From: Nephrocerus scutellatus
Taxonomy: Eukaryota > Arthropoda > Insecta > Diptera > Pipunculidae
Length of the DNA stretch: 64,000 nucleotides
Direction: 5' to 3'
Assembly (NCBI GenBank): GCA_947095585.1
Contig: OX352761.1
Location: forward strand, 111,835,890-111,899,889
Positions 1 to 64,000 of this stretch are shown here, one piece after another (position 1 is the first letter of the stretch; each line of letters opens with the position of its first letter). The notes under the pieces were generated by a model. It worked only from the letters and a program-made list of their open reading frames with translations, was not told where the DNA came from and searched no databases. The position numbers and the translations under genes were made by a program.

Positions 1-54
1 TACAATATAACAAAAAGGACAAAGAAAATATTATCACAATCGTACTGGTTAACT

Positions 55-345
55 AAGGATCGAGCTGGGACCGGTGGCGAGACTTTTTACGGGAGGCCAG
101 GACCGGAGCCCGTTTGATGAACTACATTATGATGATCAATATTACTGTAAATTAAAATTTAAAATTTTTTAAATTATTAAAAGAGGCCCACAATCTAGAA
201 GCAAAGGCAAACAAAGTTGGAATCAAAATAAAGAAAGCTAAAAGCCGAAATGGATGACATCGGCTCGAAATCGGGAACGGTGGAATGGCGGGAGGCCAGT
301 ACCGGACCCCGGTTGTAGAGCCAAATATGATGATGAGAAGCCTTT
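55..345 (+). mobile_element. Two RTE-type LINE 3' ends
   Basis: Two successive copies of the same LINE 3' terminus are seen, one ending near 140 and one near 340. Each carries the coding tail meaning roughly D/NRWxxxxRETRxGPRL, followed by a short GATGAT-type tail. The second copy is preceded (about 195-245) by a short reverse-transcriptase stretch that reads like KANKVGIKI. The same terminus appears at 34590-34660 and 42480-42530. These are 5'-truncated remnants with no coding capacity. Confidence 0.6.
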
Positions 346-419
346 AATACTTCAATGCCCGCGCTCAACAGGAAATCGATAAAATAAACAACTTTCTATA
401 TCTATAAAGTTTGGCTTAG

Positions 420-800
420 GCTTACTGTGGTGATACCGAACTGAATGTGTCCAACAAAATCATGAAGTCTTAAGCTGCGTATGGAATGATATCAATAATC
501 GGGTAAAGCAATTCTATCAGCTTAAGAACCATGCTACGACTATTTCGTTACAATGTGGAACCAGTTTTATTTTATAGCTGCAGTATTTGAAAGGTGGACA
601 CCACTAACACGTGCAGACTGCAAACCTTCGTTAACAGATGTCTAAGAATCATCTTGAGGTGCAATTGCATCTCTAAGGAACAACGGGCCAAGACCCCATT
701 GATATAACTCTCTGGAGGAAAAAGTGGCCATGGACAGACCACAACTTACGGCGCAAAGGCAACTCCATTCCAAAATATACCATGCAGTGGAACCCGCTTA
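420..800 (+). mobile_element. RTE LINE fragment, ORF2 C-terminal part
   Basis: Translation across several frames gives the region after the reverse transcriptase domain: kinked versions of ISLRTxLRLF, a VLFYSCS/LLYGCE-type motif, LQTFVNRCLRIIL, then a segment like RRKGNSIPKYTMQWNP near 748-795. These are landmarks of RTE (BovB/CFDP2-type) ORF2 proteins between the RT and the C-terminus. Frameshifts and stops interrupt it. It is followed directly by endonuclease sequence of the same family, so the order of domains is scrambled. Confidence 0.6.
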
Positions 801-3183
801 TGTTTGAGCATAAGACCTGCCACAAAGTCAGCTGGGTGCAAACTGACAGGCAATCATCATCCAACCAAATCGACCATGTGCCGATCTGCCGACGTTTTAG
901 GAGCTGTCTTTTAGACGTCCGAAACAGACGAGGAGCTGACATAGGAATGGAACGGGATCATCACCTTATGGTAGCTACTGTTCAGTTCAAAGAATTCGCA
1001 ATATCATCCGAATGCCTAGGTATAACATCGACCGGCAAAAGTCCCCCTTAGTACGCCAACAATTAAATGATCATTTATCACAAGGAGTGGAAGCAGTCAG
1101 CAGCTCACTGCCGACAACCATCCAAGAACATTGGAAGGCTGTGAAAAATTTTTTCACATCTGGAGCGGAAAGTATTGTTGTTAGAAGCCAGGCAAGGCAC
1201 AGCACTTGGCTAACCGAAGATACCTGGAGGTGGAATGAAGAACGTAAGCTACTTGCGGCTCGTATTGAAGATACACCAGCAGCAGCGAGGATCGAGCTAG
1301 AGTCCCTGTATCGAAGCAAAATGGGAGAAGTGTAGCGTAGTGTTAGACGTGACAAACGTAATTATATTAAAAACCTGGCCTCAGAAGCAGAAGAAGCAGT
1401 GAGCAGGTGCGTTTACAGAATCACCAAAGAGCTGACAGGAGGTCACCACTTTAGCCAATATCCGATAAAAGGCCTAGATGGTACTCGTTTCAGAGGAGGA
1501 TCAACTCAAGCGATGGAAGGAGCATTTTTCTACGGCCCCTAACCGTGTATTCGCCAACGATATGCACCCAAATCCAACGGAGCTGCCGCAAGTAACAATT
1601 TCCCGAATTCGCACCTCAACTCCCAGTAAAGATGAGGTGCCGTTCCAAAGACATCAGCAGAGCTTTTATATCCTCTTGTAGAGAGAGCTTGAGAGGCAGA
1701 AAATTTCTGCGATGATTGGAAGAAGGCAATGATTGTCAAGCTCCCTAAAAAAGGTAATCTAATGGAGTGCGAAAACTGGTGAGGCATTTGCGTTCTTTCT
1801 GAAGTTGCAAAGGTAATAGCCAAAGTAGTACTTGTGCGAATTAAGGAACATCTGGAAGATACGCTCGATGCCGAACAATCGGGTTTCCGCACTGGATCCT
1901 CCTGTGTAGACCACATCAACACCCTGCGGATCATTATTGAACAGTGCGTTGAATTCCGGTCACCACTGCACCTGGTGTTCATCGATTTTGAGAAGGCAGT
2001 GCCAACAGACAGTTTATCTGGCTCGCCTTGCGCATGAGAGGTATACCCGATAAACTAATAGCTATTATTAAAGCAACCTATATGATGGCTCTAAATGTAA
2101 TGTGCTGCATAGAGGAAAGCTGTCAGAGGAATTCGAGATTCTAAGTGTGGTGCGACAAGGTTGCACTCTATCGCTGATACTTTTTTTGTTGTTGATTAGC
2201 GATGTAATTCGCGCAGCTTTATCTACTGGAAACGGAGGAATTCGTTGGACTCTTACATCTCAACTCAAACATCTTGACTACGCTGACGACGTTTGTTTAC
2301 TCTCACACAGGATTATGGAGCTGCACCAAATAATAAGAAGTGTGGAAAGGGAGGCAAACGTTGCGGGTTTGAAGATTAATACTGCCAAAACCAAAATCAT
2401 CAACCTCGGCAATAACTCAGTAACTCAAGTTAACATTTCTGGACAACCGGTAGAGAGAGTAGAGAGTTTCCAATATCCTGGGAGTATTGTCTCGACCGAA
2501 GGTGGAACCGTCAACCGAATCGGCAAAGCAAAATCAGTGTTTGGAATGATGTCAATGATGTCCAATATCTTGGGAGTATTGTCTCGACCGAAGGTGGAAC
2601 CGAACAGGACATTGTCAACCGAATCAGCAAAGCCAAATCAGTGCTTGGAATGATGTCCATTATATGGCGAAGCAATGCGATCAGCTTCAACATCAAGCTG
2701 CGACTGTTCCGTTCAAATGTTGAATCTGTGCTGTTGTATGGGTGCAGCACTTAAAAGGTGACCGCTACCAACGGAACATCCTAAGGGTTTTCTGACCTAA
2801 CCGAATCTCTAACGAACATCTTCATCAGAGAACGGGTCAGGAACCAATAGGCACAACCATCCAACGACAGAAGTGGTAGTGGATTGGTCATACACTCCGA
2901 AAAGGCGACAGTTTCATAGCAAACTGCGCAATGCAATGGAATCCCTTATCTCAGGATGGTAGAAGAACTAGTCGTCCGAGAAATACATGGCGCAGAACAG
3001 TTGAGGAGGAGTCACGGTAATGGAGGGAAGACTTGGAGAAAGCTGAAGCTCATTGCCAGGAACCGCAGGCGATGGCGCGTAGGCGTAGTAGAGGCCCTAG
3101 GACCCACAAGGGGATATAGGACAGAAGAAGAAGAAGCCAGCCAGCCAGCCAGCCATACAACTCAAAACCCTCGCGGCCGTTGA
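800..3183 (+). mobile_element. RTE-type LINE, degenerate ORF2 (subfamily A)
   Basis: Domain order is readable by eye. 800-1000 is the C-terminal part of an AP endonuclease (HKVSWVQTD, NQIDHV, RGADI, DHHLMVA). 1010-1480 is the linker with a basic R/K-rich stretch. 1480-2640 is the reverse transcriptase, with GFRTGSS, FIDFEKA, VRQGC and YADDVCLLSH at about 2280-2310. 2680-3180 is the C-terminal domain, including a LLYGC-like motif and RNRRRWRVGVVEAL. The catalytic YADD is intact but the frame is broken many times, so this is a dead copy. A 92-bp internal tandem duplication lies at 2470-2653. Another copy of the same subfamily is at 49735-51300, minus strand. Clade assignment (RTE) is from motif recognition. 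Confidence 0.75.
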
Positions 3184-5630
3184 TTAATTCTTGAATATTT
3201 GTATTTTAACCCTAATTATAAACATCTGAAATTGGTGACCACAATTGAGTTAAACTTAATTAGACCGACCCTCTAACATAACTCAGTCCTAAGAAACTTT
3301 TCAAGAGATACATTTGGATAATTTTGTGCTTTTTTGATAAAGACTTTCCCACCCTAAGCGTGAGATTCCTAATAACTGCATCACATAACACATTTATTGA
3401 CATTGGGTGGTAGTAAAATCTTTAGCATCCCCATGACAATATCCCACACCAACACCCAATCCCCAGCCTCCACTCAAGCTAGCAATTGACTACTGCCTCG
3501 GCAGTAATATCAAAGGTAGGACGTCGCTTATATTCTATCAATCGATTAAACGCTGAAGGATATGATGGTGATGACGATGGTTGTGCACATTCATCAGTCC
3601 ATAGCCGAGGTGGCCGGGTGGGTGCTTGTTGGTTGACTGTTTCCGATATTATTCATTGCTGCTGCTGAACACAAAAAGCGCCAATAAAGCAATTTCTTTG
3701 TTAACGACTTTAGGTTGATCGTATGAATAGGTTGCTTGCCGCGCTGGTTTGACGGTACTAGCACACGGCTTATACCTTATACTATGTACATACTTGAATG
3801 GAATAGCTGCCTGTTCTAGGTGTATTGTTGTACACCTCATTGGTTTTATTATTATATATTTTTTTGGTGGGAGAGGGAGTGAATGCGGCCGACTATGAGG
3901 ATATGAGGAAACGCTATTACCCAATGAGGTGAGTGGCCACACAGCAGCAGCGCATTTAGAGTATGGCATACGAGTTTATATCTGTGCTAACAATAAGGGA
4001 TAATCGTTTCAGTTCACAGTGTGTTTGTGATGGAGTATATGCCCTGATGTGCCTACACATTATGTGCTGCATGAATAAAAGGATATTTTTAGTAAAAATG
4101 CTCGTCTTCATTTCACTTCCTCATCATCATCATCATCATCAGCATCATCAACGTCATCATCGTCAGCATCTTAATTCAGACTGATACGTGCTCCTTTTCA
4201 TCAACCGCCGCCAATTGTCTAACTGGAGGGAATCAACAAAAGAATACACCTTGTCCTAGATATCCAATATAAGAAGGAAATAAAAAGAAATGAGGATGGT
4301 CCCTCCTCCGCCCGTTTGTCAGTCCTTGTCAGTCCTTCTTAATTCTTACCTCTGCTCTAGTATTATCCGTCGCTTTGGTACTTGTGAATGCTTTGCACAC
4401 TCGTCGAAGCACACTCTACTCCCACACGTCTGTCGTTTTTTTTTTATTACCATCATCCACCCCTTGCACATCGACTAAAATGTTTGCTTAGATAGCCGTC
4501 GTGTGATACCATATTCAGTCATCTTAGTCAGTTTTTTTATGGGCATTGATGGGTTTCGTTTAGTGATGGTTCAACGATATGGCGGTACGAGAGAGCATTG
4601 ATTTTTTCTTGAATCCAAAATCGACAGATTGCATCGAATGATCCGGCGCACTTTTTCAAGTCAAATAATTTTCTTGGAGATTGCTTATTGCGACACATCA
4701 TCTCAGGACGCCAACAACACCATCGTCTTGGCATTCTTCACTTTCGCTCATGTCCTCACCTCGAGTACATTGCGTTATTGCAGAAAGTTTCCTGTTTAAT
4801 GCTGCAGGACAAACATTTTTATTGTGCAGTCAAAAAAGGAAACGGAAAAACTTTTCTCAAGGTACTCATACGCTTTGGCCAATAACCACCATCGAACGTC
4901 CTGCATGCACTGCGCCACTGCACTGCAATCAACAATCTACTCTGCTCCTTGGATTATCGTGCAGCATGAAGGTGACCTTATACAGTTCGTTCACTCACCT
5001 CCTTCCATTGTGATTCTTTCAGTTATTATGTGATATGATTTCTCGCATTTGACCAGAATCATTGAACCACTAAGTGGGCAATTAAATTCAATTAACTTCC
5101 GCAAGACGACAAGTAGTGGGCTGCAAGGAACGAATCAGGTCGTTTGTCGTTTCGTGTCGTTTCGAAGTACTACGACCTCGACGAACATCTTAGGTGGCAC
5201 AGTTTTCCAATCCTAATTTCTTCGTCTGTGTCATCAATGAACCGGAAGACGACGCATGCATTTGTTTTTTTTTTTTTTACATTTTCCGAAGGAAAGTTTT
5301 CACATCTCGTCCGTCTGCAACGTCGATAGTCGATAGTCGATAGGTTGCAGCAGGATTTGATTTAATTTATTACGATGAGGCTATTCCTTGTGAAGAGAAA
5401 GTTTTCATTCTGAAAAAAAAGGAAAACAACAATTGTCCTTTATAGATTTGATGAATATCATTGATTATATTGAAATTACAAAGAACGCTAAGTTTTGGAA
5501 TTTATATTAATATTGACTTCAAGTGGTTCCACTGCTTGCCTTCCGAACAGTTGCATCCTTAAGCAGTTAGTTTCATATAAATTTATGGCAATAGAAGAAG
5601 TTTATCTGTTTGTTTGTTGTTTTATGATAT
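3184..5630. other. Intergenic, no gene recognised
   Basis: No credible coding region, RNA gene or transposon core was seen. It contains small simple repeats: AGCC units around 3138-3153, a CAT microsatellite at 4121-4170, poly-T near 5262-5278 and three units of TAGTCGA at about 5326-5342. Open frames here are short and lack recognisable domains. Confidence 0.6.
4121..4170. repeat. CAT-type trinucleotide microsatellite
   Basis: A run of TCA/CAT units starts perfect and becomes interrupted (CAG, CGT variants) towards 4170. Confidence 0.85.
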
Positions 5631-5985
5631 TGTTACGAAAATATGTTCTGATTTTGGCTAGATGGTTCAAATAAAACAGAATAGACTAGAAAAGAGTAGA
5701 ACATTCTCGAAACTGTTGATTTGGTATAAATAAATTCCCCATACTTTGTCCCAATTAGTTAATTTTCATTCGAATTTATTCCCGAGTACTTGCAAGTAGA
5801 TAGAGCAGAGTTTAATGTGTAATTGTGACTATAAGTGTTATTTGTGTGAATAATAAGTAATCACCCGTGTGAATTTGTGAACACTTGCTAGTTGTGAATT
5901 AAAGTTGGCATTTGTGAATAATTTGTTGTGTTTTTATTTGCAAAATGCCATTACGAACTCTTAATAAAGCCTACATTTCGTAACA
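5631..5985 (+). repeat. 5' LTR of a Ty3/gypsy-like element
   Basis: The segment starts TGTTACGAAA and ends TTTCGTAACA, a perfect 10-bp terminal inverted repeat with the TG...CA ends typical of LTRs. Inside are a TATA box (TATAAATA, 5725-5732) and a polyadenylation signal (AATAAA, 5963-5968) close to the 3' edge. Length is 355 bp. It is followed two bases later by a primer-binding site. No matching 3' LTR was found in the window. The internal region is truncated after gag. Confidence 0.85.
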
Positions 5986-5987
5986 AT

Positions 5988-6005
5988 TGGTGTCAGAAGA
6001 GGGAT
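5988..6005 (+). other. Primer-binding site, tRNA-Leu type
   Basis: TGGTGTCAGAAGAGGGAT is complementary, with one mismatch, to the 3' end of an insect tRNA-Leu including the CCA tail (as I remember that tRNA). It sits 2 bp after the LTR, exactly where minus-strand priming occurs in LTR retrotransposons. Confidence 0.8.
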
Positions 6006-6084
6006 TTTGTCAATCGATAAGTGCTGAAAGAAGAGCTCAGAAACAAAGAAGATTTATTTCTACAACAAGTTCAAAAAAGCAAAA

Positions 6085-6720
6085 ATGCAGCAAGCTGGTG
6101 AAGTTTTTATAATTGATAGGAGCTAATGTAGCGAAAACCGTCTTCTGCAGAAGATAATGAACTGTCAAACATGGTAACGATGCTTAAAGTTCTAAAGCAA
6201 CAAATATTTGACCAGCAATGAAAACTAATGCAGCACCTAAGCGACAAACCAGATCAGCAAATACAACTGATGAGCGATATCAGTTTCGGACTTATTCCCG
6301 AATCATCTAGAATCCAGAGAGGCATTTTGAAAGCTCCCACGTTTAAAAGTGATATTGAATTGGAAAACTTTAAGGTTCACTTTAAAGGTGCGGTGTGTTT
6401 TAACGGATGGGCTTCTGAGGAACAACTTAATGCTCTAACTAGCGCTACGAGGCAATGCAGCAGATGTACTACAGATGATTCCAGATGCAGAGATGAATTC
6501 CAAAAGAGTTGGATTTGTGGTTCGGACACTCTCACACCTAAGAAGGGACAACAGTAAGGAGGAACCCTTCAGGATCCAGAATGAGAAATAACAAAGCTGG
6601 CGCTTAGCTGACATAGCTGATATAGTACTCGTTGTAGATGAATTAGCAGTGAATACCATTATTAATGCTCATCGAGACGAAGACATAAAATTTCCTATGC
6701 GGGAACTGGGCGGTCAGCCA
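6085..6720 (+). pseudogene. gag remnant of the LTR retrotransposon
   Basis: The best open stretch begins near 6228. It contains a gag-capsid-like segment (around 6330-6450: LKAPTFKSDIELENFKVHF, then NGWASEEQLNAL, then LTSATR), resembling the PPxFDG..W..F...F...NxW...EK...L..AL pattern of Ty3/gypsy Gag. A one-base frameshift near 6451 moves the continuation (NAADVLQMI...) to another frame. Stops follow, and the sequence is lost by about 6720. No protease, RT or integrase of this element follows: RTE LINE sequence begins instead at about 6890. Confidence 0.65.
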
Positions 6721-6889
6721 TAAGCAGAATATAGAGAATAACACAAAATGCATCAGAATTGCAACTAGCCGTAACTACCTCTGACTGGTGGAGGTGCGAT
6801 CAAACCTCCACGCTGGTAATTTTCCTCCAAATACAGGAAAAGCTAAATGATCGGGCTAGTCCCTTCGAAGTAAGATTGGCGCGCGGCCA

Positions 6890-9095
6890 ATAATCTCGCC
6901 CGTAAAAAATTATTATTACGGAACCCAAAATCAACCTCGGATACACTGATGAAGGACGACGACCACGGCAACGAAAACGGCTAAACGATTGGGGAATTTT
7001 CTCATGGAGATCACTGTATAGAGCTCAAGTTGCATAGCAGCTTGCCGATACCCTGTCCAAATATAGTACTGACATAACAGCAATCCAGGAGATGCGGTTG
7101 ACGGGGAATGGTATCTTACAAAAATCAGAATATGACATATATTACAGCTGTAATGCAAGACATCATGTGCTCGGGGTGAGGTTTCTAGTCAGGAAAAGAA
7201 TGAAACACACCGTTATCGGCTTTAAAGCAGCAATGCATCCTTCGCGTGCGGGGCAAATATAAAAACACAAAACGTTCACGCACCTACAGACGATTCCCCA
7301 GATAATGAAAAAGAAGAATTCTTTAAATCAGTCGAACGGGAACTCCATGATTGCCCTCAGTATGATGTAAAAATCATTCTGGGGGATATGAATAGCTTAC
7401 ACGAGAACACCCTGAATGACCCGTCAGTCAATAGACAATGGACAACGAGTCATAAAAATGGCAGCAAGTAATAATTTGGTCGTTACGAGTACAAGGTTTG
7501 CGCGTAAAAATATCCATAAGGCCACCTGGGTATCTCCTGATGGAGCCCCTCGCAACCAGATAGACTACGTGTTGAAAGACCGCCGCCATAACCCGAATCT
7601 GATAACGGTACGAACGTACCGAGGAGCCAACGTCGACTCGGACAACTATCATCTTGGTATGGTGCTCCGAGCGCGGATTGCATCATCAAGCAATACTGGA
7701 TCCGCGAATCAGATTTAAGTCAACACGTCTGCACTTCGCAACGAAGAGACCAGAAACCACTACGATCAAGCTTTAGGACTCGACTTAAATGCAGGGAGAG
7801 TAAGTCCTTTGGCTGAGATGTCCTGCGTAGAAGAGAAATGGACACGCCTTAAGAATACTGTCATTAGTACTGCTGACTCCATCTTAGGCACTAGTCGTAG
7901 AGATCGAAACGACTGGTTCGATGACGAATGTAAGCTTGCGACTGAATGTAAGAATGTTGCGTAGCGAGCAACGCAACAATCTCATAGAACGCGGGCACGC
8001 GGAGATGAATATAATAAGCTCAGAATATATGAAAAAACAGTTCACCGGCGAAAGAAAGCAGTCTGGGAGAAGAATCTCGTCCGTAAACTAGAACAGTGAA
8101 CTAGAGCAAGCACCGCACCAGGCGCAAAAGTTCTAGCAATGAGCCCGCAGTATGACGCAATATACACCGCGTTGCACATACTGCAAGACACAGAGGGTAA
8201 TCTGATCGCCGAACTCAAAGGCATCTTAGAGCGATGCAAGAAGCACTTTCTTGAGTTGCTAAATGGTCAGCTTACTGAGGAATTCTGCCGCCACCAAGCA
8301 CAGACCAAGTTAGCAGAGCGATAAATCGGCTCAAAAATAATAAGGCCCCGGGATCTGATGGGATCCCAGCGAAACTGATTAAAATAGGAGACCCCACATT
8401 ACACCAAGCAATTCATGAAATAATAGTGCCAGTATGGGACGAAGAAGCTTTGCCAGAAGACTGGCGAAAAAGCATCCTGTGCCCCATGCATAAGAAGTGA
8501 GATATCACAAAATGCAGCAATTATCGTTATATAACGTTGTTGAGTACCGCGTATAAGATTTTCTCCTCTATCTTTCAAGACAGGATAGCCCCATACGCTT
8601 AAATCATCATTGGTCCATAGCATTGTGGATTCATCCCAGGCACATCAACAACTGATTCGATTTACACCCTAAGGCAGGTGATGGAAAAAATGTGTATAGT
8701 TTTAAAACTCACTTCACCATCTTTTTATAGACTTTAAAGGCGCGCCTATGATAGCATAGCCAGAGTAGAGCTTTATAAAGCCATGAGAGAAATCGACATC
8801 CCAAACAAACTGACACGACTATGTAGGTAGGTTAGCCATGACCAAGGTTATAAGCCAAGTAAAAATTCCGGATCACTATCAAGCCTATTCAATATCTATA
8901 ACGGGCTACGACATGGGGATGGACTGGCCTGCGTCCTCTTCAAACTGGCGTTGGAGAAATTGATCTGAGACTCTGACGTAACGGCGAAAGGAACAATCCT
9001 CTATAAGTCCATACAGATACTGGCTTACGCAGACGATATTGACATCGTGGGTAGAAACCAGCGAGCTGTATAGGAAGCTATCATCCAGACCGATT
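6890..9095 (+). mobile_element. RTE-type LINE, degenerate ORF2 (subfamily B)
   Basis: The endonuclease is read through shifts of frame from about 6960 to 7720: SLYRAQVA, ITAIQEMRLTGNG, YDIYYSCNARHH, ILGDMN, then KIHKATWVSPDGAPRNQIDYVL split across frames, RTYRGANVDSD and a terminal YHLGM. The linker (7740-8330) has a basic R/K segment. Reverse transcriptase follows: APGSDGIPAKLIK (8345-8385), FIDFKG (8725), a GLRHGDGLACVLF-type motif (8905), and LAYADDIDIVGRN at about 9025-9060. Sequence stops soon after the YADD box. Frameshifts and stops show it is inactive. Related pieces are at 33590-34660, 57480-58160 and 62930-63340. Confidence 0.75.
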
Positions 9096-9140
9096 AGAGA
9101 ATTTACACGAAAAATTTTAATTTTTATGGGTTGTTTTATT
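9095..9140 (+). repeat. Terminal motif of the AAATTCTCTA repeat family
   Basis: The sequence AGAGAATTTACACGAAAAAT, followed by an ATGGGTTGTTTTATT stretch, ends the RTE copy. The same roughly 45-bp motif recurs at 15905-15960 (inverted), 39633-39700 and 62345-62400, always at one edge of the non-autonomous repeat family described at those sites. Confidence 0.6.
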
Positions 9141-11615
9141 TGTTATTAATATTTTTAATATAAACTGTAAATTCATGTCTTCATTCGTTCATGTTATACA
9201 GATTTTCTTTATAAAATCAATCTTAGTGAATGTGCAGAAACAAATATTCCCTTAAATGTCTTCAATAATTGCGGGTTGTTGCACCCGCTATCATTTATAA
9301 TGTTTTTTTCAAGATTATAGCAACTCATTCCTTCGCGTGTTTACCAAAGACTCAACTATAAAAAACCCTGCAGACATATTATACGTACATCAAAGTATTT
9401 GTGAGTAGATAATAAAAGGAATACTTTGAATTTTACAAAATTTATATAAATCGCAAAATAAGGCGTTAGATTAATTTTACATTTGACATTAATTGTAAAC
9501 GAGTATTACCATGTTGTGGCATTTAATATTCTTCAGATTTTAATAGAATTTATATGTGTATATGCATATTTGTGCCCCAAAGTAGTAGCTACTCAAGAGA
9601 ATGATCTAAATTGATAGCAATTTAAAAACTAGTACTAGTGAGTAGATAATAAGAGGAACGTACTGTTATTTTTCAAAAGAAGATAAACTCACATCTGTTC
9701 ACATATTCATGATACATAAATTATGAACGACAGCAAAAGCAAACGATACACTGCATTACCGTCATTCACACTATAATCATATACCGACACCAAAACGTTT
9801 TTCGAAAAAGATAAAAAACAGCTGGCTGCTGTCAAAACATTCTACAGAGATTTAACCTAAAACTACACGAGCGACCATTTTCTTATCAATCCGTCACCTT
9901 TTTCGCTTTGCCTGTTTGCCAATGTGATTAGCGAGTGTGACAGCACCAAACACAGGAAAGAAGTGCGTCGCGGTTTTTAATTTGTATTGTAATACTTATA
10001 TCGTCGCCCACTGGGACGTCACGTGCCGTGTCAGTGAGATAAGATAATAATTGGAAGTTAAATTTTGCGTGCTTTTTCACAGAGCTGTCGATTAATTGTT
10101 TATAATCAGTTTGGGTTTATCGACATCGATGTAAGTCCTCTCAAAGGAATATCAGTCGAACTACAAAAAAGTATACATACATTTCTATAAAAGAATTTCG
10201 ACGTCGCTACGCACACATTCATACACAAGTGCCGAACCGCAACCAAAACAAGTAAAAGCTAATTTTTCAAGCAAACTTGTGTAGTGCGTTTTTCCTCGTT
10301 CCTCTGTATAATTAATTGAATTAAATAAAACAAATTATTAAATTGAATAATTGAGTTATTAAGGAAGATATAAAAAAAGAAGTAATAGAAGATTGATTAA
10401 AATTGTGAGAGAAATACTCGTGTTTGCGCGAAATGCTACTCAGCAGAAACAAGTAAAGAAATTAAATTGAAAAACCAACAACACATATTTTCACGCCTGT
10501 AGTGAATTTCGCTTAAATGATTTTTAATTTATTTTATTTTCTTTCTAATAACTTTGTGCGGTTTGTTTGTGATACTCCAATCCCAGTGTTTATACCCGTT
10601 TTTTAAGTTTCGTTTAAATTAACATTACTCCATCTGGCAGTGGCGACATTTTTTCCAATTTGATTCCCTTTTTTCAAAATTTCCCAATACGAATGCCATA
10701 CAAAATAATAAAAATGGATAAAAAAAACGAATTAAATCATCATCGCCGCCATCAGTTTGTTGCTTTTATAAATTTACGCTATTTCTTAAATTTGTTACCT
10801 AATTTCTTGTTGCTTTCATTTACCAATCTATAATCTGAAGCCGCTTTCAACCAAATTATTTTTGCTTTTGTCGTTTTTCTGTTTTACATTTCTATGCTTT
10901 TTTTTTTCTTTATACGAACAGTACTTTTTTTCTTTTCGTGCATATTTTTTAAGCTCTAATAAATTTTCTGCTACCCTATATTTTGTAAGTTGTGTTTATT
11001 TTTCAGAATTTGCCTTTGTGTTTGTATTTTGTAGCTGCACTAAAAAAAGGCCATTGAGCATAGATGTGGTTCTCTTTCGCTACTTGTAGCCAGCCGGTCA
11101 GTAAGGCGGTGTGGCGTATGTAGGGTTGCCAGGTTACCACGCTTCACATTTTTTTGGTACAATTGTCCAGAGGCCGATTTAGAAAATAACTTAATCAACG
11201 CAAAATAATAATTAATACAAATTCCGAATATGTACATTAATGAGACATTGAGGTCCAAATCGATAGACGTAACTACAACGTCAAATCAATGTTTTTAAAC
11301 GTGACTCAAAAAGCGTATTTAGGCACGATTTTCTTTAAATTTTTAAACTTAACTCTAAGAGTGTTTTATTTAATTCATTCTAAGCAATAGAAGGAACAGA
11401 ATATCAATCACGTGGCCAAAGAATATTCTGTTTATTCTAACTATCGATGTAGTATAAAAAGAATACGTTGCAAACATTACCAAGAAATAAAAGAATATCC
11501 AAAAAAGGAATAGAATAAAAAAGAATAAATAAAAGAACGTTTTATATCAAATTCGGAATATTCGAAATGCTTAGAATGAAATAGAGAAAACACTCGTACT
11601 AATTTTTTTTTCCTA
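9141..11615. other. AT-rich intergenic DNA, no gene recognised
   Basis: No domain or splice-linked reading frame could be supported. The 10.0-10.5 kb part looks like a fly 5' UTR or promoter region in base composition (A-rich, CAACAA-type words, no long frame), but no start codon leading to a recognisable protein was found. Short direct similarity is present at 9400-9425 and 9640-9660 (GTGAGTAGATAATAA). Confidence 0.5.
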
Positions 11616-11828
11616 AAAACTCTGCCCCAGAGCGCGCTCGAAGGGAAATCGAACACGAAAGACGAAAATCTTTTGTTTACATTTTTTGTTGCATGTGTGT
11701 TGTTGTGTTAGTACAAAGAGGGGTAAATCTCCCAAAATATACAGATCTGTTTTCGCTCTACGGTAGAGTCGTTTTGAAGGGGAAACGAACAAGTTGACAG
11801 CCAAAAAACAACTCTGGGGCAGAGTTTT
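11616..11828. mobile_element. 213-bp MITE with perfect 17-bp inverted ends
   Basis: The ends are AAAACTCTGCCCCAGAG (11616-11632) and its exact reverse complement (11812-11828). The interior has no coding potential and includes subterminal words GGGAAATCGAAC (about 11641-11652) and GGGGAAACGAAC (about 11779-11790). Size and ends fit a miniature inverted-repeat element, but no clear target-site duplication could be assigned and the superfamily is unknown. Confidence 0.65.
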
Positions 11829-12739
11829 ACCAAAAAAACGACATAACAGTCATTGTTTTATTGGAAATGAACTACCATTTAGTATACCTCTTAAAATTAA
11901 GTCCGGTCGTCATAGATGATTCGATTACAAAATTCCATTTTTTTTATTTAAAAAATTAAAATTTTTCATGTAGTTTTTCATCGTCTCCATAATCACGCAT
12001 ATTGTTTAAAAGATGCTTGATGAAATAGATGAGTAGACTTGTTCCACCGTTTCTGCCAAATATGCCATAAAATTAACAGTAGAACGTTACCAGCGAAATC
12101 CCACTATGAGCCCATATGCATTTAAGCTTATAGTTCTCATGCCATTTGTTGAATTAAAATGACCCATTTGCTATCGAAAGCCGCTAACTAAACGTTGTAA
12201 CTTTAATTTTTTCTCTGTTCTGGCATTGAGATTTAGTTTGACTGGTTGTGTGGAATTTTAAGCCTATATTTTTTAAGGGTGCAAGTAAATAGTAACCCTA
12301 AATTAGTATACATTATATATTATTCGTTTAACTTTCTTTACGTATCAAGAATATTATCTGCCAGTTGACTGATTGTCTTCTCTGATTTAGTGTTTATGGC
12401 AATGAATTAAGACGATGAGTCGTTTGTTCGTTTCAATTTGCCATCGTCATCGATATCTTTCTTAGCAGTGTGGTTTGCTCAGTATAGCTATGTATATCAC
12501 CTGATGATATCATACAAAACCACACATAGTAGTTGCGAATTTTGTTTTTTTTTTTTTTTTTAAACCAGTTGAAAAATGAGTACATTTCTGTGGCTTATAC
12601 TTGGGTATCGGATGTCGCCAAATACTTTGTTTTGAATGCTTTTATATTAACTTGCCTATGTCTTTCTTTCGGTTTATTTGTCATTCTGTCACGCTTTTTT
12701 CATTCTAATGCTGTGAGTTAAGGTATTGTAGTGTTTGTG
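11829..12739. other. AT-rich intergenic DNA
   Basis: No gene or transposon recognised. A poly-T run lies at about 12544-12561. Confidence 0.5.
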
Positions 12740-14350
12740 GAAGACTTTTCGGAGGCAGGTCTTGAGGAGTGTTCGTATGGGGTATTGAAGGGAATGTTGT
12801 GGCGGTCAGCTGGTCTTGAAGGAGTCTTAAGGTGGTTTTAATAGGGTTAAGGGGGATTTAAGGCGGTATTGAAGCGTCTTAAGATAGTCTTAAGGGGGTA
12901 TTGCGAGGGGATCTTGAGGAGGTCTTAGGTTGGTCCTGAGGTAGCTTTGAGGAAGTATTGACCTTGTTTTAAGGGGATTTTGAGTGTGGTCGTAAGGGAG
13001 TCTTAAGAGGGTTTTGAGGGGTCTTCTGGGGGTCTTTTTGAGGGTCTAAAGGAAGGTCTTAAGGTAGTATTGTGGTGGTCTTAAAGAGGTCTTTCGGTGG
13101 TCTTAAGGGGGTCTTAAGAGGGTCTTGAGAAGGGGTTTTTGGGGGGCCTTGACTGGGATTGTTGATGGTGTCTTGAGGAGGGTCTTGAGGGGGTTTTGAT
13201 AGGGTGTTTAGTGTGTTATTGAGCAGGTCTTAAGAGGATTGAGGCTTAAAGGATCTTGGCAGGGGTCTTGAGACGGTTTTAAGAGGATCTTTAGTGTGGT
13301 CGGGTCTCGAGAGGGTCTTAAGAGGACTTTGTGGTGGTCTTGAAGGGGTTTTGAGGGTATTTTGAGAGAGTCATGAGTGGCATCTTGCGGGGTTCTTAAG
13401 AGGGTTTTAAGAGATTTTTAGGGGTTTTGGGTGGGCTCGAGGGGGTTTTTAGTGGGGTGTTTAGGTGATTTAGTTGGGCTTTTGAGAGAGTGGTGAGTGG
13501 AGTTTTGAGGGGTATTGAGGTCTCTTTAGGTGTGCTCGACGTGGTCTTGAGGTTGTTTTGTTGGGTTGTAAGGGATTCTTGAGGGGTCTTGCGGTGGTGT
13601 TTAGATGACCTTGAGTGGGGCTTAAGGATGTTTTGAGAGGGTTGTGAGTAGAGTCTTGAGGTGGTCTCGACGGGGGTCTTGAGGGTATTTCAAAAGGGCC
13701 CCAAGTGTGGTCTAGCTGGGTCTTGAGGGTGTCTCGATATGTTTTTGAGAGGATATTTATCAGGGTATTGAGAGAGGGTTTTAAGGAATTCTTGCGGGGC
13801 TCTTGAGGGTGTCCCGAGATGGTTTTGAGAGGATATTTAACAGGGTCTTTAGAGAGTCTTGTGGGGGTTTTGAGGGAAATTCTGGGGGAGTCTTGGGGGT
13901 CTTAGGGCGGTTTAAGAGGATTTTGGGTGTGGTCTTCAGAGGGTCTTGATTGAGTCTTAAGGTGGTCTTGAGGGAGTCCTAAGAAAAATTTTGAGAGGGA
14001 ACTTGGGAGTTTTGTGTAGGACTTCATAGAGGTCTTGAGGCAGTCTTAAGGTGTTATTTAGGGAGCAGCCTTGAGGGTTCAGAAAGTCTTGATTGGTTGA
14101 TGAGATAGTCTTGAGGGCGGTTTTACAGGAATCTTGAGTTAGGTTTTATGGGGTCTTCAGGGGGTTCTGGGGACTTTTTTTGGGTTTTTTTAGGTTTAAT
14201 TAAAGTACTCTGTAGGGGGTCTTAAGACGGGATATAAAGGTGGTCTCGAAGGGGTTTGAGAGCGGTCTTGATTAAGTTTTTAAAGAGTCGTCTTTAATGG
14301 GGTCTTAACGTGGCATTATTAATGAGGTCCTAAGGTGGTATTAATTGGGT
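12740..14350. repeat. G/T-rich degenerate minisatellite, about 1.6 kb
   Basis: More than a hundred imperfect copies of an 11-12 bp unit, approximately GTCTTGAGGGG or GTCTTAAGGGG, run head to tail on the plus strand. Cytosine is almost confined to the TCTT core, so the strand is very rich in G and T. Copies differ by substitutions and 1-2 base length changes, indicating an old array. No frame stays open and no protein is encoded. Runs of three to six G recur throughout. Confidence 0.85.
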
Positions 14351-14519
14351 CTTTCATTTGAAACTCAAAATAATAAAAAAATTTAAATTTTTTTTTAAAA
14401 TGCTTTAATTAAACTATAACTAGACCTCTTGGTAGAAAATAAAATAGGTGGGAGATCTGGAGCAGCTAGAACTGTTATAAAATAAATGTAAATTGCTGCA
14501 GTGTTTATAATGGAAATCT

Positions 14520-14635
14520 GGAATATTTGAGGCTCAAAAAAAGCACAAAAATTCAAAGCGCCACGCTATGCAGGTTAGAGACTCAACTGCTTAGCGTGGT
14601 GCCTGTTTGTGCTTTTTTTTAGCCTCAAATGTTCC
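14520..14635. repeat. Foldback element, imperfect palindrome
   Basis: The left arm (14520-14573, starting GGAATATTTGAGGCT and ending at CCACGCTATGCAG) pairs with the right arm (14587-14635, CTGCTTAGCGTGG through AGCCTCAAATGTTCC), with a 13-nt loop and small bulges. It could form a long hairpin. It lies just before a fragment of the non-autonomous repeat family. Confidence 0.75.
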
Positions 14636-14639
14636 AAAT

Positions 14640-14770
14640 TCGAGGTCCAAATATTTCCCAAATTTACTCGATTTTCTTCAAATTTTATACGCATGTGTAT
14701 CCGATGGATAACAATTTTTGTAAAAATTGGAAGTGATAGGGACTCAGGGCCGAGGTGCGGCCATATGATC
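14640..14770 (+). repeat. Fragment of the AAATTCTCTA repeat family
   Basis: The stretch with ACTCGATTTTCTTCAAATTT, ATACGCATGTGTATCCGATG, GATAACAATTTTTGTAAAAA and a following G-rich segment matches the interior of the copy at 39265-39700 (about 39485-39580). No termini are visible here. Confidence 0.5.
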
Positions 14771-15718
14771 TAGTTTTCTTTTCTCTTTTTCTGTTGCCAC
14801 ATTCTTTTCTTTCTGATCTTTTGAGTTCTTCAGAATTAACAAATTCGCCAAGATAGTTTAGCTAGCGAAACTTCTTATAAGCAATGTAAGAAGAGAGAAA
14901 ATGTGATAGTGTGTGTGTACTGTGATAGATATATGTATGTTCATATTATATTGTTATTGTTTTTGGTAAATGGTAATGTGAGTAAATACATCATTAATGT
15001 GTTCACAGTTTCTTATCTGTTTTTTTGTGGATTTAATATCAATTCAATAAAATATCTATTATTCCTGGGACAAATCAATTGGTAAATAAAAAATTTCACT
15101 ATATAACTGATAAAATAGGCGCCGTAGAATACCTCTTGTTGATAAAGAGAAAAAAAGCAACAGGTAGGTGGCATTTGTTTGGGGTTGTGCTCGAACGCGT
15201 TATATTATAGCAGCAAAAACTAATCCGGTCAAAGAACACATAATTATTGTGTCATGCATGTGATTGTGAATTATCTCTATCATACTTCCTACACAATTAT
15301 CCGCCAGGTTACAGCGGTTTTTTGTTGTGTTGGCACAAAGCCAACAGAATTGTTTTACCATTCTGCTTGCATGTTTGTGTGTGTGCGTCGGTGGAGCACT
15401 TTTGGAATGTGTGCCCTTGCAGCGTGCTCATCTCCATTGTTGGTATATTCCTAGTGGGAGCGACCTGTTGTCTTTGGAAGTTGTTTTTATTTGAATGACG
15501 CAAAGACGATTATAACGATTAGGTCTGATTTACTACTTGTGTCCTTCTTGTATGTAAAGACCAAAGCCCAAGCACATCAATTCAGATTCATGAATGGCAA
15601 AAACTTGCGAACACGACTGGTAAAGGTTGCAATCGAGATAACTTAATGCAAGAAGAAAAGAAAAACAATTTTTAAAATTAAAGTTTTTTTTTATATTATT
15701 ATATTTGTATATTATATT
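14771..15718. other. Intergenic, no gene recognised
   Basis: Short overlapping frames at 15247-15500 have no recognisable domain and no splice support. Nothing else was seen. Confidence 0.5.
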
Positions 15719-15890
15719 ACTTCTTTTACATAGTAAAAGGAAGTATAGTAATCATTAAAATTTTCGAACTCGGGATTTTTGCAGATTTACCCATTACCGA
15801 TCTTCTGAGTCAGAAAAAGTGAAAAAAGACCTGTCTGTCTGTCTGTGTTCAGTCTACAGCCCAGACTGTTGAACTTATGATGATGAAAAT
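15719..15890. repeat. Repeat-like segment opening with a hairpin
   Basis: A near-perfect hairpin (ACTTCTTTTAC, ATA loop, GTAAAAGGAAGT; 15719-15744) is followed by CGAACTCGGGATTTTTGCAG and a CTGT-rich run (GTCTGTCTGTCTGTG at 15834-15848). The layout resembles the leader of non-autonomous elements common in insects. Its family is not established. Confidence 0.4.
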
Positions 15891-15904
15891 TCATTCAGGG
15901 AGTC

Positions 15905-16425
15905 CTCACATAAAAAAAAAACAACCCATAAAAATTAAAATTTTTCTTGTAAATTCTCTAATCGGAGAAACACACACACACACACACACAGACTGCGTGC
16001 TCGTTTTGTGGCAAAATCATTCACAAATGACGCAGCGGCAGCGAACAGCGCTGCTCACAAAGCACAGAGCTCCGACTTTGCCGTGATCTGATGCGATATA
16101 GCGATATTTAAAAATTGTATATTGGGGTCCCCAAGGGGCCGATCGCTCCAAATTTTTACAAAAAGTGTTTTCCATCGAAGACACACATGTGTACAAAATT
16201 TAAAGAAAATCGGGTAAATTTTGTAAAATATTTGTATGGGAGCCCCCCGACCCCGCGGCCCGAGGGGCCTCAAATTTTAATAGAAAGTGTTGTCTTGGGA
16301 GATATACATGTGTGCAAAATTTCAATAAAATCGGGCTGTATGAAGTGGGTTAAAAATTGATCACAAGATTTGGCCAGCCAGCCAGCCAGCCACGGGCAAG
16401 TGAAGTTAATATAGAGAATTTAAAA
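15905..16425 (-). mobile_element. Non-autonomous repeat family, copy a
   Basis: Bounded by AAATTCTCTA (15951-15960) and TAGAGAATTT (16412-16421), which are inverted repeats of each other; outside the first lies the CCCATAAAAATT motif seen at other copies. The interior has two near-tandem modules of about 150 bp, each with a G/C-rich block (e.g. GGGGCCTCAAATTTT) followed by a TACATGTGTGCAAAATTT word and AAAATCGGG. A CCAG/CCAGC run is at 16371-16392. A CA-dinucleotide run lies at 15970-15990. No coding capacity. Confidence 0.6.
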
Positions 16426-16617
16426 ATATTAAAGCTTTTTACATAAAATGTGAGGTGCAAATAACAAAATAAAAAATATTTTTTTTTGTATATACATTTA
16501 CTGAAGATTCCGGCTCCGTCTGTAAAAGAAAGTCTTGTTGCCTACACCTCCATTTTTCTTGTTCTTGTCGTATTATAATATTTTTCGTATTCAATATTTT
16601 TTTTATTTGTGCATGCA

Positions 16618-17035
16618 TACTAATATTATAAATGTGAAAGTAACTCTGTCTGTCTGTTACGTTTTCATGATGGGGATTCAAGCTCGGTGTTGCGGGTGTC
16701 GGCGTCGACAGACTGATTGACTAATTACGGACGAAAGGACAGATGGACATCTTGGACGACTTAGGGACGAAAAATTGACTGACTATGGGCCACCAGTCCC
16801 GGGGTCTCCAAAATTTCTACAAAAAGTTTTGTCCATCGGAGATACACATGTATATAAAATTTGATGAAAATCGGGTAAATTTTGTATAATATTTGTATGG
16901 GAGCGCCCGACCCCAAGGCCCGAGGGGCCCCAAATTTGGGAACTGGACTTTGGGAAGTGGGTTAAAAATTGATCATAAGGTTCCACAACAAACAAACAAT
17001 CACACGGGCACGCTAAGGTAATATATAGAATTTAA
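16618..17035 (-). mobile_element. Non-autonomous repeat family, copy b
   Basis: The 16790-17035 part repeats the modules of copy a (ATACACATGTATATAAAATT, AAAATCGGGTAAATTTTGTA, a CCCGACCCC block, GGGTTAAAAATTGATCATAA) and ends with TATAGAATTT at 17024-17033. Its other edge (16618-16660) reads ACTAATATTATAAATGTGAA followed by CTGTCTGTCTG, a leader widely seen on insect non-autonomous elements. Confidence 0.55.
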
Positions 17036-17603
17036 TAAAGAAAAGAGATAGTCACTCTAGACTTACTGTTCCAACTTGATTCTGTCTTGAAATTATAAAT
17101 CAGTTTTTTGTTTAAAATCTTCAGTACACTGGTAAAGAAAATTATTATTAGTTTTTAGTCCCTAAGATGTTAAAAGTAATTGGAAAAATATGCGATTGAT
17201 TCAATAAACAACTATACCGGGTAATTTTTTTAAGCGGAAACTTTCAAATATCTCGGAAATTTAGTAATGTACGAAAAAAATATTCAAGATCCAAAATTTA
17301 ATCATTTCGCGGGGGAAATACATTAGTGCTAAAATTAGTACCCCTTTCCCTTCATTGCGTGTTGGATGCTGGAAACTTTAGAAATTTAAATAGGGACCCC
17401 TATTTTTATTGCAGATTTAGATTCTACGGCTAAAAGTACGTATGATTTGTCTGAAACGTTTTTTTTTCGATTCATGGTAATGGCGCTGTAAGACAATAAT
17501 AAATATGTTTCGATTTCTCCTACTGGAAACCTATGCATACGATTCTGCAACTCGTTTGCAATAAAAATATCACGTCGTACAATTTAATTTAATTTTTTAA
17601 TTT
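17036..17603. other. Intergenic, downstream of the CCP6 gene
   Basis: No gene recognised. As the gene is on the minus strand, its 3' UTR must lie here or just beyond, but no certain polyadenylation site was fixed. Confidence 0.4.
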
Positions 17604-17724
17604 ATGATAAGTTTTTTTATTTGCATAAAGATGATAGCTAGAAAAAGTCCACAAGAGAGCGATTATATAATTGCTGGTGAAAAAGTAAAAAAGTTTCAAA
17701 AGTTCAAATATCTCTCCTCTAAAC
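17604..17724 (+). mobile_element. Possible LINE fragment next to the CCP6 stop codon
   Basis: The plus-strand reading DYIIAGEKVKKFQKFKYLSS resembles the short RT segment after YADD in RTE-type LINEs (a [KV]xxFxYLGS-like motif). It ends about where the minus-strand CCP6 coding region stops (17725). The match is short and could be chance. Confidence 0.3.
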
Positions 17725-20700
17725 TTATCTTGTTGCGTCGAGACTTGCACTCTTCTGCGCAACAAGACTGCCGCGAGTCAGTTGATTCAAGTCAATGATT
17801 GATAGATATGGTTTTGGTGGAACATTGACAGTTGTTTCGCGAGCACCTATACCACCTCCACCTCCAGTCCGGTGATCCCTGCGACTTCTTCTTTCAGTGA
17901 GTTCATTGGAAAACTCCAAATGATCAATCTTTGCCGACCTAATTGTGAGCAACGAGAATGGATCATGGCACCCGCCTGCTGCTGTATGCTGGCGATAATT
18001 TCGATAAGCGCTAAAACTGCTGCCGGGAGCTGCACACCGAATGGGAGAGAAACCCCCTCCTCCCCCCTCATCGGATGAGCCTCCGCTATCGTAGCAAATC
18101 GATAGATTCGTATAACTAATCGGAGCGTAGCATCGTGTTGTCCTGGGTCGTAATTTCACTTCGTAGCGAGTTTTAGAGCGATTACGTGAACGATGCGTTC
18201 TTGGGCGATTGCGCCGCTTGTGCACTATTTCAGGGACGAGTGGAGCTGGCAGATAATTTACAAAACGATAGTATTGCAGGAAAGTGCGGGCCAGGTTTCG
18301 ACCCAGACGAAAATCTACATAAAGGACGACTCAATTAGACGACATTTGGTAGAATATGACAAGCCATTCTTACATCCCTCTTCATTGTAGAGAGCCACAG
18401 TCTTTCTATCCTTGAGCAAGTGTCCACCCATTGATATTTCCAGTGTGTACGCGTTCACCGTATCGCTAAGACGTTCGCAGCAGAATCTCCTCGCAGTGCC
18501 CGCCTTTCGTTCGTCAGCGTTGAACATCATATTCTCTGCTGCGTAATCTTTGGCATTTGCGCTGAACAATCTCGGGAAAACCAGGTGCCGCTCATAGCGA
18601 TAGACATCCTCGTATGTGTTTCCATAGATAAAACTTCCATGAAGGCTAGAGTGTGCGTGTAGGTCAATAACAAAGTCGATTTGATAGGACTGCGATCAAG
18701 AAGAAAGGTTAGATATTTGCACAAAAACAAGAAATTTCATTCACACTCACATCGGAATTGTCAAATTCCCTCAACATTTGCTTGATGGCGAACAATGTCG
18801 GATGTGAGAATTCCGTTGCCAAATGCCATGTGCGATTCAAATCCTGTCCAATGAGATTGCAGCGATTATTCCCTAAAAAAACTCCATCTGGATTGACCAT
18901 GGGAACAATTTTGAAAACGAAATTCGCACGCAAAACATTTGCAATTGGATGATTGGCAATTAGGAATTCAATGAAACCTTGGCACACGTACGATGCAGGA
19001 GTCTCTCCGGGATGAGATCTAGCCAGGATGACAATAACGCGAATAAAGCTACTGCTTTTATCCAACTTGCTGCTGCTGCCGGGTCGTCGTCTACTCACGT
19101 GGTCGACGGTTATCATGTCAAGATTGCGATTTTGCTGCGTGCAGAACGTTAAATAGATATACGGACAATTGGAACTGCTTAGTCTTACCAGAGTCTTTCC
19201 GATGATACTTCGTGTGAAACGCCTCTCAATCGATTTAGCTTCGATAACATTCAGATACGCTTGCAATCGTGAATACGAGTACGGCGGCGACACAGCAAAC
19301 TGATAGACATCATCTTCCTTGTCGAAGGAGAATGCAAAGCTCAGCACATAATGATTTTGATGCAACGCCGAGCGATAGTAGAAGACATGCTTCTTGGGCA
19401 GTCGCTGCCATTTCGGACGACTGGATGATTTCACCAGCGGAGTCAGACATGAATTGAAGAGATTCCGTGTTTTACTGATATTTACAATGTTGAAGAGCAC
19501 CCTTTGGTCTTGCTTGACATTATCCACGGTGAAATTGAACCAGAAACGATGCCGTGGATTGCACGTATCCGGCCGGAGGAATAGATCGTATTCGAAATCG
19601 CCCACTAGATCGGCTTTTCCCAAATTGCCCGTCTCAAAGGCAGCATCAAAACATAAGTGGCCTCGCTTTGCTTTTCCACTGTGTCCCGGCGGACGAATTA
19701 TCACACGCGATACGTTGCCCAATCCTCCTTCTCCGTCGCTATCTTCACTGTCTGAAAGTGTAGTGTGTTGAGATGATCAGAAGAAGAGATTAAAATTAGG
19801 TATCATTATTAACTAAAAGCAAGAAAATATTAATAATTGCACCCTCTTCCATGCGTTGGTACATGCTAGTATGCTGCAATGGATCGCAAGCCACTCCAAT
19901 CATTTTTTGTTTCTGCTAGGTAGAAAGAACCAAATAAGGAGGCACGTAGGATTGTCGACTAATCGTAGAGACTACTGAATAGAATCTAAACTTCCTAGCT
20001 CTGTAATTCGCATCGAATCGGTATGTGTGGCTATTTGAAACTAGACAACGTAGTATGGGCAGCGATGAAGCAAATTCGTGTCAGCTTATTGATGATTGCA
20101 TGCGTCGCGTTTCTTATTAGCATTTGGGTGCTGGCTGTTGCACACAAAGTGTTATGTGTTTGTAGACTTGTGGTTTGTCGTCTCCTTAAAAACACTTCAG
20201 TTTCAAGAGGGTGTGGAAATACTCGTATGTGTATGTACGGTGTAATAAATTACTTTTTGCCTTTCCTTATTGTATTTATCAACTAACTAAGAGGCTTCGA
20301 ACGAATAAGAAGTAGTGGTTTCGTGTAAATTGTTTTCTGGCGTCCTGCGTTACCTGCTTCAGGTGTCCTTACTGTCACACTTCAAATCTATTAAACACGA
20401 AGCGTTCTTTTGATTTTCCTGAATCCCTGCCATTGTGCAGCTGACGGTTGAATGAAATGTGAATTACGAGTACATAGCTAAGGTGAAGCAATCGGTAATA
20501 GAAACCAAAATCATGCTAGTATGCTTCAATACCGATATACGGAGGAACTGTACTTGTCAACTCACAGATTCAGGTGTCCTTACTGTCACACTTCAAATCT
20601 ATTAAACACAAAGCGTTCTTTTGATTTTCTTGAATGTCTTCCATTGAGAACATAGCGATATTCGGAGGAACTGTACTTGTCAACTCACAATTTTATAACA

Positions 20701-22379
20701 CACTCAAAACACCTCGGTTCGGTGCAGAAGTGTGCGTTTTACAGATAAACTCCAGATGTTAACAAAAAAAGTACATTCAGGGAAAGTTACATTGCAAAGC
20801 CCAGTAAAACAGTGAATTGGTTTGCTAAAAGTCGAACAATAAGTCAATTGGCTCTACCGGGTGCGTCACTCTTAGTGTAAAGCTTAACAATTAGATACAC
20901 AAACCTTTTATTCGCACGTAAGTGCTGAAGCTCTATTGCTATATTGTCAAATATAAAGGAATATACGTTTGAATTCCATTTATTGTTTTTCAATTCGAAA
21001 TAGAACGATATACTTCCGTAGGCTTGCAAAAATCTTGATATGCTAGGATCAGTTGTTTAGCAGCTGCGGTAGTGTAAAGTTGGCAAAAATCGAGTGACGG
21101 ACTCTGTAAATGGCAAAAAACGATCATGGGATCTGTGGGCAGCCAACCCCCGTAGTACCAACGCGACCTTGGTGAGATCTGCCATCAAGGGACTCAGCTC
21201 TTTCAGAATGAGTGCCTGGGCGATTGCAGTGCAGACCCTGGCAGCACGTTCGTCCGGAACCTCGTATCCTATCATTTGACACTAGGGTAGTTCAAGTCCT
21301 AGGCCGCCCGGGATAGAAACTATCCCAGGCACTACCGCCTGCAGTTGTCATTCGTTAGCACAAACCCCCTGCCACTATAATCTTCCGAGTTAAACTAAGT
21401 ATCAGACTTATAATAACCAGACGATTAAGTAAGATACAGCGGCCCCCACGGGGAATCTCACCGGACAGTGGGACCGGTCTTTACATCAATTTGTTGAAAG
21501 CAAATCTGTTACACTCGATATTTCCAAAGCATTTGACAGAGTTTGGTATCAAGCTCTCTTATCCAAAATGCGTACTTATGAAGTCGATGAAAAACTCCTT
21601 CATTGGATAAGAAGCTATTTTTTGGACGTTACATTTATTCTCATAAATGCTGGCGTTCCACAGGGCTCTGTTTTATCCCTGACGCTCTTTCTCATTTTTA
21701 TTAATAATCTCCCAAACAAAAACGTATTATAAGCACGTTATTATTTTACGATTAAATAAGAATGATTATAGTTATTACAAATTAAGTGGTAATTGTAGGA
21801 TGATTATAGGATAATTATGGGAAGTTTTATTTTATGATTAAAGTATGATTATGGTTATTATATTAATAATACCGGCGCGAAAGACCATGGATTATGAATT
21901 TATTAAGTAGTAATTGTAGGATGATTACTTGGAAGATTGTGGGACATTTTAAGTATTATTTTAGTATTAAAGGATTGTTATGAGATTAAAGAGTATTTAT
22001 AAGATGAATAGATTAAGTTTATAATCCCACTACATCCATTGACAGTACACATATAGTACTCCTTTAAACGCTACATTCATTGCCTACAAGTGTACATAAC
22101 ATTACCTGTACAACATTGGTACTAAAGCGTTTTTCTTTCTTTCTACTAATCATACGCAAAAAAAATTTGTCCAAAGGGCTACGTTTCTCTCATAGAAAAA
22201 ATATGATGCTTGATAAACTAAAACTCTATAGTGTAGTTTTGTAAAAATTAAAAAAATTGTTCCACAAGCGGCTAACTGAAATTGCAATTGTTGCCCCAAT
22301 CTGAAAGAAATGCTTCACACCACTCAACTAAGCAACTGTTTTCCAGTATTTCGAAAAGATACTCACCAGAATCGCCCAT
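17725..22379 (-). CDS. AGBL4: Cytosolic carboxypeptidase 6 (AGBL4/CCP6-like), spliced
   Basis: A zinc carboxypeptidase of the M14 family, cytosolic CCP group. Family members trim glutamate chains and C-terminal acidic residues from tubulin and other proteins. Exons on the minus strand: 22379-22367, 19751-19189, 19134-18751, 18689-18374, 18314-17725; phases agree and the product is about 621 aa. The start is a 13-nt exon (MGDS plus one base) chosen because it joins in frame to SEDSDGEGG. The N-terminal CCP beta-sandwich domain (about 20-180) reads FEYDLFLRPDTCNPRHRFWF and KWQRLPKKHVFYY. Zinc ligands are in HPGE (H233, E236) and DLHAH (H331); the catalytic Glu is in YTLEIS (E404); the substrate-binding NPDG and DLNR motifs are present. 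The C-terminal 170 residues or so are Arg- and Gly-rich and probably disordered. No disruption is seen, so the gene looks functional. Drosophila CG31019 is the likely orthologue (from memory). Confidence 0.9.
18315..18373 (-). other. CCP6 intron 4 (59 bp)
   Basis: Donor GTAAGA and acceptor TTTATGTAG. Splicing joins EEG-Y-FRLGRNLARTFLQYYRF, the conserved end of the catalytic domain. Without it the frame ends within the intron at a TAG. Confidence 0.9.
18690..18750 (-). other. CCP6 intron 3 (61 bp)
   Basis: Donor GTGAGT and acceptor TTGATCGCAG. It joins FDNSD to SYQIDFVIDLHAHS, restoring the third zinc ligand. Confidence 0.9.
19135..19188 (-). other. CCP6 intron 2 (54 bp, in frame, no stop)
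   Basis: Donor GTAAGA and acceptor CTGCACGCAG. Its removal joins GKTL to QNRNLDMITV, which aligns without gaps to the animal CCP6 sequence at this place as I recall it. Unspliced, it would add 18 residues without shifting the frame. Confidence 0.8.
20358..20692. repeat. Interleaved local direct repeats in CCP6 intron 1
   Basis: A 75-bp block beginning TTCAGGTGTCCTTACTGTCA is found at about 20358 and again at about 20573, nearly identical. A second block with CGGAGGAACTGTACTTGTCA occurs at about 20540 and 20659. The order A-B-A-B suggests a duplication of the local sequence followed by a deletion. Confidence 0.75.
21060..21470 (-). mobile_element. LINE-associated segment shared by three loci
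   Basis: The minus strand reads QALILKELSPLMADLTKVAL (21205-21150 region) and is repeated at 37330-37410 (plus) and 61390-61310 (minus, degraded). The conserved block extends over several hundred bases at the other two sites, including a CTAGTGxCAAATGAT word. It is probably part of the RNase H LINE family found next to it elsewhere, but its role there (ORF1 or untranslated region) is unknown. Confidence 0.5.
21484..21730 (+). mobile_element. Jockey-like LINE reverse transcriptase fragment
   Basis: Reads ESKSVTLDISKAFDRVWYQA, then LLSKMRTYEV, LLHWIRSYF, then [32 protein letters not shown] and [20 protein letters not shown] are RT landmarks of Jockey-related LINEs. A block between WIRSYFLD and NAGVPQGS is missing. 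Truncated at both ends. Confidence 0.75.
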
Positions 22380-23500
22380 TTTCAATTAGTGTGAATAGTG
22401 TCGTATGCAATTCTCGTCCATCCACTTCACTCCAGCGTCAATGTTTAACTATAACTTCTCTATAAGAAAAACACATGAGTGTCTCACGTACGTTTATGTA
22501 CTTTAAAAGCTGACATTTGGCACCCCCTTTGGGGCTTACCGTTGAGAAAGTGACTACGGCACACCTCTTGAACGCAAGTAGTAAAGTTTATTTACAGCAC
22601 AATGAAGCTCTGATGGAGGAGCAGTAGTACGCGTATCAGCTGATAGCGTGCAGATTTCTAACTAGAATTTCACACCCAAACTTAATAGAATTTCAAAAAA
22701 TGAAGAGTTTCACAACCGCATGCTACTAACAGTGTACACACCCACTTCAAATGCAACGTTGACGAACACACTTTTTGTTATCTTCGATCTGAGACCCTTT
22801 TACTTGCACGCGGCACTTGCACTTGCACTTGCACTTTCTCTCCAGTTTCTCGATTCCTTGTTATTGTGAAATTTCTATTAAAGGATTGCAAGGATAGTAA
22901 CTGCACCGCGAATGACGTGGAATCGTCAAGCAGCAACGTGAACTGTTCAACTTTAAATTAAAATCGTATATTGGAATTTTTTGTACCACTAATGGTTGTT
23001 GTTCTCCATTCGCTGATTTTGTTTGATCAATAAAATCCGCCTGTCTTTCATGCAGCTACAATCATTAGGTGAAGCGTTCTGCTGCTCGTTTCATCATTGG
23101 ACTACATAGAAACTTTTAGTTTTGGTAAATTGTCTACCGCTGCCTCAAGACAGACATCTATCCTCTTGTGAGTTTCACATTTTATGTACATTTTCATTAA
23201 ACGCAATTAATATTGTGTGTGTGTTTATCAGTGTGTTCTGATCCTTTGCCTATATTGTTTGTTGGTCTACTGTCGAATATAGTTCAGTGGGTTATTAAGG
23301 TGTGTTGTGTAGACAAAAGTGTGCTGCTTGTCCTGCGAAACAAGGATCTCGCGGAGAGTGTGTTTGTTTTATATTATTGCGTGAAAAGGCTGTATTTTCG
23401 AATGGATTTAGTGCCGATTTCAATCAAAAAGAAAAATTCAAAGTTTAAAAATAATTATTCTATGTATGGCTTTTTAATCCTTAAATAAAAAAGACCAATT
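22380..23500. other. Intergenic, upstream of the CCP6 start
   Basis: Presumably holds the 5' UTR and promoter of the minus-strand CCP6 gene, since its start codon is at 22379. A short CACTTG run is at about 22812-22836. No further gene recognised. Confidence 0.45.
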
Positions 23501-23665
23501 TTTTAAATTCTCTATATTAACTCCGCGTCGGCATTTGTCTGTATGTCTATCGGTGGCTGGCTGGTGGAATCTAGAGATCAAAAGACCCATTTTTTCAAAC
23601 TTTGCACACATTTGCATCTCCGATGACAACACTTTCTATTAAAGTTTGGTAGTGAAAGAGTCTGC
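23500..23665 (+). mobile_element. Non-autonomous repeat family, copy c (truncated)
   Basis: Begins TTTTAAATTCTCTATATTAA, then a CTGTxTGTCTxTCGG leader, a GGCTGGCTGG run, a CTTTGCACACATTTGCATCT word and GATGACAACACTTTCTATTA. It stops abruptly at about 23665 against LINE sequence. Plus-strand orientation is the same as copies d and f. Confidence 0.6.
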
Positions 23666-23669
23666 TGAC

Positions 23670-24060
23670 CATTGAGCTCTGTCAAGGAACGTCTTCTAAC
23701 CTTTCATACCACCAAGGCTCAACTAAGGTGGAATGACTTGACCAACTGCTCTAAATCGGGAAGGCCACCTACATTAAAAACAAATCTACCGAGCTGATGT
23801 CCAGATCACGGAAAGAGTCATTGCTTTATTCAATGGCAGCCACGCAGCTAAACTGGGAATCTCGAATAACATATTTTGGGATATTAATGAGAAAGAAACT
23901 CTCATTCATTATCTCTGCAGATGTCCAGCCTTGATGGGCTTCCAACTCCACAAATTGAGAGAACCTTGCTTTGTCGACCTGAGGAAGCTTTCTGAGTGTC
24001 GGATTACCGATTTTATCTCGAACCTGAATGATACAGGTTGGTTATAACCATTTCCAGATA
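23670..24060 (+). mobile_element. LINE 3' coding end, fragment
   Basis: Broken frames give a C-terminal pattern of RNase H LINEs, a H...LC..CP segment (SLSLQMSSLDG-like region at 23895-23945) and a FLxDLRKLSEC-like segment. Heavily decayed. Confidence 0.45.
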
Positions 24061-24114
24061 ACGTCATAGGGTCTCCCGAGGTCTGCGGTCACAAAATGGC
24101 CCACTCTAGCGCTA

Positions 24115-24327
24115 CTGGCGAAGTGCAATTCAAAGCATTCCTAAAATGTTCTGTCCAACGGGTTAATTGCTGTTCCCCCAAAAAGATCAAAGAACAGTCT
24201 ATTGTAATTAGCTTGTTTGGGTGCATATGTGGACTGATTGACGTACCTGGCGAAGTACAATTCAAAACATTCCTAAAATTTTCTATCTAATGCGTTAATT
24301 GTTGTTCCTCCATAAAGATCAAAGAAC
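24115..24327. repeat. Direct repeat, 81-bp units at a 132-bp period
   Basis: CTGGCGAAGTxCAATTCAAA starts both units (24115 and 24247), and both end with GATCAAAGAAC (24195 and 24327). There are about a dozen differences. Confidence 0.75.
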
Positions 24328-24419
24328 CGTATATTGCCTTAACAAGATAGTTGATGTGTTGTTTCTTATTAGCGAGTTTATGAGTGAGTTGGTAGACGGT
24401 GTAGTAATTGTCTACTGTC

Positions 24420-25480
24420 AGCGGCCTGTTCTGCTAGTGTAGCAATGTCGCTTAGCTTAGCTGAACGGCCAACTTGGCGGTCCACATCCCTATAGATCCG
24501 CTCTAATGCACTTCGCTCAGCACCCGAGGCAGCGTTTAACTCTGCTTTGATGGATTGGACCGAGCAATCTGATCTAATGGTGTTCCACTACTGGACAATA
24601 AAGGTCTGTAGGTCTGGTAAACAGACGGATCGAACATGGATTATGGAGTTGGCGTTGGAGTATTCGGACTCAATACCAATGGGTAAGAGTCCCACTGTCT
24701 TCCAAGCGGAACTCCATGTCATTGACGTCTGCGCTAGGATAAACCTGAGTAAGGTTATTATAGGCGCTACGATTATTATCTTTTCAGATATTCAGGCAGC
24801 ACTGAAAGCGCTATCGTCCAGCATAATGGACCCTAAATCCGTTAAATGCTGCTACTATGCACTAAAATCCCTGGCAGGGCTCAACAGGGTAAAACTCGGT
24901 TGGGTCCCTGGTCACCAGGGTGTTGCAGGCAACGAACATGCAGATAAACTAGTTAGGGCTGACTCAGAATCTGCGTTCTTAGGACCGGAACCATAATGTG
25001 GTATTAGCTGGGCTACCGCCACAGCGATGAATAATAATTCGGAAAGGAAACTTCGTCTGGCCCATTTGGATAATACCCCAGGGCTTAGACAGTCCAAACG
25101 GGTAATCAGGCCCTTTTCCTATAAGGAAATCCTTGATCTTGACAAGGATAGCATCAGAAAGCTAGGAAGTTTTCTGACAGGTCACTGTTACTTGCGATAT
25201 CACCTTAACAAAATTAATCTGGACTCAAACACGGAATGTATGTTCTGCTTGAAGGAGGACGAAACATCCGGGCACATTCTCTGTGACTGTCCAGGTTTGA
25301 TCTGGCTAAGGAGACATCTTTTCCACAAGACATTATCAGCGGCACATCAGCGGATTTGCCTAGTTCTGCCACTTAGGATGTACTATCCTTCATTAGGAAG
25401 CAAGTTAGTCTCTTAGATTAGTTACGCCCTACGATACAATAGATCTTTTTAGGTCGCAGTATCAGCCAATTGGGCTAGGG
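24420..25480 (+). mobile_element. LINE 3' region with RNase H and zinc-knuckle-like end
   Basis: 24547-24996 encodes an RNase H domain: FQAELHVIDVCARINL, IFSDIQAALKAL, LGWVPGHQGVAGNEHADKLV. This carries the E, D, H and D positions of the catalytic set, although the first Asp region is altered. 25027-25416 encodes the C-terminal part, with FLTGHCYLRYHLNKI and the CMFC...H...C box (CMFCLKEDETSGHILCDCPG). Such an RNase H plus CCHC end is typical of I/R1/LOA-type LINEs. A stop at 24994 separates the two open stretches. The copy is 5'-truncated at about 24440. A run of G is at 25489-25500. Confidence 0.8.
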
Positions 25481-25499
25481 TTATTTGGAGGGGGGGGGG

Positions 25500-26090
25500 A
25501 GAATATGGATTTAAGCGCAACACTGCTGAAGTGATTGACTTGGAGTAGTTTGCCTCTCTCATGAACAAAGTCTCGCTGAAATATCTGTTGATGCATAGAA
25601 TTCAAGTCAAGATGATCAGTGCTGTAGATAGTGAACTCCTCTTAAACTGCTGATGGCAATTAATTTATCCTCATCTTACGACGTACTAATAGAATAAACA
25701 GGAAAAGCGATCTATCCCGATGACGACTCATTCATATAAACATTTCTCGTTTGTTGATGCTAAACAATCTGTGATCGTATTTGCCAAAGTAAAAAAGCGC
25801 GACCGGATGAACAACAAACCGACCCGGTTGATCACATCATCGCTTCCATTCTTTGTCGCTTCTTCGCTGCCCCAATTTCGTGACGAATATACAAATGCTA
25901 TCAATAATTAAGTTTCGTATTTGCTAAGCAGCTTGATATTTTTGGGTAGCCGGCACTGGCGGCGGCGACTAAAAGTTGTTGCTGGCCAGTTGCTCAGCGC
26001 TCGCTCTGTGGTCTCTCTTGTCGCGTCTTTGCTTGTGTCTCCTATACAGCAATTCATTCAGTTTCAGTACATTTTTAGCATTGAATCACA
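25500..26090. other. Intergenic, promoter side of the PRPSAP gene
   Basis: No gene recognised. The 25940-26090 part is likely promoter and 5' UTR of the downstream gene, with CT/GC-richer sequence and TTCAGTTTCAGT near 26059-26070 as a possible initiator. Confidence 0.4.
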
Positions 26091-29000
26091 ATGGACACAA
26101 AAAAGAAGTGTGTGAGCTTTTATTTTTAATTTTTTCGTATTGATGGTGGTGATGATTTATTGAAAAGAAAACAAAATATTATGTGACATCTTTTAGGAAA
26201 TAAATAATTACATCCGCATTGTCAGTGTAGATATAACTACATTTGTTGTTTCATATCCCCTTAATTTTCACTTCTTCCAAAACTACTGTGAATACGTAAT
26301 TTAAATTTCCAACTAGTTACCCTAATAAAAACTTAAATATCTTCTACGTACATTAATATACATATACTATACTTCCTATATACCATCGCTTTCAGCTTTG
26401 TATTTAAACAAATTGAAATTAAATTGCTAACAAATTAATAACCGAATTTGTTTCCAGATTGGGAAGCGTTCGTCCACCAAAACGATACAGAGGCGAAATG
26501 GAAAATTCATCAGCTGCAGATATCGTCATTGTGCATGGAAATTCCCATCCGGATTTGGCCAATCAAGTGGCCGATCGCATGGGATTGAAAAGTGGCGGAT
26601 GTTCAGTTTTCCACAAGACAAATCGTGAGACTATGGTTGAGATTGGCGACTCAGTGCGTGGCAAGGATATTTACATTATACAGACAGGAACAAAGTAAGT
26701 GTGATTTGTGTTAGCGTCTCTTTCATTTCAAATAACAAATATTTCCAATAGAGATGTCAACAATAACATTATGGAATTACTGATTATGGCTTACGCATGC
26801 AAGACATCATCGGCTCGTTCCGTTGTTGGTGTTATTCCATATTTACCATATTCGAAGCAGTGCAAAATGAGGAAGCGAGGTTGCATTGTTACAAAATTGC
26901 TTGCCAAGGTATGAGTGAATGAGTGTAGATTTTCTGATTTCCTATCCGTCGACCTCCGCAGATGATGTGCACATCGGGACTCACACATATTATCACAATG
27001 GATTTGCATCAGAAGGAAATTCAAGGATTTTTCGATATCCCAGTCGATAATCTGAGAGCATCACCATTTTTGTTACAGTACATTCAAGAGTCGGTGAGTT
27101 GGAGTTTTTGCGCTCGTCCTGATTTAATGATGAATGATAATTATTCATATAGATTCCCGATTACCGAAACTCAGTGATTGTTGCCCGAGATCCTGGCTCA
27201 GCCAAGAAGGCAACATCATATGCCGAACGTCTTCGTCTGGCAATTGCTGTCATTCATGGTGAGCAGAAAGAAGCTGAGAGTGATGAAGTCGACGGTAGAT
27301 ATTCACCACCACCAACCAGGTTAGTTGCAGGCAGCTCGATCATACTTATATAATCGGGTATAAAGTTTTGTTCATTTTGCCTATCATGCCTAGATGAACG
27401 CTAGGCAAACTGCTATTTGACTTTTTGATAATATCGTACACAGCTGCATTTAGTAAACCAAAATATGAAAGCTTCTGTTGGTTAGAGGCTGGTTACATTT
27501 TGTTCCTACTTATTTCCTTTCCATCTAACTTAGTGTCTAGTAATTATTGTTCGGTGGTAGTTTCACTTACCTTTTTTAAGTCAAATCATCATCATAAGTT
27601 TTATTTAATTAAACCTAAGTAGGTACATTATTACAATAAGTATTGATATAGAATTATTCTTTTCTTTGCGGCTATAAAATATAAAGCATTTAATTTTGTA
27701 TTTTCATTTCTAGTTAATATACATTTTTAATCTGAAATTATCGTGAAACCTTTATATAAAACTTAGGCTTGATTTACATTTGTGGCGTTTTTGAGCATGA
27801 CGGCTGTTAAATTTAAATTGTAGTTAGCCAGAAGAGAAAAGTAGTATATTCTACCATAATGCTATAGATAACATTTTCAATGTTACTATAAAATAACTAT
27901 AACATTCGTGTAGTGTCAATCTCTTCTGGCTAACCACAACTTCAATTTAACTATAGTCGGCCCGCTCACTTTGTCTCGCACGCCGCAAATGTAAATTTTG
28001 CATTAAGCTTGATTTACATTTGTGGCGTGCGAGAAAAATTAGCAGGACGGCTTTTAAATTGATATTGTAGTTAGCCAGACGAGAGAAGTAGTATATTTTT
28101 CAATTTTACTATAATGCTATAGACAACTATAAAGTAACTATAACATTCGGCATCGGCTTCCTTTTGTCATCCTATTGTTTTTCACCTTCGTACACTTTTC
28201 GTGTGAGCTAGCCCCAGATATTTTCTATACATTTGACCACATTTGAAACAACTCTTCTTAAGAGAACGCTTTTTAGATTGCAACAAAATGTTTTCTCTGT
28301 TGCTACAATGTGATTATTTAACGAGCATTGAACATTTACTGAAATCAGTCTGTTAAAAGTAAAAGTAATACGGCTTGCTGTATGCTCTTCGTTACTCTTA
28401 GAACAATATCTATACGACGTTTTTCTATCCGCCAACTATAAAGTAATTAATTCTCTGTGTGGTACGCTAATGAACTGTTTCGTTGTGTCCTATGTATTGC
28501 ATACTCCACTCCAAATGTAATTTCATTTCATTTTTCCTTAAATCGCATTTTAGTTTGATCATATTTTGGTTTGTTTTTCTTATTTTTAAGTCCAATTTTT
28601 TGTAAAATTAACAATCAAAAAGATCAAAAACAAAAAAAACAAACAATTTTTTATCTGTTACACAGTACATATATCGATGATTTGATAGGAAATTCAGTTG
28701 TTGAAATGTGCTTTCCGTCAAACCCTAGGTTTGTATTGTTTTCTTTTTTACAATATATTTCTATATATATAAATTAATATAAATTATGTTTTTATACATT
28801 TTTTAAAAACATGCTTTATTGGATATTCATATTACTAATTTAATTTATTTTACTACTTATGTATAGTATACAATAGTTAAGTTAAGCAATTAATTGAACT
28901 TAAATGCTGGCGTTCCCCAGGGCTCTGTTTTGTCCCCGACACTTTTTCTCATTTTTATTAATGATCTCTTATCTGTGAATTTTCATCCAATTCACTCTTT

Positions 29001-31415
29001 CGCTGACGACAGCACTCTCAGCTTATCATATAACTTTGAGGACGTCTCTTCGCATCTCATGTGTAACTCAAACAACTACGTATGTTAAGCAACGCTAAAT
29101 TCCGACCTTGACTGAATACAAAAAAAAACAATAGAGGATAAACACTGGAGTTCTCTCGGTGCGTAGAATCAATCGTCATAGGAATGCGTTAAAAATTTTG
29201 TCTGGTCAGTGGTGCTCCTAAGACCCCATACATCTACTAGACAGTATTTGGAACTGCGAAAAACAAAGCTTATTTGCTGAACATCGTAGGAATAATATTT
29301 CCTGTAAATATTTAAAAAAAACACTAAATAACTGTTCATTTGGTTAATAATAAATCAAATCTATGTTTGCCAGTGGGTAAGCGTGGCCGAACAGCTAAAG
29401 TTTACTATAAATAATTGCTTTAACTACTAAAATATCCGGTATTTTAATAATAAGGTCTACTCCTTTTCAACCTGATTGCAATTGCGTCTTCCCAAATTTC
29501 ACCATTACGCAGTAACAATAATATCGGCGCGACAGACCATCCGGTCCAAGGCCTAACTTCTCGCAACCATTTGTGTTGAGCATGCATATTTTTGCACACA
29601 AATGGAGGGACCTACAATTTAATCCTATCCACTGAGCCACAGCGCCCACTCCATTACTAACTTTTCTTTATTGTAGATTAACTCCCCTCTTGTTTCAGTA
29701 GCAAATTCAACGTTAGGACCCTCCACAATTGCATCAACTGGACATGCTTCTTGGCAAAGCCCGCAGTATATGCATTTTGTCATATCAATATCATAGCGCG
29801 TGGTGCGACGACTATCGTCCTTCGTTTACGTTCGTATCGTTTACGTAGTTAAAGCTTCGATTTGAGCTCCCCATCGTAAAGTAGTTTATCCACCCTCTCA
29901 ATATTGGATTGATAGTTTTTATCATTTTCCTTATTGGTTGCGATTTATGTCTTCGAAATACCTCCTTCAGTTGCTGAAGCAAATTTGTTCGAGCTTTCAA
30001 TCATTGGTGTTCTTTGTACGCTCCACTTTCCTTGTTTTGTGATTCTCTCTTGTAACCTTTCGTACACTAACTTCTGATATACCTAGATATGATAGTCTGT
30101 AAAATTTTAATATCATTAAAATTGGCCCTGGATATGGTGCATTAACAAGAGAACTATTGGTGCATAATCCAAAGTCTCTACTTTCTATAGGAAAAGATAG
30201 AGATTTAGTAAAACACCATGATCAATCATCAATTGCTAAATGAGCATCAAGGAAAGTATAGAATTATAGAAGTGGATTCAATGCATGTTATAGAAGAAGA
30301 GCTGCGAGAGCGCCCAGTCAAACTTATCGCTAACTTGCCTCACAATATCTCGGTAGTGTTATTTTTTAAGTTGTTAAATAATATAAAATTCTTTAAGAAC
30401 TTGACATTAATGTTCCAAAAAGAGGTAGCAGATCGCATTACGGCAAGACCAAATTCTAAAGATTATGGTCCCTTACCAGTGCTAAGCCAGTTACTATGTG
30501 ATATAAAAAAGGAATTTGATATTGAACCAAAAGAGTTTTTTCCAAGACCAAAAATACATTCTTCAGTAAGAACAGTAAATCTTTGCATAATCCAAAGTTT
30601 GCTGTAAATTTGAAAACCTTAACAAGATTACCACGTGCCGTTTTTGCTCAAAGAAGAAAAAAAAAATAGTTTACAGACTTAAATACGTTTAGTACTTGCC
30701 TATTATGTATATTATAGATATGGATTTATATTTATTTTTAAGAAACGAACCTTGTTCCTTTCATGCACTTACAAAACAAAATTTTTATGTACTCCGTTTA
30801 ATTGTATGCAATAATTTCGGATTCAACAAACTTAACAAATTAGCCGAACCCGTACCATAAGCGTGTCAGTAGGTGTACCTGGACATCCGCCCAAAGAAAA
30901 GCCGCCTATTAATGTCGTGGGAGATGTTAAAGGACGTATTGCTATCATGGTGGTAAGTTTTGTTTGACCAAAATATAAATTAGTTTATTCTAAGTGTATA
31001 AATACAATAAATACTTTCTATTCCCTTATTAGGATGACCTTATCGATGACGTTCAAGCATTTGTTGCAGCCGCCGAAGTGTTAAAGGAGCATGGTGCTTG
31101 TAAAGTTTACGTCCTCGCCACACATGGTTTACTCAGTTCGGATGCACCACGTTTGATTGAGGAATCGCTTATTGATGAGGTTACTTTGCAACAAATGGGA
31201 ATAATTTATTTTCTTTATTATTTATTCTTTTTTTTTTAATTTTTCAAATGGCACAGGTCGTGGTCACCAATACCATTCCACACGAAATCCAAAAGTTACA
31301 ATGTCATAAAATCAAAACAATTGACATCTCAATACTGATAGCTGAAGCCATTCGAAGGATTCACAATAAGGAATCGATGTCGTATCTGTTCCGGAATGTT
31401 ACATTAGAGGATTAA
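26091..31415 (+). CDS. PRPSAP: PRPP synthetase-associated protein (PRPSAP), spliced
   Basis: A catalytically inactive relative of ribose-phosphate diphosphokinase that associates with and restrains the PRPP synthetase complex. Exons: 26091-26107, 26458-26694, 26752-26908, 26962-27093, 27153-27319, 30844-30952, 31033-31179, 31257-31415; all phases agree, 374 aa. Conserved segments include [75 protein letters not shown] and [25 protein letters not shown] rather than active synthetase is shown by KQCKMRKRG at the ATP loop and by the inserted [19 protein letters not shown] linker where PRPS has its catalytic flexible loop. The first exon depends on a weak GTGTGT donor; an in-frame ATG at 26498 (MENSS, 355 aa) is an alternative start. 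The gene looks intact. Drosophila CG2246 is the likely orthologue (from memory). Confidence 0.9.
27769..28004. mobile_element. MITE-like foldback, copy 1
   Basis: Terminal sequences GATTTACATTTGTGGCGT (27771-27788) and ACGCCGCAAATGTAAAT (27980-27996) are inverted repeats. The interior also folds: GTAGTTAGCCAGAAGAG on the left and CTCTTCTGGCTAACCAC on the right are near-perfect complements. No coding capacity. Confidence 0.7.
28009..28190. mobile_element. MITE-like foldback, copy 2 (3' truncated)
   Basis: Immediately after copy 1 and in the same orientation, it starts TTGATTTACATTTGTGGCGT and repeats GTAGTTAGCCAGACGAGAG and CTATAATGCTATAGACAACT, but lacks the right terminus. A head-to-tail pair with one damaged unit. 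Confidence 0.65.
28893..29300 (+). mobile_element. Jockey-like LINE fragment
   Basis: Opens exactly at [20 protein letters not shown] (28897 on), continues with a [10 protein letters not shown] motif (29008-29040) and ends by stop and frame loss. A later word at 29155-29185 (TCTCTCGGTGCGTAGAATCA) is shared with 32088-32115. Same family as 21484-21730 and 49490-49722. Confidence 0.7.
29510..29652 (-). mobile_element. tRNA-derived SINE, internally deleted copy
   Basis: On the minus strand the element opens with a tRNA-like head containing the RNA polymerase III A box TGGCTCAGTGG (29639-29629). The B box is missing, and the body continues with a segment shared with the SINE at 56157-56449 (AGGTCCCTCCATTTGTG, AGGCCTTGGACCGGATGGTC, TGTCGCGCCGATATTATTG). 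It abuts the bacterial-like nuoI fragment. Confidence 0.7.
29650..29822 (-). pseudogene. nuoI: Bacterial-like nuoI (NADH dehydrogenase I chain I) fragment
   Basis: Fifty-seven uninterrupted codons encode the second half of the 8-iron ferredoxin-like subunit: [34 protein letters not shown], and [19 protein letters not shown]. The C-x2-C-x2-C-x3-C cluster motif for a 4Fe-4S centre is intact. Sequence type is alphaproteobacterial, closest in my memory to Rickettsiales (Wolbachia). It is cut at the left by a SINE and at the right (from 29822) by group II intron maturase sequence. A nuclear or mitochondrial fly gene (ND-23) is an alternative, but codon use and the adjacent rsmA piece favour bacterial origin. 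The fragment cannot make a full protein. Confidence 0.75.
29812..30000 (-). pseudogene. Group II intron reverse transcriptase/maturase, C-terminal fragment
   Basis: About 60 codons read [38 protein letters not shown] and SFNYVND. The INPxLRGWxNYF motif is the hallmark of the maturase (domain X) region of bacterial and organellar group II intron proteins. It directly joins the nuoI fragment (same strand) and precedes the rsmA fragment (opposite strand). Upstream sequence (30001-30095) contains no further readable maturase. Group II introns are abundant in Wolbachia and related symbionts. Confidence 0.75.
30115..30680 (+). pseudogene. rsmA: Bacterial-like rsmA/ksgA (16S rRNA dimethyladenosine transferase), frameshifted
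   Basis: Encodes the bulk of the methyltransferase that dimethylates two adenosines in 16S rRNA. The SAM motif [13 protein letters not shown] (30121) is present; the catalytic motif reads NLPHNIS, with His where NLPYN is expected. It then matches the family through [36 protein letters not shown] and [12 protein letters not shown], ending with AQRRK and a NSLQ-like remnant. A 7-bp insertion near 30220-30226 and a one-base loss near 30580-30586 change the frame, and the N- and C-terminal ends are missing. Sequence type is Rickettsiales, most like Wolbachia. It is dead in the host genome. Confidence 0.85.
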
Positions 31416-33589
31416 GCACAGCCGACTCAAATGTTACATTGGAACACTAAGTGCATCTGACTTTCAGACCAGAACCAACATTTTCCCCCCCTCAATTTCT
31501 TTCGTTGAGGAAACTGTTTTCTATTTTAATTTTTTCTTCAACTAACTCTGATAATTATTATAAAATAGATTTGCAACGCGATTATTGTTTTAGTCATTTT
31601 GGTAGTTGCTTAGTACTCAATGTAGTACTTGCGATACCGCAAGTTATTTGTCTCTTAAGATTGCCATTACTTTAGTTTGTATAACCTTGTTCTGTCCCTA
31701 CCTCGATTACTTTCTTTTTATGATATTATTTTTCCAATAACTACAAACTCGATAAACTGCGATCCTTCATTGTTAGTGACTTGTTTATCACCTCTATGTG
31801 TTTGGTAAGCGACTGAAGAATCATCGACGATATCATCTGACCTAGTGCTTTCACTAAAGCAGAGAAAGTGAAAGCAGGTTTTTCCTTTTATGTTTTTTGT
31901 TCTTTTATAGATCTAAAGAAAAGAAATTTGAAAAATCTACAGAAGCGAAAAATATTTATAATGTGGAACATATAAAGTTGTTGTTGTTGTAGCAACTCCA
32001 GGTTTGGGAGTCGATCCAAGTGATCCAATCTCAAGCCTGTTGTTGTGTTGACGGTCTTTGGCCCAATGTCTTGAGACGAATTGGGGTCCTTTCGGTGCGT
32101 AGAACCAAGCGTCATGGAAAGGATATAAAGTGGTGACATACAGTGCTGTTATATGTATGTTCGAACGAAATATCACCGACTCAATTGTGCTCTGAAATTC
32201 ATCTAAGAAACAAAACTTTCAGTCAGCGGTTAAATGTGTTTTTCATTTTGCGACCGCGATGACTGAACTCATTCTAATATTAATGAACTTTTATTCAGTA
32301 AATCAGATTTTTCTGTTTTATTCGTCTAAAAAGCTACTTCTTTAAAGCTACATATTGATGTTGCTCTGAAAATGAATTCCGACCTAACAGACCCACTAAG
32401 TCGATCATCATTTCAGTCACAATTTGAGTTGGAATGCAGTTTGTAAGTAAGGCCTTTTGTTAAGTTTAAGTCGGTCATCATTTAAGTTTACCATGTAACT
32501 TCAGTAATACGTACTTACCATAAAAATACCTAAACCAATTTTACTCCACCTTTATGAAGCAGTTATTTGCAATGTAACCGCCCAAACTGACTTAACTCCT
32601 GCTTATGGTTTTATAAGAGTTAAAGGTTTAAGTAAGAACGGCTCAAAGCAAAACCGCAAAGAGGAAGAAGTGCAGAGGTTTTATTATGAGAGATACTGTG
32701 CCAAACATATTATGGCAAAAAATAGTACCACGAAAGAATATTCGTTATTAAAACTTTGCCAGATATTGTGCAAATATGTCTGTGTTTAGAGCTATGTCAG
32801 ATGAATATAGCTATCTTCCAGTTAAACAAATTGGTTTAAGTTAAACATAAACTTTTGTTCCTTTCGAATGTTTATAAGTCATGCAGGCATTTATTAACTT
32901 TCTTGCTGAGTTTTAAGCATTTAAGTATTTAGTTCGCTGTAATAAATAAGGCTGCATTTATCGAGTTTGCATAAATCATAAGCTGGCATTTGATGATAAA
33001 CGTTAGCAACAATTTGAATAATTAATTTGCACAGAAGTCGCGTTGCATGTACTACACACTGACAAAATATTTCTATAAGCAAACGTATTTTGTTAATTTT
33101 ATACCTGAAAAATAAGAATTGTATTCAAAGAAGAATACATAAATGCTCGTATTCATAATAGGCTCTTGTTATGAATTTTAAAAATGTTATTATTTATACC
33201 ATTTACCAGTCGAATGCACATCCTCTATAAAAGTGTGTTGTTTGTATGTATATGTATTAGCGCTACAATTAAGAATTAGCGCATTTATAATAATATTTAT
33301 AATAACAATATTGTTTTCTCTCTTTAACTCTCATACAAAATATGTACTACATATGTTATTGTAATTATTGTATATGAAAATTAATTGAAATATTTCTTTT
33401 GAGACTTTGTAGAATATTAAAGAGTCATCATATACTTGTAATTAATTGGATGTTTTCGTAATTTTTTTTATTTCTTAAAAGTGCAATATGCATAAAATAG
33501 AAAAAAATAACGTTTGTAAGAGAAAAGATAAAGTTTGCCAGAGCTCCACAGTTTCCGAGCTAGTACAGCCGATATATTCGACTTTAAAT
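31416..33589. other. 3' UTR side of PRPSAP and intergenic DNA
   Basis: The proximal part (to about 31.9 kb) is likely 3' UTR or downstream DNA. 31978-32115 holds a repeat segment rich in GTTGTTGTTGTAGCAAC and including the GGGGTCCTTTCGGTGCGTAG word shared with 29155-29185. The rest is AT-rich with no gene recognised. Confidence 0.45.
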
Positions 33590-34660
33590 GTGTATTTTTC
33601 CTGCAGTAAACCCGCGTAAAAATATCTACAAAGACATCTGGGTATCTTCTGGGCCACTCCAAACAAGATAGACAACATGCTGATAGACCGCCCACAGAAC
33701 TCGCACATGATAACTATACAAACGTACCGAGGTGCCATCGTTAACTTGGAATGTAGATATGATACTCTGAGATCGGATTGCATTATCATGAAAGACGTCA
33801 TCAGCAAATCAGATTGAAGTCCTGGGTCTGAGATGTCGGGGGTATAAGAGAAAAGAGCACTCCTTAAAAATAGTACTGCCGAATCCATCTTAGGCAGTAG
33901 TCGTAAAGATTGGAACGAATGTAAACTAGCGACTCAACGTATGAATGTTGTGTGCAATCTCATAGACCGCGGGTACACGAAGAAGAATATAAGATATTAC
34001 CGGTGAAAGAAAGCAGTCTGCGAGAAGAATATCGTCCGTGAACTCAAACAGTACAGAGAACGAAAGCCGCACCCGGCTCGTTATTGGTAGAAACTTGTGG
34101 AACTAATGGAATACAGAGATTGTATCTATTTACATATTATTTTCCCTTAATATAACTTTATTCTTTTTTGATAATAATGGCAGCATAACTGATTTAAATA
34201 TGAAATTCAACCTATTTTAAACTTAAAATGAATGCTCTAAAGAAAATTAATTCTATTCACTTGTGTACTCCATTGTGGTTGAATATCGACTGACTAATCG
34301 ATGGTCCGATCGCCACAAGCTGGAGATGCTCATAAATGAGAGCAAAACAAAGTACATGGTGGCCACGTCTGCGAGCATAAGATTCAAAATTGGTCCCTAA
34401 TTTAAGATAGTGGAACGAAAACTTGAAGTAATGCAATCTTTTTACTATATGCGTCAATTGTGGCAGCCGATAACAGCATGGAATCAGAAATATGCGCACG
34501 GTTTCTTAAAGCTAACAAAGCCTACTTAAGTGTGTCAAGACTATTCAAATCCAGGAATTTTATAATCCAAGCTGCTATTTCATGAAGAGATTTTTTTCGG
34601 GAGATCACAATCGGATATCGGTTGTAGAGCCAAGTATGATGATACAACTCGTTGCCAAAT
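33590..34660 (+). mobile_element. RTE-type LINE pieces (subfamily B)
   Basis: 33600-33830 repeats the endonuclease end seen at 7490-7700 (NPRKNIYKDIWVSS, a degenerate NQIDYVL, TYRGAIV). 33840-34080 is the linker. 34260-34510 is an RT segment after YADD (RWSDRHKLEMLINESKTKYM, a FEKV-like stretch). 34590-34660 is the 3' terminus with GTTGTAGAGCCAAGTATGAT. Large internal deletions separate them. Confidence 0.6.
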
Positions 34661-34719
34661 TTAGTAAATTAGCTTTTAGCGTGGAACGGCCTCTTATTTT
34701 TTAAACTGAAACACAATGT

Positions 34720-35110
34720 TAGGTTTGAATCAAGCAAAGGTAACCAATGGGTATTCAATTCAACAAAAACCTAGCAAGAACAACAACAAAGACTTACCAA
34801 GCAGTTTGTGGATAAGCCGAACAAAACACAGCCAAGTTCCTCTTAGGAAGGTTTATAAGGGACTGTTGTGAGTTTGGTCGACTTAGTGGTACAACCCAAC
34901 TGGAAATCCTGCCTGGAAGAAGAGAAAAGGAGAAAAGAACTCTGCACTTAATATGTACCTGCTCTGCATTTTCCAGCATAAGGATGAACATTCTTGGAAC
35001 AATTCGTTCGATATCTAACGGACACGTTTGGATAGTTACTTCAAGGATGATGTATAGAGGACCATTTCCAGGTTGCTTGATCCTCCTGTTTGGAAACGGC
35101 TGTTGGTTAT
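34720..35110 (+). mobile_element. LINE C-terminal fragment
   Basis: A stretch with LLGRFIRDCCEFGRLSG, EILPGRREKEKRTLHLICTC and a following SIRMNILGTI reads like the C-terminal CCHC-type end of RNase H LINEs. Short and interrupted. Confidence 0.45.
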
Positions 35111-36440
35111 TTCTGTTGTATAGAGAGAATTAAAACCCCCTTTATTCGTTAGCGTAATATTACAGCTTTAGGGGTAGTTTCTGCCTAAAGGTATGCAATA
35201 AAATTGACTATCAAGATCAAGAATATAAACTGAAAAACAAAAGCACTCGTCTCATCAGCTGCATATGCAAAGCTTTCTATTCAAAGTTTTTTTGTTTTTT
35301 TGTTGTTGAGAGAGGCATTGTTCGGCAGTGTAAATGCTCATACTGGCTGACCCTGTAAAGGTAATCCGAATTCAAGTGTTAGAAGAATTTATCAGAAAAC
35401 TAAGCCCAAGTGCCTCATTCTTAATCGTGCGCCATGCTTCTATTTGTAACACTACGAAACACATACCAACAACAAAGAAGCATTTCAAAGTAGTATTTAC
35501 GTAGATTTATATTCCCGCGTATAATTTTTACGGTCTTATTTTAGACTTTTTATGACAACTTGAGTCCCTCAGCTCAGCTGATTCACCAATGTTCAGCTCA
35601 CTATCGACGATCCTTTCCAGGGTCATTTATTAACTATGGAATTTCAACTTGGTATTGACTCTTCAAGTGTAGCCGATTACTGAAAAATGCTAAGTTTTTG
35701 ACCATCAGACAGCCATATCAGAGACAGACCGTATATGCTGGATAGGAATTTGTAAAGTTTGCTAGTGACAAAGAAGAATTTTGACTGTACCGCTAATTTA
35801 TATGTTCTGTTATTAGACATAACTTTTAAATTAGCAGTTTCTAGTGGCTTCTACAGTCTTCTAACAACACCTAACAGCAAAACGATAAAAATATATATTT
35901 AAGCTGAAAACGATTTTGGAAGGTAAATGTGTCAAAGAAAGCACCGGTTTATATTTGTTTATTGTTGGTGGGTTTATTATTTCTAATCTATTATGATAGG
36001 TCGGTCTTGATTTGGCCTTTGTCACAATAACAAGCTGCTCCAATTTAATATTTTATGGAATAGAATGAATGGATAGGTAGGACAAACAAACGACATTAAC
36101 ACGACGCGCGAAGCCAAATTAGTTATAAAGATAAAGTTCTATGTTTTTTAAGCTGTTTATTAGCACTCTGACGTTGTTTTATATCGCAGGCTGTTATTTC
36201 ACTCAAATATTCGTTATGTGACAATTTTATTGACATTCCGAAGTTAGGGTAAAAAAATCGTTTTGGTTTATGTTTGGTAAATAATTTCAACAAAAACTGG
36301 TTATTTTCTATTTGAAAAAAAAAAACACGGTTTTTAAGCTTCATATAAGTTATCTTGCAGACGACAATATTGGTAAGCTGACGGAAGAACATCATGGCAA
36401 CAATTACGATTACTAAAAGTCTCATTATACTACGATCAGA
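35111..36440. other. Intergenic, no gene recognised
   Basis: AT-rich with only short frames. No domain or repeat could be assigned. Confidence 0.5.
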
Positions 36441-38335
36441 GGGTAAAAGCACAGAAGGTGCCCTTCACTAACTTCATGGAAGTGGTTCTATGGGCATTCT
36501 TTGACATTGAGGGCACATTTGATAACACTGGCTACGTCTCAATAGCGAGAGCAATTAGTAGCAGAGGTATTGATGACTTGACCAACTAACGAATAAGGGC
36601 CATGCTTGAAAGTCGAGATATTACTTCCTTCTCAGGAGGTGTGTCTGTGATTGCAGTTAAGGGTTGTCCCCAGGCAGGAGTCCTTTCTATCCTTTTGTGG
36701 TCACTATAGTCATCGACAATCTTCTTGTCGATCTGCGTAGATCAGGCTTTTTTTAACATAAACTCTGTATCGTATACGATCATACGATCTATACGAGTTT
36801 CATATTGAAAAAGGGTCGATTGAAACAAACTCATTGCCAAGGGAGAACTCCCTGAATACTTGCACTACGGCAATAAGGTGGTCTATGCCCTTTGTTAAAA
36901 TTAAAATCGAATGAATGTAATAGAAAGTAAATCACCAAACGTGAGGTGACCAATCAAAACTCCGCCATAGCAGGTCACAAGCACAGTTGAGAAATGAGGA
37001 GTGGTAAGCTCGTGGTGAGGTCCAACTGCATCATAAAATCTTATCTGGATATTTTTCGGGGCTTAACCTCGGGAGATTAATAAGGGCCGCGGGTACTTAG
37101 AGTATCCTCTTAAAGGGCAATGTCTTCGTACTTTGCGACCCCGAATGGACTACTGGTACTAAGAATGTTTAGCAGGGACTGTCTTTATATTTAGTGGCCT
37201 ATTCGTACACATGTCTGTCATATGCCTGTGATATTTTCTATCGGCCTAGGATAGCACGGTATCCTAGTGACAAATGATTGTGTTCTAGGTTCTGGGCTGT
37301 GTGATGTGCTCCCAAGGTTGTACGCCCAGGCACTCATACTGAACGAACTGAGTCCCTTGATGTCAGATCTCACCATGGTCGCGTTGGTACTACGTGAGTT
37401 GGCTGTAACCCACAGATGAGGTTGATCTTCTTGGAGGTAAGCTAAGTCTGGGTTAACTTTTGGTTGAGGACCCAGTTTCGTTTTGGGCTTGACCTACGTA
37501 GTGGCTGTTGGTTAGTACCCAAATGCGGATAGGGCGCTAGCATGGTAACATCAGCTGAAGGTCTGGTGTTACCAAAATCTTTGGTACATCAGAGTCCGAC
37601 CCGATGTTACCGGTGCGATGATGCGTTCTCTGTGGAGTTACATATCTCAACCGGTTGTCCTGAACCAAAGATCGGCAGGGATTTAAGATCGGTCCTGCTC
37701 TAACCATTGAGTAAATACTGACACATCTTCCTAGATGGACGTTGATTGTCGTATAACTAATCCGCGTCCGGGCGCTAGATGCGCTATTAGGCTGGAGCTA
37801 GAATACAATTACAAACCAGGTGACCATGTGGGACACCTGAAAATTTTTGAATCAATTCCTTTAAGAGACATGTTCTGCACTATTCCCGACATTAAGGTCA
37901 GGGAGTACTGTTTCGACAGGTTATATAAGGTAGCAATATTGCACCTTGCCTTATGGTGTTACGGCACTGGACCACAGAGGTCTGGTGTGGTTCACAGATG
38001 GAATCTGGAGCTGGAGCTGGTGTCTTTGGACCCAACTAAGCTGGACCTTAAAGTCTCTATATCAAGGGGAATGATTCTCACGGTTTTCCAGACGGAACTC
38101 CATGCCATTGATATCAGCACTAGGATAATCTTAACACTTTAAAGCGCTGTCGTTCAATTTAATGGACTCTTTAACTAATAAATGCTGCTACGATGCACTG
38201 CAATCCCTTGCCAGACATTACAGGGTGAAACTCGGATGGGTCCGTAGTCATCAAGGAATTGCAAGCAACGAGTCGGCAGATTAACTATAACCAGAGCTGG
38301 CTCGCAGTCTGCATTCATAGGGCCTGAACCCTACG
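36440..38335 (+). mobile_element. RNase H LINE, rearranged copy
   Basis: 36485-36760 is reverse transcriptase: FFDIEGTFDNTGYVSIARAI, AISSRGIDDLTN, MLESRDI and a GCPQAGVLS motif. 37040-37680 is the segment shared with 21060-21470 and 60960-61740, including QALILNELSPLMSDLTM. 37735-38330 is a further piece with RNase H (FQTELHAIDISTRIILTL, LGWVRSHQGIASNE). The frame is broken repeatedly and the shared segment sits between RT and RNase H, so the copy is probably rearranged or composite. Confidence 0.65.
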
Positions 38336-38499
38336 GTGGTGTAAATTTATTAACAAATGGGAAAACAAACTTACTTTCTAGCATTAGAAAGTAGAAAGCT
38401 GGTGAGCTTTCCCACAGGTCTTAAGTCTTCGAGTGCGCTTCTTCTAATCGTAGTTTTTAAAATATAACTTTTTTGTTGTTTCATACATGAATAAAAAAA

Positions 38500-39200
38500 T
38501 TAATGCTGCAGATGAAGAAAAGGCTCTGTCTGAAACGCATTTAAGAACAGCACATCAGGCAAAGATTCGAAGTCCCTCAAGCATCGATTGCTCAACACAC
38601 ATATCTCAATGGTAGATCCACGGAAACGACCCTCCATGAGGTTATGCGAATGATTGAGCACTCGATTAACTAAAAACAATTTACGCTAGCGACCTTCCTA
38701 AATTTGGAAGAGGCCGCATTAAACCAAATCAAAATTACCAGCCTTCTTCATCTCAAGACTTAATGGTCATAGTTTCAGTCTCACCGCCTTCGCCAAATAT
38801 CTCGGTAATATCCTGAATAGAAGGCTCAGCTGGAAGTCATACATAGAATTTAGAGCTAAGAATGGCCTCTATGCCAGTAGGAAGAAATGGGGCCTTCAAC
38901 CAAAGATGGCTCTGGCTGAAGACAGCTAGTCTGGTGGTCAGAGATTAGGAATAAAAACAATGCAACTAAGCTCAGCAGATTTCAGCGATGAGGCCCTTAA
39001 CACCATCTTACACCTATTACCTCCTGACATACGAGTATTTATCAAATATATTGCAACTTGCAGTCCAATAAAACTCAATCTGTCAGGATCCAGCATCCTT
39101 CTGGCGGAGATTACCAAAGTATGGGTGCTGGCGGGGCACAGTAAGATTGCGAGAAACGAGATACGAACGAACTGGTATAGAAGTTCGTTACCATGGACAC
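38500..39200 (+). mobile_element. RNase H LINE reverse transcriptase fragment
   Basis: Broken frames show a STETTLHEVMR-like motif (38618-38650), a FLNLEEAALNQI segment in place of FLDIEGAFNN, and later an ISVISWIEG-like and RNase H-like end (WVLAGHSKIARNE at 39122-39160). Decayed. Confidence 0.5.
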
Positions 39201-39264
39201 TGACTTAACGGAAAAAATTAGCTGTCCAATAGTCTCAGTCAAGAAACAAATATGTACTCTCCTT

Positions 39265-39700
39265 TTTTAAATTCTCGATATTAACTTCGCGTCGGTATGG
39301 TTTGTCGTTCTGTCTGTGGTTCGTTCGGTGGTGGAATCTTGCGATAAATTTTTAAACTACTTCGCAAAGCCCGATTTTATTAAAGCTTTGCGGAAAACTG
39401 TGTATTTCCGGTGCCAACACTTTCTATTAAAATTTGGCAGTAATCGGGCCCCAGGGTCGTGGGGCTTCCATACATTTTTTTTTTTTAATTTACCCGATTA
39501 TCTTCAAATTTTATACACATCTGATGGATAACACTTTTTATAAAAATTTGCAAGTGACCGGGCCCCAGAGACGACCGTATAATTTTCTTAAAAATTGGCC
39601 TGATTTTATTCAAACTTTGCACACATGGGTATCTCTAATTAGAGAATTTACAAAAAAAAAATTATGTTTTATGAGTTGTTTTATTGACTACAACTCTAAC
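39265..39700 (+). mobile_element. Non-autonomous repeat family, copy d
   Basis: From TTTTTTAAATTCTCGATATT (39263 on) to AGAGAATTTACAAAAAAAA (39640) and an ATGAGTTGTTTTATT tail. The interior has three modules with a CGGGCCCCAG block and a TTTTGCACAC-like word. Same orientation as copies c and f, opposite to a and b. Confidence 0.65.
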
Positions 39701-39704
39701 AACT

Positions 39705-40150
39705 AAGGTAGAGAATTCTGACAAACTGCGTCATATTAAGAACGGTATAGCCATCCTACAACAAAAGAAAAACCACCTAAATGATTTCAAGAACCCGGAC
39801 GGATGTTGCCAGGGTGGTGACTATCAGCACGGGTGACTGACTAGGTGGCAGCCATGCTGCTAAGCTGGGTATACCGCATAACAACTTTTGTAGTTATATG
39901 GATCTAAGTGAGAATGAAACGCACATACACTTTTTTTATGGATGTCCGGCCCTAGAAAGGTCAAGACTCCGCACTTTAGGTAAACCATTTTTTGCCGGCC
40001 TGAAAGAGCTTTCAGAGTACATCCTGGATTTAGAACCACTAAAGTATCCATTGTTAGGTCTCCTGAGCTATGTGGCATCAAAACAGCACACTCTAGCACT
40101 CTTATTGAGTTTTAAGTAGGTGATTGGAGTACAACGATAATGGATAATCC
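39705..40150 (+). mobile_element. LINE 3' coding end
   Basis: Decayed frames give a C-terminal region with a HFFYGCP-like box and an LRTLGKPFF/LKELSEYILDLE stretch (39950-40040) similar to the end of the copy at 23670-24060. Confidence 0.4.
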
Positions 40151-41830
40151 CAACAGAACAGAAATAAACAGTTATTGAGTATTATTGTTGACAGCAACCA
40201 CATTGTAAATTATTGGCGAGCGTATAAACTTGTTGCGCTTTTTGCTTAAATTGAAATTGTAAGAATCTGTAAATTTGCATGACGATTTATTTCCCGCTTG
40301 TCACGAATTATTACTTAAGGCGTTAATTACTGTTTTTTAAATATTGCCCACGCTTAGTGAATCATCACGGGACCATATTAGTACCCTATAGAAATTTGGA
40401 CGATTCCGATGAAAACCTGTAACTACTCGTACACCGGTTTTTAAATACTTAAGTGTTTTTTTTTTACAGCTTACTAAAATCAAGTCACACAACGCTGAAT
40501 TAATTAATTATTTTTAACGGACAAAGAAGTTAATAACCATACCACAAAGTATTAAATTCTTAAAAAAAAATACTAAAACGTGGTCGTGCCAAACGAAAGG
40601 GCAAACGATAAAAATTTTAAATTTGACACAAATTTACTCGGCTAATTTGGTAGAAATAACTTATAATTAATTATTGCATCATATGAGAAGGTGTGGTCAG
40701 GTCATAATAAGCCACGAGACAGGGCATTGCACTTCAATTCCACTGAGCTGTGATCGCTCCAATTAATTTAGAAAGTTAAATTATTTGAGGCGATTGAACT
40801 CAGCCGCAGCGGTGGCACATATCATGACACAATGACTGGTTGAATATGGGTTGTATTTTTTTAGTTTAAAGCACCGCCATACAATAGAGGAAACTTTTTC
40901 AAAAACTTATGTCTCTAAAGACCACATTAAAGCAAAACCTTCGGTTTCACCCTCACTTTGTTTCATTGACAAAAATGAAAGTCAGCAGAGCAAGAATAAA
41001 TTGAATTGGTGAGGGGGGAAGTTAAATCTTTTCTGATCTTGAAAAGTGATCTGAAGTTCCGAGCAGGAACATTATTATGGAATCAAAAACAAAGAAATCG
41101 GACATTTGGTGCTTTTCAAAAAATACATTTAAGCTACCACCTTTCCGTCTGTCCCTATTTTCCACATCAAACAAAAAACACTTAAGAAAGTCTCTTTGGA
41201 GTTTGTGTTCAATCCAATGTCATCTACTGTCCTTACTACTACTACCTAACTACTACTGTCCTTATCTACGTTAAAACGAAAGCTTTTTCTTTCCAGCTGT
41301 CTTCTACGAGTATCTTCTTCTATATAAATCAAAATGAAATTGTATCCCGTTGTAATATATGTAAAATTAAACAACAGATTTTTATGAAATTTTACAATGT
41401 ATGTATTGGCAGGTGGTGGAAGGCCTTCCATAGTACTTTTTGATTTGCTAGTATTTACTAGTCCTATCAAGAAGTAGGTACTCTCTGTATTCTTAATGGA
41501 ATTGCTCAGGAGTAATGTAAATTCACTTATAGCTTTAAATATGTATTGTTCAATCTACAGTCACTACCATTTAATTCACAAAATTCGTAACAATTTTTTT
41601 TGGGGAATAATTATTATTTTCTTGTTTTTTTGGGAAATTTTTTATTTCTTAAAAAAACTTTTTTTTTTAAAAAGCGATTTCTGAAATAGACCGAAAAACC
41701 ACATTTTACTTTGAAAACGTTTAGGCTTAAAAAAATCAATAGCGATGCGTAGATTGAGTATTTTTTTTTTTTTTTTTCAATTTTCTCAGATGTAGTAGCC
41801 CCTATGTATGAAAAAATTACGTCATCATCG
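40151..41830. other. Intergenic, no gene recognised
   Basis: AT-rich, with short unsupported frames. Confidence 0.5.
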
Positions 41831-41995
41831 TAAGCCGAGCGCTAACCAATTGTTTTAAAACAATTTCCATAAAATTTTGACTGGTAGAAGCCGAGATATA
41901 CGACACGACAAACAAACGTACAAATGTACACACGTTCGATAAAAAAAATGTCATGTCCTCTGAATATAAGCTTCGCCCTTCGGACTCGCAATCTA
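41831..41995. repeat. Possible non-autonomous element fragment
   Basis: Contains GCCGAGATATACGACACGAC, an ACAAACAAACGTAC leader and AGCTTCGCCCTTCGGACTCG, words typical of insect non-autonomous repeats. No termini could be fixed. Confidence 0.3.
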
Positions 41996-41999
41996 TTAA

Positions 42000-42530
42000 A
42001 AGAAGAGTCTGTTAAGACTCTTCAAATCCAGGAACTTAACCATAACATCCAAGCTGCTGGTATATAAGACAATGGTCATACTAGTACTTACATATCGGTC
42101 AGAGACTTGGGTGCTTAGCAAAAATCATTCTGACCTCTTAGCCGCGTTGGAGAGAAAAGTCTTACGGAAAATTGTTGGCCCCTTATGTAAGGAAGGACGA
42201 TTCCGGAGACTATAATGATGAGATCTACGAGCATTACTGCGATGTCGACATCGTGAAGAGAATTAAGCTCGGTAGGCTCCGGTGGGCAGAACACCTAGCT
42301 CGCATGAGCGAAGAGGATCCTGCTCGGAAAGTACTTTGCGGTAGGATTTATAGAACACGACAGCGAGGCCGGCCAAGCCTACGCTGGAATGATGGCGTAG
42401 ACAGGGACGCCAAGAGTTTAGGGATGCCAAACTGGATGTCAGCTCAAAATCGGGACCGGTGGAGAGAGTTTTTGCGGGAGACCAGGATCGGACCCCGGTT
42501 GTAGAGCAAAATTTGATGATGATACATATA
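42000..42530 (+). mobile_element. RTE-type LINE 3' end
   Basis: The open stretch 42172-42504 encodes the C-terminal domain: VKRIKLGRLRWAEHLARMSE, then EDPARKVLCG, RGRPSLRWNDGVDRDAKSLG and NRDRWREFLRETRIGPRL, closed by TAG and a GATGATGAT tail. Upstream (42020-42170) is a decayed GSETWVL-like region. The GRLRW..H..RM and GRP..RW motifs are landmarks of RTE and related ORF2 ends. The best-preserved 3' end of this family in the window. Confidence 0.75.
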
Positions 42531-44420
42531 TATATGAAAATATGTGAGAAAAAAAGCCTAAGTTGCTACCTACCTTTGGGTCCTATAAAAATCACTTTTC
42601 CTAAAGAAAACTATTAGTGTTTAATAGTAGTATATAGTATAGTGTCTTGCTGGTAGTATTTTTTTAGCAATTTGATAAACTCCATTGAATGAGTTTAACG
42701 GTTTGCGTTACAAATATTTCTAATAACACACTTTTGCAGTACAGTCAATTGCTGAATTTTATTGAAGTACGAACCTCCCCAACAAATTATTCCCGCAATT
42801 TATAGTTTAACAGCTACATTTTTATGCTAGTAAACAACATTTTGTGTGCTTCTTTTCGGTTTTAAACAGGATATAAACAAAAGTGAAACACTGCCTGTAT
42901 GTATGTCCTTATACAATAAAAACCGTCATTCAAAAAGGTTTCATGCCATAATGACCTAGTTTTGGTCATATTTTGGAAATGGTACCGAAAAATAGTAAAA
43001 TTTAAAAAATTCATTAAATAGGGGTGGAATATGAAATTTCTTGTGGTTCATATCTTACATTCTCCCATACTGATTCTACCACCGCAAACGCGCTGTGCAA
43101 GGTCTTTGGCTTTAAATATAATAACCTTATTTTCTACTTTTTACCTATAATAAAAATTAATACCTATAAATAAAACTAAAATGACGAGACTTCATGGCTC
43201 ATTGGTCGCGTACCTGTCGAGCGTGCTGCAACATGATAAGCGATGTTGCAGCAAACACGACAGGTACGCGACCAATGAGTCATTGTTTTGGAACGTAAGA
43301 ATAGAGTTTCCTAGAATATAAATGGCTGCAGAGTTCCATACATATTTGCACATTCCATCATAATATTTACTCTCACCTGAACTGAGGCGAAACAAGAACG
43401 AAATAAGTACTAGCGCAATTAAACTCTTCAATAAAGTTGCGAAATTTAAGAATACATATTTTGAACAAAGCAATTTGTGTGCATCGCAAATAAACGATAC
43501 CATATTGAGACACAAGGAAACTCGGTTATATTATCATTATGTTAACTTAAGAAGAGCAACTTTTGTAAATGGTTGGGTTGTGCACATGACTCTCCTTTGT
43601 GTAAATCAACTTTTCTTATCAGTATAAAAAATTTGAACAACAACTGTGAACTAATAAATGGTTTCTCAATTCTTACTCCATATACGACTATAAAACGTAA
43701 CACGTTAAAATAAAATACATATTTTAAGCAAAATTAGTATAAAGTGAATTAATAATAATCAAATGTTGGATAAGGTAAAGATTTCTTAAAACAGTTTTTT
43801 TAAGACTTTGTCATATTCTATTTTACCATGGGGTTATATTGCTAGTGAAGTTAGGGGTAATATACTCGAAAAGTATTAGAATTTAGCTACTCCGCTTATC
43901 ATCCAAAACGTTTCCTAAACGTGCACTCTGTCATCAGATCAAAATTCAGACAAATATGTATTCAGAGGTAAAACTAAAGTTTTATCTAATTTTTGTTGTT
44001 TAATTTTTATTAACATACTACAATACAAACATACGCGATCTAACGTCTTACTACTGATAAGGTTGATGTTCTCACTTGAATGTACATATATGAGAATTTA
44101 TGACTGTAGGGATTTTATTTTCGCTGTATTACTGCTTGAAATATTGCTGTTTTGACTGTTAAAAAATTTATAAGCGCGATAGACATGTCAAAATTTATTT
44201 AGAATATTCTGTCTACTGTCAGTAGCGAGGGATGAGGAAACCCAATGCAAAAGTACTTCAAAAATTCTTGAATAAAAGCTAAAATTATATTAAAGTAAAA
44301 CTATTAATAAGATATGTCACTGATTTTACACATCACAGCATGAGGAGCTTCCTCACCACTTAAAGTTAGGATAATAAATTTATACTATAGTTAAACTAGC
44401 TCTAACCTTTAGTCCAGATA
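42531..44420. other. Intergenic, one hairpin, no gene recognised
   Basis: No coding region is supported. The 43195-43282 hairpin is listed separately. Confidence 0.5.
43195..43282. repeat. 40-bp-arm hairpin
   Basis: The arms 43195-43234 and 43243-43282 are inverted repeats with few mismatches (TGGCTCATTGGTCGCGTACC against GGTACGCGACCAATGAGTCA) around an 8-nt loop. It is much more GC-rich than its surroundings. A MITE core or other foldback is possible. Confidence 0.8.
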
Positions 44421-45450
44421 AGGTAAAATGGGCGGTAGGCTCTTTTAAACCTTTCAAAGCTCCCCGCGGTGATGGCATCTTTCCAGCCCTTCTACAGAGG
44501 ACAATCGATCTCATCCTACCGGTTATGATAACTTTATTTAGAGCCTGCAAACAGGTTAGACTTGTTGATGTTCATATTAGAAGCCGGCTAGAATTGCCTA
44601 CCCCTCTGCACTCCAGTCACTATCTTGTCAAGAAGATTGAAGGAAATTTTCGTTCCAAAGAAGTGGCACTGTGTGTCTTCCTCGACACTGAGGGCACTTT
44701 CGATAACACTGGCTATGACTCTATTGCAAGGGCAATCAGTAGCAGGGGTGTCGAAGACTCGACAAATCATTGGATAAGGTCCATGCTTGAAAGGGGAGGA
44801 GCCTCCTCGGGAGGAGTTTCTGTGGGTATTATTTTAACACTACACGACTATCCCTAGTGGAATGCAAGGTGCTTTACTATACACGATAAAGAATAATGGT
44901 GCAGCAAAGAAGGACAATCCATCAATCCTTGCTAAAACGTTATATTTTCTTTCACGAAGAGAAGACTGGTCAATTTAGGATCTACCATAATCAAATGTAC
45001 CACGTTAGATTATTCCAGTGAGGTTAAATATCTCGGCGTCATCTTTGATAAACGGCTAAACTGTAATTCTCATATCAAGTGCAATTAGGGTCCTGTGGGC
45101 CAGTAGACGCCTCTACGGCAGAACTTGGGGTCTAAATCCTAAAATGATACATTGGATGTATGCAATGATGTTGAGACCTGTTATTACGTACGCGGTCATC
45201 GTTTGGCTCTTGCTCTTGAACGTACAACGGCAACTAAGCCTATAAAAGCTACAAAGAAATGTTCTGGTAAAACGGGTGCCATGCCCTACGACAGCACTAA
45301 AAGGTGTTGTAGGGCTTTCACCACTGCAAGCCTTCATCAGGAAGACGTACTAGATACGCTATTAAGCGGCAACTAGAATGCGAGTACAAACCAGCTAACT
45401 TTGTGGGACACCTAAAAATTCTTGACTCAATTCCTGAAAGAGAAAAGTTT
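44420..45450 (+). mobile_element. RNase H LINE reverse transcriptase copy
   Basis: 44430-44860 encodes FKPFKAPRGDGIFPALLQ, then after an internal deletion STxSHYLVKKIEG-like sequence, LDTEGTFDNTGYDSIARAIS and a RSMLERG segment. 44990-45380 continues with YLGVIFDKRLN and a decayed end. The YADD region is absent. It runs to near the TTTG array. Confidence 0.65.
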
Positions 45451-45640
45451 AATTTTTTTAACTGTTTCCAATTGGACACACTTTCTTTTAGAACCACCCT
45501 CCACTTCGTGCGCACCACCTAAGGCGAGACCTTTTTCTTTTGAGCTGTCGGGTTTGATTTGAAGTATCTACGGGTCAAAGCGGGCTCTAGATGTTCTTGT
45601 CATCTTAAACGTCCAGTCTATTGTGATACCATTACGTCGG

Positions 45641-46311
45641 TGTTTGTTTGTTTGTTTGTTTGTTTGTTTGTTTGTTTGTTTGTTTGTTTGTTTGTTTGTT
45701 TGTTTGTTTGTTTGTTTGTTTGTTTGTTTGTTTGTTTGTTTGTTTGTTTGTTTGTTTGTTTGTTTGTTTGTTTGTTTGTTTGTTTGTTTGTTTGTTTGTT
45801 TGTTTGTTTGTTTGTTTGTTTGTTTGTTTGTTTGTTTGTTTGTTTGTTTGTTTGTTTGTTTGTTTGTTTGTTTGTTTGTTTGTTTGTTTGTTTGTTTGTT
45901 TGTTTGTTTGTTTGTTTGTTTGTTTGTTTGTTTGTTTGTTTGTTTGTTTGTTTGTTTGTTTGTTTGTTTGTTTGTTTGTTTGTTTGTTTGTTTGTTTGTT
46001 TGTTTGTTTGTTTGTTTGTTTGTTTGTTTGTTTGTTTGTTTGTTTGTTTGTTTGTTTGTTTGTTTGTTTGTTTGTTTGTTTGTTTGTTTGTTTGTTTGTT
46101 TGTTTGTTTGTTTGTTTGTTTGTTTGTTTGTTTGTTTGTTTGTTTGTTTGTTTGTTTGTTTGTTTGTTTGTTTGTTTGTTTGTTTGTTTGTTTGTTTGTT
46201 TGTTTGTTTGTTTGTTTGTTTGTTTGTTTGTTTGTTTGTTTGTTTGTTTGTTTGTTTGTTTGTTTGTTTGTTTGTTTGTTTGTTTGTTTGTTTGTTTGTT
46301 TGTTTGTTTGT
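45641..46311. repeat. TTTG tetranucleotide microsatellite, 671 bp, perfect
   Basis: About 168 uninterrupted copies of the 4-base unit. Because 4 and 3 share no factor, each frame repeats a 4-codon cycle. The plus strand reads as Cys-Leu-Phe-Val and the minus strand as Lys-Gln-Thr-Asn repeats without stops, producing long but meaningless open frames. Confidence 0.97.
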
Positions 46312-47030
46312 CATAACATGCTTTAACGTATATTTGTATATTTTCTTATTTTGTTCAAGTTCATTACTTATTTTATTAATTCGGAACTACTCCATTGACA
46401 GAACTCAAAACACGTGCTCTTCAATCTTTAGACCGAATCTTCTGTTGGGGCATCACTTCTCTGTCTGCTTTCTGTTCCATAGAGCATAGAACAATATTTC
46501 ATCCCATCCATTCCATATCTGAATTTTAAATCCATTCATATTATCGTTAATAATTGCTCCGTAAAATATTACCCGAATTTAATCAAGAACTTCCTGACTC
46601 CCTTCCTCTATCAGAGACTCTGTTTCTAAGAAGCGAGTTGCATGCTCACTTTCAACATCACCATTCACGTAATGCTTACCCTCTCTCTGAGACAAATGTT
46701 ATCACGATTTGATAAACGTAAGATCGCTATAAGCAAAATTGTTTATTCAATTTTTACTTGATGGATTGTCATAAAAGTATAAAGTTAACAGTTCACAGTC
46801 AGTGCCGCTTTGAACATCTCGCGACATTATTTGCTAACGAAAAATTTAAGTAGGTTTAAAAAGAATCAATACTGTTATTTGTAAGTGAAAAACGGTGATA
46901 TTTATTAATTATTATAAAAAAAATTATATTTTCTATTTAAGTAATTATCAGTGGTAGGTAATTGCTTAGATTTTATTGTGATATTATGAGGTTTTGATGT
47001 GGTTTTTATGTAATTTCTTTAATCGGAGGT
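46312..47030. other. Intergenic, possible weak LINE end
   Basis: A faint similarity to the C-terminal end of Jockey-like LINEs (around 46380-46690, HAHFQHHHSRNAYPLSE) was noticed but cannot be supported firmly. Otherwise AT-rich. Confidence 0.3.
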
Positions 47031-47270
47031 ACTTCTGTGTGCAAAGTTTGAAACAATTTTTGAAAAGAATTATATGACAGCCCCTTGGCCTTGGTCCCCT
47101 ATTACTTCCAACTTTTTACAGAAAATGTTGTCATCGGAGATACTAATGTGTGCACAGTTTGAATAAAATCGGATTTTAGGAAGTGGATTAAAAATTGATC
47201 ACAAGATTTGGCTAGCCAACTACAAACAAACACTTACGGACGCGAAGTTTATATAGAACATTTAAAAACT
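47030..47270 (-). mobile_element. Non-autonomous repeat family, copy e
   Basis: Contains GTTGTCATCGGAGATACTAA, TGTGTGCACAGTTTGAATAA, AAAATCGG, AAAAATTGATCACAAGATTT and ends in ATATAGAACATTTAAAAA, the degenerate AGAGAATTT terminus. The other end is truncated. Confidence 0.55.
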
Positions 47271-47720
47271 CTGTATGTATTATGGAACCAGTCAGCTGTC
47301 AAGGAAACAATTTATTATAATCGTGGACGACTGGGACGCGTACAGAGCACAGTTAGCACAGAGCACAGTTAGCACAGAGCACTGTCTATGTTATGTCTTA
47401 AGAAAGTCAGTTCCTTCCTGCGATTAATGTTTCTATTGTTCGCAATAAAAAATGGATAAGATCGTTTTTAAGCATTTATCAATATAAATTCTGATAATTA
47501 ATTTTCTTGCATATTCTGCAAAACATAGCATAAAGGATATATGGGCAACTTTACGGTCTCACGGACAGAACAAAACTAAACGAATTTTAGTTCGCTAGAA
47601 TAAAGTTTTTTGTGACTTACTGATCTCATATCTTGAGGTACAAACCTTCTAATCCATTTACTAACTTAATATTACTGTAAAGTAAAACTTTCATTATAAA
47701 GTTACAAATGGTGTGGCAAC
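47271..47720. other. Intergenic with a short tandem repeat
   Basis: A 16-bp unit (ACAGAGCACAGTTAGC) is repeated about 2.5 times at 47342-47386. Nothing else recognised. Confidence 0.5.
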
Positions 47721-48770
47721 ATTAGTATAGTGCACTAAAAGCTGCCCACGTTCGCGGGGCAGCAAATGCTCGCATGTTAGTTCAAAGGATCTCAGACAAA
47801 TCAGTCTTTCGTCATTGCTGTTAAAGACACTGGAAAGACTGATCAACATCTACATATGCACATGCATTGACAAAAGACTCCTGCCTTCATATCAGCACGC
47901 GTGTTGTAAAGGCAAGTCTGTAGAAACAGCTCTGCACACACTGGTACGTTCTATTGAACACACCCTTAACCACAAGGAATACACAATGGTGGTATCTCTA
48001 GACATCGAAGGCGCTTTTAACAATGTCAACACATCTGCGATTACGGATTCGCTGTCGACTTTGAGGTTGGAAGGCTCGCTTGGTGAATTGATTAATTTTC
48101 TGCTCACAAGTCGGAGTCGGGAGAAACCCCACAAGATGGAGTCCTGTCCCCCCTTCTATGGAACTTATTGGTGAATGAGCTGCTGGTATGCCTAAGAGGT
48201 GAGGGCTGCAGAGAAATCGCTTATGCGGATGAAGTTGCTGTTGCCGTCTCAGGAAAATACCCGAATACCTAAAGATGGGGTCTTCAACCCCATATAACCC
48301 ATTGGCTATATACAGCGGTAGTAAGGCATACTCTTCTATACGGTGTGACTGTATGGTGGACTGTCTTAAATAAAAAAGTAAACATTGACAAATTAACTAG
48401 TCTATGTATGAGCGGAGCACTTCGTACAACCACCTCCGCCGCATTGGACATTCTCTTCGACCTCACACCACTCGACATTTACAGCAGGCAAGTAGCTGCT
48501 AGTTCGGCTATTCGCCTTAATGCTATCTCCCAGTGTACTAGAAATGAAATCGGTGAATCCTCTTTACTGAATTTAGTCAGGATCCCGGACAACATAGACT
48601 ACACCATTCCGCAACTCCTTTTCAACAAAAACTTCACAGATCACCTTCCCCTCCAGATCATTGTGGGTCGAAGACGCTTACCTGGAAGATGAACACATTC
48701 ATTTTTATACACACGGGTCAAAACCTGATAACGGAGTCGGCGGTGGTGTTTTCTCAAAGTCTTAGCCTCT
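47720..48770 (+). mobile_element. RNase H LINE ORF2 copy
   Basis: 47815-48174 encodes reverse transcriptase: LKTLERLINIYICTCI, YQHACCKGKSVETALHTLVR and VSLDIEGAFNNVNTSAITDS. 48180-48240 has an AYADE-type box (usually YADD), after which frames are broken. 48345-48692 encodes the post-RT region (TVWWTVLNKKVNIDKL, MSGALRTTTSAALDIL), ending with FYTHGSK, the start of RNase H. The YADD variant and stops make it inactive. Confidence 0.7.
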
Positions 48771-49480
48771 CTTTCCGTCTTCTAAATCACTGTAGTGTTT
48801 TTTCGATTGGTTGGTAAAACCCAAAGCAAAATCTGCTTGAAAAATGCTTACGATTGGGTTAAATATAAAGTTGTCGTGTAACTAGCCAACTAGCATTGGA
48901 TTTCTCTCTTTGTAAGACGTTACTGTGGCGTTAAAATTGCAGTACACATGCTCTTCCCATTATCAGAATGACATTTCTGATTATTATGATGTTATATACA
49001 GTGTTGTGTTTTCCCTTAATGCTATCTTAACAATAAATTAGTTTCATATGTCAAAAGGAAATAAGCTTACTGCTGTTAAAAGCCGTGACATGTCACAAAT
49101 CTTATCTTAAGCCAAGCAACTTGTACGATTACGATGAACACTTTATTAATTATAAGAGAATCTAACAATCAGCCACCCAACCAGAACATCAAGTTGGCAA
49201 TAATTTATTAATTCTCCGGCTCTAGCGATTTATTAGCCATTGTAGAAATTTACCAGCACAGTCGTAACTTACCTATCACTCATGTCAATGGTACACTGCG
49301 GTTCCGGTTTGATATTATTAAATTTTTTTGAATGAATTCCATTAAATGTACCGCATGCACCATCCACAATTAAATGTAAAATTTCAGAGGAATCATGGAA
49401 AAAGCAAGGGTACTTTTACACCAACGTAAAAAAAAGAGCAAAGTCTGCATGCCGGGAGTGCTCGAATAAACACTCCGACA
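48771..49480. other. Intergenic, no gene recognised
   Basis: AT-rich, short frames only. Confidence 0.45.
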
Positions 49481-49489
49481 TACCACATA

Positions 49490-49722
49490 CATATACGCCA
49501 AGTTATCGGAGACAGATATTCATGCACAAAAGTGACAAAATCCTTAGTGACCCTCAGTACGGATTTCGTGTGCAACGTCCTACTGGTGACTTGATTGTAC
49601 GGGCATATCTCACTAAACAGTCGAACCGGTTTTTGCCTCAATTTGGTGAAAGCAAAGTTGTTGCACTCGATATTTCCAAGGCATTTGACAGAGTTTGGCA
49701 TCAAGCTCTTTTGTCCATTCCA
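49490..49722 (+). mobile_element. Jockey-like LINE reverse transcriptase fragment
   Basis: Reads KILSDPQYGFRVQRPTGDLI, VRAYLTKQSNR and KVVALDISKAFDRVWHQALL, then is cut at about 49722 by an inverted RTE copy. Same family as 21484 and 28893 fragments. Confidence 0.75.
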
Positions 49723-49734
49723 TTCTGTCCGTTT

Positions 49735-51300
49735 CCAGTAGATAAAACTGCGCGAAGCACGTCGCTAATCACCAACAAAGAAAGTATCGGCGATAGAATG
49801 CAACCCTGTCGTACCCCACTTAGGATCTCGAATTCCTCTGACAGCTTTCCTTTATGCAGCACATGACATATAGAGCCATCATAGGTTGCTTTAATAATAG
49901 CTATTAGTTTATCGGGTATACCTCACCTGCGCAAGGCAAGCCAAAGAAACTGTCTGTTGACACTGTCAAACGCCTTCTCAAAATCTATGAACAGCTGGTG
50001 TAGTGGTGGCCGGAAAACAATGCACTGTCAAATAATGATCCGAAGGGTGTTGATGTGGTCGACACGGGAGGATCTAGTGCGGAAACCTGCTTGTTCGGCA
50101 TCGAGTGTATCTTCCAGATGTTCCTTAATTCGCTCAAGTACTAATTTGGCTATTACCTTTGCAGGAAGAACGCAAATGCCTTGCCAGTTTTCGCTCTCGA
50201 TAAGACTACCTTTTTAGAAAGCTTGACAATTATTCCCTTCTTCCACTCGTTGCCTCCTTCTGCCTCCAAAGCTCTCTCTACAAGAGGATATAAAAGATCT
50301 GCCGATGTCGTAGGAGCGGCACGCAGAAGCTCTGCGGGTATACCATCTAGTCCTACCGACTCGTTGTTTTTTAGTGAGCTGATCGCGGTAGCGATCTCAT
50401 ATTTACTGGGAGTTGAGCTGCGAATTCGGGAAATTGTTAGTTCCGGCAACTCCGTTTGATTTGGTTGCATATCGTTGGCGAATACACGGTTAAGGACCGT
50501 AGAGAAATGCTCCATCCATCGCTTGAACTGATCCTCATCTGAAACGAGTACGGCACCATCTAGGCCTTTCACCGGATGTTGGCTAGAGCGGTGACCACCT
50601 GTCAGCTCTTTGGTGATTCTGTAAATGGTTCTGCTATCGCCCCTGCTCGCTGCTTCCTTTGCTTCTGATCCCAGGTTATAATTATAATTACGTTTGTCCC
50701 GTCGTACACTACACTGCACTTCTCTCATTTATCTTCGATACAGGGACTCTAGTTCAATCCTCGCTGCTGCTGGAGTATCTACAATATGAGCTTTAAGTAG
50801 CCTTCGTTCTTCAATCCGCCTCGACGTATCCTTGGTAAGCCACTTGCTGTGCCTTGCCTGGCTTCTACTAACAATACTTCCCTTAATTGTTAGGCGTACT
50901 GAGGGGATCTTTAGCCGGTCGATGTTATACCTAGGTATTCGGATGATATTGCGAAGTCTTTGAACTGATGCAGTACGTAACTAGACAGTATGTCGGCTCC
51001 TCGTCTGTTTCGGACGTCTAAAAGACAGCTTCAGAGAGCGTCGGCTGATCGCCAAATGGTCGAGTTGGTTGGATGACGATTGCATTGGTCAGTTGACATC
51101 CAGCTGACTTTGTGGCAGGTCATATGGTCAAACATGGTGCCTCCTACGACATGGTGGTTGGTGTTGCAGAAATCAACAAATCTTTCACCATTGTCATTTC
51201 CTTCGCCGAGGCCGTGCTTCCCAATCACATGTCTGAGTCCTTCATTGTCGCTGCCGTCCTTGGCATTCAAGTCCCCCGGAGCTTGCCGGAGTAGACTCAA
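49735..51300 (-). mobile_element. RTE-type LINE, inverted copy (subfamily A)
   Basis: Reading down the minus strand: endonuclease C-terminus at 51300-51030 (PGDLNAKDGSDNEGL, NTNHHVVGGTMFDHMTCHKV, SWMSTDQCNRH). The linker and RT start follow at 50728-50153 (YRITKELTGGHRSSQHPVKG, STPSKYEIATAISSLKNNES, VGLDGIPAELLRAAP). Then broken frames to 49735 carry RIKEHLEDTLDAEQ, a GFRTRSS motif, FIDFEKAFDSV and GVRQGCILSPILS. It stops before YADD where the Jockey-like fragment begins. Same subfamily as 800-3183, and better preserved in the linker. Confidence 0.75.
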
Positions 51301-52560
51301 ACCAAGTTTTAAGCAGTCAGTAGTTTTCCGATCAATCGCAATGCAATGCAGATACCCAAAAATAGGGGCGTTTTTTTACTTTAAATTCGTTTTTTCATAT
51401 CCTTGTGTTATTAACAAATTGGGTAAGCTTGTTTTGTAGATAATATAACTTCGAAGAGGGGCACTTAGGGAACTATACCGCAGTTCAGAAATGTTTCTTT
51501 TAATTAAGTCTCCGTTTTCATTAAAACAAAATTTGTTTTCCTCCTTACAATAACTAATGTATTACATGCTCTAATATGAACGTTTTTTTGTCTTTTCTGA
51601 AAAAAATACCTTAATTTTTTGTTGTCCCCTATTTCGCTTCTAAAGCTATGGTAACCGTAAGTATCGTTTAAATTCTCAATTATGTGAAAAAGTTAAAAAA
51701 AAATTTAGGTACAACTTTATGACACAACTTGGTTATAAAAACGAATATTTTTTGCCGCACATTCTTGGGCAATATTTTATAAACTGGAATTTTTGTGGTT
51801 GATGCCGCCAATAAAACTGAAAATTAAAACTCAATTATAATTTTGTATAACATTTTTAACCAAACAAATGTTATTTCAAATATTCAATGCTACATCTGGC
51901 AGCTTTAACTGTTTATCAGTCTAATAAAAGGTTCTTTTAATACAATTTATTATGATTATTATCTCAGTACACACCCTACATTTCCTTTCTGAACAATTAT
52001 ACGAGTAGTTGATTAGAAAATTACATCGACTGTTTTATTGCCTAATAGAGAAAGCAAAGAATTTCTGTACCGCGTACTGGGAAATTACGTATCATAAACG
52101 AACGTATAAATTAAATTAAGTTTTATTGCCCTAACAGTGTAACCGAGAGTAAGACGTTGCAATTAATATTTATTTACATGCTAGAAGGTATTTTTTTTTG
52201 TATACCCAGCTCATTTGCGCAGTTAAACAGCCATTGAAAATTCGTTAAGAAAATATTTAATTATATGCTAAGCTTAATGTTGGTATGTACACAGTACGGA
52301 CTTTTTCCGCTATTATTACCCCGCATAATTAAACCGTTTAAATTTAAATAATACTCGCATATGCCGCCATAAACAGTGCATGTCAACGACTTAGATTGGT
52401 GGATTGGAACGTGGGGTTTTTATTGAAACGTTTATTAGAAACAACGACTCTGTAATCATCATGATGCTCACACGACGTAAATGTTAATGTTGGAAAAAAC
52501 TGTCAGATGAATAGATATAAAGCCATAGGAGATTTAGGATCTCACACGACCTACACCTGA
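51301..52560. other. Intergenic, no gene recognised
   Basis: AT-rich DNA with short unsupported frames. Confidence 0.5.
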
Positions 52561-52562
52561 CA

Positions 52563-53520
52563 CGAAGTGTTACCAAAACAAAACGCCGTTATCGATTTGG
52601 CAACCCTTAGCCGCGATTATGGCCTTCAAACGGCCGAAGCTATTGCATGCAGCACGAAAGTGGCTCTGCGGTATTTTGGCCAATTCCCGGCGAAGCGCTT
52701 GCTTGAGATGATCGACACTTTGGTATATTTTTGTCCCAACCTTGTTCTTCAAAATACCCCAAACCGAAAAATCTAGCGGATTTGCATCCGGTGAATTTGG
52801 TGGCCATTGCGCAGTGGAAATGAACCGCGGAGCGTTGTTTCTCAGTCAATCTTGATTGACGCGCGCTTTATGACTCGACGCCGAGTCCTGTTGAAATGTA
52901 CAGGCTCTACGGCTGAAATATTTTTGTGCCCAGGGCTTCAAAGATCCTTCCAACATATGATCCTCATAAATTTGAGCATTTATCTTGGCCCAAACCATCA
53001 CCATCGGCGGCGCTTGGTTTCGAGTGGCAATCCGTCCAAATTGGTCCAAATTTTCAGTAGAACGGCCGGGCAAGTAAATGCGGTCATTTTGCTTGTTCAC
53101 ATATTGCTCAATAACGAACGGTGACTCATCGGAGAAAACCAAATTCGGCAAATCGCCACTTTCGTGCAAGCGTAACAACTCCTTTGCTCTTTCCACTCTA
53201 ACTTTTTTTTGAGCATTGGTGAGACCATGCGTTTTTTGGAATTTCAAGGCCTTTAGTCCAAGATGATCTTTCAATATGTGCTGCATCCGTTCGAGCGAAA
53301 TGTTTGCCTCACGATCCATTTTTCTGCCGCTAGAGTTATCGGCCATTTGTGAGATCCTGCGTGTTACGCGTGTCGCTTGTCGCGTGTGATGCGTAGAAAA
53401 GTGATTTTTCGACTTCTTTGGGGTCCTTTTTATAGTTGCTTAAAATCCTGTAAATCCTAATAGTGCGCGTGTGGGCGTGTAGCGCGTGTTGATGTATATC
53501 CTTTATAGCAATCCTTTTGA
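52563..53520 (-). mobile_element. Tc1/mariner transposase, maT-like, broken
   Basis: A transposase frame runs from about 53346 to 52563. 53346-52846 encodes the helix-turn-helix side and catalytic core: HILKDHLGLKALKFQKTHGL, VRVERAKELLRL, then the first catalytic Asp in LVFSDESPF and the second in TFQQDSASSHKAR. A premature TGA (52855-52853) stands where the family has Trp; the same frame then continues with WPPNSPDANPLDFSVWGIL (third Asp) and KIYQSVDHLKQALRRE. The spacing between the second and third Asp (37 residues) fits the DD37D maT group. A stretch after MVMVWA is deleted in frame, and upstream sequence (53520-53350, IRIYRILSNYKKDPKEVEKS) is out of frame. Inactive. Confidence 0.8.
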
Positions 53521-54390
53521 ATGACATGAAGCATTATCCAGTAACAACAATGCTTCCTGGGGGAGACTATTTTCTGCCAAATATTGCTTTCCCTGAAAAG
53601 CAATGAATCTCGGTACATATGATTAAATTACGAAGAGTATATAACTTACCTCAGAAATAAAAACTTGCTGAAACCAATTTTCGAAGATCTCTGTTGTCAC
53701 CCATGCATTCTTAGAAGACTTGGTACGTCAGCGGATTATTGAATTTCTTGAACACTCTTGGGTTCGTTGACTTTCCAATGACCAATGGTCGAATTTTGTG
53801 CTCCCCTGATCCATTGCAGCAGGCTATAAATGATGAAGTAACTAAGGTCTTATTAGGAAGTAAGCACCAAGTCAAGCCAGTTTCGTCCGCATTGTAGATC
53901 TGCTCTTTTGTAAGGCCCATGCCATTAATTTTTTGGTGAATTTTCCGAATAAAAGGCGCCACTTGATCAGAAGCGCTGGAATTTTTTCACCAGTTCTCTT
54001 CAAAATTCGCACTCCATGTCGTTTTCTATATTTTTCGATCCATTCCCTGCTGGCATTGACATTTTGACATTACTTGTTAATTTTAAGAAGCTGCTCAGGC
54101 TTTTGTGACAGTATGGCAGTCGATATCGGTGCATGTCTCCTGCGTTGCCTACAAAACCAGCTAAACAGGGCCTTCTTCATTTTAGGCATTTTCAACGTCT
54201 ACCCTTTGCCGGTCCCCAACTCAGTTTGAGTTGAATACGCCAAAATGTTCTTGGAATTTTTTTAATGTATGTAACAGTGGATATTCCAATACCAAACTGA
54301 CATGCTATATCAAAATTTTGCATTTCTGCTTAATTGTTAAAAATGTATGTTGCTTCTGAGGGCGGTTCATGTTAAAATGTAACTCTTGCT
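53521..54390 (-). mobile_element. Tigger/pogo-type (jerky-like) transposase remnant
   Basis: Minus-strand frames give the DDE core: GMGLTKEQIYNADETGLTWC (53930-53871; first catalytic Asp), LLPNKTLV, HKIRPLVIGKSTNPRVFKKF, a VTTEIFENWF segment (53700-53670) and ALLLLDNASCHSKG (53556-53515; second Asp). The upstream part (54330-54000) shows a decayed FGIGISTVTYIKK helix-turn-helix. The element is interrupted directly after LLLDNASCHSKG by the mariner, and the third catalytic residue is not seen. Nested insertion. Confidence 0.7.
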
Positions 54391-56156
54391 ATAACCTTAA
54401 AACAAACTTTTCAAATAACGAACCAAACACAAAGCTAGTTGACACCAAAATGAAAAGTATCTTGTCGCAAAAAACATTTAACTGGCGTCAGACTTAATGG
54501 GATTCAACACATTTGTTTTTCTCCGAAATGTCTACACACTTTGTAATTGAAACGACGGAAAAAATTTGAATTGCAGAGCACGGATTTTGGCAAGCGTTCG
54601 AATCACAAGATACACGTATTGTAAAAAATTAGATGATCGAATTAGTGGAGCATTCGATTTATCGAGTGTTCGAATGAGCGAGGTTGTACTGTAATATAGA
54701 TTAACATATCATAAGAAAGCATTTTTTAATTGACTGATACCCATCTGTCGATAATCATGAATTGAAATTCCTATCGAATTTTAAGAGGAAACCTATTAAA
54801 GATAAGGGAGGGAAACTGTTATGCTGATTATCATAAGATATTTCAAACAACAGTGCTGAGATCCCAGAATAATCAATAATAATTGCTAATAAACAACTTT
54901 CCTACAAACATTTCGATCAACATAAATACGATCTGTACGTATAATGCAATTTGTACTTCATATCGCTAACTGCCGCTCAAAGTTAACGAATAGTACGAGC
55001 TATGATATTAACTTGAAATATGTTGCGTTGCTGCCACAAAAACTGGTAATTAGCGGTGAGATTGGTTCAAATTCAAACTTAAATTCATTCAACGAATATC
55101 TGATAATAATAATAATCACGAATATTTCACATCATCTAAACAATAACTCAGCTCGATCTGTTCAGGTTCTCGAAATCTAATAAAAACATATTAATTGAGG
55201 TTTTATTGCCCAGCTGATTGGCCAAAGCACGAGATTGAATTATCATTATCGGATGAAATTAAAAATTTTAAATAGTACCGCTCGCACACCGTAAGAGATG
55301 ATACCGCTGCCGTCATCTGCCATCACGATCAGTGCTGATCAATTTCACTGAATCGCATGCTAGTGAGGTAGGTGCTAGCGGTTTTTATTTTAGTAGGGGG
55401 AAGTACATTTAGCTTGTTTTGTTTCATCATATCCCATTAATTGTGTTTTTTTTTGGAAAATAATTTTTTTTATTCGCTCAACTGATGCGTGTTTTTGTGA
55501 GGTACAATATAAGTTCGGATGTATAGTTGGGTGGTAGCGCTGATAAACTGAATATCCATACCATTAACATAAACGCATTGCGCATGCCAGCTAAGTAAAT
55601 ACGTTTAAGCTGTTTTCTTGTTTTTTGTTTTCCGAAATTATGACAAGGACAACCAACAATCCCTGCACGTGATGGCACGTAACTTGTAACTTTCCGTTTA
55701 TTTGTTTTGATTTTGTTTGTTGTGGAAGGTCCACCGATTGTCGCATATTAATGCATTCCAGATGCTTTTGTTTTGGTCATTATAACATCTTTCAATCTTC
55801 ACTAAGGCCTCAGAGGACTTCGCTTTTCTGGATGATTCAATTTGTTTACATTGAGTAATATCGAAACATTTCATTTCGGATGATCTCCATCGCTTCTTTT
55901 GGGTTAATTTGCAGTTAATATTCAGTCAATTACGGAAATGCTTTTTGTTTCTTTGGTATTACACTTTAGCCAAATTGTGTATGTTACGTACAGTGGTGAG
56001 TGTATTTAAAAATAATGGATCGAACCACATAACGCGATTGTTTAAGGATTTTCTTATTCATAATTAAAAAGGGAAATTGTAGGGAGTTGGGATGGGATAT
56101 AATGGGGTTTTTATATTTTGTGAAATTTTTTGAACAAATCATTTTCTTAGAAGACA
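54391..56156. other. Intergenic, no gene recognised
   Basis: AT-rich DNA; short frames without domain support. Confidence 0.5.
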
Positions 56157-56449
56157 ATAAATAATAATAATATTAATCGGCGCGACAGACTATTGCGGTC
56201 CAAGGCCTAGCTTTGTGTTGCGCATCTATATTTTTGGCCACAAATGGAAGGGACCTATAATTTAAGGCCGGATCTGAACGGCGAATTTAGAAGAGCTCTC
56301 CGTGACAAGTTATTGCTCTCGGAACGTTTGTCATCCATTCGCGAGAGGTGGGACACCGTGAAAAATACTTTTGGTGTTACTGGGATTCGAACCACGAACC
56401 TCCTGCTCAGTAGCCATGTGCACTTCCACTGAGCCACGGCGCCCACCTT
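56157..56449 (-). mobile_element. tRNA-derived SINE
   Basis: On the minus strand the head reads GGCGCCGTGGCTCAGTGG, with A box TGGCTCAGTGG (56436-56426) and B box GGTTCGAATCC (56393-56383), both matching RNA polymerase III internal promoter consensus. A unique body follows, shared in part with 29510-29652, and an ATT-rich tail lies at 56175-56157. Length is about 290 bp. The 29.5-kb copy lacks the B-box portion. No partner LINE was identified from the tail. Confidence 0.85.
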
Positions 56450-57480
56450 AGAAGAGAAGAGCTCTATCTTAAAAACAGAAGCATTTACAGATATATTTTG
56501 TGTAAGAAAATTACTCAGAATTAAATACTGGCTTTAAGCAGGTTCGAAAAAAGATTGTTTGTAATTCATAAGTGTACATTACTGCGTTTAGAATTGCAAT
56601 AGGAATGAAAGCGATCTAAATAGTGAAGTGGAATTGTTCGAAAGCAATGTTATTACACTAGTAGCAAAAACAATTCTAGCCGCCCAAATGAAAGTTTTGT
56701 AATATTCCAATGTTAAACATGCACTATCGATTCATAATTAATTTCCTAATTAACACGTGGGAAAATAGAGAATGTCTATAATTATAATTATTACAGTGTC
56801 ACTCGTGCTAATAAATATAACACGGACTTAATTAGGGAGAGGAATAACGTATCAATGCATGAAAAATAGAAAGGAATAAGCTTCTCATTATCTAATATTC
56901 TCTCACAATAGATTATTATTATTATTGAATGAATAATTATTTTAGATTGTAAACGCGTATTTACCGCTCGTCTACTTCAATTCAAAAAGTACTCAAACTG
57001 CAATGTTGATATTTGCTCTTGACGAAGCGAATTAAATTATTAATTCATGAACGGTCAATGATCAATATGATTTTTTTATTTTTATTATTAGCGCTGGCTG
57101 TGCCCATAAGCACACATTGTTGGCTCTACATCTTGATTACTTCACACATCAACCCAACTGTACATGTGAATACAGCAAATGTACCTACATCATCGTGAGA
57201 ATAGCATCTTGAAGATCAGTGTGGCGTTTTTTGGACGCACCGGGAATCGAATCCGGTATCCTCCGAGTGACAGCCAACGATTAAAAATGATATTAAAGAA
57301 ACGACTTATTTATTTTACTAAACAAATTGGAATTGGGTTAATTCTATACAGCAAATATTTATTTGTGGAAATTCTATAATAAGTTTAAAAATTCAATTTC
57401 ATTCATCGTGGTTAATATAGTAACAGTTTTGCGTCTTCCCGAATAGCATTGTTCTTCGATTATGAATATTTAGGAGCGTT
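56450..57480. other. Intergenic, with a tRNA-like arm
   Basis: No gene recognised. 57215-57262 reads, on the minus strand, like a T-arm region (GGATACCGGATTCGATTCCC) and may be a fragment of another tRNA-derived SINE. Confidence 0.45.
57215..57262 (-). repeat. tRNA-like T-arm fragment
   Basis: GGATTCGATTCC resembles a B box, and flanking bases could form a T-stem. No acceptor stem or anticodon arm could be completed, so it is not called a tRNA gene. Confidence 0.35.
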
Positions 57481-58160
57481 TTTTGTTTTAACTGCGAGAT
57501 CTCTACGACTAGTGCCTAAGATGGAGTCAGCAGTACTAATGATAGTACTTCCATTTCTCTTCTAGGCCTGACATCTCAGCCCTAGGACTTACTCACCCTC
57601 CTGCATTTAGGGCGAGTCCTATTGCTTGACCGTAGTTGTTTCTGGTCTCTTTGTTGCGAAGGGCAGCTGTGTGGACTCGAATCTAATTCGCGGATGCAGT
57701 CTTTCGTGATGATGCAATCCGCACTCGGAGCACCATACCAACCAGATAGTGGTCCGAGTTGACGTTGGTATCTCGGTACGTGCGTACCGTCATCAGGTTC
57801 GGTTGTGGCTCCATCAGGAGATACCCAGGTGTCTTTGTGGATATGTTTACGCGCAACGACCAAATTATTGCTTGCTGCCATCTCTATGACTCGTTTTCCA
57901 TTGTCATTAGCTTACTGCCTGAATACTGGCTCCCTACCTATTTTAGCATTCATATCCCCAAGAATGATTTTTACATCATACTGAGGGCAGGCATGGGGTT
58001 CCCGTTCGACGGATTCAAAGAATTCTTCTTTTTCGTCATCTGTGGAATTCTCTGTAGGTGCGTGAACGTTTATGACGCTTATGTGGGCGTGGCAGGGGCA
58101 TAAATGTCATTTCCCGCTACACTGAAAATTTGCTGAAATATGGGCCCTCCAGCATAAGAC
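57480..58160 (-). mobile_element. RTE-type LINE endonuclease fragment (subfamily B)
   Basis: The minus strand shows the endonuclease of subfamily B (MAASNNLVVARKHIHKDTWV, SPDGATTEP, a VRTYRDTNVNSDH-like segment in another frame, ILGDMN near 57965), then an EEFFESVERE-like stretch near 58000. Compare 7380-7700 on the plus strand. Frameshifted and truncated at both ends. Confidence 0.65.
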
Positions 58161-58500
58161 CCGAGTCAAACACCTTAGGGTTTCTGACTTGCCCAAATGC
58201 GACACATTTGTATATTTACGAATTCTTGAGCAAGAAAAGCTTCATCAAAAATTGGAGCTAGGTACCGAAAGTTGTCGCATCCGAACGCGAACTTAAAATT
58301 TTGATAATTAGCAAATGTTAAGGATGTATGTACAGGCAAGTGTAGATGAGTTGAATTGCCAAACAAACGGCAGCTAACTTTACGCATAATCGAGAAATGA
58401 TATTGAAAAGTGGGACGTTCCAATTTGAAAACTAAAAAGTTTAATCTGTTGCGCTGTGGTATATTACGTACAATTGCAAGTCCAAAGGGTCTACCATTTC
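58161..58500. other. Unassigned intergenic stretch
   Basis: A minus-strand frame (58423-58175, 82 aa) has no recognised domain. Confidence 0.35.
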
Positions 58501-58516
58501 TAGTATATAAGTAACA

Positions 58517-59300
58517 TTGGTTGGCATCCTGCGCTTCCGAAAAATGCTTGCTACAGAAGCTGATATTACGTCGAATGATCGAATAATGACGACTTTCGGC
58601 AACTGTACCCCGACTAAGATTGGTTTCTTGAATGTGAGGTTGCTCCTTGACTCAGGGAGTGAAGCACCTAAAAGTTCCTTCCAGATTCATCCAATTGGAA
58701 TGAAAGTTCTTTTGGCAAGCGGTCCGGTAGCTCCCATGAATCTGGAGTGGGTCTATTGCTAACATGGATCTTATCGGCCTGATTCTGCACTTGATTACAG
58801 CGCGTCAGATTCATGCAGTGTTAAGGTCAAAAGTACGTTTTCGTTCTTTTTACAAACTTTCAATTTTAACCTTGCTGTGTTGGCCAAATGCATAAAGCTT
58901 GTGCCATGGATTTGTAGGAAATTAAATAGGCTTTAATACTGCATTTGTTAAAAAAATGTATCCGGAAGCATTTTGACGACCTTAATGTCATTAATGGTGT
59001 TAAGAATTTAAAAAATTGTAAATTGCTTGCTCTTGAAGATTTAATATTCTTTTAAACAGATCAACAGTGGCCTTGTGGCTAGAAGCGTTCAAGGGTTACA
59101 GGGTGTTAAGTGATTCGGGGTCAACAATACGTTTGTGCGCATTAAAATGCTACATGCATCGCATGGGGTGAAATTAACTAAGGAATTACTTTAAGTATTT
59201 GCGACCTAGACTGAAACACTCTGTGTAGATTTTGTCACAAAATTTGGAAGATCACCGTAGATCTGATTTTTTGAAACATCTTGTCTTGTGTGACGTTCAT
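58517..59300 (+). mobile_element. Possible BEL/Pao LTR element remnant
   Basis: A short frame carries FLNVRLLLDSGSEAPKSS, where LLDSGS resembles the aspartic protease active-site motif (D-S/T-G) of Pao-type elements, followed by stops and weak similarity in the next 500 bp. No LTR, RT or integrase was found. Tentative. Confidence 0.4.
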
Positions 59301-60955
59301 ACCTGAAAAGCTTTGCAAAATAGCACAAAATTGGAAAATTGACTTAGACCGGGTAAATTTAAACTTTAGCTTCATTTCTATATCATTTCTTGACATTTTG
59401 CAACTCGCTTCCTTGTGTTCAAAAACGTTTACAACGGATGTGCTTCATTCTACGCTTATATGTTAGATTGTCAATAATTAGACTGTTAAACAGTTATGAC
59501 TATTTAACTAATTAAAGCTGTTATTTTTAAATCTCCGCTTTTGGCCTGATATTGATGTAATGTGGTTAAATAAACCTAAGTAATAATGCGGAATTGTCGA
59601 CTTACTCTGTTTACCAAAAGGCGTGTTAATACATTAAATATTTTTATGGTCATCACTAATAAAATTGTTAAATGCTATATACCGCACTTAAGTTTAGATA
59701 AATTTCACCAGCCTTACGGATCTTCAAGACCGCAAAATAAATCTGGCTTTGAATGAATAAAAGAAAGGAAATCCCCTAAGATTTTATGGCAGTAGGTTCG
59801 ATGGTTATTGTGTTCTCACTGTGTCAACCAACAACGACAATCAACGACAATCGCTTGAAAACACATTCCATTCAGTTCTCTTAACGACTGTGGTTTCGTA
59901 TAATGATAATTTCGTAGTATTACTTAATATATGATATTAAACAGAGTGCAATCAACTTGAAACTTTTCAATTGTTTTAAATCTACTCGTAAACTTGTAAG
60001 TACTCGTACGTTTTAAGACTTTGAACGGGAATTTCGAACTATGAGATGCTTAACTTCTGTGGTTAGCTAAAGTCAACAGAGCAATGACTTTCGCTTTGTT
60101 TGTTTTTCTTTTCTATTTGATTCTAATATATTGTGCCTATAAGTGTACTTAATTGCAATTTAACAAAAAAAGGTGTGAGTATTGATGACCGATCAAAAAC
60201 ATGTCGTATACGATTGGATGCATTGCATGAGACATAACAAAATTGCGTTCCCTTTCACCAAAGCGATGAAAAAATTACCCATATGATTGGTTTGTTAGTC
60301 AAGTAATATTAGATGCAAATCACTATACATACATAGATAGATGCTAGATGGCTTCTTGTTCTACGAATTTATCACGATAACTTTGTCATTTTGATTGGCG
60401 CTGTGTGGTGGTAAAGTATTAATTAAATTGAATTAATTGCGTTTATACGTGTAGCTCGGAGAACTGGGATTTCCTAAGATACTCGAACGAGTAGAGAAGT
60501 GATTGTCGGATGATGACATTACATCTGTTAAGTTGAATAGGAATTTTTTTTATAAAACCAAAACTGAAGGGATTTTCAGTTAACGCACGAAGATGGGAAG
60601 AACCCTATCCTCTCATACTGATCACATAAGTTTGTCTTTTACGTGTTCAATTTTTAATTATGACCAAGAAAAATGAGTGTTCTTGAGGATATTAATGGGA
60701 AACTGTTTATTCAAAGCAATGTATATAGACTATATATATACTGCTTTAGTTTATGGTTATCGAAATCAATTTTTTTGTTATTTATTGAAAAAAGTAAAAA
60801 CCTTTTTCCCTTTAAAAATATGTATTCTTCAATTTGTTTCTTTTCCTGGTATAATCCAATCGAACATTGGGCCATCTGTATTCTTACACTTATCATCAAT
60901 AACAATAACAAGAAAATTATACGAGATGTCTTGGATTAGCTTGAACACCGCCGAC
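59301..60955. other. Intergenic, no gene recognised
   Basis: AT-rich DNA. The overlapping frames at 60673-60958 have no recognisable domain. Confidence 0.5.
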
Positions 60956-60959
60956 TGAG

Positions 60960-61740
60960 GGCATATTTTCACGGTCCTCTTCGGACTCGAATGGTACGAC
61001 AATTGACGATCATCATTAGATGTACCAGTAACTCACTGGTAAGTGCTGAGCCTATCTTACACCCATGCCGATTTAAGGGATGAAGGCAACCGGTTGTATG
61101 ATGCGCCAATCCTCGTCGAGCAACTACCGTATCGGTAACATCAGCTAGGTTGACTGATTTACCATAATTGGTAACACCAGGGACGTCTCTGATGTAACCA
61201 ATGCTATGCTCTACCCTCATATGGGTAGTAAACCACAGCACCCGCGTTGTATCCCCAGAACGAGCTGGGTCCTCAAACACAGTTGTTCTCAGTCCGGTCA
61301 ACCTTACGATCGGCCTTATTGTCTGTGGGCACAGACAACTCCTGCGGTACCAACGCGACCTTAGTGAGATCTGGCATCAAGGGACTTATGTAGTTTGTTC
61401 AGTATGAGTGCCTGGGCGTAGGTACACTACCGTTTTGGCAGCACATCGTCCGGAACCTCGAACCATATCATTTGTCACTAGGATATCTGCTATCTCCTAG
61501 GCCGTTTGGAATATAACTATTTCCTCTGTCCCAATCACAGACCTGTACAATTGTACGAAATGAACCACTAAATACGAAGAGTTGCCCATAAGGTTATTCT
61601 AAGTACCAGTAGTCCACTTCGGGTCGCAAAGTACGAAGACATTACTCATCCCGAGCATACTCTAAGCACCCGCTGCCCTTATTTAATATCCCGTGGTAAA
61701 GCCCAGCACCCTAACCATGTATAGGTTAAAACGCAATTGA
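60960..61740 (-). mobile_element. LINE-associated segment shared by three loci
   Basis: The minus strand matches 37040-37680 (plus) in several blocks: AGTAATGTCTTCGTACTTTG followed by CGACCC (near 61640), GGTCGCGTTGGTACC (near 61350), and GGTAACATCAGCTxxGG/GGTGTTACCxxAxxTxTGG (near 61140-61180). An open frame of 110 codons at 61301-60969 has no recognised domain. Likely part of the RNase H LINE family. Confidence 0.5.
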
Positions 61741-61977
61741 AACCCCAACGGGGAAATAACATTATACCATAAAACATAACATGAAACTCTTAAATTTCTT
61801 TACCTTAATTTTTTGGACTTTGACAGTTTTTCTAAATATTTTTTTTGTTAACAAAAAAATAAGCCAATGTAAAAGAAATGCTACAGCTAATAGCAAATAT
61901 ATAAGCTAATAATTGTATAGATAATAAAGTAACATATTTAAAAATGTAATACCTTAGCTAACACGTTTCATAATTTC

Positions 61978-62400
61978 ATTTTTTAAATTCTCTATATTAA
62001 CTTCACGTGCCCGTGGCCGGCAGACTGGCTGGCTAATGGCTGGCTGGCGATCAATTTTTAACCCACTTCGCAAAGCCCGATTTTATTGAAATTTTGCACA
62101 CATGTATATTTCTGGTGACAATACTTTCTATTAAAATTTGAGAGTGATCGGGCCGCGGGTCGGGGGGGCTCCCATCAGCATCAGATCATTTCATACTACA
62201 TATAATAACTGTGTTCTGTGTACGTTGTGCGCTGTACGATGTGGGCAGATCTGCTTGCTTTACGATTGGGGTTGTTTCGTTGTTGGATGGCAGTGCATCG
62301 TATGTGTTTTTGTATTTCAGCATTTATAGTGGAATTCAGTCTACTTTTGGGTAATAGAGAATTTACATGAAAAATTTTAATTTTGATGGGTTGTTTATTT
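61978..62400 (+). mobile_element. Non-autonomous repeat family, copy f
   Basis: From TTTTAAATTCTCTATATTAA (61980 on) through a GGCTGGCTAATGGCTGGCTG leader, CAAAGCCCGATTTTATTGAA, TTTGCACACATGTATATTTC and a GGGCCGCGGGTCGGGGGGCT block, to AATAGAGAATTTACATGAAA (62347) and an ATGGGTTGTTT tail. 62180-62340 is unique filler. The clearest complete copy with both ends. Confidence 0.7.
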
Positions 62401-62925
62401 TACAACTGTAATCAAGCTAAGTGGGCGCCATAACGCGATATTTCATAATATTTCTATACATAAACTAAGCTTTTTAATTTTTTAAAAAATCACACAAACG
62501 CAATTCAGTTTCAGAAATTTATTTTTTTTTAATTATATTGAATTACGTTTATTTTGATCAAAACAAGTTGAGCATATTTTACGTCATTCAGTTAATTATT
62601 TACAACGCATACAATATGATTAAAGTTAGCACCTGTATAGAAACCACTGTAGATGAAAGGTGTTAAGTGGACTAAGACGAAATTGATAAACAAAAAAGTA
62701 TTGTTCACATTCCACCATTTCCAAGCAAACAAAAGGAATGGCGTTTTCAGACACATTTATAAGTTTCACATTCAAAAGCTTTGTAACCATTGATCCGGAA
62801 ATATGTTATCTGTCTAATTAACATCTAAAACAGGCTTATGTTGGTATTAGTCAACCCTCTATTTATTCTTGTGTTTTTTAATATTCTTGTGTAACATTGC
62901 GAACAACAATCCAACCACATATTGG
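62401..62925. other. AT-rich intergenic DNA
   Basis: No gene or transposon recognised. Confidence 0.5.
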
Positions 62926-62929
62926 TTTA

Positions 62930-63340
62930 TCTAAAAGATATGTATATAATTACCAGATCACACAAGAGCTATACAAGATGGTGCGGGCGACACAAAATTC
63001 CAGGGTGCATATAAACCAAAGCAAAACAAAGTACAATAATTTAATGAATATAAGTGGTTCTTCAATTATTTTTATTACGGTTGTGGAGAAGGTTTCGAAG
63101 TTGCATGCAATTCTTTAACTACACCAGGTCAAAATGAAAAATCACGCATTGTTTCTTAGAACAAACCAAAACAATCAATAAAACCAAATAGTACTAGTAG
63201 CACTTTTATAAATATCCGAGACTTGGGTGCTAATCAAAAAGCTAACAATTGTCAAATTGAAAAGAAAACTCTCACGAAAAGTGTATGATCTCATGTATGT
63301 GGAAGTATGACTCCGGAGACTTAATAAGAACTGTGTCTGA
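62930..63340 (+). mobile_element. RTE-type LINE RT-to-C-terminus fragment
   Basis: Frames read HINQSKTKYNNLMN and VEKVSKLHAIL (after YADD), then a decayed ISETWVLIKK segment (63215-63245). Matches the arrangement at 34260-34560. Confidence 0.55.
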
Positions 63341-63419
63341 AGTTGTGAAAATTTATGCTTGGTGGCCAGGAAACCTAGATCACTTAGCCCGCGACTTAAC
63401 AATTTCCCTGCAGTTGGAG

Positions 63420-64000
63420 AAGAGTACGAGTAGTATTTATTCCAAAAGCAGGCAGAAGGGGCCATGTATCTGCCAAAGATTTTAGACCTCTCAGTCTATC
63501 ATAGTTTCTGATGAAAACAATGGAACAAATTTTAGACTACCACATAAGATTAAGTTTCAAAGATACGATGGTATCTAAAAATCAACATGCTTACCTAAAA
63601 GGCAGGTCTACCGAGACGGCTCTCCACGAGCCGCACGATTGAGCACTCCCTTAGTTATAAATAATATACTCTTGATGCCTTTCTCGATATGGAAGGATCT
63701 TCTAACAATGTCTACATTAATGGAATCCAGGAAGCTCTCAGTTAGTGCGGGGTAGAGCAATTCCTAAAACAGTGCATTATCTCCATGCTAATGTTAATCT
63801 GGGCAGCAGTAACATCACCAAATCAGTCAACAGAAACACTCCCAAGGGAGGGGGTAATATCGCCCTTATTGTGGCTGATAGTTATAAAGAAGGTCCTCAG
63901 GATACTTGAGCTGGACAGGACAAAAGCCGTGGCGTATGCACAAGACGTAGTGTTACTTGTATCACCTGTGATTAGTCATGGATGGAAAGGGTTCTAAGCA
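63420..64000 (+). mobile_element. RNase H LINE reverse transcriptase, runs off the window
   Basis: Frames give VVFIPKAGRRGHVSAKDFRP (63430), LSLS...KTMEQILDYHIRL, then KNQHAYLKGRSTETALHE (63575-63630), a LSRYGRIF-like stretch in place of LDIEGAF, and 63840-64000 with REGVISPLLWLIVIKKVLRI and AVAYAQDVVLLVS. YAQD replaces the catalytic YADD. Truncated by the window end. Confidence 0.7.

Follow-up and report, generated by a model that had tools for sequence, protein, structure and literature searches.

An intron of the PRPSAP gene of the fly Nephrocerus scutellatus holds a nuclear Wolbachia insertion (NUWT) at 29444-30681, which was very probably put together from short stitched fragments of symbiont DNA, joined by their ends and later decayed. 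Positions are those of the window, i.e. the whole stretch of 64,000 nucleotides that was analysed (C1:111,835,890-111,899,889 in a genome of 613 Mb and nine contigs), and the locus is placed ~111.87 Mb along a 142-Mb contig. The inserted sequence groups among those of Wolbachia (tree support 99), is embedded in host nuclear sequence, and its genes are disabled.

Host gene and intron

The host gene is PRPSAP. Successive parts of the Pfam Pribosyl_synth profile are matched by 27153-27317 (profile positions 1-52), 30845-30952 (55-89) and 31033-31236 (90-141), the first and the last of which also match the solved PRPSAP1 and PRPSAP2. Exon phases agree across the intron, whose limits follow from a GT at 27320 and an AG at 30842-30843:

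27153..27319, + strand: PRPSAP exon 5' of the intron (Pribosyl_synth 1-52, E 2e-25; solved PRPSAP2, E 2e-20; GT donor at 27320)
27320..30843, + strand: host intron carrying the insert, 3524 bp (GT at 27320, AG at 30842-30843, exon phase)
30844..30952, + strand: PRPSAP exon 3' of the intron (Pribosyl_synth 55-89, E 3e-10)

An earlier sequence-only reading had the host exons splicing properly across the bacterial DNA, and the GT and AG, the exon phase and the order of the profile matches all agree with it. Its proposal that this DNA is integrated in the host chromosome also stands, with PRPSAP exons on both sides, a host SINE nested in the insert and a contig of 142 Mb around it.

The same PRPSAP intron also contains the remnant of a reverse transcriptase (28894-29085; RVT_1, E 6e-7) and, at 27760-28170, foldback-type repeats whose copies, both direct and inverted, are 71-77% alike. 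Elsewhere in the window there are a cytosolic carboxypeptidase-type gene on the minus strand (18318-19776; Peptidase_M14 and its N-terminal domain) and a perfect TGTT tandem array (45641-46311; 168 copies, 100% matches), and Rfam gave no match in the window at the gathering threshold.

Pieces of the insert

Wolbachia DNA extends over 29444-30681, minus one host SINE and short joints, and its parts are the following:

29444..29510, - strand: nuoI 3' end with stop codon, left of the SINE (93% to genome G012 over 73 bases; 4 private substitutions in 66 sites)
29651..29819, - strand: nuoI, mid-gene up to the SINE (94% to G012 over 173 columns; NuoI family, E 1e-34)
29820..29839: joint between nuoI and maturase, 20 bases (no consistent match in the Wolbachia alignments; individual relatives extend to 29827 or begin at 29836)
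29840..30075, - strand: group II intron maturase, 3' end (96%, 95% and 87% to genome G040 in three pieces; PF08388, E 5e-14)
30076..30089: joint between maturase and rsmA, 14 bases (no match in the Wolbachia alignments)
30090..30681, + strand: rsmA (ksgA), middle to near the 3' end, cut at both ends (92% to G012 and G038 over 571 columns; ksgA, E 5e-32)

The three genes that had been read within 29650-30680 (rsmA, nuoI and the maturase) are indeed there, as DNA-level matches to Wolbachia and as protein-level matches to NCBIfam ksgA at 30212-30604 (+, E 5e-32), to NuoI at 29625-29822 (-, E 1e-34) and to PF08388 at 29812-30000 (-, E 5e-14). The last of these is above its cut-off, while the ksgA and NuoI scores are under the curated whole-protein cut-offs, as expected because these are fragments. 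As for the span then proposed, its right end holds (~30681) but its left end does not: the Wolbachia DNA starts ~200 bp further left, at 29444, because 29444-29510 is more nuoI beyond the host SINE. A bacterial origin was correctly recognized in what was taken for one segment of ~1 kb; the segment is, however, a mosaic of three pieces.

When the intron (27320-30842) was compared with ten Wolbachia genomes, no matches were found outside the nuoI, maturase and rsmA pieces. Compared with copies in Wolbachia, the maturase piece is ~80 bp short near 30051, and 29836-30050 gives a contiguous match of 83% to genome G013. In rsmA there are a 7-bp insertion near 30222, a 1-bp loss near 30582 and a 5-bp loss near 30661. 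Inspected by eye, the joint at 29820-29839 bears a second CGTTTACGT, a 9-base word, next to the copy at the edge of the maturase. Templated end joining is able to yield such word repeats at joints, and from its sequence the second copy could possibly be templated filler.

Identity of the donor

The donor is Wolbachia. DNA matches to 29600-30700 were obtained in all 41 genomes in the genus of Wolbachia strain wOc, the best of them being 92% for rsmA (E ~1e-240), 94% for nuoI and 95-96% for the two longer pieces of the maturase. The former assignment to a Rickettsiales-type bacterium was right but coarse, and these matches, along with the rsmA tree, narrow it down to Wolbachia. An insect nuclear gene of mitochondrial type was rejected as a source in view of the best matches, at 92-96% to Wolbachia DNA, in searches of Wolbachia genomes.

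Nine genomes are best for rsmA (90-92%), with nuoI at 91-94%. Since two genomes of the sister clade (G016 and G020) also reach 94% for nuoI, this gene by itself fails to pick out the nine. The rsmA tree, built with the 30 of the 41 Wolbachia genomes in which the locus was returned, joins the window to the nine with a support of 99, on a branch of 0.093, the terminal branches of the nine being 0.000-0.017. The window falls inside the nine, after G030 and G031 have split off (95 and 89), at an exact place that is poorly supported.

The ftsZ primers that are used to tell supergroups A and B apart (PMC10472523) were searched for as exact sites. The A site is present in four of the nine closest genomes, the B site in two (G030 and G031) and neither in three, whereas the B site is found in 8/9 genomes of the sister clade; over all 41 genomes the A site occurs in 5, including G008, which belongs to neither clade, and the B site in 10. 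These counts make supergroup A likely rather than proven. The donor probably belonged to it, given primer sites in the nine-genome set that are more A-like than B-like, the set itself having been defined with one short gene (rsmA). A-type Wolbachia are reported as dominant in Diptera and Hymenoptera (PMC9894559).

A host SINE nested in the insert

The nuoI piece is interrupted by a host SINE at a point where the Wolbachia sequence is continuous:

29502..29510: putative target-site duplication, left copy (imperfect), CCATTACGC, Wolbachia bases (alignment with G012)
29511..29650, - strand: host SINE, putatively of tRNA type, internally deleted copy (genome copies; alignment with 19 other copies; ends good to a few bases)
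29651..29657: putative target-site duplication, right copy, CCATTAC (next 4 Wolbachia bases missing)

The duplication is exact over 7 bp (CCATTAC) and can be extended only by assuming a loss of 4 bp. No match to 29511-29650 was found in ten Wolbachia genomes. In the host genome the family numbers 1984 first-look candidates, of which 40 received a score, namely the window copy and 39 others, the latter at 96-98% over 107-114 bases. Alignment with the 19 copies revealed the internal deletion in the window SINE and longer relatives with A- and B-box-like words, TGGCTCAGTGG (A-box-like, in the window SINE) and GGTTCGAATCC (B-box-like, in the longer copies), labelled after what we take to be the A- and B-box motifs. 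ARAGORN found no tRNA in the SINE at default settings and one '???' at relaxed settings. The window SINE differs from the majority of copies at 2 of 105 sites, neither of them strictly private, a figure that serves as a guide only because the copies compared are the best-scoring ones. A second copy of the family, more diverged (77% over the main match), lies at 56176-56446 in the window.

The position of the SINE within the nuoI piece means that its jump postdates integration, which argues strongly against a contaminating contig and in favour of age. An assembly error, or contaminating DNA of a Wolbachia carried by the sequenced animal, could draw on the presence of the joined sequence at one place only; yet this explanation has to face the nested SINE, a frame-breaking insertion and losses that are absent from 11 Wolbachia rsmA rows among the matches listed, and a site deep in a 142-Mb contig, and we regard it as very improbable. 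A multi-copy host mobile element carrying bacterial genes was also ruled out, 29650-30680 occupying a single place in the host genome.

Decay and age

Along 585 sites of rsmA there are 35 private substitutions (95% interval 4.2-8.2%), of which 12 are synonymous, 22 missense and 1 a stop, with 8.2 +- 2.4 synonymous changes expected at random (P 0.08 for at least 12). The gene has thus evolved nearly neutrally, with a slight synonymous excess. This excess, and the fact that 11 of the 35 private states are found in some other Wolbachia, suggest that the branch may in part reflect divergence that an unsampled donor had already undergone, and a few of the 35 changes may be donor variants. In nuoI, 9 of 224 sites carry private changes. 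Rates in flies are ~3-5e-9 per generation, and a divergence of ~5% would amount to the order of ten million generations, as a rough guide only. The decay of rsmA had already been read as a sign that integration is not recent, and the 35 private substitutions, the frameshifts and the nested SINE lend weight to that view; a recent or contaminating segment is ruled out by the SINE and the decay.

The genes are disabled by frameshifts, by truncation at both ends and by the stop in rsmA, and the insert is without function as a gene. A functional transferred gene, for example one giving a working rsmA-derived protein, might be argued for from the open frame of 131 codons that persists at 30212-30604. 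An intact frame under selection would be expected of it, and what is found is a frameshifted sequence, truncated at both ends, with near-random substitutions and located in an intron, so that we give this explanation practically no weight.

Origin of the stitched structure

The insert consists of three non-adjacent gene pieces, which are distant from one another in the living relatives that were compared. The distance between nuoI and rsmA is 369-806 kb in all nine closest genomes, measured the shorter way round, and the best maturase match, at 118-120 kb in G040 with an interruption of ~1.5 kb there, is far from both. The relative orientation of nuoI and rsmA is that of the window in six of the nine genomes (G012, G034, G036, G040, G006 and G030) and unlike it in three (G038, G035 and G031). 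The maturase of G040 is flipped with respect to both of these genes. In the actual donor the maturase, a mobile gene, could have been a neighbour of nuoI or of rsmA.

The main rival to a stitching of fragments is the insertion of one large Wolbachia segment, later eroded by many deletions and inversions to three adjoining remnants. There are precedents for large inserts (Glossina has two of ~0.5 Mb; PMC3998919), the loss of ~80 bp inside the maturase piece would fit with erosion, and the orientation shared with 6/9 genomes leaves a large insert eroded by deletion possible as far as nuoI and rsmA are concerned. Nevertheless, it would require the loss of at least ~0.4 Mb from between remnants that share one intron, and the flipped maturase of G040 does not favour it either; we consider this course of events unlikely. 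Next in rank comes a donor in which, after rearrangement, the pieces already lay side by side and from which one contiguous fragment moved. Wolbachia genomes are much rearranged (PMC3998919), the spacing between nuoI and rsmA differs among them, and maturase-like sequence is multi-copy in G040, as are the repeats at two loci described below (C5 and C3). Such a donor would, however, have been a living symbiont with two housekeeping genes both cut mid-gene, the spacing is at least 369 kb in 9/9 relatives, and the end of the maturase adjoins mid-nuoI without the remainder of the group II intron, all of which makes this less likely still.

In the reading that we favour, short pieces of broken Wolbachia DNA would have been joined together in the germ line and put into a chromosome break by end joining. 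The mechanics of the junctions are something that we infer, including that the joining took place before or during capture. Once integrated, the insert would have drifted as non-coding DNA, spliced out with the intron, and the host SINE would have jumped into it. This capture of fragments has seemingly been repeated in the same genome.

Other Wolbachia-derived loci in the genome

When the 12 kb surrounding rsmA in Wolbachia (L001) were used to search the host genome, the window was recovered along with five more matches, distributed over four other loci and in some cases weak. Those at C3 (61 bits) and C2 (55 bits) are within the range of the control described below (best 62 bits), and one at C1:17.8 Mb (67 bits) is marginal. 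The C3 locus was later borne out by its pieces, and that on C2 only by a neighbouring match of 41 bp.

Three loci were compared with whole Wolbachia genomes (the window, C5 and C3) and all of them look stitched. At C5:51.82 Mb (C5:51819500-51824500; L161 1150-2589), a multi-copy Wolbachia repeat (94%) lies next to a collagen-like Wolbachia gene (86%). Two pieces that 14 bp separate in G040 are split here by a stretch of 467 bp; it has a GGGTGTTTTTTT-type end, and parts of it recur at another locus of the host. As the repeat is multi-copy and could neighbour the collagen-like gene in the donor, C5 is weaker evidence for a mosaic. At C3:94.66 Mb (C3:94658368 region; L159 1486-2790), at least four Wolbachia pieces abut within 4 bases, the last of them of 784 bp and two of them multi-copy. 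In G040, two of the touching pieces lie on opposite strands with 587 kb between them, which counts against the erosion of a large insert, because deletion alone would be insufficient there and inversions would be needed. The case against transfer from a rearranged donor is weakest for pieces that are multi-copy repeats (C5 and part of C3).

With an arbitrary 12-kb stretch of G012 as the query, six matches came up, each at a different place (65-164 bp, 85-98%, 74-251 bits):

C1:53808106, C2:20343336, C2:84574022, C4:40385045, C1:123913556, C4:1137955: six short Wolbachia-like stretches (arbitrary 12-kb query)

For a 12-kb non-Wolbachia control (L076; GC 0.24, versus 0.36 for L162), none of the 33 matches exceeded 62 bits or 77% identity; 30 of them were in one C6 tandem array, two were at single places and one was the window rsmA, matched at 69% by the rsmA that the control contains. 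All six matches of the arbitrary query outscore every control match, and their identities suggest several ages. Six matches per 12 kb, extended to a Wolbachia genome of 1.58 Mb, would come to several hundred in all if evenly distributed, a figure derived from one arbitrary sample.

We tentatively propose, as an idea that is quite possible though still short of probable, that the genome holds several hundred mosaic Wolbachia inserts of differing ages, made of pieces of ~40-800 bp from far-apart symbiont sites with near-gapless joints, and that shattered symbiont DNA has repeatedly acted as filler in germ-line break repair. If true, this would be a route of transfer unlike the large contiguous insertions that are usual in insects, and would leave a layered fossil record of past infections. 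One chromosome-scale assembly would then provide many joints and ages for asking how endosymbiont DNA enters animal chromosomes, and also a test of successive Wolbachia infections in the host.

Comparison with known systems

Nuclear Wolbachia inserts are well known from the literature, short and decayed in nematodes and large in tsetse (PMC3998919, PMC4046930, PMC12693587). What would be new here is the stitched structure at three loci and the apparent abundance. No title on mosaic Wolbachia inserts was among the matches listed in literature searches that had most subscription papers outside their scope, nor was there one on the junction mechanism of such inserts or on elements nested in them, which is no proof of absence. 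The joints indicate that symbiont DNA can reach the chromosome as stitched fragments, and the nested host element shows that its lineage had carried Wolbachia by the time the element jumped.

One of the closest known parallels is the pseudogenised Wolbachia DNA in the chromosomes of the fly Glossina morsitans, where two main segments of 527,507 and 484,123 bp are accompanied by a third insert of 2,089 bp with six pseudogenes (PMC3998919). The identity to the resident symbiont is high there, while the insert described here is of 1.2 kb, has three stitched pieces and is ~4-8% away from the closest genome compared. In Drosophila ananassae, Wolbachia DNA is likewise found in a fly chromosome, although it is large and extensively duplicated, in contrast to the tiny insert at one place reported here (PMC4299567). 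Short disabled fragments that are taken as relics of past infection, as in our case, have been described in the lungworm Dictyocaulus viviparus (PMC4046930) and in filarial nematodes (PMC12693587); in the latter, the matched regions number 12 to 653 per genome prior to filtering. These hosts are, however, nematodes, and the words 'mosaic' and 'non-contiguous' do not appear in the main text of PMC4046930, nor does 'composite' in that of PMC12693587. Lastly, bacterial DNA occurs together with host transposable elements in Curculio weevils as it does here, but the pieces reported in that case are derived from Rickettsia and lie inside Maverick elements, some of them amplified, whereas in the PRPSAP intron it is a SINE that landed in an insert present at a single place (PMC13419823).
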